A DNA stretch of 64,000 nt, taken from the NCBI GenBank assembly GCA_002280565.1, contig NCEF01000001.1:1-64000 (forward strand). The letters run 5' to 3'. The DNA is from Sphingomonas sp. 32-66-10 (GTDB lineage Bacteria > Pseudomonadota > Alphaproteobacteria > Sphingomonadales > Sphingomonadaceae). Both the position numbers and the translations under genes were made by a program. Below are positions 1 to 64,000 of the stretch, one piece after another. Position 1 is the first letter of the stretch, and each line of letters begins with the position of its first letter. The notes beneath the pieces are model-generated. The model did no database searches. It saw nothing but the letters and a program-made list of their open reading frames with translations, and was not told the DNA's origin.

Positions 1-86
1 TCGCGCAAGGAATAGTCCGTGAGGGTGATCTCCTGTAGGGAGCATTTACGTGAGGCAATGGCTATGCCGCTCGGGAACATCGCTTA
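1..86. other. left flank of the truncated peptidase
   Basis: All three plus-strand frames contain stop codons here, and none continues the M28 peptidase that starts at 87. No gene or recognisable element is visible. The sequence does not look like the missing 5' part of the peptidase gene, so a rearrangement junction may lie within or just right of this stretch. Confidence 0.4.
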
Positions 87-1550
87 ATGAGGCAACACGC
101 CGCGCAATATGTGGCGTCGCAATATTATGCTGCGGGTCTGCGTCCGGCGGGCGATAACGGCAGCTATCTCCAGGCCGTTCCGCTGCTGAGCTTTCGCCCG
201 GCGGACAAGGGCACGCTGACGGTCACGCGCGGCGGGACACCGGTGACGCTGGAGTTCGGCAAGGATTACATCCCCGGTGGCGACCCCGAGAAGCTGAGCA
301 CGCTGATCGACGCGGGCGTGGTGTTCGCCGGATACGGCATCGTCGCGCCGCAATATAAGCGCGACGATTACAAGGGCGTCGATGTGAAGGGCAAGATCGT
401 CGCAATCTTTGGCGGCGCTCCGGGAAGCTTCGACGGCGAGGAGCGCGCGCATTTCGGCAGCAACGCCAACAAGGCGGCGATCGCGGCCAAGAAGGGTGCG
501 GCGGGCGTGATCCTGATCGAAACGCCGGGATCGCGTCGCCCGTTCGCGCAAATCGTGGATTATTGGGACGAGTGGCGGATGACCTGGGCCGATGCACAGG
601 GCAATGGCCATCTTACCGCCAGGGGCACGCCGACCATCGCATCGCTGAGCACGGCGGGCGCAGCCAAGCTGTTCGGCGAAGACAAGGGCTGGGCCGCGGC
701 GACCAAGGCCGTTGCGGACGGCAAGCCCGTGCTCAAATCCTTTGCGACGCGCGCCACGCTCGCCGTCGCGCTCAAGACCGAGCGCAAGATGGTGATGAGC
801 AGCAACGTCGCCGGGATCATTCCGGGCAGCGACCCTGCGCTGAAGGACGAGGTGGTCGTGCTGACCGCACATCTCGACCATGTCGGTGTCGGCCGCCCGG
901 ATGCGAAGGGCGACACCATCTATAATGGCGCGATGGACAATGCGATGGGCATCGCCTCGCTGATCGAGGAAGCCAAGCGCTTTCGCGATTCAGGCAAACC
1001 GCCGCGTCGCTCGGTGATGTTCCTGGCCGTCACCGCCGAGGAAAAGGGGCTGATCGGCGCCGATTATTTCGCGCACAACCCGACCGTGCCGAAGGACAAG
1101 ATCGTCGCGAACGTCAACCTCGACATGCCGGTGATCACGTACAAGTTCGAAGACATGATCGCATTCGGCGCCGCTCGCTCGACACTGGGCGAAACCGTCG
1201 CCCGCGCAACCGCCACGGTCGGCGTCGGGGTCGGCACCGATCCGATGCCGGAACAGGGCTTTTTCGTCCGCTCCGACCATTATCGCTTCGTCCAGCAGGG
1301 TATTCCGTCGGTATTCCTGTGGCCGGGCATGGCGGGCGTCGGCCGCGAGGCGTTCGACCGTTTCCTGTCGACCCGCTATCACCGCGCATCGGACGAGATC
1401 ACCAATCCTGAAATCCTGTGGGATCAGGGCGTCCGCTTCATCGAGGCCAACTATGCAATCGCGCGTGAGATCGCCGATGCCGATGCGCGCCCGGCGTGGA
1501 AAAAGGGCGATTTCTTCGGGACCTTGTACAACGGATATGGCGCGAAGTGA
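87..1550 (+). pseudogene. M28-family Zn aminopeptidase, N-terminally truncated
   Basis: This 487-residue protein belongs to the M28 family (di-zinc exopeptidases, usually exported). A PA-type insert lies at about residues 70-165. The zinc and catalytic residues are all visible: His262 in TAHLDHVG, Asp284 in GAMDNAMG, Glu318-Glu319 in VTAEEKG, Asp346 in VNLDMP and His398 in SDHYRF. Family members normally start with a signal peptide and a further 50-70 residues containing an EGR..GT.G motif. Here the product begins directly at RQHAAQYVASQYYAAGL, the helix that follows that motif. An in-frame stop lies 11 codons upstream and no other frame supplies the missing part. I read it as a gene that has lost its 5' end; without a signal peptide it would stay in the cytoplasm. 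The catalytic domain is otherwise complete, so recent loss or use of the internal ATG are both possible. Confidence 0.65.
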
Positions 1551-1574
1551 GTTGAACCGGATCGGGAGGGCGTG

Positions 1575-2399
1575 ATGCGCCTCCTGATCTTCGGCCTTGG
1601 GTACAGCGCGCGGCACATCGCCGCGTCGCTGCCCGTCGCGCGGATCATGGCGACCGGCAGCGCGGGCAACCTCCCCTTCGACGATCACGACCGGGTGCGG
1701 TTCGAGATTGCGCAGGCGACGCACATCCTCTCCTCGGTCCCGCCGGGCGAAGCCGATCCGGTGCTCGCCGCCTATGCCGCGGAGCTCGCCGACAGCGCCG
1801 CGTGGCTCGGCTATCTCTCATCGACCGGGGTCTATGGCGACGCGCAGGGCGCGTGGGTCGACGAAAGCGCGCCGACCGGCACCGGGCGACGCACCGCGCG
1901 CACGGCGGCGGACACGGCGTGGCTGGAGCTGGGCGCGCGCGTGTTTCGCCTGCCCGGTATCTATGGGCCGGGCCGCTCGCCGCTCGACCGCATCCGGGCG
2001 GGTGAAGCGCGGCGGATCGACGTGCCGGGACAGATATTCAGCCGCATCCATGTGACCGACCTTGCCGCCGGGGTCATTGCCGGATTCGATGCGCCGGCCG
2101 GTGCATACAACCTCGCAGACGACGAACCCGCGCCGCAGTCCGACGTGATCGCGTTCGGATGCCGGTTGCTCGGGTTACCTGTCCCGCCGCTGGTCCCGCT
2201 CGCCGAGGCGCAGCTGTCGCCGCAGGCGCGCGCCTTCTATGCCGAAAATCGCCGGGTCGCCAACGGCAAGGCGCGGCGCGTGCTGAACTGGCGGCCGCGC
2301 TTTCCCGATTATCGCGCCGGCCTGCGCGCCTTGAGCGCCACGACCAGCCCGACCCCGGCCAGCGCTGCACCCGCCCCGGCGAGCAGCGACCAGCGATAG
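1575..2399 (+). CDS. NAD(P)-dependent epimerase/dehydratase-like SDR (COG0451 type)
   Basis: A 274-residue extended-SDR-like protein. It opens with a dinucleotide-binding strand, LLIFGLGYSARH, a short form of the Rossmann motif seen in YeeZ-like proteins. The motif SSTGVYGD appears near residue 80, where sugar epimerases have S-S..VYG, and LPGIYGPGRSPLDR follows further on. The classical YxxxK pair is not obvious, so catalysis is uncertain. The start was chosen at ATG 1575, five to six bases after GGGAGG; a GTG lies one codon upstream. The tail is rich in Ala, Pro and Ser, and its last 91 bases overlap the 3' end of the convergent EamA gene. The substrate cannot be told from the sequence. Confidence 0.75.
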   Translation: MRLLIFGLGYSARHIAASLPVARIMATGSAGNLPFDDHDRVRFEIAQATHILSSVPPGEADPVLAAYAAELADSAAWLGYLSSTGVYGDAQGAWVDESAPTGTGRRTARTAADTAWLELGARVFRLPGIYGPGRSPLDRIRAGEARRIDVPGQIFSRIHVTDLAAGVIAGFDAPAGAYNLADDEPAPQSDVIAFGCRLLGLPVPPLVPLAEAQLSPQARAFYAENRRVANGKARRVLNWRPRFPDYRAGLRALSATTSPTPASAAPAPASSDQR

Positions 2400-3238
2400 C
2401 CTTCAAACACCGTGGAGAGCAGCATCGCGATCACCGGGATCAGCACGCTGGAATAGGCCGCCTTGGCCGGTCCGATCACGCGGATGATGCCAAAATAGAG
2501 CGGAAACGCGACTGCCGACGCGACGATGCCGAGATACAGCACTCCGGCGATATAGGTCGCGGTCCATTCGAACACCGGCGGGCCAGCGGTGATCCAGGCG
2601 AACGCACCGTCCATACCCGCGCCGAGCAGCATTGCCCAGGCGATCGTGGTCGCCATCGGATAACGCTTCGACGTCTCGGTTGCCTGCATGACATTGGCGA
2701 CCGACGCGCACATGACGCCGAGCAGGGTGACGCCGATTCCGTAATAGACCTCGCCGCTCGCCAGGGGGTCGCGGCGGATCTCATGCACGAACAGCAACGC
2801 GACGCCCGCCATCGCCACGACCGACCCGACCAGCAGCTGCCGCCCCATGCGCTGGCCCAGGAAGATGCGCGACAGGATCGCGTTGGGCACGAGCAGCAGG
2901 GCAAACACCACGGCCACAAGGCCGGAGGTGACGTGCATCTCCGCGCGATAGACGAAGTTGAAGTTGAGGACGAACTGCATCAGCCCGAGCAACGCCGCGA
3001 ATGCCATGCCCCGCGCGTCGAGCCATAAAGGCTGGCGCGACCATGCCGCCCAGGCGAGCATCGCGATTCCGCCGACCAGAAAGCGATAGGTGACCGACCA
3101 GGTCGGCGGCACCACGCCAAGCTGACCGGTGATCACCAGCCAGGTCGATCCCCAGATCAGCGTGACGATGCCGAACGGGATCAGCACTGCGAGCCGGGTC
3201 GAATTGGGCCGGGGGGCCGCTGGTGCGCCCTCGCTCAC
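2309..3238 (-). CDS. EamA/DMT-family metabolite exporter
   Basis: A 309-residue protein with about ten hydrophobic helices arranged as two EamA repeats, as in RhaT/YdcZ-type drug and metabolite transporters of the inner membrane. The first helix carries the family-typical GIVTLIWGSTWLVI, and the second repeat ends with VLIPVIAMLLSTVFEGY. The start is GTG 3238, whose GTGA overlaps the stop of the upstream threonine aldolase, so the two genes are translationally coupled. Amino acids are common substrates of this family, and coupling to a threonine aldolase fits that, but the substrate is inferred only. Confidence 0.85.
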   Translation of the reverse strand: MSEGAPAAPRPNSTRLAVLIPFGIVTLIWGSTWLVITGQLGVVPPTWSVTYRFLVGGIAMLAWAAWSRQPLWLDARGMAFAALLGLMQFVLNFNFVYRAEMHVTSGLVAVVFALLLVPNAILSRIFLGQRMGRQLLVGSVVAMAGVALLFVHEIRRDPLASGEVYYGIGVTLLGVMCASVANVMQATETSKRYPMATTIAWAMLLGAGMDGAFAWITAGPPVFEWTATYIAGVLYLGIVASAVAFPLYFGIIRVIGPAKAAYSSVLIPVIAMLLSTVFEGYRWSLLAGAGAALAGVGLVVALKARRPAR

Positions 3239-4236
3239 AGCGCGGCGAGCGCCGCTGCGAGCGGAGCGACCGCCGCTTCGTCCTGATCCCAGGCGACGAC
3301 GAAGCGCGCCTCCCCGGGTCCCCAGTCGTAAAAGTCGAAACCCTGCGCACGCAGCGCTGCGGCCTCGTCCCCGCTTAGCCGCACGAACACTGCGTTGGAT
3401 TCGACCGGATGGACCAGCCGGTGCGGTGCGGCCGCACCCAACATCGCGGCACCGGCATTGGCGGCGCGGGCGTTGCGCAGCCAGACATCGTCGTCGAGCA
3501 TCGCGATGAGCTGCGCAGCGAGATAGCGGCCCTTGGACTGGAGATGCCCTGCACGCTTGCGGCGCATCTTGCAGGTTTCGGCAAGGTCGGGGCGGAAGAA
3601 CACCAAAGCCTCGGCCCCCATCCCGCCATTCTTGATGAACCCGAAGCTCAGCGCATCGACCCCGGCGCGCCAGGTGAGGTCGGCCGGGGCGCAGCCATGG
3701 TGCACGACGGCATTGGCAAAGCGTGCGCCGTCCATGTGCAGCGCCAGATTGCGGCTGCACGCCAGGTCGCCGATCGCCGCGACCTCGTCCGGGCTGTATG
3801 CCAGTCCATATTCGGTGGCGTTGGTGATCGAGATGGCGTGCGGCTGGACCCAGTGTACGCCGGGTTTGACCGAGTCGAGCACTGCGCCGATTGCGTCGGG
3901 GGTCAGTTTCGCGCCCGGCCCGTCGGCCAGCATGAGCTTGGCCCCATGGGTATAGAATTCGGGCGCCCCGCCCTCATCCATCTGAATATGTGCCTCGCGG
4001 TGGCACACGACGCCACCATAGGGCGGGCAGAGCGAGGCGAGCGCGAGGCAGTTGGCGGCGGTGCCGGTCGGGACCCACAGCACCGCCACCTCAGTCCCGA
4101 ACAGCCCCGAGAACCGCGCATCAAGCGCCGCGCTCCAGCGATCGCCGTCATAGGCGGTGTCCTGGACATTGGCGACAGTGAGCGCCGCGATCACCTCAGG
4201 ACAGGCAGGGGCGGCATTGTCGGAGAAGAAGCGCAT
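3235..4236 (-). CDS. low-specificity L-threonine aldolase-like PLP enzyme
   Basis: A 333-residue fold-type I PLP enzyme of the beta-eliminating lyase family, which cleaves threonine or allo-threonine to glycine and acetaldehyde. It opens with MRFFSDNAAPACPEV, typical of this subfamily. It has FGTEVAVLWVPTGTAANCLAL, split as a PLP phosphate-binding segment, HMDGARFANA with the PLP-pyridine Asp, and LSFGFIKNGGMGAE with the Schiff-base Lys. ATG 4236 was preferred to a start 12 codons upstream because family members begin at this MRFFSDN segment. It overlaps the downstream EamA gene by four bases. Confidence 0.85.
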   Translation of the reverse strand: MRFFSDNAAPACPEVIAALTVANVQDTAYDGDRWSAALDARFSGLFGTEVAVLWVPTGTAANCLALASLCPPYGGVVCHREAHIQMDEGGAPEFYTHGAKLMLADGPGAKLTPDAIGAVLDSVKPGVHWVQPHAISITNATEYGLAYSPDEVAAIGDLACSRNLALHMDGARFANAVVHHGCAPADLTWRAGVDALSFGFIKNGGMGAEALVFFRPDLAETCKMRRKRAGHLQSKGRYLAAQLIAMLDDDVWLRNARAANAGAAMLGAAAPHRLVHPVESNAVFVRLSGDEAAALRAQGFDFYDWGPGEARFVVAWDQDEAAVAPLAAALAAL

Positions 4237-4285
4237 GGCGGCCCAGATGCGCTGCCATGCGGTCTTGGTCAATCAGCCGCTTGTG

Positions 4286-5137
4286 TCATCCGTTGACGAT
4301 GATCCCGCCATTGGGATGCAGCACCTGTCCCGACATGTAGCTTGCATCCTCGCAAGCGAGGAACAGGAAAGCGGGGGCGACCTCATTGGGCTGGCCCGGA
4401 CGTCCCATCGGCGTGTCTTCGCCGAAGGTTTCGAGCTTTTCCGGCGATGCACCGCCACAGGGGTTGAGCGGAGTCCAGATCGGGCCGGGCGCGACGGCGT
4501 TCACACGGATCCCCTTCTCGATCAGATTTTCCGACAGCGAGCGGGTGAAAGCGGTGATCGCGCCCTTGGTGCTCGAATAGTCGAGCAGCTCGGCCGAGCC
4601 CTGATACATGGTCACGGATGTACAATTGACGATCGCGGCACCCGTTTGAAGGTGGGGAAGTGCTGCCTGCACCAGGTAGAACATGCCGAAGATGTTGGTC
4701 TGAAAGGTGCGGAGCAATTGCTCTTCGGTAATGTCGCGAATGTCCTTGTCGGGGTGCTGTTCGCCGGCATTGTTGATGAGGACATCGAGCCGTCCGAAGG
4801 TCTCGATCGTCTGAGCGACCGCGCGGTCGCACATCTTTTTTGACCCAACATCGGCCTTGATCAGGATCGCGCGGCGACCCTCGGCCTCGACGATGCGCTT
4901 GGTCTCTTCAGCGTCGGCATCTTCGAGCAGATAGAGGATGGCGATGTCGGCGCCTTCGCGGGCGAACAGGGCGGCGACGGCGCGACCGATGCCGCTATCG
5001 GCGCCGGTGATCAGCGCGACCTTGCCATCGAGGCGGCCGGAGCCGGGATAGCGCGGCTGCCATTGCGGTTTGGGGTCGAGCGTCCGCTCTTCGCCGGGCA
5101 GCGCGTCTTCGTGAATCATTTCGGCGGTTTCGGTCAT
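4286..5137 (-). CDS. SDR-family oxidoreductase (YghA/general-stress type)
   Basis: A 283-residue classical short-chain dehydrogenase. It has TGADSGIG for NADP(H) binding, NNAGEQHP, the catalytic Ser in CTSVTMYQGS, and YSSTKGA with the Tyr and Lys. The long N-terminal lead (about 40 residues, rich in Pro and acidic residues, before GKVALITG) and the EQHP segment are typical of YghA/YhdF-like stress SDRs. A strong AAGGAG site lies eight bases before ATG 5137. It stands alone upstream of the threonine aldolase; the substrate is unknown. Confidence 0.88.
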   Translation of the reverse strand: MTETAEMIHEDALPGEERTLDPKPQWQPRYPGSGRLDGKVALITGADSGIGRAVAALFAREGADIAILYLLEDADAEETKRIVEAEGRRAILIKADVGSKKMCDRAVAQTIETFGRLDVLINNAGEQHPDKDIRDITEEQLLRTFQTNIFGMFYLVQAALPHLQTGAAIVNCTSVTMYQGSAELLDYSSTKGAITAFTRSLSENLIEKGIRVNAVAPGPIWTPLNPCGGASPEKLETFGEDTPMGRPGQPNEVAPAFLFLACEDASYMSGQVLHPNGGIIVNG

Positions 5138-5231
5138 GCTGCGCTCCTTCTGGCCCCGTCCCGCGTATCAACCGGAGCGGCAAAGGAGAGTTCCCGCAAC
5201 CAGTGCCCTCGGCGCTCGTTTCAGCTGCGCG

Positions 5232-5753
5232 ATGGCCCAGTTGACCTATCCCGACGGGATCGACCCCGCACATGCCGAGCCGCGCAGCGGAGGGTGGCGG
5301 CGCTGGATCGTTGTCCTGCTGCTGGCTGCGATCATGCTCGCCGCATTGCTCGGCGCATTTGGTGGCGGAAAAGCGCGTCCGGTGATCGCCACGCGTGAAG
5401 CTGCCCAGCTCGAGGTCCGCACCCCGCGCGTGATCCGCAATGGCATGTTCTTCGAAACGCAGATCCGCGTCACGGCGCGCGCGCCAATCGCCAAAGCGGT
5501 GATCGCGGTCGATGCCGGGCTGTGGCGCGACATGACGATCAACACGATGTTCCCCGCGCCGAGCGAGGAGTCGTTCAAGGACGGGGCGTTCCGCTTCGAC
5601 TATGGCCCGCTCAAATCGGGTGAGACGCTGACCGTCAAGATCGATGGCCAGATCAACCCGCCGCTGTTTGCCGGAACAGACGGCAAGATCGCGGTGCTGG
5701 ATGGCGAGCATGAGCTGGCGGCGTTGCCGCTTGCCATAACGGTGCTGCCCTGA
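5232..5753 (+). CDS. single-pass membrane protein of unknown function
   Basis: A 173-residue protein with a basic stretch and one transmembrane helix at about residues 22-42 (WIVVLLLAAIMLAALLGAF), followed by an extracytoplasmic beta-rich domain of about 120 residues. Its stop overlaps the ATG of the DUF421 gene (TGATG), so the two are coupled. In other bacteria DUF421 genes often sit beside small membrane proteins of this layout. I do not recognise the domain. ATG 5232 was chosen because the residues before it look untranslated. Confidence 0.75.
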   Translation: MAQLTYPDGIDPAHAEPRSGGWRRWIVVLLLAAIMLAALLGAFGGGKARPVIATREAAQLEVRTPRVIRNGMFFETQIRVTARAPIAKAVIAVDAGLWRDMTINTMFPAPSEESFKDGAFRFDYGPLKSGETLTVKIDGQINPPLFAGTDGKIAVLDGEHELAALPLAITVLP

Positions 5754-6232
5754 TGGATATCGTGATCCGCGCCAGCGTGATGTTCGCGATCCTGTTCGGA
5801 CTGCTGCGCCTGATGGGCAAGCGCGAGCTGGGTCAGATGACGCCGTTCGAGCTGGTGATGCTGGTGGTGCTGGGCGATTTGATCCAGCAGGGGATCACGC
5901 ATAATGATTTCAGCCTGACCGGCGCGACGTTAGCCATCGCGACCTTTGCCTTTTGGGCGAGCGTGCTCGGCTGGGTCAGCTATCGCTGGCCGCGCGCGGA
6001 GCGGGCGATCGAGGGCGAGCCGCGGGTGCTGATCCGCGACGGGGCGTTGATCGAAGCGAATATGAAACGCGACCGGCTGACGCGGCGCGAGCTGGAATCG
6101 GAGATGCGGCTGGCGGGGATTGCTCATGTCCGCGATGTCGCCTGGGCGATCCTGGAGCCCGAGGGGCGGATCAGCTTCATCAGGCGCGGGGACGGCGAGC
6201 CCGCAAAGGCAGAGGATGCGCGGCCCGCGTAA
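5753..6232 (+). CDS. DUF421 (YetF-like) membrane protein
   Basis: A 159-residue protein with two or three N-terminal transmembrane helices containing the conserved FGLLRLMGKRELGQMTPFELV, then a small soluble DUF421 domain (EGEPRVLIRDG...RLTRRELESEMR). YetF/YkjA proteins are inner-membrane proteins linked to spore or envelope stress in Bacillus; the biochemical role is unknown. The start overlaps the stop of the preceding gene. Confidence 0.85.
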   Translation: MDIVIRASVMFAILFGLLRLMGKRELGQMTPFELVMLVVLGDLIQQGITHNDFSLTGATLAIATFAFWASVLGWVSYRWPRAERAIEGEPRVLIRDGALIEANMKRDRLTRRELESEMRLAGIAHVRDVAWAILEPEGRISFIRRGDGEPAKAEDARPA

Positions 6233-6253
6233 AGCGGGGGCGCACCCCGCCGG

Positions 6254-6352
6254 TCAGGCGATGAAGCCTGCCGACTGGGGTGCGATGGTGGTGACGACCA
6301 TGGCGGCGGTGAGGCCGATCGACACGAGCGCGACGAGAAGCTGACGAACCAT
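6254..6352 (-). CDS. tiny hydrophobic protein, paralogue 1 (32 aa)
   Basis: A 32-codon open frame beginning MVRQLLVALVSIGLTAAM and ending in a Pro/Ala-rich tail. GGGAG lies about eight bases before the ATG. It is one hydrophobic helix after a short basic start, and it resembles the next upstream frame at 6383-6493 in length, layout and the motif FT/LT..MV..T. The pairing, the ribosome site and the same strand support a real gene pair. Function is unknown; a membrane micro-protein is the simplest reading. Confidence 0.55.
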   Translation of the reverse strand: MVRQLLVALVSIGLTAAMVVTTIAPQSAGFIA

Positions 6353-6382
6353 TTTATCTACTCCCTGTGAGATTGCGGCGGG

Positions 6383-6493
6383 TCAGGCGACCGGGCCGAG
6401 GCTGACGGTGTTGGCGACCATCATCAGGGTGAAGGCAGCAGCGCCGACCAGAGCGACGGCGGAGCGGGCGAAGCTTTCGAAACGGAGTGCCAT
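6383..6493 (-). CDS. tiny hydrophobic protein, paralogue 2 (36 aa)
   Basis: A 36-codon frame starting MALRFESFARSAVALVGAA and continuing FTLMMVANTVSLGPVA. An AGAGGGA site precedes the ATG. It is the upstream member of a two-gene tandem with 6254-6352 and would be read from the sigma-54-like promoter at 6552-6567. It is a short single-helix protein with no recognisable domain. Proteins of this form are common, unnamed small products in sphingomonads. Confidence 0.6.
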   Translation of the reverse strand: MALRFESFARSAVALVGAAAFTLMMVANTVSLGPVA

Positions 6494-6551
6494 GATGTGT
6501 GTTCCCTCTTTGCTTCCCGGTGGATCATTCCGCCGGGGATGCCAGAAGGGT

Positions 6552-6567
6552 TGCAGAGACCGTGCCA
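6552..6567 (-). promoter_or_regulatory. candidate sigma-54 (-24/-12) promoter
   Basis: On the minus strand the sequence is TGGCACGGTCTCTGCA, with the exact GG-N10-GC spacing of RpoN promoters and one departure from TGGCACG-N4-TTGCA. It lies about 60 bases before the ATG at 6493, the right distance for transcription of the two tiny genes. No enhancer site was identified. Confidence 0.45.
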
Positions 6568-6661
6568 GTTTCGCTAAACCCTTGATTTAGCTGAACTTGC
6601 AATTTTGTTGCGAAGGAATCTGGGAAATTTCGCCAGTTGATATGGCGAATTTTACCAATGT

Positions 6662-7744
6662 TCAGCCGCCAATAATGCGGTTACGCCCGGCATGTTTGGC
6701 TTCGTACAGCTTGGAGTCTGCACGCGCGAAGCTGTCGGCGAGCGATTCGCCGATATGCACGCGGGTCAGGCCCGCCGAGAAGGTGACCTCACCGATCGGC
6801 AGGTCGGATTCGCGCAGCCGGTAGCGCTTCGATGCCACCATGGACCGGGCATGCTCCATGATGTCGCGCGCCTTGGCGATGCCGATGCCGGAAAACAGGA
6901 TCGCAAACTCCTCGCCGCCATGCCGCGCGACGAGGTGGCCCACACAGACTTCGCTCAGCGCCTGGGCGATGGTGCGCAGCACGCGATCGCCGACCGAATG
7001 CCCGAACCGGTCGTTGACCGATTTGAAGTGATCGACGTCGCACACCGCGATGCACAGCCGCGCACCGGACGCCTGCTGCGCGCTGAACGCTTCCTCGAAC
7101 GCCCGCCGGTTGGGCAATTCGGTGAGGGCGTCGCGGCGCGCATTGTCGCGGGCCTCTTCAAGCGCGCTGCGGAGTTCGCTCGCTTCACGGGTTGCGCTTT
7201 CCAGCTGCGATTCGGCGCGATGGACGCGCTCGAGCATTGCCCCGGTAATGCGCGACACTTCTTCGAGCGCGACGCCGGTCGGCCCGTCGCCTGACCGGCG
7301 GATCGCATCGGCGCTGGCGGCAAGATCGCGACCGAAGCCGGCGGTCTCGGCGCGCATCGCCTGGACCATGTCCTGAAAGCCCTCGACCTGCATCTGCGTC
7401 TTGGCGACGAGGCCGTCGACCTTCTCACGCGCCTTTGCAGCGTTCGCCGGCGGTTCGCAGCCAAGCGCTTCGATGTCGCGCTGGGTCAGCCGCACGCCGC
7501 CCTCGGTCATATGTCCAACCGCTTTGGCGAGCGCGCCGTCGGGATCGTGCAGCAAATGCCAGGCAAAGGCGAAATTGGCCGGGCTGGGTTCGAGCCGCTG
7601 GTCGAACAGGAAGGTGCCGATGCGCTCATACAACTGACGCGCCGCATCCCCGGCCTCGTCCGTACGTGACGCCCTCGCCAGCCTCACCAGCCTGTCCTCC
7701 GCCTTGCCCAAGCGCCCACCCATTGCGCGCTGCTCCGTCGCCAC
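6662..7744 (-). CDS. GGDEF-domain diguanylate cyclase
   Basis: A 360-residue cytoplasmic protein. Residues 1-195 are helical, with a likely coiled coil around AMLERVHRAESQLESATREA. Residues 200-355 form a GGDEF domain with LTELPNRRAFEEAF, DVDHFKSVNDRFGHSVGD and the active-site signature GGEEF. The RxxD inhibitory site five residues before GGEEF is absent, so product inhibition at that site is not expected. There is no membrane segment or recognised sensor. GTG 7744 is used; an ATG seven codons in (7723) is also possible. It makes cyclic di-GMP from GTP, by family knowledge. Confidence 0.88.
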   Translation of the reverse strand: MATEQRAMGGRLGKAEDRLVRLARASRTDEAGDAARQLYERIGTFLFDQRLEPSPANFAFAWHLLHDPDGALAKAVGHMTEGGVRLTQRDIEALGCEPPANAAKAREKVDGLVAKTQMQVEGFQDMVQAMRAETAGFGRDLAASADAIRRSGDGPTGVALEEVSRITGAMLERVHRAESQLESATREASELRSALEEARDNARRDALTELPNRRAFEEAFSAQQASGARLCIAVCDVDHFKSVNDRFGHSVGDRVLRTIAQALSEVCVGHLVARHGGEEFAILFSGIGIAKARDIMEHARSMVASKRYRLRESDLPIGEVTFSAGLTRVHIGESLADSFARADSKLYEAKHAGRNRIIGG

Positions 7745-7800
7745 CGGACCTAATCCGGAAACTGCTAATATCCGGTGAAACAGGTCACGCCCGTAACGAA

Positions 7801-8346
7801 TCAGCGTTTCTGGGCGGCGCGCCAGTTGCGCACGGCGGCGAGCGTGTTGCGCACATGATCCGCCGGGCTGAGGTCGCTATGCGCGTAGATAATCTTGCCG
7901 TTGGGCGCGATGACGTAGCTGGTGCGGTTGGTCGCGTCGCGGCCCCCGATCTGGCGGCCCAGCGCGACGTCGTATCCGCGAATGACTTCCGGGCTGGCAC
8001 TGGCGACGGCGAACTTTCCGGCACAGTCCTTGGCCGAGAAATCGCGCAACTTATCCACAGAATCGGCCGACATGCCGATCACCACGGCGCCCGCCTTCTT
8101 GAAATCATCGACTGCCGCGGCGAATGCCGCCGCCTCGGCGCTGCACCCCGGCGTGAAGGCGGCGGGGAAGAAATAGAGCACGACCGGCCCCTTTTTCAGC
8201 TGCTTTGCGAGATTGACGGTGAAGTCGCGCCCGGCAATTGCGCCCTTGGCCGTGAAATTGGGTGCATTGGCCCCCGGAGCGAGCGCGGCGCTGGCCGGCA
8301 TGGTCAGCGGCAGCATCAGGGCGGCAAGAGCAAGCTTAAGGCGCAT
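7801..8346 (-). CDS. periplasmic peroxiredoxin (AhpC/TSA-BCP type)
   Basis: A 181-residue thioredoxin-fold peroxidase. Residues 1-20 are a signal peptide ending in PASA. The peroxidatic Cys is in FFPAAFTPGCSAEAAAF. GARDATNRTSYVI corresponds to the late peroxiredoxin strand. The export signal makes it a periplasmic member, unlike cytoplasmic Bcp. A good AGGAGAG site precedes ATG 8346. It would reduce peroxides in the envelope; it lies next to PldA but is not coupled to it. Confidence 0.85.
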   Translation of the reverse strand: MRLKLALAALMLPLTMPASAALAPGANAPNFTAKGAIAGRDFTVNLAKQLKKGPVVLYFFPAAFTPGCSAEAAAFAAAVDDFKKAGAVVIGMSADSVDKLRDFSAKDCAGKFAVASASPEVIRGYDVALGRQIGGRDATNRTSYVIAPNGKIIYAHSDLSPADHVRNTLAAVRNWRAAQKR

Positions 8347-8374
8347 CGTATCTCTCCTAAAGGTCGCCGGGCAG

Positions 8375-9481
8375 TTACCGCGTCAGCGCAATCCCGATCC
8401 GGGCATGGGTATCGCGGCGGCGGTGATCGTCCAGGGCTTCGCCATAGCCTGTAAAGCCTTGCGCGAAGAGATAGAAGCCAAGATCGCCGTGCAGCCGGGC
8501 GAGCGGGTAGGAGGCAAACAGCTCGGCCGCGCCGCGCCCGCTTTGCGCACTGCCGCGCACGGTAAGCGCAAGCTTGAGGCTGTCGGGCTTGACCAGCGCG
8601 AGGCCGAGCGCGCCATTGCCCCAATAACGGTCAAGGTCGGGCGCCACCCCCTGTTTGCCGACATAGACCCAGGCCTGGGGCGTTACCTCCGCACGCCAGC
8701 TGTCGCCCAGATCGAAGGTCTTGGTCGCACGCAGGAAGATGCGGTTCGAATCGATCGAGGTCGCCGGCCCCTCGCCATTTGAATCATGCCGCCAGCCAAG
8801 GCCGATCGTCGCGCTCGGATCGATCGCCCGCTCGACATACACTTCGGGCGAATAGGTGGTGTGGGTAAATGGGCCGGACGGGAGGTCGAGCCGCCAGAAC
8901 ATCGTCTGGGTATAGGCAAAGCGCAAATGGCTGAACGCGCCGTCGCCGCCGATCGGTTGAAACGCGAAGCTGAGCTGCAGCTTACCGCCCGAATCGCCCA
9001 GGCCGAATGCGCCATAGACGGGTTCGTGCGACGTGAACCGGTCGAGAAAGCCAGACCGCGTGCCGGAGGATGTCGGGGTCTCATGCTCATCGGCCTCGGC
9101 ACTGCGCGGGGCGGCGGCAGGCGCGTCGGCGGTCCAGGGCGCGCCAACCCCGGAAGGCAGCGGCGCACCCGGCAGTGGCTTCGTCACCGGACGGGCGGCA
9201 TAGCCGGTCGGAACATAGCGCGCCTTGGCAAAACCGCCCGGAGCGATCGTCGCGGTCGGAGCGGGCAGGCGCTCAAGGATCAGGCGCGTGCCGTCGGCGG
9301 CGGTCACCTCGATCGTGCGCGGCCCTTCCGCTGCGACCGGGGCGGCACCTTCGTTGATCAGGATCACCTCGACCCCGCGCAGCGCCGCCGCTTCCGATTC
9401 GGGCTGAGTCGGTACGGCGCGTAACTGCGCCGCGGCGGGCGACGCCATCGTGGCGGCGGCAAGAAGGAGCAGGCTTCGCAT
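8375..9481 (-). CDS. pldA: outer-membrane phospholipase A1 (OMPLA)
   Basis: A 368-residue protein with a signal peptide (MRSLLLLAAATMASPAAAQ), a Pro/Ala-rich periplasmic region to about residue 150, and a C-terminal beta-barrel. The OMPLA active-site motif is plain: LGWRHDSNGEG at about residues 229-238 holds the catalytic His and Ser, with DSNR downstream carrying the Asn. OMPLA hydrolyses phospholipids that reach the outer leaflet and needs calcium and dimerisation. The N-terminal region is longer than in E. coli PldA (289 residues), as in other alphaproteobacterial members. ATG 9481 was chosen for the signal peptide. Confidence 0.85.
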   Translation of the reverse strand: MRSLLLLAAATMASPAAAQLRAVPTQPESEAAALRGVEVILINEGAAPVAAEGPRTIEVTAADGTRLILERLPAPTATIAPGGFAKARYVPTGYAARPVTKPLPGAPLPSGVGAPWTADAPAAAPRSAEADEHETPTSSGTRSGFLDRFTSHEPVYGAFGLGDSGGKLQLSFAFQPIGGDGAFSHLRFAYTQTMFWRLDLPSGPFTHTTYSPEVYVERAIDPSATIGLGWRHDSNGEGPATSIDSNRIFLRATKTFDLGDSWRAEVTPQAWVYVGKQGVAPDLDRYWGNGALGLALVKPDSLKLALTVRGSAQSGRGAAELFASYPLARLHGDLGFYLFAQGFTGYGEALDDHRRRDTHARIGIALTR

Positions 9482-9551
9482 GGTCACCGGATGCCAGCGC
9501 GCGATGACGTTTGCGAGTCGGAAACGCAACGACGCGACGGGATGTGCGCCC

Positions 9552-10895
9552 TCAGCCCTCACGCAGCGCGTAGCGGACCTGATCGAGCAGCGGTTTGGTG
9601 ATGTAGGACAGGATCGAACGGTTGCCGGTGGACACGAACACCTCGGCCGGCATCCCGGCCTTGAGCGCGATCTGGGGTTGGCGCGCCAATGTCGCTGCAT
9701 CGACGCGCACGCGGATGCGGTAAAAGGCCTGACGCGTGGCGTCGTCGCGCGTCAGCTCGGGCGACACGAAGATCAGCTTGCCGGGAATATCGGGCGTCGC
9801 CTGACGATCGAGGCCGGAAAAGACGATGCGCGCATCCTGGCCGATACGCACCTGGTCGACATCCTGCGGACGAATGCGGGCTTCGATCACCAGCGTATCG
9901 CGGTCGGGGACGATCTGAAGGATTGGCTGGGCGGCGGGAACCGCGCTGCCGGTGGTGGTATAGGCGATCTTGTCGACCGTGCCCGATTGCGGTGCACGCA
10001 CATCGCTGCGCGCAAAGGCATCGGCGGCGGTGGCGACGCGCAGCTGCTGATCGTTGATCTGCGCGACGACGTCGGCGAGTTGGGTCGCCGCCTCGCTGCG
10101 CATATTCTTGGTGACGTTCAGGATTTGCTCGCGCGTTTCGGCGATGCGGGCGCGTGCCTGGGCGATGTTCGATTGCAGCGCCGCGCGGCTCCCCTCCAGC
10201 TGGACGGCGGCGCGCTCGGCGCTGTTGAGCCGGTTGATCGTCACCAGCTGCTTCTCGTGCAGTCGTCGCAGCCCCTCCAGCTCGGGCTCGATCAGCACCA
10301 GCTGGCGGTCGGCGGCGGCGATCTGGACGCGGTAACCGGCGATCTCGCTGTCGAGCTGCTCGATTCGCTGGCGCAGCAGGTCGAGCGTACCCGCCAGTTC
10401 GGCGCGGCGCAGTGCCAGCAGGCCCTGTTCGCGCGCGATCAGTTCACGCACGCGCGCGTCGCCGGTCCCGGCAAGCTCGGGCGGCAGCCGCAGGCTCGCG
10501 GTGCCATCGCGCTCCGCCTCGAGCCGGGCGCGGCGAATCAGCAGCTGTTCCAGCCCCTGCGACGCCGATTGCGATCCAACCTGGGTGACTGTGGTATCGA
10601 GCCGAACCAGCAGCTGCCCCTGACGCACGCGATCACCGTTGCGGACCAGCACTTCGCGCAACACGCCGCCATTGGGGTGGCTGACCACGCGCACGCTGGA
10701 ATCGACGACCACCTCGCCCATCCCGATCACCGCGCCGCCAATGTGAAGGATCGCGGCAAGGCCGAACAGACCGAACACGAGAAAACCGATCAAGGCGAAG
10801 GCGTGGCGCGTGCGGCGGCGCAGCCGGGCGTCGGCGTCGTCCGGATCGGCGAGCGCCTGGGCCTCATCATCTTCGATCGGGCTGTGCGCGTTCAT
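9552..10895 (-). CDS. type I secretion membrane-fusion protein (HlyD/PrtE family)
   Basis: A 447-residue periplasmic adaptor with one transmembrane helix at about residues 33-55 (FALIGFLVFGLFGLAAIL). Next come a biotinyl-lipoyl half-motif (VVSHPNGGVLREVLVRNGD), a long coiled coil at residues 130-290, the second lipoyl half (SDVRAPQSGTVDKI) and a beta-barrel. The length and VRVVSHPNGG are typical of the AprE/PrtE adaptors that export serralysins. Its ATG overlaps the stop of the ABC gene (ATGA). It is expected to join the ABC ATPase to a TolC-like channel encoded elsewhere. Confidence 0.9.
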   Translation of the reverse strand: MNAHSPIEDDEAQALADPDDADARLRRRTRHAFALIGFLVFGLFGLAAILHIGGAVIGMGEVVVDSSVRVVSHPNGGVLREVLVRNGDRVRQGQLLVRLDTTVTQVGSQSASQGLEQLLIRRARLEAERDGTASLRLPPELAGTGDARVRELIAREQGLLALRRAELAGTLDLLRQRIEQLDSEIAGYRVQIAAADRQLVLIEPELEGLRRLHEKQLVTINRLNSAERAAVQLEGSRAALQSNIAQARARIAETREQILNVTKNMRSEAATQLADVVAQINDQQLRVATAADAFARSDVRAPQSGTVDKIAYTTTGSAVPAAQPILQIVPDRDTLVIEARIRPQDVDQVRIGQDARIVFSGLDRQATPDIPGKLIFVSPELTRDDATRQAFYRIRVRVDAATLARQPQIALKAGMPAEVFVSTGNRSILSYITKPLLDQVRYALREG

Positions 10896-12646
10896 GCCGA
10901 CCCGCCGCGCTGCGGGAGGACTGCGACATTGGCGGTATCCGGCGCACCGCGCGGGCGGATCACCTTGGCCAGCACCTCGTCGCGCGGACCGAATGCCTGC
11001 ACCGCGCCGCCGCGGATGAACAGCGCGAGATCGACCGCGGCAAGGATCGCGGGGCGATGCGCGACCATCAGCACGATACCGCCGCGTTCGCGCACCTGCT
11101 GCACCGCGCGGATCAGCGCTGCCTCACCTTCATGGTCGAGGTTCGAATTGGGCTCGTCCAGCACGACCAGAAACGGGTCGCGGTAGAGCGCGCGGGCAAG
11201 CGCGACGCGCTGACGCTGCCCGGCCGACAGCTGGCCGCCATCCTCGCCCACCTCCAGGTCATAGCCGTCGGGTAGCTGCAGGATCAGGTCATGTACTCCC
11301 GCCGCGCGCGCCGCCGCGAAGACGAGATCGGCGGGGGCATCGGGTTCGAACCGGGCGATATTCTGCGCAATGGTCCCGGCGAACAGCTCGACCGACTGGG
11401 GGAGGTAGCCGATATGCGCGCCGAGCTGGTCCGCATCCCATTGATCGATCGTCGCGCCGTCGAGCCGCACGCAGCCGCGCGCCGGCTTCCACGCGCCGAT
11501 CACGCCACGCACCAGCGACGACTTGCCCGAACCGCTGGGGCCGAGAATGCCGACCGCCTGCCCCGCCTGCAGCCGGAAGCTCGCGTCGCTGACCGTGGTG
11601 CGCGTCGCAGCGGGCGGGGTGAGCGTCAGATGTTCGACCGACAGGGTCTGGGCGGGCGGGGGCAGATTCGTGCGCGCCTGGGTCGGGGCAGGCAGCTGGC
11701 GCAACAGGTTCGACAGGCGCGACCAGCTTTGCCGCGCGCCGACAAAGCCCCGCCAATTGGCGATCGCCGCATCGACCGGCGCAAGCGCACGCCCGGCCAG
11801 GATCGCGCTGGCAAAGATGACCCCCGCCGTCGCCTTGCCATCAATGACCAGCACCGCGCCGACGGTCAGCACCGCCGACTGCAAGAGCATGCGCAGCACC
11901 TTGCTGACGCCGGTAAGGGTAGAGGTCGCGTCGGTGAGCGCCGCCTGTTCGCGCAGCATGGTCGTATGCGCAATGTGCCACTGCGCCACCATCCGCTGGC
12001 GCATCCCCAGGCTCGCGATCAGTTCGGCATGGCGCCAGCGCCGGTCGCCCAGGCTGCGGCGCCGCGCCCCGGCCTCGTTCACTGCGGCAAGATGGCGGGC
12101 GTTGATCCGCTCCGCCGCGACGGTCAGGCCCGCCAGCACGATCATCCCGACCAGCGTTACGACGCCGAGCCAGTAATGCACCAGGGTCAGCACCAGCAGG
12201 AAGAAGATCATCCAGGGCAGGTCGATCAGCGCCGGCGGCCCGGCGCTCGCAATGAAACTGCGCAGCTGATCGAGATCGCGGGTTGGGCTGACCAGTTCCT
12301 TTGCGTCGGGGCGTTCGAGCGCCACGCGCCCTTCGATCTGCTGCACCCGTCCGACCAGGCTGTTGTCGAGCGACGCGGCGACATCGGCGAGCATGCGCGA
12401 GCGCATCACGTCGAACGCGCCGTAAAAGGCGAAGGCGACGATCACCATCAGGAACAGGCTGATCAGGGTGGCCTGGTGCTGCCCCGGCAGCACCCGGTCA
12501 TAGACCAGCATCAGATAGATCGATCCGGTCAGCATGAGGATGTTGACCATCGCGCTCAGCGCAACGATGCCCCACAGGCCGCCGCGCACGCGCCCCAACG
12601 CATGGCGCAGTTCGGATTCGCCGAGGCGGCTTCGCAAATTCATCAT
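10892..12646 (-). CDS. type I secretion ABC ATPase/permease (PrtD/AprD family)
   Basis: A 584-residue half-transporter with an N-terminal membrane domain (residues 20-310, starting GIVALSAMVNILMLTGS and with the family-typical YDRVLPG). The nucleotide-binding domain has Walker A GPSGSGKSS, signature LSAGQRQRV and Walker B FLVVLDEPNSNLD. It lacks an N-terminal peptidase C39 domain, as do the exporters of RTX proteases. The obvious cargo is the serralysin-like protease at 14581-17556, two genes upstream on the same strand. Confidence 0.92.
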   Translation of the reverse strand: MMNLRSRLGESELRHALGRVRGGLWGIVALSAMVNILMLTGSIYLMLVYDRVLPGQHQATLISLFLMVIVAFAFYGAFDVMRSRMLADVAASLDNSLVGRVQQIEGRVALERPDAKELVSPTRDLDQLRSFIASAGPPALIDLPWMIFFLLVLTLVHYWLGVVTLVGMIVLAGLTVAAERINARHLAAVNEAGARRRSLGDRRWRHAELIASLGMRQRMVAQWHIAHTTMLREQAALTDATSTLTGVSKVLRMLLQSAVLTVGAVLVIDGKATAGVIFASAILAGRALAPVDAAIANWRGFVGARQSWSRLSNLLRQLPAPTQARTNLPPPAQTLSVEHLTLTPPAATRTTVSDASFRLQAGQAVGILGPSGSGKSSLVRGVIGAWKPARGCVRLDGATIDQWDADQLGAHIGYLPQSVELFAGTIAQNIARFEPDAPADLVFAAARAAGVHDLILQLPDGYDLEVGEDGGQLSAGQRQRVALARALYRDPFLVVLDEPNSNLDHEGEAALIRAVQQVRERGGIVLMVAHRPAILAAVDLALFIRGGAVQAFGPRDEVLAKVIRPRGAPDTANVAVLPQRGGSA

Positions 12647-12713
12647 GTCGCCACGCCATTCCCCGGAATGACCCGAGCAAATACAGCGTTATGGTGCCGG
12701 GCGAAAGCGTTCG

Positions 12714-13511
12714 TCACGACCGCGCCGCCAGGGTGCGTTCGACCAGCGCCACATCCTCGGGATTATTGACCTCCCAAAAGCCATGCTCCGGGCGCGCGAT
12801 CTCGATCAGCTTGACCGGGACGCCATGTTCCAGGAAGCGCAACTGCTCCAGCCCCTCGGCCATTTCGAGCGGCCCGGGTGGAAGCGCAGCATAATTGCGC
12901 AGCGCGACCGGGGTATAGGCATAGAGGCCGAGATGGAGCTTCAGCTCCTCCCCCGGCCCATAGGGAATGGGGCGTTTCGAGAAATAGAGCGCCTGGCCGG
13001 AGCGATCCGCCACCACGGTGGTGCCACCAACCCGGCCCGCCTGGTGATCGGCGATCAGCTGCCCGCCCAGCGCGCTGTCGCACGCAATCCACGGGGTCAG
13101 CACCGATGCGGGCGCAGCGACCCAGGCGTCGATCAGCGCATCGAGCGCGGCGCGCGGCACAAGCGGCGAATCGCCCTGCAGGTTGATCACCAGATCAGGA
13201 TCCTCATCGCGCTGATCGAGCAGCGCGGCGCAGCGCTCCGTCCCGTTACGCAGGTCGGGCGCCGTCATTGCGACCGCGCCGCCAAAGCCGCGCACCGTGT
13301 CGGCGATGCGCGCATCGTCCGTGGCAACGACGATGCCCGCGCGATCTCGCACGGCCATCGCCGCTTCCCAGCTCCACTGCACCAGCGGCTTGATCACGCC
13401 ATCACCGCCACGGAGCGCGGCAAGCGGCTTGCCCGGGAAACGCTGGGAGGCATAGCGCGCGGGCACCACCACCAGCACACGCGGCGGCGGCGCGTCAGAG
13501 GATGCCGGCAC
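12714..13511 (-). CDS. kdsB: 3-deoxy-manno-octulosonate cytidylyltransferase (CMP-Kdo synthetase)
   Basis: A 265-residue nucleotidyltransferase that activates Kdo to CMP-Kdo. It has VVVPARYASQRFPGKPLA (the CTP-binding loop), VATDD, NGTERCA, VINLQGDSPLV with the metal-binding Asp, and HLGLYAYTP. A second kdsB for lipid A is normal in capsule producers; this copy sits with the capsule genes. GTG 13511 is the most likely start and overlaps the 3' end of kpsF by 17 bases, which suggests coupling. Confidence 0.9.
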   Translation of the reverse strand: MPASSDAPPPRVLVVVPARYASQRFPGKPLAALRGGDGVIKPLVQWSWEAAMAVRDRAGIVVATDDARIADTVRGFGGAVAMTAPDLRNGTERCAALLDQRDEDPDLVINLQGDSPLVPRAALDALIDAWVAAPASVLTPWIACDSALGGQLIADHQAGRVGGTTVVADRSGQALYFSKRPIPYGPGEELKLHLGLYAYTPVALRNYAALPPGPLEMAEGLEQLRFLEHGVPVKLIEIARPEHGFWEVNNPEDVALVERTLAARS

Positions 13512-14472
13512 GCAGCAGGTCCTGAATATGCACCAGGCCGGTTGCGCGCCCCGCATCGACCACGAACAGGGTCGAAATGCGGTGCATGCGCATCAGGTCG
13601 AGCGCCTGAGAAATATCGGCGGCCGCATCGATCGTCACGGGATCAGGCGTCATCAAATCGCGGGCACTGAGCGTCGCGATATCCATCGCGTGACGTCGGA
13701 TATCGCCATCGCTGATCGCACCAATCAACTGCCCTGCCGCATCGGTGACGCCGACAATGCCCAGCCCCTTGGCGGTAATCTCACGCACCACGTCGACGCC
13801 GGTGGCCGATGCCGGCACCAATGGCAGGCGGTCGCCGCCGACCATGATCTGGGCCAGCGGGCGCAACCTGCGCCCGAGATCCCCGGCGGGATGCAATACG
13901 CGCATGTCGCTGCGCCGATGCCCGCGGAGCTGTGCCACCAGCAATGCGAGCACGTCGCCCATCGCCATCGACACGATGGTCGACGCCATTGGCGCCGCAT
14001 AGTCGCCACCGCCTTCGTCGCACTGTGGGATCAGCAGCACGTGATCGCAGATCAGCGCGAGCGGCGCGTGGCTGGATGCCGTGATCGCGACGGTCGCGGC
14101 GCGGAGATGGCGGGCATGTTTGACCACCCGCACCAGTTCGCGGCTCGCCCCCGATGCGCTGAATGCCACCACGACATCCTCGCCCCGGATCGCGCCGAGA
14201 TCGCCGTGCAGGGCGTCGCCGGCGTGGAGGAACTGCGCCGGTGCGTCGAGCGAACAGAGCGTGGCAGCAAGCTTGCGCGCGACAATGGCCGATTTGCCGA
14301 TCCCGCTGGTGAGCACGCGGCCGCGACAGGCAGCGATATCGGCCGCAGCTGCAATCACCGTCTCATCGATGCTGTCATCGAGCAAGGCGAGCGCACGCTG
14401 TTCGGCACGCAACAGGCGATGCGCGGTTTCACGCAGATCGCCGTCGACCAGCGACGCAGCGCGTTCACGCAC
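13495..14472 (-). CDS. kpsF: arabinose-5-phosphate isomerase (KpsF/KdsD)
   Basis: A 325-residue enzyme that converts ribulose-5-phosphate to arabinose-5-phosphate, the first step of Kdo synthesis. The SIS domain (about residues 35-175) contains TSGIGKSAIVARKLAAT and FSASGASRELV. Two CBS domains follow (about 205-260 and 270-325), with AISDGDIRRH. The length matches KpsF/KdsD (about 325). It precedes kdsB with an overlap, so the two Kdo steps are encoded together; kdsA lies at the far end of the locus. Confidence 0.93.
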   Translation of the reverse strand: MRERAASLVDGDLRETAHRLLRAEQRALALLDDSIDETVIAAAADIAACRGRVLTSGIGKSAIVARKLAATLCSLDAPAQFLHAGDALHGDLGAIRGEDVVVAFSASGASRELVRVVKHARHLRAATVAITASSHAPLALICDHVLLIPQCDEGGGDYAAPMASTIVSMAMGDVLALLVAQLRGHRRSDMRVLHPAGDLGRRLRPLAQIMVGGDRLPLVPASATGVDVVREITAKGLGIVGVTDAAGQLIGAISDGDIRRHAMDIATLSARDLMTPDPVTIDAAADISQALDLMRMHRISTLFVVDAGRATGLVHIQDLLRAGIL

Positions 14473-14580
14473 CGGACAGGACCGCCGACAGGGGCAAGAT
14501 ATGCGCGAACATCGAACGGCCCATATGGTTAAGTGCGCAATGGCGGACGCAGACGCGAATCTTGCCGCCGCCGCTGGATG

Positions 14581-17556
14581 TCAGGCGACCAGATACCAGC
14601 TCAGATGGGGCTGCTCCCACGCACTCATGCCGCTGCCCCGCGCCCCGGACAGGTCGAAATCGACCAGCTTGTCCTGAACATCGGCAACGCCGGTGATCTG
14701 AGGCTCAGCACCTGCCGCGAGGATGAAATCGCTCTGCGACAGCGCTGCGCGCGTGACACCGTTGATGACGATGAAATCGCCATTGCCAAGGTCGATTGCG
14801 GTGCTGCCGTCATTCTCGTGCATCGAGTTGATCACCGTCTGCCAGGTCAGGCCATAGGCACTTAGATCGATGCGATCCGTCCCGGTCACGAAATCGGCGA
14901 TCACGTCGCCGCCGGTGCCCTGGGTGAACACGAAGATATCCGCCCCCGCTTCCCCGAACAGCACGTCATTGCCGGCGCCGCCGTTGAGAATGTCGTTGCC
15001 CGCTCCGCCCAGCAGCCAGTTCGCACTCGCGCTGCCGGTGATGCGATTGTCGAGGTCGTTGCCCACGCCGAACGGGGTGTTGCCGCCCAGCACGAGGTTT
15101 TCGACATTGGCATTGAGCGTATAGCCCGCGCCATTGATCGTGGCGTAGACGGTGTCGGTGCCACCGCCGACCGCTTCGATCGTCAGATCGTCCGGGGTGT
15201 CGACATAATAGCTGTCGTCGCCCGACCCGCCATCCATCCGGTCATAATCGCCAAGACCGGAATCGCCGCGCAGGATGTCGTTGCCCGCGCCGCCGACCAG
15301 GATATCGGTGAAGAACCCCGCCCCGCCGATCAGCGTGTCGTCGCCATCGTCGCCATAGAGCGCATCGGCTTCGGTCCCGCCATCGAGCGTGTCGTTGCCA
15401 ATTCCGCCGACGAGATAGTCGATCCCCGCATCGCCGAAGAGCTGATCATTGCCGCCCTCACCAAACAGCGAGTCCGCCCCGCCGCCGCCGCGCACGATGT
15501 CGTCGCCCGCGCCGGCGATCAGCAGGTTAGAGCCGCTATTGCCCAGGATCGTATTCGCAAGCGCGTTGCCCACGCCGAAAATATTCCCCGCCCCTTCGGC
15601 CAGGGTCAGGTTTTCGACATGCTGCCACAGATAATAGTTGCTGGTAGAGATGACGGTGTCGGTCCCCTCTCCGTCGAATTCGAACACGATGTCGTCCTGA
15701 CGGTCGACATAATAGGTATCGTTCCCGCGATCGCCGTGCAGGCCGTCCGCGCCCGCGCCCCCGTTGAGGATGTTGTCGGCCGCATTGCCGATCATGAAAT
15801 CATTGCCGCTGCCGCCGATCGCATTTTCGATCACCGTGCCGCGCGCAATCACGACATTGCCGCGACCGGTGCCGATGTTCGAAAACGCCTCTTCGCGCAG
15901 GTTGATCAGCTGATTGGTGCTGTTGCCCGAATAGTCGAGCGTATCGATCCCGCCATTGTCGATGATCGTATAGGCGACATTGGGGAAGAGCGAGGCGTTG
16001 TAGATGTCGCGACCGGCAGTGCTGTTATAGCCATAGGTCGTGTCGCCGGTCCGGGTCGTCGTCACCGTGCCATACATATTGGCAACCGCGATCGCATCGG
16101 CCGCCATCGGCGACAGGGTGAACTGGCGCGTATAGCCGAGCCCGGCGAAATAGCTGTTCTCGAGCGCGTCGAAATACGACATGACCGTCGTGATCCAGGC
16201 GTCGTTGAGATAGCCAGCGTCGGTCGCATAGTCGGCCGAGCTATTGTAATTGCCGCCGTGGCCCAGGCCGAGCGCATGGCCGATCTCATGGACATAGGTC
16301 TGGAAGGAATAGGTGTTGATCCCCGTGCCATAGGTGGTCAGCCAGCCCGTGCCGACATTGACGTTGGCGCTCGAGGTGACGCCGGCGCCGTTGAACGACG
16401 CGCTCGCGAACGCACCTTCCTCATCGTCGTCGAACGTGATCTGCGCATTGCCGGTCTGCTCGGCGAAGTTGATCCCGGTGAAGTCGGTCCACAATTGCAG
16501 GGCCGCACGCGCCAGCGTCTGGCCGGCGGCCGTCAGCGCGCTGATGTCGACCGTCAGCGTACCGCCCGGCGCCACCGCGAAATGGTGCGGCGTGGTCCAG
16601 TAAAGCGTCGTGAGCTGGTTCGCGATCTGGTCGTTGGTCCACAGCGTGAGCGGCGGGGCTTCGCCGAAGCTCAGCGTGAAGCTGCCCTGATCCTGCTCGC
16701 GCCAGGCACCGACATCGATATAATAGGTTCCGCTGGTGGTCGGGGTGAAGACGAGCCGCGAATAGGTGCCGGCGCCGCCATCGTCATTTTCGCCGAGCGC
16801 ATTGCCGTTGGCGTCGCGCAGCATCAGCAACGTGTCGACCGTACCGCTGCCCGACGTTTCGAACACGTAACGCGTTCCGGCCGTCAACGTGACCCCATAC
16901 CAGTCATGGTCACCCAGGCCGTTGAGGTTCACCGTGGTCGATCCACCAAATGTGACGGTGGCGGTGGTGGTCCGGTTGTCGACCACCGTGTCGGCCGGGT
17001 TCCACAAGCCGTTGCTGGCGAACAGGCTGTACGAGCCGGTCACGCTGCCGCTGAACCCGCTGACATCGACGAAATAGGTGCCGGTCGTAGTTGCGGTGAA
17101 GGTGATGTGCGACAGCACGTCCTGCCCGCCATCGTCATTGGTGACGATCACGCCGCCGCTCGAATCGCGCAGCCTGAGCAGCGTGTCGGTGGGATCCTGG
17201 GCACCGTTGGTCCAGAAGGTGTAGGTCTGACCGGCAGTCAGGGTGACACGATACCAGTCCTGGTCGCCACCAGTGTCGATCGCCCCCGCGACTGAGCCGC
17301 CGAACACCACCGCATCGGTCGAGCTGGTATTGCCGGGCGCGTCGCTCGCCACCTCTACCGGGAGCAGGTCGTCATCGTCCAGTCGCGCCTTGGCGCAGGC
17401 TTCGCACATGCACGAGGTGACTTCGGCGTGCTGGATCAGCGCTGTGCCGATCGACCCGTCCAGCTGGACGCCGCCGCCGAACCCGTCGACGATGCGTGAA
17501 AAGCCAGCGAAATTGCCGTCGGTGACGCCATCAAGCCTTGTCGAGATTCCGAACAC
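14581..17556 (-). CDS. serralysin-like secreted RTX metalloprotease (M10) with two PPC domains
   Basis: A 991-residue protein without a signal peptide, as expected for a type I substrate. The N-terminal 70 residues include a CMCEAC cluster and an acidic DDDD run. Two pre-peptidase C-terminal (PPC) domains lie at about 80-190 and 195-300 (each with DWY.VTLTAG). The zinc catalytic domain follows, with HEIGHALGLGH at about 422-432 and a Met-turn in TVMSYFD. Residues about 510-900 carry M10_C and many GGxGxD calcium repeats, then FVFTQGTGGDVIADF. Serralysins usually end in a DFIV-like motif. Here LSQSDFIL is followed by 45 more residues. It is probably exported by the ABC/HlyD pair downstream; the three Kdo genes' neighbours suggest a surface role, but the substrate is unknown. 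Confidence 0.9.
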   Translation of the reverse strand: MFGISTRLDGVTDGNFAGFSRIVDGFGGGVQLDGSIGTALIQHAEVTSCMCEACAKARLDDDDLLPVEVASDAPGNTSSTDAVVFGGSVAGAIDTGGDQDWYRVTLTAGQTYTFWTNGAQDPTDTLLRLRDSSGGVIVTNDDGGQDVLSHITFTATTTGTYFVDVSGFSGSVTGSYSLFASNGLWNPADTVVDNRTTTATVTFGGSTTVNLNGLGDHDWYGVTLTAGTRYVFETSGSGTVDTLLMLRDANGNALGENDDGGAGTYSRLVFTPTTSGTYYIDVGAWREQDQGSFTLSFGEAPPLTLWTNDQIANQLTTLYWTTPHHFAVAPGGTLTVDISALTAAGQTLARAALQLWTDFTGINFAEQTGNAQITFDDDEEGAFASASFNGAGVTSSANVNVGTGWLTTYGTGINTYSFQTYVHEIGHALGLGHGGNYNSSADYATDAGYLNDAWITTVMSYFDALENSYFAGLGYTRQFTLSPMAADAIAVANMYGTVTTTRTGDTTYGYNSTAGRDIYNASLFPNVAYTIIDNGGIDTLDYSGNSTNQLINLREEAFSNIGTGRGNVVIARGTVIENAIGGSGNDFMIGNAADNILNGGAGADGLHGDRGNDTYYVDRQDDIVFEFDGEGTDTVISTSNYYLWQHVENLTLAEGAGNIFGVGNALANTILGNSGSNLLIAGAGDDIVRGGGGADSLFGEGGNDQLFGDAGIDYLVGGIGNDTLDGGTEADALYGDDGDDTLIGGAGFFTDILVGGAGNDILRGDSGLGDYDRMDGGSGDDSYYVDTPDDLTIEAVGGGTDTVYATINGAGYTLNANVENLVLGGNTPFGVGNDLDNRITGSASANWLLGGAGNDILNGGAGNDVLFGEAGADIFVFTQGTGGDVIADFVTGTDRIDLSAYGLTWQTVINSMHENDGSTAIDLGNGDFIVINGVTRAALSQSDFILAAGAEPQITGVADVQDKLVDFDLSGARGSGMSAWEQPHLSWYLVA

Positions 17557-17628
17557 ACGCTGCCTCCCTCACCGGATGCCGTCCGATCGGACATCCTTGA
17601 AAAGGCGGTGCAAATCCAGAACAGCACT

Positions 17629-18006
17629 TCAGTTCGATAGCGCCGCCGCCCGCGCGACATCCCGCGCCAGCAAGCCGATGGAGTCAAGCCCCAAAGACCG
17701 ATCCGACGACGAAATCATGCGGGTTTCGACCGATCGCGCACGTCCGCGCTCGATCACCGTGACATCCGCCGCGAGGGTATCGGGCCGAACGACCCGAAGC
17801 GCGACCGTCATGCCATCGCCCGACCGCTGCCCGACCGCGACCAGCGCATAGTCGCGCCCAGTGGCAGCCGAGAGCTTTTCGGCAAAGCGCGCGCACATCG
17901 CCTGTGGGTCCAGCCCCGCCGCCGCTGCCCCGGAGACGGTGCACGACAGCGACAGCGGCGTCCCGGCACCGGTCACCGACATGGCCAGCCAGACGATCCA
18001 CGACAT
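17629..18006 (-). CDS. small exported protein upstream of the serralysin
   Basis: A 125-residue protein with a likely signal sequence (MSWIVWLAMSVTGAGTPLS). The mature part has two Cys (SLSCTVSG and AMCARF) that could form a disulfide. It ends 72 bases before the serralysin start on the same strand and is probably co-transcribed. It is in the place, and about the size, of a serralysin inhibitor, but it shows no similarity to Inh/AprI that I can recognise. Function unknown. ATG 18006 was chosen for the signal peptide. Confidence 0.6.
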   Translation of the reverse strand: MSWIVWLAMSVTGAGTPLSLSCTVSGAAAAGLDPQAMCARFAEKLSAATGRDYALVAVGQRSGDGMTVALRVVRPDTLAADVTVIERGRARSVETRMISSSDRSLGLDSIGLLARDVARAAALSN

Positions 18007-18081
18007 GCCGCTTCTCCCGATAAGGCGATCATGCACGGCACCCTGGCCGCGACGCGATGAACAGGGCCTGTCGCGCGCGGT

Positions 18082-18915
18082 TCATCGCCGGAAACACAGC
18101 ATATGGTCGATATGGTGCGGTTGGGCGAAGATCGCGTCGATCGTGATCGGCTGAATCCCAGCGACATAGTCGATGATCTCGAGGCTGAAGCCTTCGCCGA
18201 TGATCTCCTCAAGAAACCCGCGCGGGTCGGGGTAGCGCAACACGGTGAATTCCATGAAGATGGTGAGCGGCTGACCACCGGCAAGGATGCCGGTCATCCC
18301 GCGCCATACCTGTTGCTCGAACCCCTCCACGTCGATCTTGATGAACTCGGCGTCGAGCGCTTCGGGAAAGCTGTCGAGCCGGCGCAGCGGGACCGTGTTG
18401 GACATCCCCTCGCCGGTGTCGACATGGACCCGCCCGCCGCCGGGCTGGTGCGGCATGACTTCCAGCGTCACATAGCCCTCTTCGCTGCCCAGGGCGCAGT
18501 CGTGCAATCTGGCAAAGGGCGCAAAGCCGTTCATCTCGATGCTGCGCCCAGCGCGGGTCGCCAGCGCCGGATTGGGCTCGAACGCCAGCACCCGCCCCTC
18601 CGCCCCGGTCAGGTCGGCGAGCAGCAGCGAATAATAGCCGAGATTGGCCCCGACATCGATCACGGTCGACCCGCGGCGGACGCTGCGCAGCATCGCCTCG
18701 GTCACCCACATTTCCCAGAATCCGTCGAGCATCAGATGGCTGCTGATGCCGATGTCGCGGGTGTCGACGAACATCTTGTAGCGCCCAAGCACGCGCGCCA
18801 GGGCAACATGGTCGCCGCAATAAGCGGTGCGACACAGCGCGCGGATCTCCGCCTCGTTGAAGGTGCGGGGATGCTGGAGCAGCCGCCAGATGTCGTAGAT
18901 CGGTGTCGCGTTCAT
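18082..18915 (-). CDS. FkbM-family SAM methyltransferase
   Basis: A 277-residue protein with a Methyltransf_21/FkbM domain. VIDVGANLGYYSLLLADLTG binds SAM, AFEPNPA is the acidic loop after strand 2, and EFIKIDVEGFEQQVW is the typical late FkbM motif. It probably O-methylates a sugar of the capsule. It follows kpsC by ten bases in the same operon. ATG 18915 was chosen over a start ten codons upstream because of the spacing. Confidence 0.88.
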   Translation of the reverse strand: MNATPIYDIWRLLQHPRTFNEAEIRALCRTAYCGDHVALARVLGRYKMFVDTRDIGISSHLMLDGFWEMWVTEAMLRSVRRGSTVIDVGANLGYYSLLLADLTGAEGRVLAFEPNPALATRAGRSIEMNGFAPFARLHDCALGSEEGYVTLEVMPHQPGGGRVHVDTGEGMSNTVPLRRLDSFPEALDAEFIKIDVEGFEQQVWRGMTGILAGGQPLTIFMEFTVLRYPDPRGFLEEIIGEGFSLEIIDYVAGIQPITIDAIFAQPHHIDHMLCFRR

Positions 18916-18925
18916 CCTGTCCCCA

Positions 18926-20002
18926 TCATCCCCCGGTCGCCGCACGGCGCCCGCCGAACCATCCCGCCAGACGGCCGATCATGGCGCGCGCCGCCGACGG
19001 GCCCGACGCATGCGCCCTCGCCCCCAGCTCCTCCGCCAGCGCCTCGACACTGCACGGCTCCCCGCTGCGCGCGCTGGCATAAAGCGGATAGACGATCAGT
19101 GCCGCCGCGACCAGTTCGGCAAGGGTGCGTCGCCGGGTGCGCCGCGCGACGGGCGCGCGGTCCTGCGTCAGCCCCCAGCCGGCATAGAAGGGCTGGCCGT
19201 GGACCACCACCTCCCGCCCGCGCAGCAGCGCCTCAAACCCGGTGAGCGATGTCAGCACATGCACCGCATCCACGCGGTCGAGCAGGTCGGTCAGGCTGGC
19301 GTGCGGCGCGACCAGATCGACGAACGCCTGCGCCGCAGTTTCGTCGACTGCGCCCGCGCGCAGCCCCGACACGATATCGGGGTGCGGCTTGTAAATCAGA
19401 AAGGCGTCGGGCTCCTCCGCGCGGACGCGGGCGAGCAGATCGAGCATGCCGGTCACGCCGGCATTGCCAAGCAACACCGATTGATCCGATTCGACCTGAC
19501 CGGCCACCAGGACGATCCGCCGCCCGGGTGGCAACGCCAGCGCCGCGCCGGCAAGATTATATTTGGTGAGGCGCGCCGAACATAGCAGCGCGATCAGCGC
19601 CTTTGCCCGCGCCACCATCCCCGCGTCGAATTCGGCGGTCTGAAGCAGCTCCTCAAGATCACTCGGGCCGCTCGGGTCGTAATGTGGGCGGCGGCTGTCG
19701 AGGGTCAGCGAACAGGGTTGGACCAGCGCCGCGCCCAGCCCGGCCGAGCGCAGAAAGCCGTCTTCGATCCACCATAAGGGGACACCGGCATCGTGCGCCG
19801 CGCGCTCAAGCCCCGGCGGGGTCCGCGTCGCCCAGCAGCCGATCGCGCCGCCGCGCGCACGCGCCATCGCGACTGCGCGGGCGGGGTCACTGGCAAAGGC
19901 CGGGCCGTGCGCATTGCGCAGCATCGTGGCGATCCGCCGCCGCTTCCACGGCGCGATCCCGATCAGGCAGGCGATCTGATCGGGCCGCGCCACCGCGCTC
20001 AT
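18926..20002 (-). CDS. kpsC: KpsC-like capsule Kdo transferase, single-domain form
   Basis: A 358-residue member of the Capsule_synth family, which builds the poly-Kdo linker on phosphatidylglycerol in ABC-dependent capsules. It has WWIEDGFLRSAGLG near the start, LIYKPHPDIVSG, and TSLTGFEALLRGREVVVHG with GQPFYAGWGLT. E. coli KpsC is about 675 residues with two transferase domains; this protein carries only one. ATG 20002 overlaps the stop of the export lipoprotein gene (ATGA). Either the second activity is dispensable, supplied by KpsS or another gene, or the linker is simpler. Confidence 0.82.
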   Translation of the reverse strand: MSAVARPDQIACLIGIAPWKRRRIATMLRNAHGPAFASDPARAVAMARARGGAIGCWATRTPPGLERAAHDAGVPLWWIEDGFLRSAGLGAALVQPCSLTLDSRRPHYDPSGPSDLEELLQTAEFDAGMVARAKALIALLCSARLTKYNLAGAALALPPGRRIVLVAGQVESDQSVLLGNAGVTGMLDLLARVRAEEPDAFLIYKPHPDIVSGLRAGAVDETAAQAFVDLVAPHASLTDLLDRVDAVHVLTSLTGFEALLRGREVVVHGQPFYAGWGLTQDRAPVARRTRRRTLAELVAAALIVYPLYASARSGEPCSVEALAEELGARAHASGPSAARAMIGRLAGWFGGRRAATGG

Positions 20003-21102
20003 CGCGTCAGCAGGTCGACGGTGATTGCGGGCGTGACCAGCGTGTTGAGCAACTGCACCAGCTTGCCGAACTGCACCGAGCGGGCATTGGCGACCAGCAG
20101 CACATCCTTTTCGCGCATCTCGAACCGTTGCGAGAGGAAATAGCTGCGCGGGTCGAGCAGGTTGAGGCGGTAGATCACCGGTTTCGGCGCGCCATCCGCT
20201 CCCGCCTCGTACCGGAACACGAACACGCCCGTAGCATCGGCGCGGTCGTCGGCCAGCCCGCCCGAGCGCGCAATCGCCTCGGCCAGGGTCAGCGTATCGC
20301 TGTCGAATGCAAGCTCCGCCACGTTGCGCGCCGAGCCGAGCACGGTCAGCGAGCGTACGCTGCGGATCAACTGGACATGATCGCCGGGTGCGAGCCGGAC
20401 ATTGGCCGGGCTGTCGACCCGCAGCTGATCGAGCCGAATTTCCGCCGCCTGTTCGCCACGCACCAGCCGGACGCGAGTGTCGGCCGGGCGATTGGCCGGG
20501 CCGCCCGCCTGCGCGATCAGGTCCAGCAGCCGCTCCCCCGCCAGTGTCAACGGCTGACGCCCGGGATTGCGCACATCGCCGCTCGTGACGACGCTGCGCC
20601 CCGGGCCGCGATCGACCGCGACCACCACCTGCGCCTGTTGCGACAGGCCGCGCAGTTTCTGGCGAATCTCTTCCCCCACCGCCGCGCTGGAGCGGCCGGC
20701 AACCCGCACCGCGCCGATATAGGGGATGGTGACCGCGCCGGTTTCGCCCACCTCCATGCGCGGCAACGTCCGAGCGCCCGCCGCAGGCGGCGCGCCCTCA
20801 CGCACGCCGGGGTCGCCCGACGGAGCGAACAGCGCATAGCCGACCTCGAAGACGGTGACGGTCAGCACGTCGCCCACCGCGATCTCGCCGGTCCAGGGCG
20901 GGGCGTCGGCGATGGGCCAGGCGGGCTCGGACAGCGATACAGGCTGGGGCGGCGTGGGCGTATCGACAATATCGATCACCGCGATGCCCGCGGTCGCCGC
21001 CGGTCCCACCACCTGTGACGCGGTTGGCGCGCCGGTGGGCAGCGTCGCGCAAGCCGATGCCGCGAGGAGCAGCGGGAGGAGCGCGAAAACGCGGTTACGC
21101 AT
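19999..21102 (-). CDS. capsule polysaccharide export outer-membrane lipoprotein (Wza/KpsD family)
   Basis: A 367-residue protein with a lipoprotein signal (LLPLLLAASAC), then the polysaccharide export domain (IAVGDVLTVTVFEVG...GAVTIPYIGAVRVAGRS...) and SLBB repeats (VTSGDVRNPGRQPL, VLGSARNVAELAF). It forms the outer-membrane exit pore for the capsule. ATG 21102 fits the signal peptide; another ATG lies two codons upstream. It overlaps the end of the preceding glycosyltransferase gene by eight bases and the next gene, kpsC, by four. Confidence 0.9.
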   Translation of the reverse strand: MRNRVFALLPLLLAASACATLPTGAPTASQVVGPAATAGIAVIDIVDTPTPPQPVSLSEPAWPIADAPPWTGEIAVGDVLTVTVFEVGYALFAPSGDPGVREGAPPAAGARTLPRMEVGETGAVTIPYIGAVRVAGRSSAAVGEEIRQKLRGLSQQAQVVVAVDRGPGRSVVTSGDVRNPGRQPLTLAGERLLDLIAQAGGPANRPADTRVRLVRGEQAAEIRLDQLRVDSPANVRLAPGDHVQLIRSVRSLTVLGSARNVAELAFDSDTLTLAEAIARSGGLADDRADATGVFVFRYEAGADGAPKPVIYRLNLLDPRSYFLSQRFEMREKDVLLVANARSVQFGKLVQLLNTLVTPAITVDLLTR

Positions 21103-22450
21103 GGGCATGATCCGATCCGCGTGCAGCGGTGAACCGCGCGATCGCGCGCTCCTGCGCCAGTTCGTCATAGAGTCGTCCCAGCCGCTCCTGATAGCGCGCC
21201 TGCGAAAACCGCTCCGCCTGCACCCGCCCGGCCGCGCTGAGCGTTGCGCGCAATTCGGCATCGCTGTCGAGTTGCGCCAGCCCCGTGCGGATGGACCGCG
21301 GGTCATAGGGATCGACATACAGCGCCGCATCGCCGCCCACTTCAGGCAGCGAACTCACATTCGACGTCAGGACAGGCGTCCCCAGCATCATCGACTCCAG
21401 CACCGGCAGACCGAATCCCTCATAGATGGACGGGAAGGTCACCGCCTTTGCCCCCCGGATCAACCGCATCAGCAGCGCACGGGGCAGATAATCGATCCGA
21501 CGGATATTCTTGAACGTCGCCTTGAGCGGCTGGATTTCATCGCGCTGGAGCAGCCGCAGCTCCGCATCCGCTCCCCAGCTGCGCCGCCCGACGATCACCA
21601 GCGGGGTCCTGGTCGCGAGCGCCAGATACGCCTCGATCAGGCGGTTGACGTTCTTCTTGGGCTCGATCGCACCATAGAAGAGGAAATATCCGCGGAACGG
21701 CAGGTTGAAGATACTGCGGATTGCAGCGGCGACATCATCGTCGCTTTCTTGCAGCACCGCGTCGGGGACGCGTACCGCCTGATAGGTGTTGACGATCTTG
21801 CGCTCGGCGAAGGGGAAGAATTCGATGATGTCGCGCCGGCTCGATTCCGACACGGTGACGATGCGGTCGGCGCGGCGGGCAACGGCGCGCATCAGCTTGT
21901 AATAATAACGTTTCCGGTCGGCGCTGGCATAGGGCAGCTTGAGTGGGACCAAGTCGTGCATCGTGTACAGATTGGCCGCACCGCGCAGCTTGAGCGGCAG
22001 CGGGTAAGTCCAGTGCATCACATCGGCCGGCTCGGGCAGGCAAACGTTGGAGAACAGCCCGAGCCGCGCGAAATTGCGGCCGGCGAGGTCGAAAATGTCC
22101 GGGGCGGTGTACAGTCCGGCATCGAATTCGGGCAGGCGATGGGCAAACTGGCGGGCGAGCACGCGACCGTCCTGCGAGATGGCGCGCGCACGGCGATCGC
22201 GCAGCATCAGGGTCATTTCCCGAACCCAGTTGGGTGACAAGGGGCGGGGGGTGCGGGTCTGGTGCTCACGGCCCAGCGACTCGTAGAACATGATGTCGCG
22301 CAGCTTGGGATTGAACGGTGCGCGCAGGCCGTACAGGCCACCCACCGGCAGGCCCATGCCCTTGATCGCCCCGGCGAGCTGATAGCCATAGGTCGCCACC
22401 CCGGTGCCCTGGGGCAGCGCGAGATTAAAGCCATCGATCAGTACGCGCAT
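21095..22450 (-). CDS. GT4-family glycosyltransferase, capsule locus
   Basis: A 451-residue GT-B enzyme. The N-terminal half contains [12 protein letters not shown] and [22 protein letters not shown]. The C-terminal half has [30 protein letters not shown] and [16 protein letters not shown], where the EGFGLPVLE motif binds the sugar nucleotide. It belongs to the mannosyltransferase-like RfaB/WbaZ group. It is clustered with two related transferases and probably adds a capsule sugar; donor and acceptor are unknown. Confidence 0.88.
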
Positions 22451-22479
22451 GATGAACCCGCCCCCAAGGCTCTCTTAAC

Positions 22480-23601
22480 TCACCACAAGCGTTCGTAAAG
22501 CGCCGCCAGCCGCGCGGCGAAGCGTTCGGGGGTGAAGTCGTCGGCACGCCGACGACCCGCCGCGACCAGCCTGGCGCGCAGATCGGCGTCGGTTGCAATG
22601 CGCTGCACGGCCGCGGCGAGCGCCGTCGGGTCATGCGGATCGACCAGCAGCGCGGCTTCGCCCGCAATCTCCGCCGCCGCGCCGCCGGCGCTTGCCAGTG
22701 CGGGAACGCCAAGCGCCATCGCCTCGACCACGGGCAGTCCGAACCCCTCGGCCAGCGAGGGCATCAGCAGCGCGCAGGCATTGGCGATCAGCGCGGCGAT
22801 GGTGGCATCGTCCTGCCAGCCGATCCGGATCACGTCCGGCGCGGCCATCAGCGCTTCGACCCGCCGACGCTCTGCGGCATCGCGCCAATGGCCGTCCGGC
22901 CCGGCGATGATCAGCGGAAGCCCGGTGTCGGCGTGGCGATGCGCGCGCAGCAGCGCCTCGATATTCTTGCGCGATTCGACCCGGCCGATCGCCAGCAGAT
23001 AGGCACCGGGCACAAGACCGGGTGGCACCGCGCCGCGTGGTCCCGGATCGACCGCCTGATAGCAGCAGGTGACCCGATCCCGAGCGTGCGGGATCAGCCT
23101 GCACAGGTCAGTCGCTGTGGTTTCGGAGACGGTGACAATCTGCGCCGCGACCTCTGCCAGCCGATCGAGCAACCGGCGCTGGCGTTCGGCGCGGATGCCG
23201 GTCAGCGCGGGATCGGTCAGCGGGATCAGATCGTGGACGGCGTAGACATTCGCTGCCCCCACGACCTCGATCGGCATCGGGTGCGACCAGTGGACGATCG
23301 CCGGACGATCGGGGAGGATTAGCCGCGTCAGCGCCCCGGTGACGGTGAAGCGGCGCTGAGCGAGGCGGTAGAGGTCGGGGACCAGCCAGCCCGCGTCGGC
23401 GCGCGTGGCAGTCACGCGTCCATGGAGGAGGCGCGGCACGTCGCACCAGCCCGCGCGCGCCGCTGCATCGCCGCCATCCCCGATCGGCTCGACCGCAACC
23501 GGCAGGCGCGCCAGTGCATCGGCCAGACCGGCGCGATAGCGCGCGACTCCCGTCCCCGCTCGCCAGCGCACCGCGCGCCGATCGACGGCGATGCGGTTCA
23601 C
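22480..23601 (-). CDS. GT4-family glycosyltransferase, capsule locus
   Basis: A 373-residue GT-B enzyme with the same plan as its neighbour: GTGVARYRAGLADAL, VHWSHPMPIEVVGAANVYAVHDL, YLLAIGRVESRKNIEALL and MPSLAEGFGLPVVEAMALG. It starts at GTG 23601, 38 bases from the divergent kpsT. It is similar enough to 21095-22450 in its N-terminal half to suggest an old duplication. It is presumed to build the capsule repeat unit. Confidence 0.87.
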   Translation of the reverse strand: MNRIAVDRRAVRWRAGTGVARYRAGLADALARLPVAVEPIGDGGDAAARAGWCDVPRLLHGRVTATRADAGWLVPDLYRLAQRRFTVTGALTRLILPDRPAIVHWSHPMPIEVVGAANVYAVHDLIPLTDPALTGIRAERQRRLLDRLAEVAAQIVTVSETTATDLCRLIPHARDRVTCCYQAVDPGPRGAVPPGLVPGAYLLAIGRVESRKNIEALLRAHRHADTGLPLIIAGPDGHWRDAAERRRVEALMAAPDVIRIGWQDDATIAALIANACALLMPSLAEGFGLPVVEAMALGVPALASAGGAAAEIAGEAALLVDPHDPTALAAAVQRIATDADLRARLVAAGRRRADDFTPERFAARLAALYERLW

Positions 23602-23639
23602 CCCTGTGCTCCGGCCGCGCGCTTGCCTATCGTCGCGCG

Positions 23640-24281
23640 ATGATTCGCTTCGACCGCGTGAGCAAGACCTATCGCACGCGGCGCGGGCAGCATCGCGTGC
23701 TCGACGAAGCGAGCTTCACGATCGGGCGGGGCGAGGCGCTGGGCATTTGCGGCCATAATGGCGCAGGCAAGTCGACGCTGCTGCGCCTGATTGCCGGGGT
23801 CGAGCGGCCGAGTTCGGGCCGGGTCGAGCGGCACATGTCGGTGTCCTGGCCACTCGGCTATGCCAGCAGTTTCCAGAGCAGCCTGACCGGCGCCGACAAT
23901 GTCCGCTTCATCGCGCGCGTCTATGGCCGACCGGTCGATGCGGTGCTCGCCTTTGTCGAGGAGTTTGCGGAGCTTGGCAGCTATCTCGACATGCCGATCC
24001 GCACCTATTCGGCGGGGATGAATGCGCGGCTGGCCTTTGCCGCGTCGCTCGCGGTCGATTTCGACTGTTATCTGGTCGACGAGATCACCGCCGCCGGGGA
24101 CGAGCGATTCCGCGCGCGCTGCCACGCCGCATTGCTGGAGCGGCGCGAGCGCGGGACGCTCGTGATGGTGTCGCACGACCCGCACACGCTGCGCGCCTAT
24201 TGCACCAGCGGCGCGACGTTGAGCGACGGACGGCTGACCTTTTACGAGTCGATCGAGGGCGCACTGGAGCAGCATTTTTAG
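23640..24281 (+). CDS. kpsT: capsule ABC exporter ATPase (KpsT)
   Basis: A 213-residue ABC ATPase of the polysaccharide exporter group. It has Walker A GHNGAGKST, signature YSAGMNARLAFA, Walker B FDCYLVDEITAAGDERF and a switch His in MVSHD. The length matches KpsT/CtrD (about 215-220). It is the only plus-strand gene of the locus, lying between two minus-strand genes. It is divergent from a glycosyltransferase and convergent with kpsE, so it is not in the same transcript as its membrane partner KpsM. Confidence 0.92.
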   Translation: MIRFDRVSKTYRTRRGQHRVLDEASFTIGRGEALGICGHNGAGKSTLLRLIAGVERPSSGRVERHMSVSWPLGYASSFQSSLTGADNVRFIARVYGRPVDAVLAFVEEFAELGSYLDMPIRTYSAGMNARLAFAASLAVDFDCYLVDEITAAGDERFRARCHAALLERRERGTLVMVSHDPHTLRAYCTSGATLSDGRLTFYESIEGALEQHF

Positions 24282-24297
24282 CGCCGCGCCCGCGTCA

Positions 24298-25461
24298 TCA
24301 ACTCCGATGCTCGCGCACGCCCGCGATCAGCATCCAGCCAATGCCATAGGCAACGCTCAGGCCGATCAGGATCAGCAACGTTGTGCGGAAGGGCCTGGGC
24401 AAAGCCGGCTTTTCGGGAAGATTGGGTTCGACCACCGCGACAATGAACAATTGCTCGTTCGCTGCACGCGTGCGCGCCTGTTCGAGCCGGGCCCGGGCCG
24501 CTTCGTAGCGTTTGCCGGCGAACTCCTGCTGCAGCCGCAGCTCCTCATATTCGCCGAGCCGCCCCGCCACCGCCTCGGGCCGGCCGGTCTGGCGCGCACG
24601 CGCGGCGTCGAGCGCGGCCGATGCGGCGGCGACCTGGGCCGCCATCGCGCGCACCTGCGGGCTGTTCGGGCTGAGCTTGCCGCGCATATCGGCGAGCAAG
24701 GCTGCCGCTCGGTCTAGCCGTGCCTGTTGCTCCTCGATCTGGCGCCCCCCGCCCGCGCCAGTGGCGGCGGGATCAAGGTCGCCCTCGCGCTCGCGAAAGC
24801 CGCCGAGCTGGCGCTGGATTCCTTCAAGCTCTTCCTGCGCACGCTGCGATTCGCCAGACGCGACGCGCAGCGAGGCGTCGAACAGCCGCGCATTATAGGC
24901 GTTGACCCGTTTCTCCCCCAGCGCGAGCAGCGCGCGGGCGACGCGCCGTGCATCGGCGGGGTCGAACGCACGCACCGACAGGCGGGTGATATTATCGTCG
25001 GGATCATAGATGATATCGACATGGTCGCGGTAGAAATCGAGCAGCGTCTCGGCCCGCGGCGCCGGGCTCCACAGCCGCGACAGCGGATCGGTGCCGGGAC
25101 GGCGATAGATGGCGACGAGGTCCACCCCCTCCCGACGCAGCGCGCGGATCGCATCGTGCGAGCGCAGATATTCGCGAATGCTCTGCGCCTCCTGCTGCCC
25201 CGGCGACAGGTTCGCGGAGAGGCCGAGCAATTGCCCAACCCCGTTTCCCGGGGCAGCCTGAGCCTCAAGCCCGCGCACCACAAACTGCGCCTCCGAGCGA
25301 TACTGCGCGCTGGCGATGAGGAACAGATACAGCGCCGCGATCACCGTCGGCACGATCACCAACAGGATAAACGGATGCGCCCGTGCCCGGTCGAACAGCG
25401 AGGTCGAGCGGTCCTTGATAGCGTCTTGCGCGACTGGGTCGGGCGTGTCGATGAGCACCAT
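24298..25461 (-). CDS. kpsE: capsule export inner-membrane adaptor (KpsE family)
   Basis: A 387-residue polysaccharide co-polymerase-type protein with one transmembrane helix near residues 32-50, a periplasmic domain with long coiled coil (about 205-345) and a C-terminal helix (TTLLILIGLSVAYGIGWML). It links KpsM/KpsT to the outer-membrane export lipoprotein. It carries the family-typical YRSEAQFVVRG and QEAQSIREYLRS. It follows kpsM by 13 bases. Confidence 0.9.
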   Translation of the reverse strand: MVLIDTPDPVAQDAIKDRSTSLFDRARAHPFILLVIVPTVIAALYLFLIASAQYRSEAQFVVRGLEAQAAPGNGVGQLLGLSANLSPGQQEAQSIREYLRSHDAIRALRREGVDLVAIYRRPGTDPLSRLWSPAPRAETLLDFYRDHVDIIYDPDDNITRLSVRAFDPADARRVARALLALGEKRVNAYNARLFDASLRVASGESQRAQEELEGIQRQLGGFREREGDLDPAATGAGGGRQIEEQQARLDRAAALLADMRGKLSPNSPQVRAMAAQVAAASAALDAARARQTGRPEAVAGRLGEYEELRLQQEFAGKRYEAARARLEQARTRAANEQLFIVAVVEPNLPEKPALPRPFRTTLLILIGLSVAYGIGWMLIAGVREHRS

Positions 25462-25474
25462 GATGTTCCGCTTA

Positions 25475-26263
25475 TCAGGAGAGTTCGATGCGCGCGCGCA
25501 AATGCTTGAGGCCGAGCAGTCCGAGCAAGGTCAGCCCGCCGCACCAGCCGATGACATAGGGTAGGTCGATCCAGCGCGATTCAAACGCCTCGAACTGGCC
25601 GACCTTGAGCAGTTCGAAGATATGGACCGTCGGCACCCAGACGAGCAGGTCGCGCACCCCCTGTGGAAACCAGGACAACGCGAAAAACGCGCCCGAGAGC
25701 GGCATCGACAAATAGAGCAGCGGGTGCACAAGCCGTCCGACCACCGGCGACTGGTGCGAAGCTGAGGTAACCAGCATCGATAGGCCAAAGGCAAACCAGC
25801 ACATCAGCGCCACCGCCCCCGCAAACGCCTCGGGTCGTGCCAGCGGATCGGCAAGGCCCAGCGCCCATGCGCCGCCGAGCAGAACGATCAGCATGACGAT
25901 AGTGCTGACCGCCTCCAGCACCATCCGCGCGATCAGCATGTCGGGAATCGTTACTGGCCGATGGTGCAGCAGCGGGCGGTTGGCCTCGATCACCGTTTCG
26001 GCGCGCGAGACGACCGATCGGAACAGGATGAACAGCCCATAGCCGGCGATGGCGAACGGGATCGGGCGGATGCCCCCGGCGATCGGGAGATCGTGGTTGG
26101 TGTGGAGCAGCGCCACTGCCACCGCGAGCAGCATCGGCTCGGCGAACAACCACAGATAGCCGATATTGGCCCGCCCGAAGCGCGTGTGCAGCTCGCGCAG
26201 GATCAATGCGCCGATGACATTGCCCTGTACCCTGAGGGCAGCGCGGAACGACGCGGCGCTCAC
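25475..26263 (-). CDS. kpsM: capsule ABC exporter permease (KpsM)
   Basis: A 262-residue ABC-2 type membrane protein with six predicted helices. VIGALILRELHTRFGRANIGYLW is the conserved N-terminal region (quoted here in two parts: VIGALILRELHTRFG and RANIGYLW). AGYGLFILFRSVV and PLSGAFFALSWFP follow. GTG 26263 overlaps the stop of the upstream glycosyltransferase (GTGA). It forms the inner-membrane channel with KpsT. Confidence 0.92.
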   Translation of the reverse strand: MSAASFRAALRVQGNVIGALILRELHTRFGRANIGYLWLFAEPMLLAVAVALLHTNHDLPIAGGIRPIPFAIAGYGLFILFRSVVSRAETVIEANRPLLHHRPVTIPDMLIARMVLEAVSTIVMLIVLLGGAWALGLADPLARPEAFAGAVALMCWFAFGLSMLVTSASHQSPVVGRLVHPLLYLSMPLSGAFFALSWFPQGVRDLLVWVPTVHIFELLKVGQFEAFESRWIDLPYVIGWCGGLTLLGLLGLKHLRARIELS

Positions 26264-27474
26264 AGCGCGTCCAGAACGGCGAAGACCTGCGCGAAATGCG
26301 CGTCCCAGCGCGGTGCCGTCCAGCCCCGCATCCGCGCCAGCTGCGCCGCGCGCATCGGCGAATCCGTGCGCGCATGGTCCTGGATCGCCCGTGTCCAGCC
26401 TGGCCCGTCGAGCGGGTCGAAATAATCGGGCACATCGCCCCCGGTCTCGCGCAGCACCGCGATGTCGCTCGCGATCACAGGCACCCCCGCCGCCAGCGCC
26501 TCGGCCACCGGCAGGCCGAACCCCTCGGCAAAGCTGGGCATCAGCACCGCGCGCGCGCCGGCGATCAGTTCGCGAAGCGCGCGGTCGCCGACCGCGCCCG
26601 CTTCGACGACATGGCCGTGCAGCGCGGGGCAGCGGTCGAGCAGGTCGACGACATTCTCATTCTCCCACCCGCGCCGCCCGGCGAGGATCAGCTTGGGCGT
26701 GTCGCCTGGCGATCGTTCCGCCATCGCGCGCCAGATCTGGAGCAACAGCAGGTGGTTCTTGCGCGGTTCGATCGTGCCAAGGCACAGGAAATAGGGTTGC
26801 GCAGAATCGGCCGGGACCCTGTCATGCGCAAAGCGCGGCTCGATCCCCAGCGGCGCCACCATCAGCGCGGGCCGATGTCCGGCATCGGCGAGATAGGGTT
26901 CGACGGCGCGCGCGGTCGCGTGCGAATTGACGAGGATCGCATCGGCAAAGCGCGCCGCATTGCGCAGCCGCCGCCGATGCCGTTCCGCGCCGCCAGGCCG
27001 CGCATATTCGGGAAAGTCGGCCGGAATCGCGTCGTGGAGATAGACGCACAGCCGCTCGCCGTCGCGCAGGTTGCGCCGATCGAGCCGGTCGAGATGCTGG
27101 TGCGACACGATCAGCCGCACGCCGGCAGCGGCGGCGCGGGGTAGCGGGCGCACGCCGGACCAGGCCGTTGCGATCGCGCCGATGCCCGCCCCCTCCCCCA
27201 ATTCCCAGCGCTGCTCCAGCGCCGCGACCAGTCGTATCAGCGCCGCACGCGAAAAGCCGACCCGGCCCAGCCGTGGCAGCCACGCCTCGAACCGCACCAC
27301 CCGGTCGCGGCTTGCCAGCAGCGCGCGGGCATAGGCCAGCTCGACCCGGTCGATTCCGGTCGGGGCCGCATGGCGCGCGCGGATGAGGAGCCGGGTGATA
27401 TCCAGCGTCACGCTCCGCCCCGCCAGCGCGGTGCAGTCGCTAGCAGCGTGGTCCAGGGCGACCCGCGCGTTCAC
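26260..27474 (-). CDS. GT4-family glycosyltransferase, capsule locus
   Basis: A 404-residue GT-B enzyme with LDITRLLIRARHAAPTGIDR at the start, YFLCLGTIEPRKNHLLLLQ, LILAGRRGWENENV and MPSFAEGFGLPVAEALAAG. GTG 27474 is inferred from the GTGA overlap with the kpsS stop, and its own stop overlaps the kpsM start in the same way. This gives kpsS-GT-kpsM tight translational coupling. Capsule repeat-unit synthesis is likely; the sugar is unknown. Confidence 0.87.
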   Translation of the reverse strand: MNARVALDHAASDCTALAGRSVTLDITRLLIRARHAAPTGIDRVELAYARALLASRDRVVRFEAWLPRLGRVGFSRAALIRLVAALEQRWELGEGAGIGAIATAWSGVRPLPRAAAAGVRLIVSHQHLDRLDRRNLRDGERLCVYLHDAIPADFPEYARPGGAERHRRRLRNAARFADAILVNSHATARAVEPYLADAGHRPALMVAPLGIEPRFAHDRVPADSAQPYFLCLGTIEPRKNHLLLLQIWRAMAERSPGDTPKLILAGRRGWENENVVDLLDRCPALHGHVVEAGAVGDRALRELIAGARAVLMPSFAEGFGLPVAEALAAGVPVIASDIAVLRETGGDVPDYFDPLDGPGWTRAIQDHARTDSPMRAAQLARMRGWTAPRWDAHFAQVFAVLDAL

Positions 27475-28754
27475 CGGTCGCGCAACCGGGTAACGGCGTT
27501 GCGGACAAGCAGGTCGAGCGCTTCCGTCCCGTGGAAGCCGCCATTGACCAGGCATTTGGCCCGCAACGCGCGACAGAATATGTCGAACGCCTCGGCATCG
27601 ACCGGCGGCGGGGCGTGCCAGAAACGGTTGAGCGGCACGTCCGCCGTGATGCCCGGAACGTCATAGATGGCGGTGCCCAATGTCTTCACCGGCACCCCGG
27701 CCGCCAGCGCGAGCGGGCCGACACTGCTGTTCACCGTCACCACGCCGTGCGCGACCTTGAGCAACGGTGTCAGGTCAAAGCGTTCGATGAACACGACGCG
27801 GTCGGCCAAGCCGAGCTGCGCCGCCCGATCGGTGACGAAGCCGCGCCAATTGTCCACATCGGGATCCAGCGGATGCTGTTTGACCAGCAGCGCCACATCT
27901 TCCGGCGCATCGCGGAATGCCGCCAGCACCTCCACCACCGCATCGCGCATCGTGTCGAACCGCGAATGGACACGGATCTGCGCGTCCCCCTCCAGCTGAA
28001 GCGGGAACAAGAAGAAGCGCCGCCCCGCCATTCCCGCGACTGCAGCCTGGCTCGCCCGCCGCTCGCGCCTGCGCCGCACATAACGGCGCAACCATGCCAC
28101 CCCCTCCCGGAGCGGGGATGCATAACGATGCGTCCGGTAATGGGCGAAGAACGGTGCCGCGGCCTGCGTCGCGGCGTAATAGAACGCCGCTTGGCTGGCG
28201 CGCCGCCGGAAGGAATTGGCGACCGGAACCTCATCGGCGAGATCGCCAGCCCGCGCCGCGATCAGACGCAGCGCATGGAGCCCGCGGGGGAAGGACGAAT
28301 GGCCGTTCACCCCGCCGCGTTCGAGGGTCACATGATTGGGGCGCAGATACCCCTCCTCGAACGTCACGAAGCGCAGGCCGCGCCGGTCGGCGAGAACCCG
28401 CGCGGCGCGGTGCACCGGGCGCAGATCCCCGAACACGATGATGTCGGTCACCCCCCGGTCGCGGACAAAGCGATCGAGCCAGGCCGGCCAGTCGGCGGGC
28501 GTCCCGCGATAGGCGAAGGCGTCGCGTCCGGGCCAGTCGAGCATGTCGCCGCCGTTGAAATTGATCCGCGAGACCCGCGCCCCGTCCGCACGCAAGGCTT
28601 CGCCCAGGCGCCGAAAAAACGGACCGGGCAGGCCCTGCAGGAACAGATAATGGCGCGGGGCGCGCTGACTGCCGGCGCACTGCTCAAATGCATCGACCGA
28701 CTCCGCCACCGCTGCGTCGCGCGCGTCGCATATGTCGCGCGCGAGGTTATCCAT
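27471..28754 (-). CDS. kpsS: capsule linker Kdo transferase (KpsS)
   Basis: A 427-residue Capsule_synth protein. Near residue 45 it has FLQGLPGPFFRRLGEALRA; FNGGD, VTFEEGYLRPNHVTLE and FPLQLEGDAQIRVHS follow, and the C-terminal half has LLVKQHPLD and TVNSSVGPLALAAGVPV. This order is typical of KpsS/LipB, which adds the first Kdo to the lipid anchor. ATG 28754 overlaps the end of kdsA by eight bases. Confidence 0.92.
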   Translation of the reverse strand: MDNLARDICDARDAAVAESVDAFEQCAGSQRAPRHYLFLQGLPGPFFRRLGEALRADGARVSRINFNGGDMLDWPGRDAFAYRGTPADWPAWLDRFVRDRGVTDIIVFGDLRPVHRAARVLADRRGLRFVTFEEGYLRPNHVTLERGGVNGHSSFPRGLHALRLIAARAGDLADEVPVANSFRRRASQAAFYYAATQAAAPFFAHYRTHRYASPLREGVAWLRRYVRRRRERRASQAAVAGMAGRRFFLFPLQLEGDAQIRVHSRFDTMRDAVVEVLAAFRDAPEDVALLVKQHPLDPDVDNWRGFVTDRAAQLGLADRVVFIERFDLTPLLKVAHGVVTVNSSVGPLALAAGVPVKTLGTAIYDVPGITADVPLNRFWHAPPPVDAEAFDIFCRALRAKCLVNGGFHGTEALDLLVRNAVTRLRDR

Positions 28755-29592
28755 CCGACGTCCCTGCTGAACGCACCAGATCATGGATACGCGCGACATC
28801 CGCCAGCAGCGATTCAAGCCGATCGAGCGGCCACACCGTCGCGCTGTCCGACCAGGCATTGGCCGGATCGGGATGGGTTTCGACAAACAGCCCCGAAATC
28901 CCCGCTGCAGCGGCGGCGCGCGACAGCAGCGGGATCCATTCGCGCGTTCCGCCCGACCGTCCGTTCGCACCGCCCGGGCTCTGCACCGAATGCGAAGCAT
29001 CGAACAAGGTCGGCAGCCCGGTCGCGCGCATCTTTCCCAGGCTGCGCATGTCGACGACCAGGTCGTGATAGCCAAAGCTGGTTCCGCGTTCGGTCAGGAT
29101 GACATGGTCGCTGGCCGCGCAGCCGGGGGGCAGCGCATCGCCGACCTTGGCCGCAGCATGGACCATATCGTCCGCCGCCATGAACTGGCCTTTCTTGATG
29201 TTGACCACCCGCCCGGTCGCGCCGGCGGCGCGGAGAAGATCGGTCTGGCGCGACAAAAAGGCCGGGATCTGGATGATATCGGCCACTTCCGCCACTGCCG
29301 CGACCTGCCCCGTTTCATGCACGTCAGTCAGCACCGGCAGCCCGATTTCGCGCTGAACGCGCGCCAGCACCGCCAGCCCTTCATCCAGGCCCGGTCCGCG
29401 CGGGCTGGCGCCGGCAGTACGGTTAGCCTTGTCGAAGCTGCTCTTGAAGATGACCGGGAGTTGCAGACGCGTGCCGATCCGCTCCAGTTCCTCCGCCACG
29501 CCCAGCGCATGATCGGCACTTTCGATGACGCATGGCCCCGCAACCACGAACAGCGGCCCGCTCGGCTCGACAGTAAAACGACCGATGCGCAC
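28747..29592 (-). CDS. kdsA: 3-deoxy-8-phosphooctulonate synthase
   Basis: A 281-residue (beta/alpha)8 enzyme that condenses arabinose-5-phosphate with phosphoenolpyruvate to Kdo-8-phosphate. It has FVVAGPCVIES, the FKSSFDKANRT loop, LTDVHETGQ, IQIPAFLSRQTDLL and FDASHSVQSPGG. GTG 29592 is chosen because GGGGAG lies five bases upstream and KdsA proteins start just before this strand; the longer frame to 29658 adds unrelated residues. It is the first gene of the capsule operon and lies next to the lasso island. Confidence 0.93.
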   Translation of the reverse strand: MRIGRFTVEPSGPLFVVAGPCVIESADHALGVAEELERIGTRLQLPVIFKSSFDKANRTAGASPRGPGLDEGLAVLARVQREIGLPVLTDVHETGQVAAVAEVADIIQIPAFLSRQTDLLRAAGATGRVVNIKKGQFMAADDMVHAAAKVGDALPPGCAASDHVILTERGTSFGYHDLVVDMRSLGKMRATGLPTLFDASHSVQSPGGANGRSGGTREWIPLLSRAAAAAGISGLFVETHPDPANAWSDSATVWPLDRLESLLADVARIHDLVRSAGTSDG

Positions 29593-29985
29593 CGTGACTC
29601 CCCGCGCCAATCCAGCGCAGCACTTTTGGGCATCGCAGTAGGCGTTCGCAACCAGCAATTTCCCGCTGCGCCTGCAAGCGCGACAGCGCTGTCTCGGAAT
29701 GCCACGCGTTCAACAGGTCGGTCCCGGCCACACCTGCCGGCCGCTGGCATCTGGACGAGGCGGTTGTGGAGATCGGTGCCAGGCGGACGGAACTGAGGCG
29801 CGCCGTCAATGATCAAGGCGAGGCGCTTGACGTCCCGGTGCCAGTGAATCGTCAGGTACGCGATTGCCATTGCCATCGTCGCCGGAGGCAGCCGCAAGCA
29901 AATGGGGCGTTTTCACTGGATGGCAGAGACGTCCGCCGGGCCTTCAGTCGCCATCCGTAGCATCTCCGCAGACGGCCCTTCAGGA
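29593..29985. other. gap between kdsA and the lasso precursor
   Basis: This 393-base gap holds no intact gene. On the plus strand it contains the transposase relic described at 29735-29959. On the minus strand, downstream of the precursor stop, only short frames without recognisable motifs occur. None contains the Cys-His-Asp pattern of a lasso leader peptidase. A weak hairpin with GGATGGC/GCCATCC arms follows the precursor gene. Confidence 0.6.
29735..29959 (+). mobile_element. relic of an IS6-family transposase
   Basis: One plus-strand frame reads GRWHLDEAVVEIG, then LRRAVNDQGEALDV. This matches the segment around the first catalytic Asp of IS6 transposases, usually WHLDE.vv.IgGkk..LWRAVD..GevLDvlVq. 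After a loss of similarity, a run of Arg (HRRRRQPQ), KQMGRF in the neighbouring frame and RDVRRAFSRH fit the conserved IS6 C-terminal order RRRER.M.RF...aQRFLs.H. The middle of the gene is missing and the frame is broken, so this is a dead, internally deleted copy. Terminal inverted repeats were not found. It lies at the left edge of the lasso island. Confidence 0.55.
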
Positions 29986-30147
29986 TCAGCTATGGAAGAC
30001 GGACACGTCCGATGCGCCTCCGATTGACCCGCCCTCGACCCGGCTGTTGAAGTCTTCGATGACCGGCTTCACCCAGGCGGCCTTTTCGAAGGCTTCGTCG
30101 TCCTGGGCTAGCATGCTGTGGGCGTGCGAGGGCTCGGTCACGGACAT
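29986..30147 (-). CDS. lasso-peptide precursor (A protein), 53 aa
   Basis: A 53-codon gene. Residues 25-30 read WVKPVI, matching the leader recognition motif YxxPxL bound by B1 proteins. The C-terminal part is GGSIGGASDVSVFHS from Gly39. Asp47 would be residue 9 of a core that begins at Gly39, allowing a nine-residue macrolactam ring; a start at Gly40 would give an eight-residue ring. The position two before the core is Val37 or Glu38, not the usual Thr. The last residue is Ser, the site phosphorylated in paeninodin-type peptides, and a matching kinase gene is nearby. F51 and H52 could serve as plugs. AAGGA lies two bases before the ATG, rather close. It is the second gene after B1 on this strand. 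Confidence 0.72.
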   Translation of the reverse strand: MSVTEPSHAHSMLAQDDEAFEKAAWVKPVIEDFNSRVEGGSIGGASDVSVFHS

Positions 30148-30198
30148 ATCCTTCGATGTGGCTTCACCGCCAAGGCATGCATGATGAGCGCTATCGGG

Positions 30199-30268
30199 TC
30201 AAGTCGCCCGCGACAGGCATGCCAGCCAGGACGAGCAAAGCACCGGCCCCTCAGGGCCCGGCGCGCGC
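30199..30268 (-). terminator. hairpin between B1 and the precursor gene
   Basis: Just after the B1 stop the minus strand reads CCGGGCCCTGAGGGGCCGG, able to fold into a short GC-rich hairpin, without a T-run. It may partly end B1 transcription or protect the end of its message. The rest of the 121-base gap shows no gene. Confidence 0.3.
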
Positions 30269-30646
30269 TCAATCCCGGATCGTCACCAGCTTGCGGTCAA
30301 CCAGCGATACCACGAATTCCTCAACGTCGTCCCGACATTGGTCGAGCCCGACATCGTATCGCGCGGCGAGCCCAGTAACCAGCTGCCCGAGGGTCCGGGG
30401 CGAAGCGAGCTGCGCCCAGATGACGGCGCTGGCTGCCGCAATCACATGGAACCGGCCTGTGTCGACGGACATGATAACGGTTTCGTTGTCAATGACCGCC
30501 GAGGCGTTGCCCCCGACGCGGGTGATAATCGCGTTATCTGAAAGAGTTCGTCTCAGAATGTTGCCTGTCCCTCGCTGCCGAGCGCGATGCCCGATCGCGC
30601 GTCTTCGCCTATGCCGTCTTGAAAGCCACGCCGCAACCACGGGCAC
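30269..30646 (-). CDS. PqqD-like lasso B1 protein (leader recognition element)
   Basis: The region from about residue 31 is a PqqD-type winged-helix domain: AVIDNETVIMSVDTGRFHVI, then SAVIWAQLASPRTLGQLV, and RDDVEEFVVSLVDRKLV at the end. In lasso clusters such stand-alone domains (B1) bind the leader and hand the precursor to the peptidase and cyclase. The start is uncertain. The ATG at 30646 adds about 30 very basic residues (RRHRRRRAIGHRARQR) not expected in the family; no other ATG, GTG or TTG lies closer. A rare ATT start eight bases after GAGGGA, at about 30554, would give a normal 95-residue B1. It is divergent from the cyclase gene. Confidence 0.72.
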   Translation of the reverse strand: MPVVAAWLSRRHRRRRAIGHRARQRGTGNILRRTLSDNAIITRVGGNASAVIDNETVIMSVDTGRFHVIAAASAVIWAQLASPRTLGQLVTGLAARYDVGLDQCRDDVEEFVVSLVDRKLVTIRD

Positions 30647-30761
30647 GACCCTGGATCAGCCCTCGACGCCGGGTCCAGCAGTTTAGGGGTGGCGACGGAG
30701 CGATGCCTGCATGTATGACGGGTCGGTAACACGCCTTATTTGCCCCGTTGGGAGTTCACGC

Positions 30762-32675
30762 TTGCTCTGCGGTACCGTATGCCTTTCGGGCCCTGGAGGC
30801 GATGAGACCAGCGGCGTGGAGCGAAGTCTCAATGGGATGACGCCGGGGCGAAACTGGAAGCGGGCTGTCCGCTCAATCGGCCCGGCGAGCTTCGGGGCCA
30901 TTCTGCCCAAGGGCGATTGTCCCGGCGGTTCGCACTTACGGGTGCGGGACGATCTGATGATCGTCTGCGACTCCGACCTGCACGATCTCGAGGCTCTGCA
31001 TCTTGCTCTTGGGGGCGATGCCTCTGCGACTATCGATGCACCCGACGCGGAATGGCTGCTCCGGGCGTATCAGGCCTGGGGTGAGGATTGCCCGCGTCAC
31101 CTGCTTGGTGAGTTTGCTTTCGCCATCTGGGATTCGAAGAAGCGTCGCCTGTTCTGTGCGACGGATCCGATGCGCCGGCGGGTCCTGTATCGCCACATCG
31201 ACGGCGACCGGTTGACCTTCGCCTCATCACCCCACGCCTTACTGGCATTTTCCGGGGTCGACAGGTCACTGAATGAACTGGCGATGGCAGAGTTTCTGGC
31301 CGCGAGCGTCTATTCGATCGATCAAGGCACCACCAGTTTTTATCAGGGTATCGATCAGCTGCCCGGTGCGACATGCTTCATCTTCGATGATGAGGGTGTT
31401 CGCATGAACGAGTACTGGTCGCCGGAGTCGGTGCCGGAGACGAACCTTGATGACTCGGCTTGCGTCGCGGAATATCGCCGACGTCTGATACAGGCGGTCG
31501 ATCGCCATATGGCGTCAGGGCGCCAGTTTGGAGTTATGCTGAGCGGCGGCTTCGACTCAACTGCGGTAGCCTGTATCGCCGCACGACGTCTCGCCGGCGA
31601 GGGACGGCGTCTGATCGGGATCACGGCCGCCTTGCCGGAGGATCAGGCTGACGTCGCGCGCGATTCTCGCCGCCACGCCGAGATCGTTGCCCGGTTCCTG
31701 CCCAACATGGACCTGCATGTCATCACGCTTGACGAAGAGGATGTGGTGGCGCGGCCGGAACGCGAGTTCAATATCCTGCATCGCCCATCGGGCGGGTTCG
31801 AGCGCCGGTTCGCCGCGGTCGCGGCCCACGCGGCCAAACTGGGCGTTGATGTCCTGCTGACCGGATTTGGTGGCGACCAGTCGGCCACCGCGCGCGGCGC
31901 GGGGTATTGTTCTGACATGTTGCGGCGTGGCCAATGGCGAAACCTGATCGTTGAGTGCGTCGCTCGCGGACGGGAGCAGAAATGCTCGCCCTGGCGGATC
32001 CTGGTGCACCAGGGATTAGTCCCCCTGATCCCTGAACCCCTATGGCGAAGGTATCGGGCTATTCGGTTGGGGCGGCGCCTCCCTCTAGCGCTCGGAACCT
32101 GCCGGGCCGAATATGCGGTCGAGGCGGGCGCGATGGAACGCCTCGAAATGGCGCCACTTGCAAGCTGGCGGCCACAGCCGACGATCCGAGGGCAGTCGCA
32201 GTACGGCCTGCGGTACATCATGCGGAGTGGAAGCATTACGCCAATGGACCGGCTGTCGCTGGCCTCGGGTGTGCGGCTGCGGCACCCGATGTTCGATAGG
32301 CATTTGATCGAGTTCGGCCTGTCGCTTCCTGCTGAGCAACATGTCCGAAACGGTCGGCGGCGCCACATCATGCGCCAGGCCGGCATCGGCTTGATGCCCC
32401 CCCAGACCCTGTCCCGGGCCGACGGCAGCGACTCGGTCATGCCGGACTTTCTGGAGCGGATGATTTCTGCCGGGCCGGCGATGATCAAGGAGTTGGACGT
32501 CCTCGAAAGAAATCCTGCCGTTAACCGCAGGGTTGATTTCCCGCGATTGCGCGCCCTGATCAGCGGCTATTCAGCCGCGCAGCCCTCGCGCCGCGCCCGA
32601 CAAGACGCGCAATATGTACTACGCGGCTACAACGCGGCGCAGTTCATCGCCTGGTTCGAGCGTCGGAATAGCTGA
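30762..32675 (+). CDS. asparagine synthetase-like lasso cyclase (C protein)
   Basis: A 637-residue protein of the AsnB family. The N-terminal glutaminase-like domain has LCGTVCLSG at its start and GEFAFAIWDSKKRRLFCATD. The synthetase domain has the ATP loop SGGFDST at about residues 261-267 and TGFGGDQSATARG, where lasso cyclases have GxGGD. Lasso C proteins adenylate the ring Asp/Glu side chain and close the macrolactam. TTG 30762 is preferred: GGGAG lies seven bases upstream and the product then begins with the first domain strand. ATG 30711 would add 17 residues with only a weak site. Its neighbours (B1, precursor, kinase) support a lasso role over asparagine synthesis. Confidence 0.85.
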   Translation: MLCGTVCLSGPGGDETSGVERSLNGMTPGRNWKRAVRSIGPASFGAILPKGDCPGGSHLRVRDDLMIVCDSDLHDLEALHLALGGDASATIDAPDAEWLLRAYQAWGEDCPRHLLGEFAFAIWDSKKRRLFCATDPMRRRVLYRHIDGDRLTFASSPHALLAFSGVDRSLNELAMAEFLAASVYSIDQGTTSFYQGIDQLPGATCFIFDDEGVRMNEYWSPESVPETNLDDSACVAEYRRRLIQAVDRHMASGRQFGVMLSGGFDSTAVACIAARRLAGEGRRLIGITAALPEDQADVARDSRRHAEIVARFLPNMDLHVITLDEEDVVARPEREFNILHRPSGGFERRFAAVAAHAAKLGVDVLLTGFGGDQSATARGAGYCSDMLRRGQWRNLIVECVARGREQKCSPWRILVHQGLVPLIPEPLWRRYRAIRLGRRLPLALGTCRAEYAVEAGAMERLEMAPLASWRPQPTIRGQSQYGLRYIMRSGSITPMDRLSLASGVRLRHPMFDRHLIEFGLSLPAEQHVRNGRRRHIMRQAGIGLMPPQTLSRADGSDSVMPDFLERMISAGPAMIKELDVLERNPAVNRRVDFPRLRALISGYSAAQPSRRARQDAQYVLRGYNAAQFIAWFERRNS

Positions 32676-32738
32676 TGTGGCAGTGGTTGCGGTCCAAACC
32701 GTTTGTTGCGAGAGCCCTTGGACAATGAAGGCGTCGTA

Positions 32739-33662
32739 ATGTTCCACTACCGTGTTTCCGGACTTACGGTCGCCAGCGAACAGCTCCTGCCGGGACTGAT
32801 CGAATCCGGTGCGGGCGATCATAGGTCGGATATTCACATCCGGCGCGGGGCTGTTCCGGAAGCGCTGGATGGCGTGACACACGCAGGCCCGAGCTGGCAG
32901 TTGGCAGGCAATCGCTTCCTGCTCAGTATCCCCAATGTCCTGCGCATGCTCCTGATCGACGGCCGTGAAATTCTGTTTGAGCCGGACCCGGGCGCAGCCG
33001 AAGGCGACGAGGCGATCTTCTTGAGCGGATCGGGCATCGGCATCCTGATGCAGCAGCGTGGGCGGGTCGTGCTGCACGCCAGCGCCGTCAAGGTCAACGA
33101 TCACGCTGTCCTGTTCTGTGGTCCTTCTGGAGCGGGCAAATCGACCCTGGCCGTTGCCCTTGGAAAGCTTGGTTACCCTTCGGTCGCCGATGATTTCTGC
33201 TGCCTGACCATGGAAGACTCGGTTGCCTGGCTGGAGCCGGACGGGCGGCAGCACAAGCTTTGGGGGCAGGCGATTGAAGCGTTGGACATCGCCGATCGAA
33301 GACTGAACCCGATCCGCTCCTCGCTCCAGAAATACTTCGTCACCGCCCCGGGCGCTGTTGAAGGCCCGATGCCGGTGGGCATGGTCTATGAGCTACATGC
33401 CGCCACGCCCTCCCAGCCGTCGGGCATCCAGCGGCCGAGGAGCATTGATGGCGCACATCTTGTGCTTCGCAACGCCTACAGGCCCGCCTTGATCCATCAT
33501 TTCGGCCAGCGCCAGCTCTACTTCGACGCTGCGGCGGCCCTGATGGCCGGCGGCCGGATACAGAAGTTCACCCGAGCAATGAATTTCGAGGCGGTTCCCG
33601 CATCCCTGCACGCACTTGAAGCACATTGGCGCGCCAACGGACTGCTGGCAGGCGCCGCCTGA
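32739..33662 (+). CDS. HPr kinase-like lasso precursor kinase
   Basis: A 307-residue protein with the C-terminal HPr kinase/phosphorylase fold. VVLHASAVKVNDHAVLFCG leads into the P-loop GPSGAGKST at about residues 128-136, followed by SVADDFCCLT with the catalytic Asp pair. Such proteins in lasso clusters (PadeK, ThcoK) phosphorylate the C-terminal Ser of the precursor; this precursor also ends in Ser. ATG 32739 follows GAAGG at a good distance; a TTG 12 codons upstream is less likely. The stop overlaps the sulfotransferase ATG (TGATG). A role in carbon control is unlikely because no HPr gene is near and the protein lacks the N-terminal domain of true HprK. Confidence 0.85.
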   Translation: MFHYRVSGLTVASEQLLPGLIESGAGDHRSDIHIRRGAVPEALDGVTHAGPSWQLAGNRFLLSIPNVLRMLLIDGREILFEPDPGAAEGDEAIFLSGSGIGILMQQRGRVVLHASAVKVNDHAVLFCGPSGAGKSTLAVALGKLGYPSVADDFCCLTMEDSVAWLEPDGRQHKLWGQAIEALDIADRRLNPIRSSLQKYFVTAPGAVEGPMPVGMVYELHAATPSQPSGIQRPRSIDGAHLVLRNAYRPALIHHFGQRQLYFDAAAALMAGGRIQKFTRAMNFEAVPASLHALEAHWRANGLLAGAA

Positions 33663-34561
33663 TGCGCAGCGTGTGGCTCGCGTCCTATCCCAAGTCAGGC
33701 AACACCTGGCTTCGTATTCTCTTGGCCAATCTGCGTCAGGATCAGCCGGTCGACATCAACCGCTTGCCAGGAGATCGCGGCATCGCCAGCGCACGCAAGC
33801 CCTTCGATGATCTGATGCTGTTTCCGTCCGGGCTGCTGACGCATGAGGAATGTGAACGCTTGCGCCCCCTGGTGCATGCGGCGGTTGGACGCGGGCGCGG
33901 CTATATCGATCCGGCCCTGACGCCGCCGCCCCGGATCGGAGAAACCCAATTCATCAAGACGCACGACGCCTGGTTGCCAACTTCTGATGGCGTGCCAGTC
34001 ATGGGTGGCTGCGACGCCGCCGACGGGGCGATTCTGATCGTTCGCGATCCCCGCGATGTGGCGGTGTCGTTAGCCCACCACATGGGCACCGATCTCGATA
34101 CGACAATCAATTTCCTGACCAGCGAGACGGCGGCGCTGTGCGGCCGATGTGATTTTCAGCCACAGCAATTGCGGCAAAGATTGACGTCCTGGGCCGGGTT
34201 CAACGCGAGTTGGCTGGATCAGAAGGAACTGCCAGTCCTGATGATACGCTACGAGGACATGAAGCGCGATCCGGTCGAGGTGCTGATCGCCGCCCTAGAC
34301 TTCGCTGGGCTTCCGGCCACACGGGCCGAGGCGGAACAGGCAGCCAGCTTCGCGACCTTCGAGGTGCTTCGCGACCAGGAGCAGAGGCAGGGCTTCCGCG
34401 AATCCCCCACCAGGGGGGCGCCGCGGGCCTTCTTCCGGCGCGGTGTTTCGGGCGGCTGGCGCGACGAGCTGACCGCCGACCAGGTCGCGCGGATCGAGCG
34501 ATCCCAGTCAGCGGGAATGCTGCGACACGGCTATGCGCAAAGCAGTGTCGACCTGCCCTGA
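33662..34561 (+). CDS. PAPS-dependent sulfotransferase
   Basis: A 299-residue Sulfotransfer_1 protein. The 5'-phosphosulfate loop YPKSGNTW is at residues 9-16 and the 3'-phosphate motif RDPRDVAVS starts near residue 128. VLMIRYEDMKRDP and the C-terminal FFRRGVSGGWRDELT (the RKG.vgdW-like site) complete the family pattern. The likely catalytic His is in FIKTHDAW. It is coupled to the kinase gene by a one-base stop/start overlap, so it most likely modifies the same product. The core peptide has no Tyr; its acceptors would be Ser residues or an unknown partner. Sulfation of the neighbouring capsule is an alternative. Confidence 0.85.
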   Translation: MRSVWLASYPKSGNTWLRILLANLRQDQPVDINRLPGDRGIASARKPFDDLMLFPSGLLTHEECERLRPLVHAAVGRGRGYIDPALTPPPRIGETQFIKTHDAWLPTSDGVPVMGGCDAADGAILIVRDPRDVAVSLAHHMGTDLDTTINFLTSETAALCGRCDFQPQQLRQRLTSWAGFNASWLDQKELPVLMIRYEDMKRDPVEVLIAALDFAGLPATRAEAEQAASFATFEVLRDQEQRQGFRESPTRGAPRAFFRRGVSGGWRDELTADQVARIERSQSAGMLRHGYAQSSVDLP

Positions 34562-34732
34562 CCGGCCCGATGGGGGGCTCTGATTTCAAGGTGACCCAAA
34601 GACCGTATTGGGCATGAGGGTCAGCGATGCGAATGCCGTTCACGGGAATCGGAAGCTGACTAGCGCCACCCCAACGCTAGATATCGGCCATTCTGTCGCC
34701 CCCTGTGCCATCGCTATTCTAGAGGAAGCAAA

Positions 34733-35158
34733 ATGACCGACTCCGTCCATGACATCGTAGACACAGCCGTTGCCGCCGGCTCCTTCTCGACCCTGGTTGC
34801 CGCCGTCACTGCTGCCGACCTCGTCGAAACCCTGAAGGGGGATGGCCCGTTCACTGTGTTCGCGCCGTCGGACGATGCCTTTGCGGCGCTTCCGGAAGGC
34901 ACTGTCGAGACGCTCGTCAAGCCCGAGAACAAGGACAAGCTAACCGCGATCCTGCTGCTCCACGTCATCCCGGGCAAGGTGATGGCCGCAGATGTCGCGG
35001 GCCAGGTGCTCAGCCCGGCCACCGCCGGCGGGGCGACGGTCCATGTCGACGGCACCGACGGAGTCACCATCGATGGTGCCAAGGTCGTGACTGCGGACAT
35101 TGCCTGCACGAACGGCGTGATCCACGTCATCGACGCCGTGCTGTTGCCCAAGAGCTGA
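34733..35158 (+). CDS. fasciclin (FAS1) domain protein
   Basis: A 141-residue protein that is one FAS1 domain: [19 protein letters not shown] is the H1 box, and the [13 protein letters not shown] ending is the H2 box. No signal peptide is visible, unlike most FAS1 proteins; export by another route or a cytoplasmic role is possible. AGAGGAAG precedes the ATG. FAS1 domains usually serve in adhesion. It stands alone after the lasso island. Confidence 0.88.
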
Positions 35159-35166
35159 CCTTCGAC

Positions 35167-35202
35167 GCCAGCGACCGGGGCAGCGATGCCCCAGTCGCTG
35201 GC
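35167..35202 (+). terminator. strong hairpin after the fasciclin gene
   Basis: GCCAGCGAC and GTCGCTGGC form nine pairs, and GGGGCA with TGCCCC six more, closed by a GCGA tetraloop. One C/A mismatch lies between the two stems. No T-run follows, so it is a terminator-like or message-protecting hairpin. Confidence 0.5.
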
Positions 35203-35234
35203 GCGATTGGCGATCGAACCGGACCAGACGCCAC

Positions 35235-36170
35235 ATGAAAATCGGAATTGTTGGCGCGGGCTTTGCCGGGCTTTCCTGCGCAGCAGCACTGCTGGTGGCG
35301 GGCCACGCGGTCAGACTGTTCGACAAGGGGCGCGGAGCTGGCGGGCGCATGGCAACCCGCCGCGCCGCCACGCCCTTCGGCGACGTGGCATTCGACCATG
35401 GCGCGCAGTATTTCACAGCACGGGACCCAGGCTTCGCGGCGGCGGTGACGGACTGGCAGGCGTCCGGAGTTGTCGCCCCCTGGCCCGGCGCAGGCGATGA
35501 AGCCTGGGTCGGCACCCCAGGGATGAACGCGGTGGTGAAGGCGTTGTCCGAGCCTTTGGCAGTCCAGTGGAACAGTCGCGTCGACGCGCTTCGCCGCGTT
35601 GAGCGTTACTGGTTTCTCGATTCGGTCGTCGACGATCCATTCGACGCGGTCATCGTCGCGACCCCGGCCGAGCAGGCTGCGCCGTTGCTGGCTGCGCACG
35701 ACCCGGCGATGGCGAAGCTGGCGCTGGGCTCACCATCAGCGCCATGCTGGACGGTCATGGTCGCGTTCCGTGAACGGATCGCCATCGCCAAGGACATCAT
35801 TCGCGACGTCGGGATCATCGGCTGGGCCGCCCGCAACAGCGCCAAGCCGGGACGGACTGGCATGGAGGCGTGGGTGATCCACGCGACGGCGGACTGGTCG
35901 CACGACCATATCGAGGATGAAGAGGCCACAGTGGTCGATGCGCTGCTGGCCGCGCTCGCCGCGGAAGCGACGGCGGCATTGCCCGAGCCCGTCGTGCGCA
36001 ACGCCCATCGCTGGCGCTATGCGCGCGCCAGGGCCGCGCAGCACGGGGCGCTGTGGAACGACACGAGGCGCATCGGCGCGGTCGGCGACTGGCTGCTCGC
36101 GCCGAGGGTCGAGAGTGCGTGGCTGTCCGGGCGGATGCTGGCCGACCGGATCATTGCGACGGGTCGCTAG
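35235..36170 (+). CDS. renalase-like FAD-dependent amine oxidase/oxidoreductase
   Basis: A 311-residue flavoprotein. [17 protein letters not shown] is the FAD-binding Rossmann motif, [15 protein letters not shown] the GG-doublet region and [12 protein letters not shown] the substrate-domain marker of the renalase group (NAD(P)/FAD amine oxidase-like). The C-terminal [19 protein letters not shown] contacts FAD. Bacterial renalases oxidise isomeric dihydro-NAD(P) forms; that function is inferred. Its TAG and the crtI stop share the palindrome CTAG, so the convergent genes overlap by four bases. Confidence 0.85.
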
Positions 36171-37786
36171 CTGGGCATCGCCGCGACGATCTGCGGATCG
36201 ACCGCATAATCGCGGGCAATCTCGCGCGCCGTCATCTTGGCGGACATCATCACCGACGGCGTGCCGCCGCCCGGCTGCGTGCCCTGTCCAACGAGGTACA
36301 GGTTGGACACGTCCTCGCTGCGGTTGTGCGGGCGGAAAAAGGCGGTCTGGGTCAGTCGAGGTTCGACGCCGAAGCCATTGCCGGCATAGGCGCCAAGTGT
36401 CTGCTCGAAATAGTCGGGGGTGACAAAGCTGCGATAGACTAGTCGTTCGCGCAGGTCCGGGATGTAACCGCGGTCATCGAGGAAATTTAGCACCTTCTCT
36501 GCAAACCCCTCACCCACCGCGTTCCAATCCACATCGCCGAGCGTGTTGGGCACCGGGATCAGCGTATAGGCTGCATGATGCCCCGGCGGCGCTAGGCTCG
36601 GGTCGGTCAGCGTCGGGATATGAAGGTATTGCGAAAAATCCTCCGCGAGGATCTTGCGCTCAAAGATATCGGTCAGCAGGTCTTCGTAGCGCGGCCCGAG
36701 GATGATGTTGTGGTGCCGCAGATCGGGGTCGCCGTCGCGCTGTTCATAGCCGAAATAGATTACCATCAGCGACATGCTCTGCTTGCGGAACTTGACCACG
36801 GCGTCGCGATTGACCCGTCGGTGCGCCTTGTCGATCAGCTTGAGATAGGTGGTCGCGTAATCGGCGTTGGAGACGACAAGGTCGGCCGTCAGCGTCTCAC
36901 CCGAGGCGAGCGTCACGCCGGTCGCGACACGCTTGCCCGCGCGCTTCTCGACCTCGATCCGCGCGACTTTGGCATTGAGTTGCAGCGTGCCGCCCAGTTC
37001 CTCGAACTTGACGACCAGCGCGCGGACCAGCGCGCCGGTGCCGCCGATCGCATAATGGACGCCCCAGGTCTTCTCGACGAAATGGATCATCGCATAGATT
37101 GCAGGCACCTTGAGCGGGTTGCCCCCGATCAGCAGCGGTTCGAAGCTGAACACCTGCCGCATCTTGTCGCTTTTGAAATATTTGCTGACCAGCGAGAATA
37201 GCGGCTGGACCGCCCCGAGCTTGAGCAGGTCCGGGACAACCTTGAGCATCGATCCCAGGCTGCCGAAATAGGTGTAACCGAGTTCGAGGAAACCGCGCTG
37301 AAAGATCGCGCGCGCGGCCTCGTGGAAGCGCTCATAGCCCTCCAGATCCTCGGGCGCGAGCCGCGCGATCTGCGCGCGGACGTTTACCGGGTCGGCATCG
37401 TAATCGAAGAAGCTGCCGTCGTCGAAATAGATGCGGTAGAACGGCAGAACCGGCACGATCTCGACATAGCGGCTGGTGTTGGGGCCGCCGCTGAGGCCGC
37501 TCACAATGCGCTGCCCGTCGCCCAGCACCTCTTGCGGAAAGTCGGGCGCCGTCAGCATCGCGGTGTCGCGTTCCAGCGCGAACAGCTCCTCAATGAAATG
37601 CGGCACGGTCAGCACGGTCGGGCCCATGTCGAAGGTAAAGCCCTCGGCGCGCCGGACATAGGCACGCCCGCCGACATCATCGAGCTGTTCGACGATGCGG
37701 GTGTCGAAGCCGAGGCTTTGCAGGCGGATCGCGCAGGCAATGCCGCCAATACCGGAGCCGATCACGATCGCTGTACGACGGGTCAT
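36167..37786 (-). CDS. crtI: phytoene desaturase (CrtI family)
   Basis: A 539-residue carotenoid desaturase. [20 protein letters not shown] binds [16 protein letters not shown] and YRIYFDDG are typical CrtI segments. The C-terminal signature [19 protein letters not shown] is plain. It converts phytoene to neurosporene or lycopene by family knowledge. It is the last gene of the light module and overlaps the blh gene by four bases (blh stop 37783, crtI ATG 37786), which implies co-translation. Together they supply carotenoid and retinal. Confidence 0.92.
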
Positions 37787-38742
37787 GAAATCGCTGTCTT
37801 TCCTTGAGAGATGGGGGCGGTGGTCAGCCGCCGTTCGAGCCACCGCGAGAGCAGCAGATGCGGCACCGCGACCGATGCCAGCAGTTGAAATGCCTGCGCG
37901 ACCATGATCGGGTCGATGCGCGCGGACGCCATGGTGCGCAGCCCCAGCCAGCCAAGGATGGCGAGGCCTGACAGCAGCGCGCCGGTGCCGAGCCATCGCG
38001 CCGGCGTCATATCGTGCAACCGGGCGCGCGCCTGCGTCAGGTGCCGGGGTGAATGTAGGAACGCGAAAAACAGCGCGAAACCCATGACTGGCGGCAGGAC
38101 CACCAGCAAAACGAGACACAGGGTCATCGCGGTGGCCCAGGACAGGCTGCCATCGCGCCACGCTAAAGCGATGCCGACCGCCGTGACCAGCAACGCGACG
38201 GGCGCCGCCGCGGTGATGATCTGCGCGAGCACTGCTGCGCGCGGATCGCTCATCGCGACGAACAGCGCCGCAACCTCGTCAGGATGGCCGATCGTCGCCG
38301 CCGCAATCACCGCCGCGCCCGCAGCAACCCGCAGCAGCGGATCCTCAAGCATCAGCCAATCCTCGCCGAAGTGCACCGCAGCCGCCGCAAGGAACAGGAT
38401 CAGCGCGGCGAGCGGCACGCTAATCCACAAGAAGACCATCAGCATCGCGATCATGGCATAGCCGCCCACGACCAGACAGAGACCGGCGCGGTCCAGCGCG
38501 ACCGAACGCCGCAGCAAGGCGATGTCATAGGCGCCGTGCGGCAGCCCGCCGCCGATGAACACGATGGTTGCAATTCCCACTGCCGCTGGATGGTCCAGCG
38601 GCACGCCGAGCAGCGTCACTCCGATCAGCAGCGCCGCGGCGAACCAATAGGCCGGATACACGACGTCGCCGCGCCCGATCGGGGCACGGCGACGCGTTGA
38701 CGTGGGTGGGTAAGCCAGTGCTACCATCGGATCAGGCAGCAT
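37783..38742 (-). CDS. blh: Brp/Blh-type beta-carotene 15,15'-dioxygenase
   Basis: A 319-residue integral membrane protein with eight or nine helices. The iron-binding His-containing motifs of Blh are visible: [23 protein letters not shown] and FLHSPRHL. Blh cleaves beta-carotene to two retinals, the chromophore of the rhodopsin encoded just upstream. ATG 38742 overlaps the end of the rhodopsin gene; ATG 38727 is an alternative without overlap. Confidence 0.9.
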
Positions 38743-39505
38743 AGCCCTTGTGCCCACCGGCCTCGGCTTCGGCCTCCGACTTGCGGACCGCGATCAGGAA
38801 GATCAGGATTCCCAGACCAGCCTTCGCGACGATATCCGCGATCGTGTAGCCGACCTGGATCGTCGTGGTGACGGTGCCACCGCTCAGGCCGGCATAGGGG
38901 GCCATGTACACGATCGGGTAGAAGCCCCACGAGGCAAAGGTCAACAGGCGTGCCTTGCGCACCAGGTTCTGGGCACTGGCCGGCTGTTGCGCGATCGACT
39001 TGCCGAGCCCGCTGAACAGCTCCCACACAATGTACACGAACGGGATCGCCGACAGGGTGCCCCACAGGACGCGCGTCGGGATGTCGGTCGAGATCTCGCC
39101 CGGATAGCCCAAAATGATCATCAGCGCGGCCGCCGAGCCGAGCCGGACCGACTTGGACATGGTTTCCTCACGCGACAGGCGCATGACCAGCACCAGCTCG
39201 ATCAGCAGCAACGGCACGGTCAGCAGCCAGTCGACGTAGCGATAGGCATCGTTGAACGCGAAGGGGGTTGCGGTGACGACACCGTCGCCGAACGTATAGG
39301 CGGCGATCCAGCTCTCGAAGATGCGCCAATAGTGATAGGCGGCGATAGCGGTAACCAGTCCGGAAATGGTCAGCGCGGTGCGATACGCCGGGGCCACTTG
39401 CGACCGGCTCAACCACAGAAACGCCGTTGCCGCAGCCATTGTCGCAAAGGTGAACGAAAAGGCGTTGTAGATCAGGGAATATTGAAAGGGTGTCACGATA
39501 TCCAT
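38732..39505 (-). CDS. light-driven proton-pump rhodopsin, xanthorhodopsin-like
   Basis: A 257-residue seven-helix retinal protein. Helix C reads RYVDWLLTVPLLLIE: Asp92, Thr96 and Glu103 are the DTE triad of outward proton pumps. Leu100 matches the green-tuned position 105 of proteorhodopsin. His58 is in AAYHYWRIF and Lys228 in DIVAKAG binds retinal. Helix E has LWGTLSAIPF; Gly149 aligns with Trp138 of bacteriorhodopsin, the Gly that makes room for a carotenoid antenna in xanthorhodopsin. GGAGG five bases before ATG 39505 fixes the start. It heads a rhodopsin-blh-crtI operon. Confidence 0.93.
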   Translation of the reverse strand: MDIVTPFQYSLIYNAFSFTFATMAAATAFLWLSRSQVAPAYRTALTISGLVTAIAAYHYWRIFESWIAAYTFGDGVVTATPFAFNDAYRYVDWLLTVPLLLIELVLVMRLSREETMSKSVRLGSAAALMIILGYPGEISTDIPTRVLWGTLSAIPFVYIVWELFSGLGKSIAQQPASAQNLVRKARLLTFASWGFYPIVYMAPYAGLSGGTVTTTIQVGYTIADIVAKAGLGILIFLIAVRKSEAEAEAGGHKGYAA

Positions 39506-39752
39506 TCGAGCCTCCATCGCATTCGGCCACGGCACGGGTAGGCCGGGCAGCATGGTGCGGGATGTCGCTCCCCAAGATTGAGACGCCCTCCATCCCCGAT
39601 ACATCGTCACAGCACCAGCAATGAAACGGGTGTCCAGCCGCAGACCAAATGACCAACGGACTATGGCAACGCCGCTGTGACGATGGGGTTGGACTAGAAT
39701 GGGGCAGGATTTCTGGCGATACGGGCTTTGTGCCGTAGGCCTGAACGGGCGT
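39506..39752 (-). promoter_or_regulatory. promoter region of the rhodopsin operon
   Basis: A 247-base gap between the LOV-HTH gene and the rhodopsin gene with no coding frame that looks real. On the plus strand at 39641-39656 it holds a short direct repeat, GACCAA spaced by two bases, within CAGACCAAATGACCAA. On the minus strand this reads TTGGTCATTTGGTCTG. It is a possible regulator site but weak on sequence alone. The rhodopsin operon must be read from here or from the LOV-HTH gene. Confidence 0.4.
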
Positions 39753-40376
39753 TTACAGACCGGCCTCAACGGCAAGCCGAATAAGGTCCGCGGTCGTGTG
39801 CAAACCGAGCCGGTTCATCAGAATGGCGCGGTGCATCTTCACCGTCTTTTCCGCCAGATCCAGCTCCGCTGCGATCTGCTTGTTGAGCAGGCCGTTCGCG
39901 ACGAGCTTGAGCACCTGACTCTGGCGTGGGGACAGCGCCTTGACCATCTCCGCCGCGCGGATGCGGCGCATGCTCGACGGTGTGGCCGCCCCGGCATCGA
40001 TCTCGATCTGCGATCCCAGGAAATACAGCAAGGCGTCATTCTCGTCATAGATTGGCGCGACGAGCACGGCGTTGCGAAACGGTTCGCCGCTGCGCTTGTA
40101 GTTCAGAATCTCCACAAGCACCGGGCGATGCTCACGCACGCCGCGACGGATTTCCTCGGTCAGCCACGGCTCGGTCGCCGGACCGGACAGGAAGCGGCAG
40201 TTGCGCCCGACCACATCCTCGATCTGATATCCGGTTAGTGCGCAGAATGCGTCGTTACAGGCGATGATCGGATTGTCCGGCAGCCGTGGATCGCTGATCA
40301 CCGAGGCAATCGGGCTATCGGCGACCAGTCGAAAATGTCGATCTGCTGAGGGCAGAAGGTCGAGCCCTTGGGTCAT
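39753..40376 (-). CDS. LOV-HTH blue-light transcription regulator (EL222-like)
   Basis: A 207-residue protein. Residues 14-130 form a LOV/PAS domain with the flavin-adduct motif GRNCRFLSG (reactive Cys60) and [13 protein letters not shown]. Residues about 145-207 are a LuxR-type helix-turn-helix ([22 protein letters not shown]...[14 protein letters not shown], quoted in two parts). EL222 of Erythrobacter has the same order: blue light frees the HTH, which dimerises and activates transcription. It lies directly upstream of the rhodopsin-blh-crtI operon on the same strand, which suggests light control of that operon. Confidence 0.92.
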
Positions 40377-40475
40377 ATCAACTGCGAGTCCGATGCATGA
40401 CGAAAAGCATACCGCCGTTGGGACGTTGTCGCACTCGAATTATTGGCCGATTGTGAGCTGCAACGTCCTGCGGCG

Positions 40476-41813
40476 CTAGACCGCGCCGACACGCGCCGTC
40501 AGATAGGGTGCGATCATCGCGCGCACATCGACGCGTGCCTTCAGCCGCGCGGCGAGCAAGGCAGTCCCGCTGATCTTGCGCTGGACGAACAGGATATCGG
40601 CCGGCGGGATGTGCCACGCCGTCTGATCGGCGGCGATGTCCATGCCCTGTTCGCGCAGGACCTCGACAAATCCACGATCGCCGAAATCGAACGGTCCGGC
40701 CTTGGCCATCTCGCCGATCACGACGTCGATCATGCGCATGATGCGCGGGCGGTGATGCGCGATCGCGCTAGGCCCGACGAAACCGGCAGCCAACGCGGCG
40801 TCGAGCACGCGGTCACGTTCGACTGCAATCGTTGCACGCAACAACTCAAGATAACCCCAGGACGTCGCCGTCGGCACCGGGCGGGACGCACCGAAATCGA
40901 GCAGGATCAGCCGCCCGGTTTCCGGCTGATACCGGTAATTGGCAAAATTGGGGTCGGTCTGCATCATACCGAAGTCGAACATCTCACGCAGAACCAGGGC
41001 GATCAGCGCGCGCAGTGCCGCGTCGCGAACGGCCTGTGGCGCGTCGACCAGGCTTTCGATCGGACGACCCTCCACAAAGCTCATCGCGAGCACCTGTTGC
41101 GTCGTGAACTCGCGGTCGAGCAGCGGCACGACATAATCGGGAGAGTCCGTCAGAAAGTCGCCGAAAAGCGTCATCTGTTCGCCTTCGCGCAGATAATCGG
41201 CTTCCTCGCGCAACTGCTCCTTCGCCGCCGCAAGCAATGGTGCGATGTCGAGATGACGCGGCAGCAGGCCGGATACGCGCAGCAACGTCGCGACATTATC
41301 GACATCGGCATCGATGCTGTCACTAACGCCCGGATATTGTACCTTGATCGCCAGATCGCGGCCGTCGCGGGTGATTGCGCGGTGGACCTGCCCGATCGAG
41401 GCGGCGGCGACGGGCGTCGCATCGAAGTGCGTAAAGCGCGTCCGCCAATCCTTGCCCCACTGCGTCGCCAGCACCTGCTGAAGCTGTTGCGGGGGCATGC
41501 GGTGCGCATTCTGGCGCAACCTTGCCATGATCTCGGCAAGTTCGGGCGGCAGCATGTCGCCAGCATCCATCGAAATCATCTGGCCGAGCTTCATCGCGGC
41601 GCCGCGCAGATGCGACAGGCGATCGGCGATCCGGCCGACATTACCGGGCGTCAGCAGCATGTCGCGCATCCGCGGGCGCTGACCCTCGGCCAGGCGCCGC
41701 GCGCCCTCGGCCAGCATGCCGCCGGCCACGCCGCCAGCGAGCCGCCCGAAATGGCCAAAACGCGACAGGCGCCCGCTGGGCACGGCGCGGCTCTTATTGT
41801 CCTCGTCACTCAC
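40476..41813 (-). CDS. AarF/ABC1/UbiB-family atypical kinase
   Basis: A 445-residue ADCK-like protein. It has the KxGQ motif in AAMKLGQMISMD, AAASIGQVHRA in place of the P-loop, LAIKVQYPGV with the Lys, SFVEGRPIESL, TDPNFANYRY (usually DpHpGN) and LDFGASR with the metal Asp. The family supports ubiquinone or prenyl-lipid metabolism. GTG 41813 overlaps the stop of the DUF427 gene (GTGA). No C-terminal membrane helices are seen, so it is the soluble form. Confidence 0.88.
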   Translation of the reverse strand: MSDEDNKSRAVPSGRLSRFGHFGRLAGGVAGGMLAEGARRLAEGQRPRMRDMLLTPGNVGRIADRLSHLRGAAMKLGQMISMDAGDMLPPELAEIMARLRQNAHRMPPQQLQQVLATQWGKDWRTRFTHFDATPVAAASIGQVHRAITRDGRDLAIKVQYPGVSDSIDADVDNVATLLRVSGLLPRHLDIAPLLAAAKEQLREEADYLREGEQMTLFGDFLTDSPDYVVPLLDREFTTQQVLAMSFVEGRPIESLVDAPQAVRDAALRALIALVLREMFDFGMMQTDPNFANYRYQPETGRLILLDFGASRPVPTATSWGYLELLRATIAVERDRVLDAALAAGFVGPSAIAHHRPRIMRMIDVVIGEMAKAGPFDFGDRGFVEVLREQGMDIAADQTAWHIPPADILFVQRKISGTALLAARLKARVDVRAMIAPYLTARVGAV

Positions 41814-42304
41814 CAGCCGTGGCTCCCCGGAACGCCTTTGAATGGACCAGCGAACGCACTGGTAATCCAGCCACCGTAGAAATCGCCCGGCTGCGGCACC
41901 ACCGTTTCTCCATCGACGCTGCAGCGATCGAACGGGCCGGCGTAGAACGCGATGTGATCGCGCAGACTGGCAAATCCGGGCGTCGGGTTGGCGTAACTCC
42001 AGCCCACGCGCGGCAGAACACTGTCGCCCACCACGACATCCCAATAGGTCGCCGCCCCCTTCCACTCGCAGAAGGACGACCCGTACGCGCGGCGCAGCAC
42101 AGCAGGAATGATATCGGCGCGCGGGATATAATAGCTGGGCGGATGGCTGGTTTCGAGCGTGCGGACACTCGCACGGCTATCGGCGATGACCACGCCGCGA
42201 TGCTCGATCACGACATGCGCGGCGCACGGTTGCGCAATGGCCGGGCGCGGAAAGGACCATACGCTTTCCTGGCCCGGGCCCGCAGGGTCGGGGCGCGGCC
42301 TCAA
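41810..42304 (-). CDS. DUF427 domain protein
   Basis: A 164-residue protein with the DUF427 pattern: HVVIEHRGVVIADS, ETSHPPSYYIPRADI, CEWKGAATYWDV and the C-terminal PGDFYGGWITS. The family is a small beta-barrel of unknown function, common near redox and light-response genes. TTG 42304 overlaps the stop of the DUF393 gene (TTGA); no ATG is available nearby. Confidence 0.8.
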   Translation of the reverse strand: MRPRPDPAGPGQESVWSFPRPAIAQPCAAHVVIEHRGVVIADSRASVRTLETSHPPSYYIPRADIIPAVLRRAYGSSFCEWKGAATYWDVVVGDSVLPRVGWSYANPTPGFASLRDHIAFYAGPFDRCSVDGETVVPQPGDFYGGWITSAFAGPFKGVPGSHGW

Positions 42305-42656
42305 CGGATTGCCCCCTGCGCGAGGCGTTGTCGGCGCGTCCGGATGCGCAAAAAGCCGCGATGGCTGCGCTCAAGCAGCAGTAACACCCATGGGTACCGC
42401 GCGGCCAGTCCGAGCGGGCGAAGCAGCGGAGTCGCCCGCCCCATCGCGGCAAAGCCGGCCCCGCCCGATAGTATCATGCCATCTTCGCGAGCATGAATTC
42501 GTGCCTGCAGCTCTGCGCGGTTGATCGGACAGTTGGCGTCCACGTCGGTGGCATCGACGAAGCGGAACGCCCGGCACGATCCAGGCGCCGCATCATCGCG
42601 ATTTCGCGGCGGCATAGCGGGCAGTCTCCATCGTGCCAGACGATAAGCTCGGTCAT
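42301..42656 (-). pseudogene. DUF393 (DCC family) thiol-disulfide protein, frameshifted
   Basis: The start, MTELIVWHDGDCPLCRREI, has the DxxCPxC thioredoxin-like motif of the DCC family. About 31 codons in, near 42570, the frame is lost. The rest of the protein continues in the next frame (FRFVDATDVDANCPINR, then LGLAARYPWVLLL) to the stop at 42301. One extra G in the GGG run at 42570-42572 would restore a protein of about 118 residues. It is either a recent frameshift or a base missing from the sequence. The gene overlaps DUF427 downstream. Confidence 0.75.
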
Positions 42657-42743
42657 GCGGCCGATATAGGCATCGCGATCGGTGCGCGCACCTGTGGGCG
42701 CAGTAATGCACGTCAGACCCTCAGGGTACCGATCTCGGAAGAA

Positions 42744-42833
42744 TGGCGGAGACGGAGGGATTCGAACCCTCGGTACGGTTCCCCGTACGACGCTTTAGCA
42801 AAGCGTTGGTTTCAGCCACTCACCCACGTCTCC
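42744..42833 (-). tRNA. tRNA-Ser (GCU)
   Basis: A 90-base tRNA with a seven-pair acceptor stem (GGAGACG/CGTCTCC), discriminator G and encoded CCA. The T arm is GGGTTCGAATCCC, and the long variable arm is that of a serine tRNA. The anticodon loop TTTGCTAAA has anticodon GCT, reading AGC/AGU codons. Confidence 0.95.
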
Positions 42834-42987
42834 GGATGCTCGCAGCGAGCGGGCGCTATAGCGAGCGTCGCGGCGGCGATCAATGGGCTGATTTGCGGCG
42901 GCTGGGCGCGAAATCGACTCGGGTCATCGCCGGTTCATTGCCGCACCGCCATCGCTCGGCATAAATGCGAGGCTGCGGAGGGATCAT

Positions 42988-43764
42988 ATGCGACGGTTGA
43001 TGCGGTGGATCGGAATGGCGCTTGTCGTGCCGACGCTGGCGATGATGCCCGTTCAGGCACAGAGCATCCAGAAGGTCGATCCCGATACCGCCATCGACGC
43101 CGATCTCGACCGGCCGCAAACCGCCATTCCCGCACAGCCAGCACCACAAGACGAGCAGGTAGACCCCGGGGCACCTTATGAAGCGCCGCCCGCCGATGGG
43201 CAGCAGCCGACGCCCCCCGCTGGCCAGGCTCCGGCCCAGGAGAGCGCGCAGGCAGGTGGCTTGAGCAAGCCCGAAGCGCCGACGACGTTCGACCGCGTCC
43301 GCCTGGTCTCTGCGGCCGAAGGCGTGTTCGGCAAGGGTGCCACAGGTCTTGCCGCGCTGATCGAGGATATTCTGAAGGATCAGGGTGAGCCCAACGCTTA
43401 TATCGCCGGATCTGAAGGATCGGGCGCGGTGGTCGTCGGATTGCGCTACGGATCGGGCACGATGATTCATGCGGTCGAGGGCGAGCGCGACGTTTATTGG
43501 ACCGGGCCGTCGGTCGGCTTCGACATTGGCGGCGACGCCAACAAGGTGTTCGTGCTGGTCTACAACCTTTATGACAGCCAAGAGCTGTACAAGCGCTTCC
43601 CCGCCGGAGAGGGCCGACTCTATTTCATCGGCGGGTTCTCGGCCACCTATCTGCGGCGCGGCGATGTCGTGCTGATCCCGGTGCGGCTGGGCGTCGGTTG
43701 GCGCGCGGGGGCCAATGTCGGATATATGAAGTTCAGCGAAAAGCGCCGCTGGTTGCCGTTCTGA
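42988..43764 (+). CDS. eipA: EipA-like envelope integrity protein (DUF1134)
   Basis: A 258-residue exported protein: signal peptide to about residue 24 (PVQAQS), a Pro/Gln-rich disordered stretch to about residue 95, then the DUF1134 domain (GSGAVVVGLRYGSGTM, WTGPSVGFDIGGDANKVF, YLRRGDVVLIPVRLGVGWR). EipA in Brucella and Caulobacter is a periplasmic protein needed for envelope integrity. GGAGGG precedes the ATG. The linker is longer than in Brucella. Confidence 0.9.
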   Translation: MRRLMRWIGMALVVPTLAMMPVQAQSIQKVDPDTAIDADLDRPQTAIPAQPAPQDEQVDPGAPYEAPPADGQQPTPPAGQAPAQESAQAGGLSKPEAPTTFDRVRLVSAAEGVFGKGATGLAALIEDILKDQGEPNAYIAGSEGSGAVVVGLRYGSGTMIHAVEGERDVYWTGPSVGFDIGGDANKVFVLVYNLYDSQELYKRFPAGEGRLYFIGGFSATYLRRGDVVLIPVRLGVGWRAGANVGYMKFSEKRRWLPF

Positions 43765-43784
43765 TCGGCCTTCTATTCTGCCCT

Positions 43785-43804
43785 GCGCCCCGCTAGGCGG
43801 GGCG
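43785..43804 (+). promoter_or_regulatory. hairpin abutting the hisN start
   Basis: CGCCCCGC and GCGGGGCG form eight GC pairs around a TAG loop and end one base before the hisN ATG. It may close eipA transcription or hide the ribosome site of hisN. Confidence 0.4.
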
Positions 43805-43805
43805 A

Positions 43806-44588
43806 ATGCCAGTCACTCAAGCCGATATCGATCTCGCCCAGCGCCTTGCCGACGCGGCGGGCGCAGCGATCCGCCCCTATTTCCGCACCGAATATGGCCT
43901 TGAGACCAAGGACGATGCGTCGCCCGTCACGCTGGCCGACAAGGCGGCGGAGGCGGCAATGCGGCGGCTGATCGTTGCCGAACGCCCGATGGACGGCATC
44001 ATCGGGGAGGAAGAGGAAGAGCGCGCAGGGTCGAGCGGGCGGACCTGGGTGCTCGATCCGATCGACGGGACGCGCAGCTTCATCGTCGGGCGGCCGATCT
44101 TCGGCACGCTGATCGCGCTGCTGGAGGATGGCTGGCCGGTGCTGGGGATGATCGACCAGCCGATCATCGGCGAACGCTGGCTGGGCGTGACCGGGCGACA
44201 GACGCTGTTCAACGGCAAGCCAGCCGAATCGCGGACGTGCCGCGAGCTTTCGAAGGCGCTGCTCGCAACCACCTCCCCCGCCCTGTTCACCGACGGCCAG
44301 CTTCACGCATTCGAACATGTCGATGCGGCGGTGATGAGCACTGTCTTGGGCGGCGACTGCTATAATTACGGGCTGGTCGCGTCGGGGCATCTCGACCTGG
44401 TGATCGAGGCGGGGCTGAAGCTGCACGATTTTGCCGCGCTGGTGCCAGTGGTCGAGGGCGCGGGCGGGCGCATGTGCGACTGGCAGGGCGATCCGCTGCA
44501 CGCGGGCAGCAATGGGGAGGTGATCGCGGCGGGCGATCCGGCGCGAATCGAGGAAATCGTCGAGGCGCTTGCCTGTCGCGGGCATTGA
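43806..44588 (+). CDS. hisN: histidinol-phosphatase, inositol-monophosphatase type
   Basis: A 260-residue metal-dependent phosphatase with GEEEEERAG, WVLDPIDGTRSFIVG (metal-binding Asp pair) and GGDCYNYGLVASGHLDLVIE, the late IMPase motif. The GG(D)CY(N)Y form and length match HisN of actinobacteria and alphaproteobacteria, which dephosphorylates histidinol phosphate. hisZ lies elsewhere in the window, so his genes are scattered. Activity on other phosphates is possible. Confidence 0.82.
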   Translation: MPVTQADIDLAQRLADAAGAAIRPYFRTEYGLETKDDASPVTLADKAAEAAMRRLIVAERPMDGIIGEEEEERAGSSGRTWVLDPIDGTRSFIVGRPIFGTLIALLEDGWPVLGMIDQPIIGERWLGVTGRQTLFNGKPAESRTCRELSKALLATTSPALFTDGQLHAFEHVDAAVMSTVLGGDCYNYGLVASGHLDLVIEAGLKLHDFAALVPVVEGAGGRMCDWQGDPLHAGSNGEVIAAGDPARIEEIVEALACRGH

Positions 44589-44589
44589 G

Positions 44590-44961
44590 ATGCTGCGCCT
44601 GCACCGCGGCTATGCGCTTGCCGCAGTGATGCTGTTCGCGATCGAGGTCGTGATCGCGCTCTATGTTCGTGACCGTTTCGTGCGGCCGCATCTGGGCGAC
44701 ACGCTCGCGGTGCTGCTGGTCTATTGCGGGCTGCGTGCGGCCACCTGCATTGGGGCGCTTCCTGCAGCGGCCGCGGCATTCGGCGTCGCGGCGCTGGTCG
44801 AGCTGGGCCAATTGATCGGCATTCTCGACCTGCTCGGCTGGCGCGACAGCCCACTGGCACGCACGCTGCTGGGCACCGGATTCGATTGGAAGGATTTCCT
44901 GGCCTACGCCGCCGGGGCGGGCATCGCTTTGGTGGCCGAACGCATCCTCGGGCAGCGCTGA
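44590..44961 (+). CDS. DUF2809 membrane protein
   Basis: A 123-residue protein with four hydrophobic helices. RFVRPHLGDTLAVLLVYC and TGFDWKDFLAYAAG are the two conserved DUF2809 segments. Function unknown. ATG 44590 follows the hisN stop by one base, so it is co-translated. Confidence 0.85.
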   Translation: MLRLHRGYALAAVMLFAIEVVIALYVRDRFVRPHLGDTLAVLLVYCGLRAATCIGALPAAAAAFGVAALVELGQLIGILDLLGWRDSPLARTLLGTGFDWKDFLAYAAGAGIALVAERILGQR

Positions 44962-45111
44962 AGCTTTGGGGCGCGCGGCGCGGTGCCGCAGCCGGTTGCC
45001 AAACCGCCGCCAACCCGCTAAGCGCCCGCCTTTCCGCGATTCAGGAACGACCCGGCTAACAAGGGCTGCCGTGGCTGTTCGAGAATTCGTCGCGCGTAAA
45101 AGGAGACGAAA

Positions 45112-45315
45112 ATGCCCAAGATGAAGACCAAGAGCGGTGTGAAGAAGCGCTTCAAATTCACCGCAACGGGCAAGGTGAAGCACGGCGTCGCCGGCAAGCG
45201 TCACCGCCTGAGCAGCCATAACGCGAAATATATTCGCACCAACCGCGGCACGTCGGTCCTGTCCGAAGCTGATGCCGGCCATGTGCGCCTCTGGGCGCCC
45301 TACGGCCTCAAGTAA
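45112..45315 (+). CDS. rpmI: 50S ribosomal protein L35
   Basis: A 67-residue basic protein with the L35 pattern: [28 protein letters not shown]. The length is typical. AAAAGGAG lies upstream. It is followed by rplT after 13 bases; infC is not next to it. Confidence 0.98.
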
Positions 45316-45328
45316 GGAGTAGCAGACC

Positions 45329-45694
45329 ATGGCACGTGTCAAACGTGGTGTAACCACCAAGGCGAAGCACAAGCGGATATTGGATCAGGCGAAGGGCTAT
45401 TATGGCCGTCGCAAGAACACCATCCGCATTGCGCGCCAGGCCGTCGAAAAGGCCGGCCAATACGCCTATCGCGACCGCAAGGTTAAGAAGCGCAGCTTCC
45501 GCGCCCTGTGGATCCAGCGCATCAACGCCGGCGTCCGCGCCGAAGGCCTGACCTATTCGCAGTTCATGCACGGGCTGAAGCTCGCCGGCATCGAACTGGA
45601 CCGGAAGGTCCTGGCCGACATCGCAATGCACGAGGGTGACGCGTTTACCGCCATCATCGCGCAGGCGAAGGCGGCTCTGCCCCAGGCCGCCTGA
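45329..45694 (+). CDS. rplT: 50S ribosomal protein L20
   Basis: A 121-residue protein: [36 protein letters not shown] and [10 protein letters not shown] are classic L20 segments. It binds 23S rRNA early in 50S assembly. It ends the operon; a terminator follows at 45719. Confidence 0.98.
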
Positions 45695-45718
45695 GGCAGC
45701 CTGTAGCGACCGAATATG

Positions 45719-45752
45719 GGGCGCCGGTGGACCATCCACCGGCGCCCTTTTT
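45719..45752 (+). terminator. intrinsic terminator of rpmI-rplT
   Basis: GGGCGCCGGTGGA and its complement form a 13-pair stem around CCA, followed directly by five T. A textbook Rho-independent terminator. Confidence 0.92.
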
Positions 45753-45775
45753 CTTGACCCGGAAGGCATCGCGAG

Positions 45776-46399
45776 ATGACGCTCCAGACCTGGTGGCTGT
45801 ATGTCACCGCCGTGTTCCTGATCTCCGCGACGCCGGGGCCGAACATGCTCCACGTCATGGTGCAGAGCATCCATCATGGCGCACGCCGGTCGGTCGCCTC
45901 GATGCTGGGGCTGATGACCGCCAATATGGTGTGCCTGCTTGCCTCGGCGGCTGGGCTGGGTGCGTTGCTCAAGGCGTCGCCGATGCTGTTCGATGCGCTG
46001 CGCTATGCCGGGGTCGGCTATCTCGTCTGGCTGGGGATCAAGGCGTGGCGGGCGCCGGTCGCGGGCGGCGAGGGCGAGGCGGACAAGCCCGCCCCGCCCT
46101 CGCTGGTCGCGATGTTCGGCGCGGGGCTCGGAACCGGTTTTTCCAATCCCAAGCTGATCATCTTTGCCGCCGCACTATTTCCGCAGTTCATCAACACCAA
46201 CGCGCCCTTTGCGCCCCAGCTCGCTATCCTGATCGCCAGCTTTGCGGTGATCGAGGCATTCTGGTTCAGCATGTACGCACTGGGCGGCCGCTCGCTCGCC
46301 GCGTGGCTCGCGCCGGCCAACCGCCAGCGGCTGTTCAACCGTGTGACCGGCGGCGTGTTCATCGCGTTCGGGGTTGCTTTGCTGGGTGGCCGGGCTTGA
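45776..46399 (+). CDS. LysE/RhtB-family amino-acid exporter
   Basis: A 207-residue inner-membrane protein with six helices. FLISATPGPNMLHVMVQS is the LysE signature, and GFSNPKLIIFAAALFPQF follows in helix 4. The family exports amino acids such as threonine or homoserine; the substrate is not defined. Confidence 0.9.
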   Translation: MTLQTWWLYVTAVFLISATPGPNMLHVMVQSIHHGARRSVASMLGLMTANMVCLLASAAGLGALLKASPMLFDALRYAGVGYLVWLGIKAWRAPVAGGEGEADKPAPPSLVAMFGAGLGTGFSNPKLIIFAAALFPQFINTNAPFAPQLAILIASFAVIEAFWFSMYALGGRSLAAWLAPANRQRLFNRVTGGVFIAFGVALLGGRA

Positions 46400-46450
46400 C
46401 CTTCGCGCTCGTCTGCGGTTCGGGCCACTAGACCAATGAACGGAATTGTG

Positions 46451-47539
46451 ATGACCGATCTCGACCAACTGAAGGCCGACCTTCTCGCCGCAATCGATGC
46501 GGCCACCGGCGTCGATGCGCTGGAGGCGGTGCGCGTCCATGCGCTCGGCAAGCAGGGCGCCGTGACCGGCCTGCTCAAGACGCTGGGCGGCATGAGCCCC
46601 GAGGAGCGGCAGGAAACCGGCCCGCGCATCCACAGCCTGCGCGAAGCGGTGACCGAGGCGATCGCGGCGCGCAAGGGGAGCCTCGAGGGCGCGGCACTTG
46701 AGGCGAAGCTGGCAAGCGAGACGCTCGACATGACGCTGCCGGTCGATGGCGTGCCCACTGGCACGGTCCATCCGATCAGCCAGGTCATGGACGAGCTTGC
46801 CGAAATCTTCGCCGATATGGGCTTTGCCGTCGCGACCGGGCCGGAGATCGAGGACGACTGGCACAATTTCACCGCGCTCAACATTCCCGAGTCGCATCCC
46901 GCACGCGCGATGCACGACACCTTCTACTTGGCGGGCGAGCATGAGCGGCCGATGGTGCTGCGCACGCACACCAGCCCCGTGCAGATCCGCACGATGACGT
47001 CGACGCCCCCGCCAATCCGCATCATCGCGCCCGGCCGCGTCTATCGCAGCGACAGCGACGCGACCCACACGCCGATGTTCCACCAGATCGAAGGCCTAGT
47101 GATCGACAAGGGCATCACGCTGGGCCACCTCAAATGGACGCTGGAGACCTTCCTCAAGGCCTATTTCGAGCGTGACGACATCGTGCTGCGGCTGCGCCCG
47201 AGCTATTTCCCGTTCACCGAGCCGAGCGCCGAAGTCGATGTTGGTTTCACGTGGATCAATGGCAGGCGCGTGATCGGCGGATCGGGCGATGCCGAGGGTG
47301 GCGGCTGGATGGAGGTGCTGGGCAGCGGCATGGTCCATCGTCGCGTGATCGAAGCGTGCGGGCTGGACCCCGATGAATGGCAGGGCTTTGCCTTTGGCAC
47401 CGGGGTCGATCGGCTGGCGATGCTCAAATATGGGATGGATGATTTGCGCGCATTCTTCGACGGCGACCTGCGCTGGCTGAAGCATTACGGCTTCTCGGCG
47501 CTCGACGTGCCCACGCTTTCGGGGGGAGTCGGCGCATGA
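46451..47539 (+). CDS. pheS: phenylalanyl-tRNA synthetase alpha subunit
   Basis: A 362-residue class II synthetase subunit with an N-terminal coiled coil (to about residue 90), [19 protein letters not shown], the motif-2 region [20 protein letters not shown] and motif 3 [14 protein letters not shown]. It charges tRNA-Phe together with PheT. An ATG five codons upstream (46436) is also possible. The stop overlaps the pheT ATG (ATGA). Confidence 0.97.
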
Positions 47540-49947
47540 AGTTCACGCTGAGCTGGCTCAAGGAGCATCTCGACACCGATGCCGATCTGACCGCGATCCT
47601 CGATGCCCTGAACCGCATCGGTCACGAGGTTGAGGGCGTGGAGAATCCCGGCGCGGCGCTGGCGGCGTTCAAGGTCGCACGCGTGCTGACGGCCGAGCGG
47701 CACCCGCAGGCGGACAAGCTGCAGGTGCTGACCGTCGATGCCGGGGACGGCGAGCCGCTGCAGATCGTGTGCGGCGCGCCCAATGCCCGTGCGGGACTGG
47801 TCGGCGTGCTCGGCCTGCCCGGCGCGACCGTGCCCGCCAATGGCATGGTGCTGAAGGTCGCAGCGGTGCGCGGCGTCGAATCGAACGGCATGATGTGTTC
47901 CAGCCGCGAGCTCGAGCTGGGCGACGATCATGACGGCATCATCGAACTGCCCGAAGATGCGCCGATCGGCACGCCCTTCCCCGACTATGCCGGCCTCGAC
48001 GATCCGGTGATCGACGTATCGATCACGCCCAACCGTCAGGATTGCATGGGCGTGCGCGGCATCGCCCGCGATCTCGCCGCTGCGGGCCTTGGCACGTTGA
48101 AGCCGCTCGATGCCACCCCGGTGGCGACCAGCGGCGCGGGGCCGGAGGTGCAGATCGAGGCACCCGAGGGCTGCCCCGCCTATTTCGGCCAGACCGTCAG
48201 CGGCGTCACCAACGGCGCCGCGCCCGAGTGGATGCAGCGCCGGTTGAAGGCGATCGGCCAGCGCCCGATCAGCGCGCTGGTCGACATCACCAACTATGTG
48301 ATGATCGACTTGGGCCGCCCGCTCCACGTCTATGACAAGGCGAAGCTCAGCGGTGCGCTGACCGTGCGCAAAGCCAAGCCCGGCGAGCAGGTGCTGGCGC
48401 TCAACGAAAAGACCTACACGCTCGACGCGACGATCACCGTGATCGCGGACGACAATGGCGTCCATGACATCGGCGGCATCATGGGCGGCGAAGATACTGG
48501 CGTGTCGGAAACGACCACCGACGTCGTGATCGAATGCGCCTATTTCGAGCCGGAGGCGATTGCGCGGGCCGGGCAGAAGCTGCTGCTGACCAGTGACGCG
48601 CGCACCCGGTTCGAGCGCGGCGTGGACCCCGCGTTCCTCGAGGACGGCATCGCCATCGCGGCGCGGCTGGTGACGCAGCTTTGCGGTGGCATCGCGAGCG
48701 AGGTGACGCGCGCGGGCAGCGTTCCGCGTGTCGGCATCACCACCGGCTATGACCCGACGCTGGCCGAGACGCTGGGCGGCCTGGCGATCCCGGCGGAGCG
48801 GCAGCGCGACATCCTCGAATCGCTTGGCTTCACCGTCCAGCCGCTCGACGCCAATGGCGACCCGTGCGAGCTGGACGATGCGTGCGACGGCTTCCGCGTC
48901 ACCGCGCCGAGCTGGCGGCGCGATGTCGATGGCCCCGCCGATCTGGTCGAGGAAGTGATCCGGATCGAGGGGATCGACAAGGTCCCCTCCACCCCCCTGC
49001 CCCGCGCCCCCGGCGTCGCCAAGCCGACCGCGACGCCCGAGCAGAAGCTGGAGCGCCGCATTCGCCGCACCGCCGCCGCGCGCGGCCTCAACGAAGCGGT
49101 GACGTGGAGCTTCATCTCCGAGAGCGAGGCCGCAGCGGTCGGTGGCGGCGCATGGACGCTCGCCAACCCGATCAGTGAGGACCTGAAGGTCATGCGTCCC
49201 TCGTTGCTACCCGGCCTGATGATGGCGGCGGCGCGCAATGTGAAGCGCGGCGCCACCAGCGTGCGCCTGTTCGAACTCGGTCGCCGCTATCTGGCCGATG
49301 GTGAGAAGCTGACCCTCACCGTGCTGCTGGCGGGCGACCGCAGCCCGCGCGGCTGGGCGAACGGCAAGGCGCAGCCCTTCGGCGCGTTTGACGCCAAGGG
49401 TGAAGCGCTGGCGCTGCTCGAAGCCGCCGGAGCGCCGGTCGCCAACCTTCAGGTCATGGGTGAAGCGGGCGCGGCCTGGCATCCCGGCCAGTCGGCGACG
49501 CTGCGGCTGGGGCCGAAGACCGTGCTCGCCGCGTTCGGTATGCTCCACCCGAGCCTGACCAAGAAATTCGACCTCGACGGCCCGGTCGCCGCGGTCGAGA
49601 TTTTCCTCGACGCGATCCCCGCCAAGCGCGCGACTGGCTTCGCACGCCCGGCCTACACGCCCCCGGCGTTGCAGGCAGTGACGCGCGACTTCGCGTTCAT
49701 CGTGCCGAGCACGCTGGCGGCGGGCGATCTTGTCCGCGCGGTCAAGGGTGCGGACAAGGCGGTGATCACCGATGCGCGGCTGTTCGACCTGTTCACCGGC
49801 GCGGGCGTCGAGGACGGCAAGAAGAGCCTCGCCGTCGAAGTCACGCTGCAACCCGGCGAGAAGAGCTTCACCGATGCCGAGATCAAGGCGGTGGCCGACA
49901 AGGTCGTCGCGGCGGCAGCAAAGCTGGGCGCGAGCCTGCGGGGGTGA
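47536..49947 (+). CDS. pheT: phenylalanyl-tRNA synthetase beta subunit
   Basis: An 803-residue protein of usual length: tRNA-binding OB domain (about 40-150, [15 protein letters not shown]), B3/B4 editing domain with [21 protein letters not shown]5 domain (about 405-480), catalytic-like core and the C-terminal anticodon-binding FDX domain ([10 protein letters not shown]). It forms the alpha2-beta2 enzyme with PheS. Confidence 0.97.
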
Positions 49948-49958
49948 ACCTCTTTTTG

Positions 49959-50063
49959 GTCACCCCGGCCTTGTGCCGGGGTCCACTCCGCCGCTAGCGC
50001 AACGCTCGAACCGACAGGGTCGCGCGTGCGGCCCGGTGGACCCCGGCACAGGGCCGGGGTGAC
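49959..50063. repeat. REP-like inverted repeat, copy 1
   Basis: Two 28-base arms (49959-49986 and 50036-50063) are complementary with one mismatch. Each arm is itself a small palindrome around CCCCGGC..GCCGGGG. The same unit recurs at 60782-60886 and, in shorter form, at 59111-59179. Its role may be message end protection; such repeats are common in sphingomonads. Confidence 0.75.
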
Positions 50064-50080
50064 GAGCAAGGAGTAAGCCC

Positions 50081-50818
50081 ATGCCAACCGTACTCATCAC
50101 CGGCGCGACTGCAGGGATTGGCGAAGCGGCGGTGCATGCCTTTGCCGATTCGGGCTGGCATGTCGTGGCCACCGGACGCCGCGCGGACCGGCTCGCGGCG
50201 CTCAGGAGCGACACCGTCCACACGCTGGAATTCGACATTCGCGACGAGGCGGCACGCGATGCGGCGCTCGCGTCGCTGCCCGAACCCTTCGCCAACATCG
50301 ACCTGCTGATCAACAATGCCGGGCTCGCCCGAGGCCTCGAGAAGGCGCAGCAGGCCGATCTCGATAACTGGAAGACGATGGTCGACACCAACGTCACCGC
50401 GATGATGTCGATCACGCACAAGCTGCTGCCGATGCTGATCGAACGGCGCGGCGCGATCATCAATCTCGGCTCGGTCGCGGGCAGCTATGTCTACCCCGCG
50501 GGCAATGTCTATGCCGGGACCAAGGCGTTCGTGAACCATTTCAGCCTCGCACTGCGCGCCGATCTGCATGGCACCGGCGTGCGTGTCACCTCGATCGAGC
50601 CGGGCATGGTCGAGACCGAGTTCATGACCGTGCGCACCGGCGGCGACAGGCAAGCGTCGGACCGCCTGTACGCCGGGGTGAACCCGATGACGGCGGAGGA
50701 TATCGCCGAGACGCTGTTGTGGGTCGCGACGCTGCCGCCGCATCTCAATATCAACCGGCTGGAGCTGATGCCGGTCAACCAGGATTTCGCCGGTTTCGCG
50801 GTGCATCGCGAAGGATAG
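50081..50818 (+). CDS. SDR-family oxidoreductase (YdfG-like)
   Basis: A 245-residue classical SDR with TGATAGIGEAA, TGRRADRL (NADP-binding Arg pair), NNAGLARG, LGSVAGSY with the Ser, and YAGTKAFV with the catalytic Tyr/Lys. NNAGLA.G and the C-terminal LPPHLNINRLELMP match YdfG-type 3-hydroxy acid (serine/allo-threonine) dehydrogenases. AAGGAG precedes the ATG; the REP element lies just upstream. Confidence 0.9.
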   Translation: MPTVLITGATAGIGEAAVHAFADSGWHVVATGRRADRLAALRSDTVHTLEFDIRDEAARDAALASLPEPFANIDLLINNAGLARGLEKAQQADLDNWKTMVDTNVTAMMSITHKLLPMLIERRGAIINLGSVAGSYVYPAGNVYAGTKAFVNHFSLALRADLHGTGVRVTSIEPGMVETEFMTVRTGGDRQASDRLYAGVNPMTAEDIAETLLWVATLPPHLNINRLELMPVNQDFAGFAVHREG

Positions 50819-50897
50819 CAAGCGTCCCGTGACGGGATCACCCCCGCCACCCCCCTTGCCATCGCGGCGTTAACCAATAGCCTGTCTGCGGGGGGAC

Positions 50898-51725
50898 ATG
50901 CGGGTGGAGTCGATCGATCCCGGCAATGCATGCGCGGCATTCGGCGAGGACGACCTCGTCGAACTGCTCGCCATTGCCGAATATCATGAGGATGCGGGAA
51001 GCGTGCTGATGAACCTCGCCAAACAGGCGGGGAAGCAGGCCGACAACGTCATCGAGTGGCTGCCCGACGATTGGGAAGCCAAGCTGCAGGGGATGCTCGA
51101 TCTGGCGCTGCGCCAGAGCTATGCCTTCGCCTTCCGCACCAACAAGGCGAACCGCCGTGCCGCTGGCGACACGCGGCCGGTGAAGAACAGCGAGGGGTTT
51201 CACCGCTTTGCCGCCGGGTTCACGGGCGCACTCGGCGGTCTGGGCGGGGTCGGCACGACGCTGGCCGATCTTGCCGTCACCACCACGCTGATCCTGCGTT
51301 CGATCCAGCAGATCGCGGCGCATTATGGCGAGGATATCGACGATCCGGACGTGCGGGCGCAGTGCATCGCGGTGTTCGGCCTTGGTGGTCCGCTCAGCGA
51401 CGATGATGCGACCGATACCGGGCTGTGGGCCGGGCGCATCGCGCTCAGCCACCAGTCGATCTCGGGCGTGATCGGCGCGGTGGTACCGCGGATGGGGCGA
51501 ACGATGGGCCAGACGCTCGCCGCACGCGCCGCACCGGTGGTGAGCGCGGCGGCGGCGGCGGCGATCAACACCGTCTTCACCCGCTATTATCAGAAGATGG
51601 CGCACGTCCATTTCCGCCTGCGCCGGATCGAGCGCCGCTATTCGCGTGACCAAGTGATGGCGTGTTTCGAGCGGATTGTGCTGTTGGAGCGCGAACGCCG
51701 CAAGTCGCGCAAACGGAACGGCTGA
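50898..51725 (+). CDS. EcsC-family protein
   Basis: A 275-residue protein with the EcsC pattern: an Ala/Gly-rich middle with hydrophobic helices (AAGFTGALGGLGGVGTTLAD, TTLILRSIQQIAAHYGED), and VIGAVVPRMG and INTVFTRYYQKMA near the end. The function of EcsC in proteobacteria is unknown; it is probably membrane-associated. Confidence 0.85.
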   Translation: MRVESIDPGNACAAFGEDDLVELLAIAEYHEDAGSVLMNLAKQAGKQADNVIEWLPDDWEAKLQGMLDLALRQSYAFAFRTNKANRRAAGDTRPVKNSEGFHRFAAGFTGALGGLGGVGTTLADLAVTTTLILRSIQQIAAHYGEDIDDPDVRAQCIAVFGLGGPLSDDDATDTGLWAGRIALSHQSISGVIGAVVPRMGRTMGQTLAARAAPVVSAAAAAAINTVFTRYYQKMAHVHFRLRRIERRYSRDQVMACFERIVLLERERRKSRKRNG

Positions 51726-51761
51726 ACGCGGCGGACCGGGGATCGGACCGCCGCGCCGATT

Positions 51762-52592
51762 TCACGCCTCGATAAAGGCGAGCAGATCGGCGTTCACCAC
51801 CTCCGGGTGCGTCGCGCACATGCCGTGGGGCAGGCCGGGATAGGTTTTGAGCGTCCCGTGCTTCAGCAACGCGATCGCCTTCAGCGCCGAATCATGGATC
51901 GGCACGATCTGATCGTCCTCGCCATGCATCACCAGCACTGGGATATCGAGCGCCTTCAGATCCTCGGTAAAATCGGTCTCGCTGAAGGCCTTGATGCAAT
52001 CGTAATGCGCCTTGGCACCACCCATCATTCCCTGACGCCACCAATTGTCGATCAGCCCCTGGCTGACCGCAGCGCCGTCGCGGTTGAAGCCGAAGAACGG
52101 CCCGGTCGGAATATCGCGGAAAAACTGCGCGCGATTGGCGAGCAGCGCGTCGCGAAATCCGTCGAAAACGGCGATCGGCAATCCTTCGGGATTGCTGTCT
52201 TTTTGCACCATCACCGGGGGGACGGCGCCGATGATCACCGCCTTGGCGATCCGTCCCGGCTCGGCGCGCGCGGCATAGCGGACCACTTCTCCTCCGCCGG
52301 TCGAATGGCCGATATGGATCGCGCCCTTGAGGTCGAGCGCGGCGGCAAGGGCGACGACATCGGCGGCATAGCTGTCCATCTCGTTGCCCGTGTCGGTCTG
52401 GCTCGACCGGCCATGGCCGCGACGGTCGTGCGCGATCACGCGATAGCCGCGATGCAGGAAGAACAGCATCTGATTGTCCCAGTCGTCCGCGCTGAGCGGC
52501 CAGCCATGGTGGAAGACGATCGGGGTGGCGTCCTTCAGCCCCCAGTCCTTGTAGAAAATCTCGGTGCCGTCGCTGGTGGTGATGGTGCTCAT
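51762..52592 (-). CDS. alpha/beta hydrolase (non-haem chloroperoxidase-like)
   Basis: A 276-residue hydrolase with FHHGWPLSADDWDNQM, HDRRGHGRSSQ, the nucleophile elbow GHSTGGGEV (Ser), the acid Asp in VMHGEDDQIVP and the catalytic His in YPGLPHGMC. The HHGWPLSADDWD and GHSTGGGE segments mark the cofactor-free haloperoxidase/arylesterase group. The natural substrate is unknown. ATG 52592 was chosen for the domain start. Confidence 0.9.
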   Translation of the reverse strand: MSTITTSDGTEIFYKDWGLKDATPIVFHHGWPLSADDWDNQMLFFLHRGYRVIAHDRRGHGRSSQTDTGNEMDSYAADVVALAAALDLKGAIHIGHSTGGGEVVRYAARAEPGRIAKAVIIGAVPPVMVQKDSNPEGLPIAVFDGFRDALLANRAQFFRDIPTGPFFGFNRDGAAVSQGLIDNWWRQGMMGGAKAHYDCIKAFSETDFTEDLKALDIPVLVMHGEDDQIVPIHDSALKAIALLKHGTLKTYPGLPHGMCATHPEVVNADLLAFIEA

Positions 52593-52746
52593 GGCTCGCA
52601 TCCTTTGGCTGGGACGCCGCGCGGGAAACGGGGCGTACGCCCAACCTGACACCGGTCGCCGAGTCGTGACAGTGCAAGCTGCGCAAGCGAGCGTTTCGCA
52701 AATCGCGCCCGTGGATTCATCGCGCACTTGCCGCTAGAGGGCCGCG

Positions 52747-54321
52747 ATGCCCGACAATTCGATACCGGATCGCCGCACCTTTGCGATCATCTCTCACCCT
52801 GACGCTGGCAAGACCACGCTGACCGAAAAGCTGCTGCTGTTCGGCGGCGCGATCCATCTTGCCGGCGAGGTCAAGGCGCGCGGCCAGGCGCGGCGCGCGC
52901 GATCGGACTGGATGAAGATCGAGCAGCAGCGCGGCATCTCCGTCACCAGCTCGGTGATGACGTTCGAGCGCGACGGGGTCACCTTCAACCTGCTCGACAC
53001 GCCGGGCCACGAAGACTTTTCGGAAGACACCTATCGCACGCTGACCGCGGTCGATTCCGCCGTAATGGTGATCGACGCGGCCAAGGGCATCGAAAGCCAG
53101 ACGCGCAAGCTGTTCGAAGTGTGCCGCCTGCGCAACGTGCCGATCATCACCTTCGTCAACAAGGTCGATCGCGAAGGCCGCGAGATGTTCGAGATTCTCG
53201 ACGAGATCGCCGACCTGCTCGCGCTCGATGTCGCGCCGATGACGTGGCCGGTCGGGATGGGCGGACAGTTTGAAGGGATTTACGACCTGGTCGACCATCG
53301 CCTGCTGCTGCCCGAAGGCGACAGCCGCGAGTTCCAGGGCAAGGTCGTGCAGACCAGCGGCCTCGACGATCCGCAGCTCGACTCGCTGATCTCGGCGCAG
53401 ACGCTCGCCAAGGTGCGCGAAGAGGCCGAGCTGGGCCTAGCCGGCTATGCGACGTTCGACGGCGACGCCTATCGCAATGGCGACCTGACCCCGGTCTATT
53501 TCGGATCGGCCCTGAAGGAGTTCGGGGTCGATTCGCTGATCGATGCGATCGCGCGCCACGCGCCGTCCCCGCACGCCTTGCCCGCCGAACCCGCTCCAGT
53601 CGCGCCGGACAATCGCGAAGTCACCGGATTTGTGTTCAAGGTCCAGGCGAACATGGACCCCAATCACCGCGACCGTATCGCGTTCATGCGGCTGGTGTCG
53701 GGGACGTTCAAGCGCGGCATGAAGCTGACGCCAAGCGGCCATGGCAAGCCGATCGCGATCCATTCGCCGATCATGTTCTTTGCCCAGCAGCGCGAACTGG
53801 CCGACGAGGCGTTTCCGGGCGACATCATCGGCATCCCCAACCACGGCACGCTGCGCGTCGGCGATACACTAAGCGAAAAGGCGGCGGTGCGCTTTACCGG
53901 CCTGCCCAATTTCGCGCCGGAAATTCTGCGCCGCGTGGTGCTCAAGGATCCGACCAAGACCAAGCAGCTGCGCAAGGCGCTGGACGACCTGTCCGAAGAA
54001 GGCGTGATCCAGGTCTTCTATCCCGAGATCGGGTCGAACTGGATTATCGGCGTGGTCGGACAGCTTCAGCTCGAAGTGCTGCTCAGCCGCCTCGATGCCG
54101 AATACAAGGTCGGCGCGGTGCTCGAGCCCGCACCGTTCGACACCGCGCGCTGGGTCGGCGGTGAGGCAACCGATCTGAAGGAGTTCATGGACCTCAACCG
54201 CACCGCCATGGCCAAGGACCGCGACGGCAACCCGGTCTTCCTCGCCAAATCGGCCTGGGAAGTCGGCTATATCGCCGATCGCTACTCCAGGGTGAAGTTC
54301 ATGGCGACGCGCGAGCGGTAG
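52747..54321 (+). CDS. prfC: peptide chain release factor 3
   Basis: A 524-residue translational GTPase. RRTFAIISHPDAGKTTLTEK holds the P-loop, GISVTSSVMTF switch I, DTPGHEDFSEDTYRTL switch II and VNKVDREGR the NKxD motif. RF3 recycles RF1/RF2 after termination. Length and domain order are standard. Confidence 0.97.
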   Translation: MPDNSIPDRRTFAIISHPDAGKTTLTEKLLLFGGAIHLAGEVKARGQARRARSDWMKIEQQRGISVTSSVMTFERDGVTFNLLDTPGHEDFSEDTYRTLTAVDSAVMVIDAAKGIESQTRKLFEVCRLRNVPIITFVNKVDREGREMFEILDEIADLLALDVAPMTWPVGMGGQFEGIYDLVDHRLLLPEGDSREFQGKVVQTSGLDDPQLDSLISAQTLAKVREEAELGLAGYATFDGDAYRNGDLTPVYFGSALKEFGVDSLIDAIARHAPSPHALPAEPAPVAPDNREVTGFVFKVQANMDPNHRDRIAFMRLVSGTFKRGMKLTPSGHGKPIAIHSPIMFFAQQRELADEAFPGDIIGIPNHGTLRVGDTLSEKAAVRFTGLPNFAPEILRRVVLKDPTKTKQLRKALDDLSEEGVIQVFYPEIGSNWIIGVVGQLQLEVLLSRLDAEYKVGAVLEPAPFDTARWVGGEATDLKEFMDLNRTAMAKDRDGNPVFLAKSAWEVGYIADRYSRVKFMATRER

Positions 54322-54345
54322 AGTTTTCTTCAGCTTCGCTGGATC

Positions 54346-54425
54346 GGCACCGGCCCGCTCCCCCGCCCGGCCACCCATAGAATACCCTGACGTTGGGTGG
54401 CCGGGCGGGGGAGCGGGCCGGTGCC
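54346..54425. repeat. perfect 32-bp inverted repeat between prfC and pheA
   Basis: Arms 54346-54377 and 54394-54425 are exactly complementary over 32 bases, with a 16-base loop. The arms are almost pure GC (starting GGCACCGGCCCGCTCC). It lies in the 125-base gap between two convergent stops and could act as a bidirectional transcription barrier. No T-run is attached. Confidence 0.9.
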
Positions 54426-54446
54426 GCCTAACTGAATCGAGTCCAG

Positions 54447-55340
54447 TTACTCCGGTCGCGCGCGCGCCTGCGGGTAGGTGCCGAGCAGGCGCATCGATTT
54501 GGTGTGGAACTTCAGCTCCTCCAGCGCGCGGTCGACCGCCGCGTCGCCGGGGCGGCCGACGATGTCGCAATAGAATTCGGTCGCCGCGAAGCTGCCGCCG
54601 CGCTGATAGCTTTCCAGCTTGGTCATGTTGACGCCATTGGTCGCGAAGCCGCCCAGCGCCTTGTAGAGCGCGGCGGGGATGTTCTTCACCTCGAACACGA
54701 AGGTGGTCATGTATGGCCCATGATCGCGCAGCGGCGGCGCGTTGCGCGCGAGCATGACGAAGCGGGTCATATTGTGGTCGGCATCGGCAACGTCGCTGTC
54801 GAACACCGTCAGGCCATAGAGCGGCGCGGCACCCGGCGGGGCGAGCGCGGCGACCTGCGGATCGCCCATCTCCGCCACGACCGCCGCTGCACCGGCGGTG
54901 TCGGGATAGGAAAGCGGCGCAATCCCCTGTGCCTTCAGCCAGTGGCGGCATTGGCCGAGCGCCTGCGGATGGCTCATCGCCTGCCGCACCCCGGCGCGCG
55001 CGCCCAGCCCCATCAGCGCGTAGCGAATGGGTAGAAAATGCTCGCCGATGATCACCAGCCCCGATTCGGGCAGCAGGAAATGAATGTCGGCGACGCGGCC
55101 GTGCAGCGAATTTTCGATCGGGATCATCGCGCAATCGGCACGCCCGTCGCGGACCGCATCAATTGCATCCTCGAAGCTGAAGCACGGCATCGGCAGCCCG
55201 GTCGGGAACGCCTCCAGCGCCGCCATGTGCGAATTTGCGCCCGGCGCGCCCTGAAACGCGACCGCGCGCTTGGGCTCGGCCAGGGCGGCCTGCGTCATGC
55301 GTTCGACGATCGGGCGGGCGGGGGCGGCGAAATTGTCCAT
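54447..55340 (-). CDS. pheA: prephenate dehydratase
   Basis: A 297-residue enzyme for phenylalanine synthesis. The PDT domain has AFQGAPGANSHMAAL, IPIENSLHGRV and a C-terminal PDT segment ending DADHNMTRF. The ACT regulatory domain (about 195-290) has TTFVFEVKNIPAALYKAL and LESYQRGGSFAATEF, the form of the ESRP motif. There is no chorismate mutase domain. ATG 55340 was chosen; an earlier start is possible. Confidence 0.93.
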   Translation of the reverse strand: MDNFAAPARPIVERMTQAALAEPKRAVAFQGAPGANSHMAALEAFPTGLPMPCFSFEDAIDAVRDGRADCAMIPIENSLHGRVADIHFLLPESGLVIIGEHFLPIRYALMGLGARAGVRQAMSHPQALGQCRHWLKAQGIAPLSYPDTAGAAAVVAEMGDPQVAALAPPGAAPLYGLTVFDSDVADADHNMTRFVMLARNAPPLRDHGPYMTTFVFEVKNIPAALYKALGGFATNGVNMTKLESYQRGGSFAATEFYCDIVGRPGDAAVDRALEELKFHTKSMRLLGTYPQARARPE

Positions 55341-55449
55341 CGGCGCGCGCGTAACGGCGCGATCAACTTGCGGCAAGCCCGGGTTGCGGTGCGCAAAAGG
55401 GCCGACTAAAGAACCCGGCCAAGATCAACACGGGGCAGAACGGGCGCAC

Positions 55450-56115
55450 ATGGACAATCGCATGAACACGATCGCAGGCTGGGTCCTGTTCGGCTGTGCC
55501 TCTGCCCTCGGCCTCTCGATCGCCAGCGGCATGATTTACCACAGCGGAAAGCCCGAAAAGGAAGGCTATCCGGTCGAAAGCGCGGATGGTGCCGAGGGTG
55601 AAGGCGGAGCCGCTGCGGTCGAGCCGATCGCCAACCGACTGGCCAAGGCCGATGTCGCCAAGGGCCAGGCCTCGTTCGCCAAGTGCGCCGCGTGCCATTC
55701 GATCACCCAGGGCGGTGCCAATGGCGTGGGCCCGAACCTGTGGGCGTCGATGGGCAAGCCGCACGGCCATGTCGCAGGCTTTGCCTATTCGGATGCGCTC
55801 AAGGCCGTCCCGGGCAATTGGGACTTTGCGGCGATGGACGCCTGGCTCGCGTCCCCCCGCAAATATGCCCCGGGCACCAAGATGACCTTTGCCGGCCTGT
55901 CCGATCCGCAGGAGCGCGCCAACCTCATCGCCTATCTGAACGCGCAGGGTTCGAACCTGCCGCTCCCGGCACCCGAAGCGGCTCCGGCCGAGGGTGGCGA
56001 AGCTGCGACCGAGAACGCGATTACGCCCACCGAAATGGGCAATGCCGGCACCCCGGCATCGGGCGCGCCATCGGTCGATCCGGCCGCTGCTGAGGAAGCC
56101 GCGAAGAAGGAATGA
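55450..56115 (+). CDS. membrane-anchored class I cytochrome c
   Basis: A 221-residue protein: one N-terminal membrane anchor (TIAGWVLFGCASALGLSIAS), an acidic linker, a class I cytochrome c domain with haem motif CAACHSI and axial Met in GTKMTFAGL, and an Ala/Glu/Pro-rich tail. This matches CycM/c552-type carriers between bc1 and oxidases in alphaproteobacteria. The tail is not typical of bovine-like c. Confidence 0.9.
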   Translation: MDNRMNTIAGWVLFGCASALGLSIASGMIYHSGKPEKEGYPVESADGAEGEGGAAAVEPIANRLAKADVAKGQASFAKCAACHSITQGGANGVGPNLWASMGKPHGHVAGFAYSDALKAVPGNWDFAAMDAWLASPRKYAPGTKMTFAGLSDPQERANLIAYLNAQGSNLPLPAPEAAPAEGGEAATENAITPTEMGNAGTPASGAPSVDPAAAEEAAKKE

Positions 56116-56138
56116 TGCGCCACCACTGACGGCGTGAA

Positions 56139-56172
56139 CAAAAAAAGGGCGGTCCGTCGGGCCGCCCTTTTT
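56139..56172. terminator. bidirectional terminator between cytochrome c and LOG genes
   Basis: GGGCGG and CCGCCC enclose a nine-base loop (56147-56167), with eight A before and five T after, so it can work on both strands for the convergent genes. Confidence 0.88.
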
Positions 56173-56173
56173 C

Positions 56174-57040
56174 TTATGCGGTCCGCTCTTCCCAGAATTT
56201 CTGGACGATTTCCCAGCCCTCTTCCGCGGTCTCGCAGAAATGGAACAGCTTGAGGTCGCGCGGGCTAATCACGCCCTCTTCCACCAGCGCCTCGAAATTG
56301 ACGACGCGGGTCCAGAAATCCTTGCCGTAGAACAGCACCGGGATCGGTGCGATCTTGCCGGTCTGGATCAGGGTCAACAGCTCGAACGATTCGTCAAACG
56401 TGCCGAACCCGCCCGGGAACACCGCCACGGCGCGCGCACGCAACAGGAAGTGCATCTTGCGCAGCGCGAAATAGTGGAACTGGAAGCTGAGCGACGGGGT
56501 CACATATGCATTCGGTGCCTGCTCATGCGGCAGCACGATGTTGAGGCCGACCGATTCGCAGCCCTTTTCCGCCGCCCCGCGATTCGCCGCCTCCATGATC
56601 GACGGGCCACCGCCCGAGGTGACGACGAAATGGCGGTCGCCATTCTCATCGAGCGGATAGCAGCTGGCGAGCGCGGCCAGTTCACGAGCGACGTCGTAAT
56701 ATTTGGACTTTTCGATCAGCCGCTCGGCAATCCGGCGCGACTGATCGTCGGTGGCAAGATCGAGCAACGCTTGCGCCTTGGCCGGCTCGGGGATCCGCGC
56801 CGAGCCATAGATGACGAACAGCGACGCAATCTTCGCCTCGTCCATCAGCACACTGGGTTTGAGCAGCTCCAGCTGAAACCGCACCGGGCGCAAATCCTCA
56901 CGCAACAGGAAGTCCATGTCCTGAAAGGCAAGGGCATAGGCCGGGTGTTCGGTCTGGGGGGTAGAGACGGCGGTCCGCGCGGTCTCCGCATCCTGGCTCG
57001 CGCGGGCAAAGACGCGCGACGGCACTTTCTGGTCTGTCAT
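56174..57040 (-). CDS. LOG-family protein (nucleotide 5'-monophosphate nucleosidase type)
   Basis: A 288-residue lysine-decarboxylase-like Rossmann protein. VTSGGGPSIMEAANRGA and FPGGFGTFDESFEL are the paired LOG motifs with the catalytic Glu. LOG enzymes hydrolyse the ribose-base bond of (cytokinin) nucleotide monophosphates. It is the long form with a 100-residue helical N-terminal extension. ATG 57040 was chosen over one ten codons upstream. Confidence 0.88.
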   Translation of the reverse strand: MTDQKVPSRVFARASQDAETARTAVSTPQTEHPAYALAFQDMDFLLREDLRPVRFQLELLKPSVLMDEAKIASLFVIYGSARIPEPAKAQALLDLATDDQSRRIAERLIEKSKYYDVARELAALASCYPLDENGDRHFVVTSGGGPSIMEAANRGAAEKGCESVGLNIVLPHEQAPNAYVTPSLSFQFHYFALRKMHFLLRARAVAVFPGGFGTFDESFELLTLIQTGKIAPIPVLFYGKDFWTRVVNFEALVEEGVISPRDLKLFHFCETAEEGWEIVQKFWEERTA

Positions 57041-57089
57041 TGGCGCGGGATTAGCGGGTTTCGGCGGCAAGGCAAACTACCCCGCGCCA

Positions 57090-57776
57090 TTAACGGCAGA
57101 AGCGCTTGCCACCCATGTCGAAATGGAAATGGTTGGCGTGCGCGCTATTATATTCCGGGCCCAGCACCGTGGTGAAGCGCCGGCAGGCCGAACGATGCAC
57201 CACCCGCAGAAATTCACGCTCCTCCGCTGTCCCGCCGGTCCAGTCGCCCAGCACGCTGATCTTGCGCCCGTCGCGCAGCACGAACGCGGCGACGTCGACC
57301 GCATTGCCCAGCCCATGTTCGGACACCTTGAGCGACGACGCCACGCTGCCGCCGACGATGCCGCGGCAGGCATAGGTGCCATAGGTTTCGACCCGCACCA
57401 GTTCACCGCCCAAAATCTCACGCGCGGCCGGAACCGCAGCGTGCCGCATCCAGCCGATAAACGTGCGCGCGAGCGGGCACCGCATCGCCTTCAGCCCCGA
57501 CACGGGAATGCCGACATCGATCAGCTGCACCGCGCCAATCACCTGGCATCCGCCGCCATAATCCCGGTCGGGCAGGGGACTGAACCGCACCTGTTCGCGA
57601 GACAGGTCGGCATAGCATTGCTGCGTCTCGCGGCTGGTCGGCAGATCGAGCGTCACCGGCCCGCGCGGATCGGCCCGCACGGGGGCGCGCGGCGGTGCAC
57701 GGTCATCGCCCCCGCCGAACAGACATCCGGCGAGCAAGAGCGGCAAGGACAGGGTCAGGAGGGTACGCATGACCAT
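57090..57776 (-). CDS. extensin-like lipoprotein
   Basis: A 228-residue protein with a lipoprotein signal (LPLLLAGC) and an extensin_C/D,D-peptidase-like fold: QLIDVGIPVSGLKAMRCPLA, TYGTYACRGI, SEHGLGNAVDVAAFVL and HANHFHFDMG. The SxHxxGxAxD and HFHFD metal-binding motifs are as in LAS peptidases, so a peptidoglycan role is plausible. Three or four Cys probably form disulfides. AGGGG precedes ATG 57776. Confidence 0.85.
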   Translation of the reverse strand: MVMRTLLTLSLPLLLAGCLFGGGDDRAPPRAPVRADPRGPVTLDLPTSRETQQCYADLSREQVRFSPLPDRDYGGGCQVIGAVQLIDVGIPVSGLKAMRCPLARTFIGWMRHAAVPAAREILGGELVRVETYGTYACRGIVGGSVASSLKVSEHGLGNAVDVAAFVLRDGRKISVLGDWTGGTAEEREFLRVVHRSACRRFTTVLGPEYNSAHANHFHFDMGGKRFCR

Positions 57777-57860
57777 GCGACCCCTGTAACCCATTATGGT
57801 TAACCGCTGCTTATCCGCCCCGCCCGGAATCAACCCGTTTCAACCGATACCGCTCTTTGC

Positions 57861-57945
57861 TTGACTTACCGCCGCTCGTCGTTAGGGCCGCCGACGGGCC
57901 ACGCGGTCCCAACGCCGCGCGTGCTCTCTGCGAGGAGAGACTGAC
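57861..57945 (+). promoter_or_regulatory. serC promoter and structured leader
   Basis: TTGACT at 57861 and TAGGGC at about 57883 make a plausible promoter. The leader has a GGGCC..GGTCCC hairpin and, just before the ATG, CTCTC-TGCGAG-GAGAG, which hides the ribosome site. Alphaproteobacterial serC genes are known to carry a conserved 'serC' leader motif with such hairpins; this may be one. I could not match it base by base. Confidence 0.45.
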
Positions 57946-59106
57946 ATGACTGATTTGACTGCCCCCGACGCCACAACTGCGTCCATTGCCAAGCCCGCCA
58001 CCCGGCCGGCACGCCCCCATTTCTCTTCGGGTCCCTGCGCCAAGCCTCCGGGCTGGGATGCGTCGAAGCTCGCGACCGAGGTCCTTGGACGCTCGCACCG
58101 CTCGAAGCTTGGCAAGACCCGCCTGCAACATTGCATCGACCTGATGCGGGAGATGCTGCGCCTGCCCGACACGCATCGCATCGGCATCGTCCCCGGTTCC
58201 GACACCGGCGCGTTCGAAATGGCGATGTGGACGATGCTCGGCGCGCGCGGCGTCACCACGCTTGCGTGGGAATCGTTCGGTGAAGGTTGGGTCACCGATG
58301 CGGTCAAGCAGCTCAAGCTCGATCCGACGATCGTCCGCGCCGATTATGGCCAGCTGCCCGATCTCGCCGCGATCGACTGGTCGACCGATGTGCTGTTCAC
58401 CTGGAACGGCACCACCAGCGGCGTGCGCGTGCCCAATGGCGACTGGATCCCCAACGATCGCGAAGGCCTGACCTTTGCCGATTCGACCAGCGCGGTGTTC
58501 GCCTACGACCTGCCGTGGGACAAGATCGATGTCGCGACCTTCAGCTGGCAGAAGGTGCTGGGCGGCGAAGGCGGCCATGGCGTCCTGATCCTCGGCCCGC
58601 GCGCCGTCGAACGCCTCGAAACCTACACCCCCGCCTGGCCGCTGCCCAAGGTGTTCCGCCTGATGGCCAAGGGCAAGCTGGCCGAGGGCGTGTTCAAGGG
58701 CGAGACGATCAACACGCCATCGATGCTGGCGGTCGAGGACGCGATCTTCGCGCTCGAATGGGCCAAGGGCCTCGGCGGGCTCGACGGCCTGATCGCGCGC
58801 AGCGACGCCAATGCGGCGGCGTTGCAGACGCTGGTCGCGGAGCGCGACTGGCTTGGAAATCTCGCTGCGGACGAGTCGATTCGTTCGACCACCAGCGTGT
58901 GCCTGACCGTCGATGGTGCCGACGAAGCCTTCATCAAGAAGTTTGCGTCGCTGCTCGAGGCGGAACACGCCGCCTATGACATTGCCGGATACCGCGATGC
59001 CCCGGCAGGCCTGCGCATCTGGTGCGGCGCGACGGTGGATACCGTCGATGTCGTCGCGCTCGGCCCGTGGCTCGACTGGGCCTACGCGACCGCCAAGGCG
59101 GGCTAA
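57946..59106 (+). CDS. serC: phosphoserine aminotransferase
   Basis: A 386-residue PLP enzyme of the Methanosarcina/alphaproteobacterial SerC group. It has FSSGPCAKPPGWD, GIVPGSDTGAFEMAMW, TWNGTTSGVRVPNG, and ATFSWQKVLGGEGGHGV with the PLP Lys. It makes 3-phosphoserine and is followed by serA, the preceding enzyme of the pathway. The leader region is described separately. Confidence 0.94.
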   Translation: MTDLTAPDATTASIAKPATRPARPHFSSGPCAKPPGWDASKLATEVLGRSHRSKLGKTRLQHCIDLMREMLRLPDTHRIGIVPGSDTGAFEMAMWTMLGARGVTTLAWESFGEGWVTDAVKQLKLDPTIVRADYGQLPDLAAIDWSTDVLFTWNGTTSGVRVPNGDWIPNDREGLTFADSTSAVFAYDLPWDKIDVATFSWQKVLGGEGGHGVLILGPRAVERLETYTPAWPLPKVFRLMAKGKLAEGVFKGETINTPSMLAVEDAIFALEWAKGLGGLDGLIARSDANAAALQTLVAERDWLGNLAADESIRSTTSVCLTVDGADEAFIKKFASLLEAEHAAYDIAGYRDAPAGLRIWCGATVDTVDVVALGPWLDWAYATAKAG

Positions 59107-59110
59107 TCCT

Positions 59111-59179
59111 CGCCCCGGCGCAGGCCGGGGCCGCCATATAGCATTCCCAAATTTATTGGCCTCGGCCTTCGCCGGGGCG
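59111..59179. repeat. REP-like inverted repeat, short form
   Basis: Arms 59111-59130 (CGCCCCGGCGCAGGCCGGGG) and 59160-59179 match with two differences. The element fills most of the 86-base gap between serC and serA and is related to the copies at 49959 and 60782. Confidence 0.6.
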
Positions 59180-59192
59180 ACGGAGACACTCC

Positions 59193-60770
59193 ATGCCCAA
59201 AGTACTCATCAGCGACAAAATGGACCCCAAGGCCGCCCAGATCTTCCGTGAGCGCGGGGTCGAGGTGGACGAGATCACCGGCAAGACGCCGGAAGAGCTG
59301 AAGGCGATCATCGGCCAGTATGACGGCCTCGCCATCCGCAGCTCGACAAAGGCGACCAGGGAAATCATCGACGCCGCGACGAACCTGAAGGTCATCGGTC
59401 GTGCCGGCATCGGAGTCGACAATGTCGACATCCCCTATGCCTCGTCCAAGGGCGTGGTGGTGATGAACACCCCGTTCGGCAATTCGATCACCACCGCCGA
59501 ACACGCCATTGCTCTCATGTTCGCGCTCGCGCGCCAGCTGCCCGAAGCCAATGCCCAGACCCAGGCGGGCCTGTGGCCGAAGAACGGCTTCATGGGCGTC
59601 GAGGTGACCGGCAAGACGCTCGGCCTGATCGGCGCGGGCAATATCGGGTCGATCGTCGCCGATCGCGCGCTGGGCCTGAAGATGAAGGTGATCGCGTTCG
59701 ACCCGTTCCTGTCGCCCGAACGCGCCGTCGAGCTGGGTGTTGAAAAGGTCGAGCTGGACGGCTTGCTCGCCCGCGCCGACTTCATCACGCTGCACACGCC
59801 GCTGACCGACCAGACGCGCAACATCCTGAGCCGCGACAATTTGCTCAAGACCAAGAAGGGCGTGCGCATCATCAACTGCGCGCGCGGCGGGCTGGTCGAT
59901 GAAGCGGCGGTCAAGGAATTGCTCGACAGCGGCCATATCGCGGGCGCGGCGCTCGACGTGTTCGTCACCGAACCGGCCAAGGAACATGACCTGTTCGGCA
60001 CGCCCAACTTCGTCGCCACCCCGCATCTGGGCGCATCGACCAGCGAGGCGCAGGTCAATGTCGCGATTCAGGTTGCCGAGCAGATGGCCGATTACCTGGT
60101 CAATGGCGGCGTCACCAATGCGCTCAACGTCCCCAGCCTGACCGCCGAGGAAGCGCCGCGCGTGAAGCCGTACATGGCGCTCGCCGAAAAGCTAGGCAGC
60201 CTGGTCGGCCAGCTCACCCATGGCGATATTCCGCGCGTGTCGGTCCATAGCGAGGGTGCGGCGACCGAGGTCAACCAGAAGCCGATCGTCAGCGCGGTGC
60301 TCGCCGGGTTCCTGCGTACCCAGACCGACACGGTCAACATGGTCAACGCCCCCTTCCTCGCCAAGGAGCGCGGGATCGAGGTGCGTGAGGTCAAGACCGA
60401 GAAGGAAGGCGATTACCACACGCTGATCCGCGTCGCGGTCAAGACCGACTCGGGCGAACGTTCGGTCGCCGGCACGCTGTTCAACAACCGCGAGCCGCGG
60501 CTGGTCGAGCTGTTCGGGATCAAGGTCGAGGCCGACCTTGCCGGGCACATGCTCTATGTCGTCAACGAGGACGCGCCGGGCTTTATCGGCCGCATCGGTA
60601 CCGCGCTGGGCGACGCTGGCGTCAACATCGGCACCTTCCACCTTGGCCGCCGCGATGCCGGTGGCGAAGCGGTGCTGCTGCTGTCGGTCGACGAAGCGGT
60701 GACGCCTGAGCTGGTCGCCAGCGTCCGCGCGCTGCCGGGCGTCCGGACAGCGATGGCGCTGAAGTTCTGA
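59193..60770 (+). CDS. serA: D-3-phosphoglycerate dehydrogenase
   Basis: A 525-residue long-form SerA: NAD-binding GLIGAGNIGSIVADRAL, catalytic Arg in INCARGGLVDEAAV, Glu/His in TPHLGASTSEAQVN, an intervening ASB domain (about 315-450), and a C-terminal ACT domain (VVNEDAPGFIGRIGTALGDA) that may sense serine. It oxidises 3-phosphoglycerate, the first step to serine. Confidence 0.97.
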   Translation: MPKVLISDKMDPKAAQIFRERGVEVDEITGKTPEELKAIIGQYDGLAIRSSTKATREIIDAATNLKVIGRAGIGVDNVDIPYASSKGVVVMNTPFGNSITTAEHAIALMFALARQLPEANAQTQAGLWPKNGFMGVEVTGKTLGLIGAGNIGSIVADRALGLKMKVIAFDPFLSPERAVELGVEKVELDGLLARADFITLHTPLTDQTRNILSRDNLLKTKKGVRIINCARGGLVDEAAVKELLDSGHIAGAALDVFVTEPAKEHDLFGTPNFVATPHLGASTSEAQVNVAIQVAEQMADYLVNGGVTNALNVPSLTAEEAPRVKPYMALAEKLGSLVGQLTHGDIPRVSVHSEGAATEVNQKPIVSAVLAGFLRTQTDTVNMVNAPFLAKERGIEVREVKTEKEGDYHTLIRVAVKTDSGERSVAGTLFNNREPRLVELFGIKVEADLAGHMLYVVNEDAPGFIGRIGTALGDAGVNIGTFHLGRRDAGGEAVLLLSVDEAVTPELVASVRALPGVRTAMALKF

Positions 60771-60781
60771 AAACCATAATC

Positions 60782-60886
60782 GTCACCCCGGACTTGTTCC
60801 GGGGTCCACTGTGCGGCAAGCGCGGCGCACGAGCCTCTACAGTTGGACTTGAGGTTGAGTGGACCCCGGCACGAGGCCGGGGTGAC
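60782..60886. repeat. REP-like inverted repeat, copy 2
   Basis: Arms 60782-60810 and 60858-60886 pair with three mismatches and match copy 1 at 49959 in sequence and layout. The right arm ends a few bases before hisZ, and the GAGG ribosome site of hisZ directly adjoins it. Confidence 0.75.
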
Positions 60887-60897
60887 GAGGTTTGATG

Positions 60898-61989
60898 ATG
60901 AACGGATTACTCCCCGAAGGATTCCACGACCGCCTGCCCCCGCTTGCCGACGCGGCGGCCACGCTTGAATCGCGCGTGCTCGATGTCGCGCGGCTGCATG
61001 GCTATGAGCGCGTCGATCCCCCGCTTGCCGAGTTCGAGGAATCGCTCGGCCAGCGGCTGAAGGCGGCGAGCGGCAAGGATGCGGTGCGCTTCACCGATCC
61101 CGTGTCGCGCCGCACGCTGGCGATCCGTCCCGACATTACCGCACAGGTCGGGCGCATTGCTGCGACGCGGATGGCGCATCATCCGCGCCCCGTCCGCCTG
61201 TCCTATGCCGGACCGGTGCTCAAGCTGCGCGCCAGCGAATTGCGCCCCGAGCGCGCGATGCGCCAGATCGGCTGCGAGCTGATCGGGCGCGACAGCATCG
61301 CGGCGGTGCGCGAGATCGTGACCGTGGCGGTCGCGGCGCTTGAGGCTGCGGGCGTGCCGGGGCTCGCGATCGACTTCACTTTGCCCGATCTGGTCGAGCA
61401 GCTCGCACCGACCATGGCAGCCGAGCAGCTTTCCGGCTTGCGCGCGGCGCTCGACGCCAAGGACGCGGCGGCGGTGGCGGCAATCGACCAGGCCTTCCTC
61501 CCGCTGATCGAGGCGGCGGGGCCGTTCGACGCGGCGATCGCCCGGCTGCGCGAACATGATACAGCTGGTGCGCTGACCAGCAGGCTCGACGGGCTAGAGG
61601 CGGTCGCACAGGCCGTGGCGGGCAAGGCCGCGCTGACACTCGACCCGACTGAGCGGCATGGCTTTGAATATCAGAGCTGGATCGGCTTCTCGCTGTTCGC
61701 GCGCGGCGTGCGCGGGGAGATCGGGCGGGGCGGCAGCTATTCGGTGCTGGGTGCGCAGGGCGAGGAACCGGCGGTCGGCTTTTCGCTCTACGCCGATCCG
61801 CTGCTCGACGCCGGGCTGGCCCCGGCGGAGCGGCGGCGGCTGTTCCTCCCGTTCGGGACCGATGCCGACACCGCGGCGCATTGGCGCAGCGAGGGCTGGG
61901 TCGCGGTCGCCGCGCTTGATGCGGACGACAGCGCGCAGGCTCAGCTGTGCACCCACGTCCTTAACAATGGCGAGCCCTGCCGGATTTAA
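60898..61989 (+). CDS. hisZ: ATP phosphoribosyltransferase regulatory subunit
   Basis: A 363-residue HisRS-like protein without the anticodon domain: LPEGFHDRLPPLADAAATL, FTDPVSRRTLAIRPDITAQ, RQIGCELIG and GFEYQSWIGFSLFARG, with IGRGGSYSVLG near the end. HisZ pairs with the short HisG to start histidine synthesis. Start ATG 60898 is seven bases after GAGG; ATG 60895 is also possible. Confidence 0.9.
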   Translation: MNGLLPEGFHDRLPPLADAAATLESRVLDVARLHGYERVDPPLAEFEESLGQRLKAASGKDAVRFTDPVSRRTLAIRPDITAQVGRIAATRMAHHPRPVRLSYAGPVLKLRASELRPERAMRQIGCELIGRDSIAAVREIVTVAVAALEAAGVPGLAIDFTLPDLVEQLAPTMAAEQLSGLRAALDAKDAAAVAAIDQAFLPLIEAAGPFDAAIARLREHDTAGALTSRLDGLEAVAQAVAGKAALTLDPTERHGFEYQSWIGFSLFARGVRGEIGRGGSYSVLGAQGEEPAVGFSLYADPLLDAGLAPAERRRLFLPFGTDADTAAHWRSEGWVAVAALDADDSAQAQLCTHVLNNGEPCRI

Positions 61990-62276
61990 CTCAGCGGTTC
62001 GACCAGCAGGTTCGCCCATTCGGGATGCTTGCGGACATAGGCGGCGACGAACGGGCATTGCGGCACGACCCGCAGGCCCCGTGCCCGCGCTTCGGACAGG
62101 CCGTGGCGGATCAACCGGCTGGCGATGCCCCGCCCCTCCAGCGCGGGCGGGACGATGGTGTGGGTGAAGGTGATGACGTCGCCATCGATACCATACTCGG
62201 CGCGGGCCAGATGGCCGTCCAAGGTCAGTTCGAACTGGTGCCGCTCCACATTGTCGCGAATCGCGTCAGATTCCAT
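61986..62276 (-). CDS. GNAT-family acetyltransferase (YjdJ type)
   Basis: A 96-residue minimal GNAT protein: ELTLDGHLARAEYGIDGDVI, TIVPPALEGRGIASRLIRHG with the acetyl-CoA loop, and QCPFVAAYVRKHPEW. This is the GCN5-like YjdJ/NATD1 group with the terminal C-P-F..Y....PE motif. Substrate unknown. It is convergent with hisZ and overlaps its stop by four bases. Confidence 0.9.
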   Translation of the reverse strand: MESDAIRDNVERHQFELTLDGHLARAEYGIDGDVITFTHTIVPPALEGRGIASRLIRHGLSEARARGLRVVPQCPFVAAYVRKHPEWANLLVEPLS

Positions 62277-62344
62277 CACCCGCCTCCCGATTGCCGTGCA
62301 TCCAGGCGAATGGTAGCGATCCGGCAGTGGAGGACAATCGCCCG

Positions 62345-63232
62345 ATGTTACGCCTGTTCAATCTGCTAGCGGCGGCTTTGATGCTTGGCGCTGCCGCAGA
62401 TCCCGGAAAGCCGGTCAGCGACGGCCAGAAGATCGAATGGACGATGGGCGAAGGCCGCAAGGTCTATCGCTTCGGTGACCTCACTGCCGTGTTCGATCGC
62501 GTCCAATGCGCACCGCTGGGCGAAGAGTGCGAAGACGGCGATGTCGACCCGGTGCTGACGATCACGCGCGCCGACGGCGCGAGCGTCCGGCTCGAAGGGT
62601 CGGCGATGCAGAACATCCTGATGCTCGGCCGCTTGTCGAAGGACGGCCCGGCGATCGCGTTCTTTCAGGACTATACCGGCGGCATGCATTGCTGTCAGCG
62701 GATGCGGGTCGTTACACCCGCAGGCGACAGCCTGAAGGTCGCCGAGCTGGGCGGCTATGACGGGGCCGAAATCGGCTGGCCCAAGGATGTGGACGGCGAC
62801 GGAATTCTCGACTTCGTGCTGAGCGACGACCGGTTTCTCTATGCGTTCGAGAGCTATGCCGCGAGTGTGGCGCCGCCCAAGGTGCTGAATGTCATTGACG
62901 GCGCGGTGCGCGATGTGTCGGCCGAACCGCGCTTTTCCAGGATCTTCGAGAAGGCGGCCGCCAGCGCACGCAAGGCATGCGTCGGTGAGGCGTATCCCAA
63001 CGGCGCGTGCGCCGCCTGGGCCGCCGCCGCCGCGCGGCTTGGCACGCTCGACGCGGTGTGGCCGGTGGTCCTCGCCGAATATCGCAAGGATCCCGCGATC
63101 TGGCCCGACCGGTGCAAGGTTGAGCGCAACGAAGACGGCGAATGTCCCGAGGGGCAGCTGGTCGAATATCCCGATTACCCGAGCGGATTGCGCGCATTTC
63201 TGGTGGAGACTGGCTATATCCCCGCCGCATGA
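62345..63232 (+). CDS. exported protein of unknown function
   Basis: A 295-residue protein with a signal peptide (MLRLFNLLAAALMLGAAAD). A Cys pair in GGMHCCQRM, a calcium-loop-like DVDGDGILDF and several further Cys (KACVGEAYPNGACAAW, DRCKVE) suggest a folded periplasmic domain with disulfides. I do not recognise a family. Its stop overlaps the recQ ATG (ATGA). Confidence 0.75.
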   Translation: MLRLFNLLAAALMLGAAADPGKPVSDGQKIEWTMGEGRKVYRFGDLTAVFDRVQCAPLGEECEDGDVDPVLTITRADGASVRLEGSAMQNILMLGRLSKDGPAIAFFQDYTGGMHCCQRMRVVTPAGDSLKVAELGGYDGAEIGWPKDVDGDGILDFVLSDDRFLYAFESYAASVAPPKVLNVIDGAVRDVSAEPRFSRIFEKAAASARKACVGEAYPNGACAAWAAAAARLGTLDAVWPVVLAEYRKDPAIWPDRCKVERNEDGECPEGQLVEYPDYPSGLRAFLVETGYIPAA

Positions 63233-64000
63233 GTGACCCGCGCCTACTGAATCCCCAAGACGTACTACACACGCTTTTCGGCTTTCCAGACTTTCGCGGC
63301 GTCCAGCGGCAGGTGGTCGATCGCGTGCTCGCGGGGCAGCGCACGCTGGCGGTGATGCCGACCGGTGCGGGCAAGTCGCTGACCTATCAGCTGCCCGCCA
63401 CGATGCTCGACGGCACTTGCGTCGTCATCTCGCCGCTGATCGCGCTGATGCACGACCAGCTGCGTGCCGCCGAGGCGGTCGGAATCCGCGCCGCCACGCT
63501 GACCAGCGTCGACGAGAACCGCGCCGAGACGATCGAACGGTTCCGCGACGGCGCGCTCGACCTGCTCTATGTCGCGCCCGAGCGGGCCTCGAACAGCAGC
63601 TTCCGCGACCTGCTGCGCTCCGCCCCGCTCGCCCTGTTCGCGATCGACGAGGCGCATTGCGTGAGCGAATGGGGTCACGACTTCCGCCCCGATTACCGCC
63701 TGCTGCGCCCGTTGATGGACGCATTCCCCGACGTCCCGCGGCTCGCATTGACCGCGACGGCCGATGCACACACCCGCGCCGATATCCTGAATCAGCTGGG
63801 CATCGCCGAGGACGGTTTGATTGTCGCCGGGTTCGACCGGCCCAATATCCGCTACCAGATCGCGCCGCGCGACAATGTGCCGCGCCAGGTCGCCGACTTC
63901 ATCGCCACCCAGTCCGGCCCCGGCATCGTCTATGCCCAGACACGCAAGGGCGTCGAGCAACTGGCGGAAAAGCTCGCCGCGACCGGGCGCCCGGTCCTGC
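63229..64000 (+). CDS. recQ: ATP-dependent DNA helicase RecQ, 5' part
   Basis: The window ends inside this gene, giving 257 residues. FRGVQRQVVDRVLAG and VMPTGAGKSLTYQLPA (motif I), SPLIALMHDQ (Ia), YVAPERAS, AIDEAHCVSEWGHDFRPDY (motif II and the RecQ aromatic loop) and LALTATAD (III) are clear. A second RecA domain begins. RecQ unwinds DNA in RecF-type repair. It is coupled to the exported protein. Confidence 0.95.
   Translation, partial: MSDPRLLNPQDVLHTLFGFPDFRGVQRQVVDRVLAGQRTLAVMPTGAGKSLTYQLPATMLDGTCVVISPLIALMHDQLRAAEAVGIRAATLTSVDENRAETIERFRDGALDLLYVAPERASNSSFRDLLRSAPLALFAIDEAHCVSEWGHDFRPDYRLLRPLMDAFPDVPRLALTATADAHTRADILNQLGIAEDGLIVAGFDRPNIRYQIAPRDNVPRQVADFIATQSGPGIVYAQTRKGVEQLAEKLAATGRPVL

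What the first reader, a model, noticed from the sequence alone, without database searches (positions are those of the whole stretch)
29986..34561. Lasso-peptide cluster combining a kinase and a sulfotransferase, with no peptidase, exporter or isopeptidase in view
Seen: a 53-residue precursor-like gene, a PqqD-like B1, an AsnB-like cyclase with SGGFDST and GFGGD, an HPr-kinase-like protein and a coupled PAPS sulfotransferase, arranged divergently as A-B1 leftwards and C-K-sulfotransferase rightwards. Known: lasso synthesis needs A, B1, B2 and C, and HPr-kinase-like proteins phosphorylate the C-terminal Ser in the paeninodin group. Inferred: this locus makes a doubly decorated (phosphate and sulfate) short lasso peptide. 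That combination, in a sphingomonad with A after B1, is unusual.
Basis: partly seen in the sequence, partly recalled or inferred. Interest (0 to 1): 0.85.

Follow-up and report, generated by a model that had tools for sequence, protein, structure and literature searches.

The report
Kinase-sulfotransferase lasso cluster, peptidase broken
A bacterial gene cluster that should make a small knotted peptide decorated with phosphate and probably sulfate has lost its own cutting enzyme, apparently to a jumping gene; the same kinase-sulfotransferase pair recurs in lasso clusters of other alphaproteobacteria and is worth testing.

Summary
Precursor A and B1 run leftwards; cyclase C, HprK-type kinase K and PAPS sulfotransferase ST run rightwards, ST starting on the K stop codon. 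C groups with lasso cyclases, apart from asparagine synthetases. The core GGSIGGASDVSVFHS is identical in an 85%-identical cluster of another MAG (L002).

The peptidase-less cluster is a damaged one: L002 has B1-A-B2; the window keeps only a short 5' piece of B2 beside an IS6/IS240-type transposase fragment. One intact B2 lies on another contig, and a second K-ST-B1-C cluster elsewhere in the genome.

K+ST is no oddity: in 385 alphaproteobacterial genomes at least 30 of 52 K hits have ST directly downstream. Of 32 precursors I picked from K+ST loci, 30 end in Ser; 21 of those lack Tyr. 12 of 29 such loci with C show no B2 (one is a 4.5-kb contig). HPr kinase and sulfotransferase in lasso clusters were noted in 2014, function unknown.

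Verdict: new variant of a known kind. Phosphorylation is likely; Ser sulfation and B2 in trans are inferred.

The parts
29986..30147 (-). Precursor peptide A; probable start GTG 30141; leader WVKPVI motif, predicted Val(-2) Glu(-1), predicted core GGSIGGASDVSVFHS with ring Gly1-Asp9
   Evidence: core identical in L002; start by comparison with L002; leader/core border inferred
30269..30562 (-). B1, PqqD-type RiPP recognition element (long ORF to 30646; true start unsure)
   Evidence: nearest solved chain 9x90_B, lasso PqqD chaperone, E 1.2e-10
29842..29954 (-). Remnant of the 5' end of leader peptidase B2 (right border from the alignment to L002); the part with the catalytic Cys and His is gone
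   Evidence: blastn and three-frame reading against L002; intact L002 B2 6589-7113(-)
29742..29831 (+). Fragment of an IS6/IS240-type transposase gene next to the B2 remnant
   Evidence: 74% identity over 90 bp to the L002 transposase gene at 5947-6537, which is Pfam DDE_Tnp_IS240
30762..32675 (+). C, lasso macrolactam synthetase (AsnB-like); TTG start, aligned to an ATG in L002
32739..33662 (+). K, HprK-type lasso peptide kinase; LHAS, GPSGAGKS and ADD motifs present
33662..34561 (+). ST, PAPS-dependent sulfotransferase, start sharing one base with the K stop; YPKSGNTW, KTH, RDPRDVAVS and FFRRG motifs present

Best explanation
This is a lasso-peptide cluster of an alphaproteobacterial class marked by a kinase gene followed directly by a sulfotransferase gene. 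B1 binds the WxxPxI leader of A. K phosphorylates the linear precursor, most likely at the C-terminal Ser15. ST, made from the overlapping next gene, adds sulfate to a Ser hydroxyl of the same peptide. A B2 peptidase removes the leader and C closes Gly1 on Asp9. The local B2, which once followed A, is truncated beside an IS6/IS240-type fragment, so the cluster can work only if a B2 from elsewhere (the unlinked copy on contig C16) serves in trans; otherwise it is on its way out. Shown: gene identities, open frames, purifying selection on A, C, K and ST since the split from L002, the broken B2, the unlinked B2, the recurrence of K-ST. Inferred: the modification sites, sulfation of the peptide itself, that the IS caused the loss, B2 in trans, production.
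For: Family matches. Same cluster in L002 with B2 intact, 85.4% nt identity over 4,723 bp, flanks not alike. B2 remnant plus IS fragment. Unlinked B2 with Cys and His regions kept. K-ST adjacency in at least 30 of 52 K hits of the class sample; the 19 best STs are all paired with K, 12 of them not used to build the model. In 33 fetched loci with ST just downstream of K, 29 hold C, and all 29 hold B1. STs paired with K separate from 20 K-less STs of the same survey with 2 changes on the tree. 30 of 32 picked precursors end in Ser. Nearest solved STs are Teg14 and Teg12, StaL lower down, glycopeptide sulfotransferases (recalled). APS kinase, needed for PAPS (recalled), in 12 of 12 other K+ST genomes searched, one of them a weak partial match. 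No speed-up on the window branch: C 4 v 5, K 0 v 3, ST 4 v 2, B1 1 v 0 changes.
Against: No APS kinase was found in this genome (the MAG is 83% complete). B2 is broken and B1 shows Ka/Ks 0.59, so the cluster may be dead. The unlinked B2 is only 42% identical to the L002 B2. Nothing shows that ST acts on the peptide. Val at -2 is not the usual Thr, though Ile/Val(-2) is reported for Sphingomonadales with kinases (PMC10368454; abstract, passages, sections 24 and 26 read). The K profile was built only from ST-paired kinases, which favours paired hits; 22 of the 52 K hits had no listed ST beside them. Of 13 precursors picked beside K without ST, only 7 end in Ser, so C-terminal Ser does not follow K as such.
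Confidence: 0.68

Rival explanations
1. The cluster is a dying relic: after B2 was lost nothing is made, and the other genes have simply not decayed yet.
For: B2 truncated beside an IS fragment; unlinked B2 only 42% identical to the L002 B2; B1 Ka/Ks 0.59.
Against: The other frames are open; Ka/Ks 0.14-0.17 for A, C, K, ST (which averages over the time before the loss too); no clear excess of changes on the window branch (few sites); an unlinked B2 exists, and 12 of 29 K+ST loci with C have no B2 hit (the window and the 4.5-kb contig L037 are among the 12).
Confidence: 0.35
2. The sulfotransferase does not modify the peptide but another molecule (a surface glycan or lipid), and sits beside K by operon chance.
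For: The window lies next to capsule genes; K-less relatives of ST occur widely, some in tandem.
Against: K-linked STs separate from K-less ones on the tree; ST lies directly downstream of K in 33 fetched loci, with the reverse order in L025; nearest solved relatives act on peptide antibiotics (substrate recalled).
Confidence: 0.15
3. ST acts on a phosphorylated C-terminal Ser or depends on it (a relay), rather than on a second, independent Ser.
For: ST follows K, often with overlap or a short gap; the C-terminal Ser is the one hydroxyl site shared by 30 of 32 precursors; all 19 best STs are paired with K; in pseudomycoidin a second enzyme works on the Ser phosphate (PMC8498205, passages).
Against: 29 of the 30 Ser-ended precursors have other Ser/Thr; a phosphate-sulfate anhydride is labile (recalled); sites outside the core end are known (BsfK acts on Ser3, PMC10368454).
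Confidence: 0.2
4. C is an ordinary asparagine synthetase and A a chance frame.
For: C scores below the curated lasso cut-off.
Against: The tree places C with lasso cyclases, not with AsnB; A is conserved with an identical core.
Confidence: 0.02

Closest known systems
Paeninodin / SyanK-ThcoK group of phosphorylated lasso peptides
   Same: A, B1, C and HprK-type kinase; precursor ends in Ser; the Sphingobium yanoikuyae SyanK system is proteobacterial (PMC8498205 and PMC9266682, passages read; the Zhu 2016 JBC paper is not held)
   Different: ST directly coupled to K; here B2 is broken; leader ends Val-Glu
Ile/Val(-2) kinase lasso clusters (bsf of Bradymonas sediminis)
   Same: Split B1/B2, kinase, Ile/Val at -2, also reported in Sphingomonadales (PMC10368454)
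   Different: BsfK acts on Ser3 and BsfA ends in Asp; the word sulfotransferase does not occur in that paper's main text; here both Ser3 and a C-terminal Ser are present
Lasso clusters with HPr kinase and sulfotransferase genes, mainly Gram-positive
   Same: Both genes noted in some lasso clusters in 2014 (PMC4289311, one passage, which does not say whether in the same cluster); a sulfotransferase gene in Firmicutes clusters (PMC8498205 citing Zhu 2016c)
   Different: There the sulfotransferase is said to lie at the start of the cluster; no K-ST overlap and no alphaproteobacterial class described in the passages I read
Linear polyphosphorylated peptides (LPP), PMC13381572 (abstract and passages)
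   Same: HprK-type kinase plus RRE
   Different: No macrolactam cyclase and an SpI-type peptidase; here C is present and conserved
Teg12, Teg14, StaL sulfotransferases
   Same: Among the nearest solved sequences to the ST profile
   Different: Act on glycopeptide aglycones (recalled), not in a kinase-coupled lasso cluster

Membership tests
Lasso peptide cluster | Precursor A with leader motif [Y/W]xxPx[L/V/I] and Asp/Glu at core position 7-9 | tested here: met
   WVKPVI; Asp9; core border inferred
Lasso peptide cluster | B1 recognition element (PqqD type) | tested here: met
Lasso peptide cluster | C macrolactam synthetase distinct from AsnB | tested here: met
Lasso peptide cluster | B2 leader peptidase in the cluster | tested here: not met
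   Only a remnant; one intact unlinked B2 in the genome. So: a lasso cluster that has lost B2, not a complete one
Lasso peptide cluster | Threaded, isopeptide-bonded product | not testable with these tools
   needs mass spectrometry
Phosphorylated (paeninodin/SyanK) lasso group | HprK-type kinase with P-loop and catalytic His/Asp | tested here: met
   LHAS, GPSGAGKS, ADD in the window row of alignment A2
Phosphorylated (paeninodin/SyanK) lasso group | C-terminal Ser in the precursor | tested here: met
Phosphorylated (paeninodin/SyanK) lasso group | Phosphate transferred to that Ser | not testable with these tools
   needs enzyme assay; Ser3 is a rival site
PAPS sulfotransferase family (PF00685) | 5'-phosphosulfate loop, 3'-phosphate site, catalytic His | tested here: met
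   P10, S12, G13, T15, W16, H101, R128, S136 invariant in 14 of 14; roles recalled
PAPS sulfotransferase family (PF00685) | PAPS supply in the host | tested here: inconclusive
   No APS kinase found in the 83%-complete MAG; present in 12 of 12 other K+ST genomes searched, G392 only by a weak partial match
Asparagine synthetase B | Clusters with true AsnB | tested here: not met

The most novel reading that the evidence does not exclude
Alphaproteobacteria hold a large, undescribed class of lasso peptides made by a fixed kinase-then-sulfotransferase relay that puts phosphate and sulfate on Ser hydroxyls (Ser O-sulfation in a RiPP, not Tyr), with one leader peptidase shared across several scattered clusters of a genome; the window shows a cluster whose own peptidase became dispensable and was lost to an insertion element.
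Probability: 0.3. Interest if true: 0.72.

Novelty: new variant of a known kind. Interest (0 to 1): 0.52.

Why it matters
If the ST sulfates the peptide, this would be a sulfated lasso peptide; my searches (listings, with passages of a few papers) showed none, and a 2022 review of unusual lasso modifications has no word beginning with 'sulf' (PMC9266682), but most subscription papers are not held. Because 21 of 30 Ser-ended cores lack Tyr, it would be a Ser/Thr peptide O-sulfation system with a kinase partner, testable with short substrates. Clusters without B2 in genomes that hold one elsewhere make 'which peptidase serves which precursor' directly testable, and warn that cluster-by-cluster mining will call such loci incomplete.

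Tried and rejected
True asparagine synthetase: rejected by the tree. The ORF 29328-29897(-) as a complete B2: no Pfam family and only one weak NCBIfam match to an unrelated family (E 0.39); comparison with L002 shows a B2 piece running into an IS fragment. Tyr sulfation as the general rule: 21 of 30 Ser-ended precursors of K+ST loci have no Tyr in the predicted core (borders set by hand). Ser3 as the common site: not shared by all cores. Conserved surroundings of the unlinked B2: only B2 itself matched in seven other B2 regions (E 1e-10). Relaxed evolution on the window branch: not seen, but few sites. Loci L003-L007 from the genome scan are distant AsnB-like hits, used only in tblastn checks and the tree.

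Rows dropped before counts. K+ST loci in which I found no convincing precursor: L037, L054, L061, L063, L072, L075, L079 (7 of 34). For K without ST, 7 of 13 picked precursors end in Ser; the near-copy L091_6365 was left out, some borders are doubtful, L090 also holds an ST-like piece some 5 kb away, and for L081-L084, L087 and L089 I picked none. In one search I entered 52 of the 57 K rows (the five weakest left out) and 47 ST rows, whose list was itself capped; so the 30 pairs are a minimum, and L079 shows one more pair. All STs with E below 1e-94 were entered. One search counts L061 twice, so 38 pairs, not 39. The ST tree left out hits under 600 bp or weaker than 1e-25; the C tree left out hits under 1.5 kb or with stops. 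No structure prediction was run. My note gave the K/ST overlap, the remnant's right border and the orphan B2's neighbour less exactly than here.
Full report
What is there. Between a DAHP-synthetase-type gene (KdsA-like, recalled) with capsule genes on the left (Capsule_synth, glycosyltransferase, ABC2_membrane) and a fasciclin-domain gene on the right, the window holds a 53-codon frame A and a PqqD-type B1 on the minus strand, and C, K and ST on the plus strand. Pfam and NCBIfam name B1, C and ST clearly and K weakly; K carries the LHAS, P-loop and ADD motifs of lasso kinases (motif roles from PMC10368454). ST starts on the last base of the K stop, so the two are probably translated together (sequence).

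Is it a lasso cluster? C scores 271 bits against the NCBIfam lasso cyclase and 171 against asparagine synthase, both below curated cut-offs. On a tree of 52 proteins the 45 cyclases from lasso-type loci, the window's among them, and one unclassified cyanobacterial homologue sit behind a branch with 99% SH-aLRT support; the genome's own AsnB-like protein and E. coli AsnB (chosen outgroup) lie outside. The closest relative, L002 (MAG titled Caulobacter sp., JAUXTQ010000038.1), has the same genes in the same order, 85.4% nt identity over 4,723 bp, with no alignment in the flanks apart from the IS fragment. The 15-residue core is identical. Pairwise Ka/Ks is 0.14 (A), 0.59 (B1), 0.14 (C), 0.17 (K), 0.14 (ST). 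B1 is the odd one; it is short and its Ks is low.

The missing peptidase. In L002 the gene after A is an intact B2. In the window the matching DNA stops at 29842 after a broken 5' piece, and ten bases further on a 90-bp stretch matches an IS6/IS240-type transposase gene. The break lies inside a 184-kb contig, not at an end. The genome (MAG, 83% complete, 83 contigs) has one PF13471 match, on contig C16, with the Cys and His regions kept, 42% identical to the L002 B2. In the first 40 kb of C16, which hold it, my tblastn showed no A, B1, C, K or ST. The same MAG carries a second K-ST-B1-C set on the 4.5-kb contig C70, with no precursor seen there. Whether the C16 B2 serves either cluster is not known.

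How common is kinase plus sulfotransferase? In 298 genomes of the family, 10 (own included) had a C match at E 1e-40 or better. Of the 9 relatives, 5 have ST directly after K near C (L020-L024), one (L025) has ST before a K, about 5 kb from C, two have K without ST (L026, L027), one neither (L028). In 385 genomes of the class, 97 had an ST-profile match (E 1e-20) and 28 a K-profile match (E 1e-15). All 19 STs with E below 1e-94 are paired, 12 of them not seeds of the model. The seeds were all ST-paired, which biases the ranking. Of 33 fetched loci with ST directly downstream of K, 29 hold C and all those hold B1; the other four are L059, L068, L069 and the contig-end locus L079. Named examples: all 4 plasmid records with an ST match have K beside it (Tistrella mobilis pTM3 and pTM1, Hyphomicrobiales UR115, Thalassobaculum sp. 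OXR-137), and 3 of the 4 have C and B1, pTM1 not at that place. That the class is Alphaproteobacteria follows from these records, whose coordinates match genomes in the sample. On the ST tree the K-linked STs (34 with C or B1, 4 without) and 20 K-less STs need only two changes of label.

What the precursors say. From 27 of 34 K+ST loci I picked 32 precursors and set core borders by hand. 30 end in Ser; the two exceptions share one locus, L080, which has two divergent K genes. 29 of 32 have Asp/Glu at 7-9. Position -2 is Thr in 24 of 32 and Val in the window and L002. 21 of the 30 Ser-ended cores have no Tyr; 29 of 30 have other Ser or Thr. Beside K without ST, 7 of 13 picked precursors end in Ser. 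The window core offers Ser3, Ser8, Ser11 and Ser15 and no Thr or Tyr. So the C-terminal Ser is the shared mark, as in the paeninodin/SyanK group, and sulfation as a rule cannot be on Tyr. The nearest solved relatives of the ST profile are Teg14 and Teg12, with StaL lower in the list. PAPS supply: APS kinase in 12 of 12 other K+ST genomes, one weakly, not found in the MAG.

B2 elsewhere. 12 of the 29 loci with C lack a B2 hit in the fetched stretch (my B2 profile rests on four sequences), among them the window and L037, a 4.5-kb contig. For the other ten I checked PF13471 genome-wide: none lies in the locus; nine of the ten are in genomes with PF13471 elsewhere, and one genome (G302) shows none. 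G337 has one B2 and two K+ST clusters, unlinked to both. A B2 outside the cluster is therefore frequent in this class, which makes the window's loss survivable in principle; some of these B2 genes sit beside other lasso clusters (for example L053), and which precursors they serve is untested.

Mechanism and confidence. Lasso cluster: about 0.95. B2 broken, with the IS fragment beside it: about 0.9 (assembly fault possible). K on the C-terminal Ser: about 0.65 (Ser3, the BsfK site, is the rival). ST on the peptide: about 0.6. B2 in trans and product made: about 0.4.

What is known. HPr kinase and sulfotransferase genes in some lasso clusters were mentioned in 2014 (PMC4289311, one passage) and a sulfotransferase gene in Firmicutes clusters in a review (PMC8498205, passages). 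Proteobacterial kinases are known (SyanK; PMC8498205, PMC9266682, passages). Ile/Val(-2) leaders with kinases in Sphingomonadales are in PMC10368454 (abstract, passages, sections 24 and 26). PMC13381572 (abstract, passages) describes linear HprK peptides; PMC10885120 (passages) gave nothing on sulfation of lasso peptides. I saw no description of the alphaproteobacterial K-ST class or of a sulfated lasso peptide in searches (listings only, except the papers named; one search found no paper). The library lacks most subscription papers, including Zhu 2016, so this is weak evidence of absence.

Noticed in passing
L037 (own genome, contig C70) 444-4447(-): Second lasso cluster in the same MAG: K, ST, B1 and C in one direction; no precursor seen on the 4.5-kb contig.
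   Followed up: partly
L002 12831-17067; L057 4093-7864: The relative carries a second K+ST cluster (B1, K, ST, divergent C and A) right after the first, then a cluster with K, B1, B2 and C without ST; IS6/IS240-type transposase genes lie near the clusters.
   Followed up: partly
L020-L025: K+ST clusters of the family also carry Asp/Asn beta-hydroxylase genes (PF05118 in L020, L023, L024, L025) and further sulfotransferases (L021, L022 Sulfotransfer_3; L024 Sulfotransfer_2): perhaps more tailoring than phosphate and sulfate.
   Followed up: partly
L059, L068, L069: Tistrella-type loci with precursor, K and ST but no C or B1 nearby; on the same plasmid as L059 another locus about 36 kb away (L086) has B1, K and C. 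Modification and cyclisation genes may be split across the replicon.
   Followed up: partly
L064 1-20000: Three K-ST pairs, three cyclases and two B2 genes within 20 kb.
   Followed up: no
L080 8168-14075: Two divergent K genes beside one ST, with precursors ending in Val and Pro instead of Ser.
   Followed up: no
window 37783-40376(-): Bacteriorhodopsin-type gene next to a beta-carotene dioxygenase gene and a PAS plus LuxR-type regulator: a rhodopsin with what looks like its own retinal supply.
   Followed up: partly
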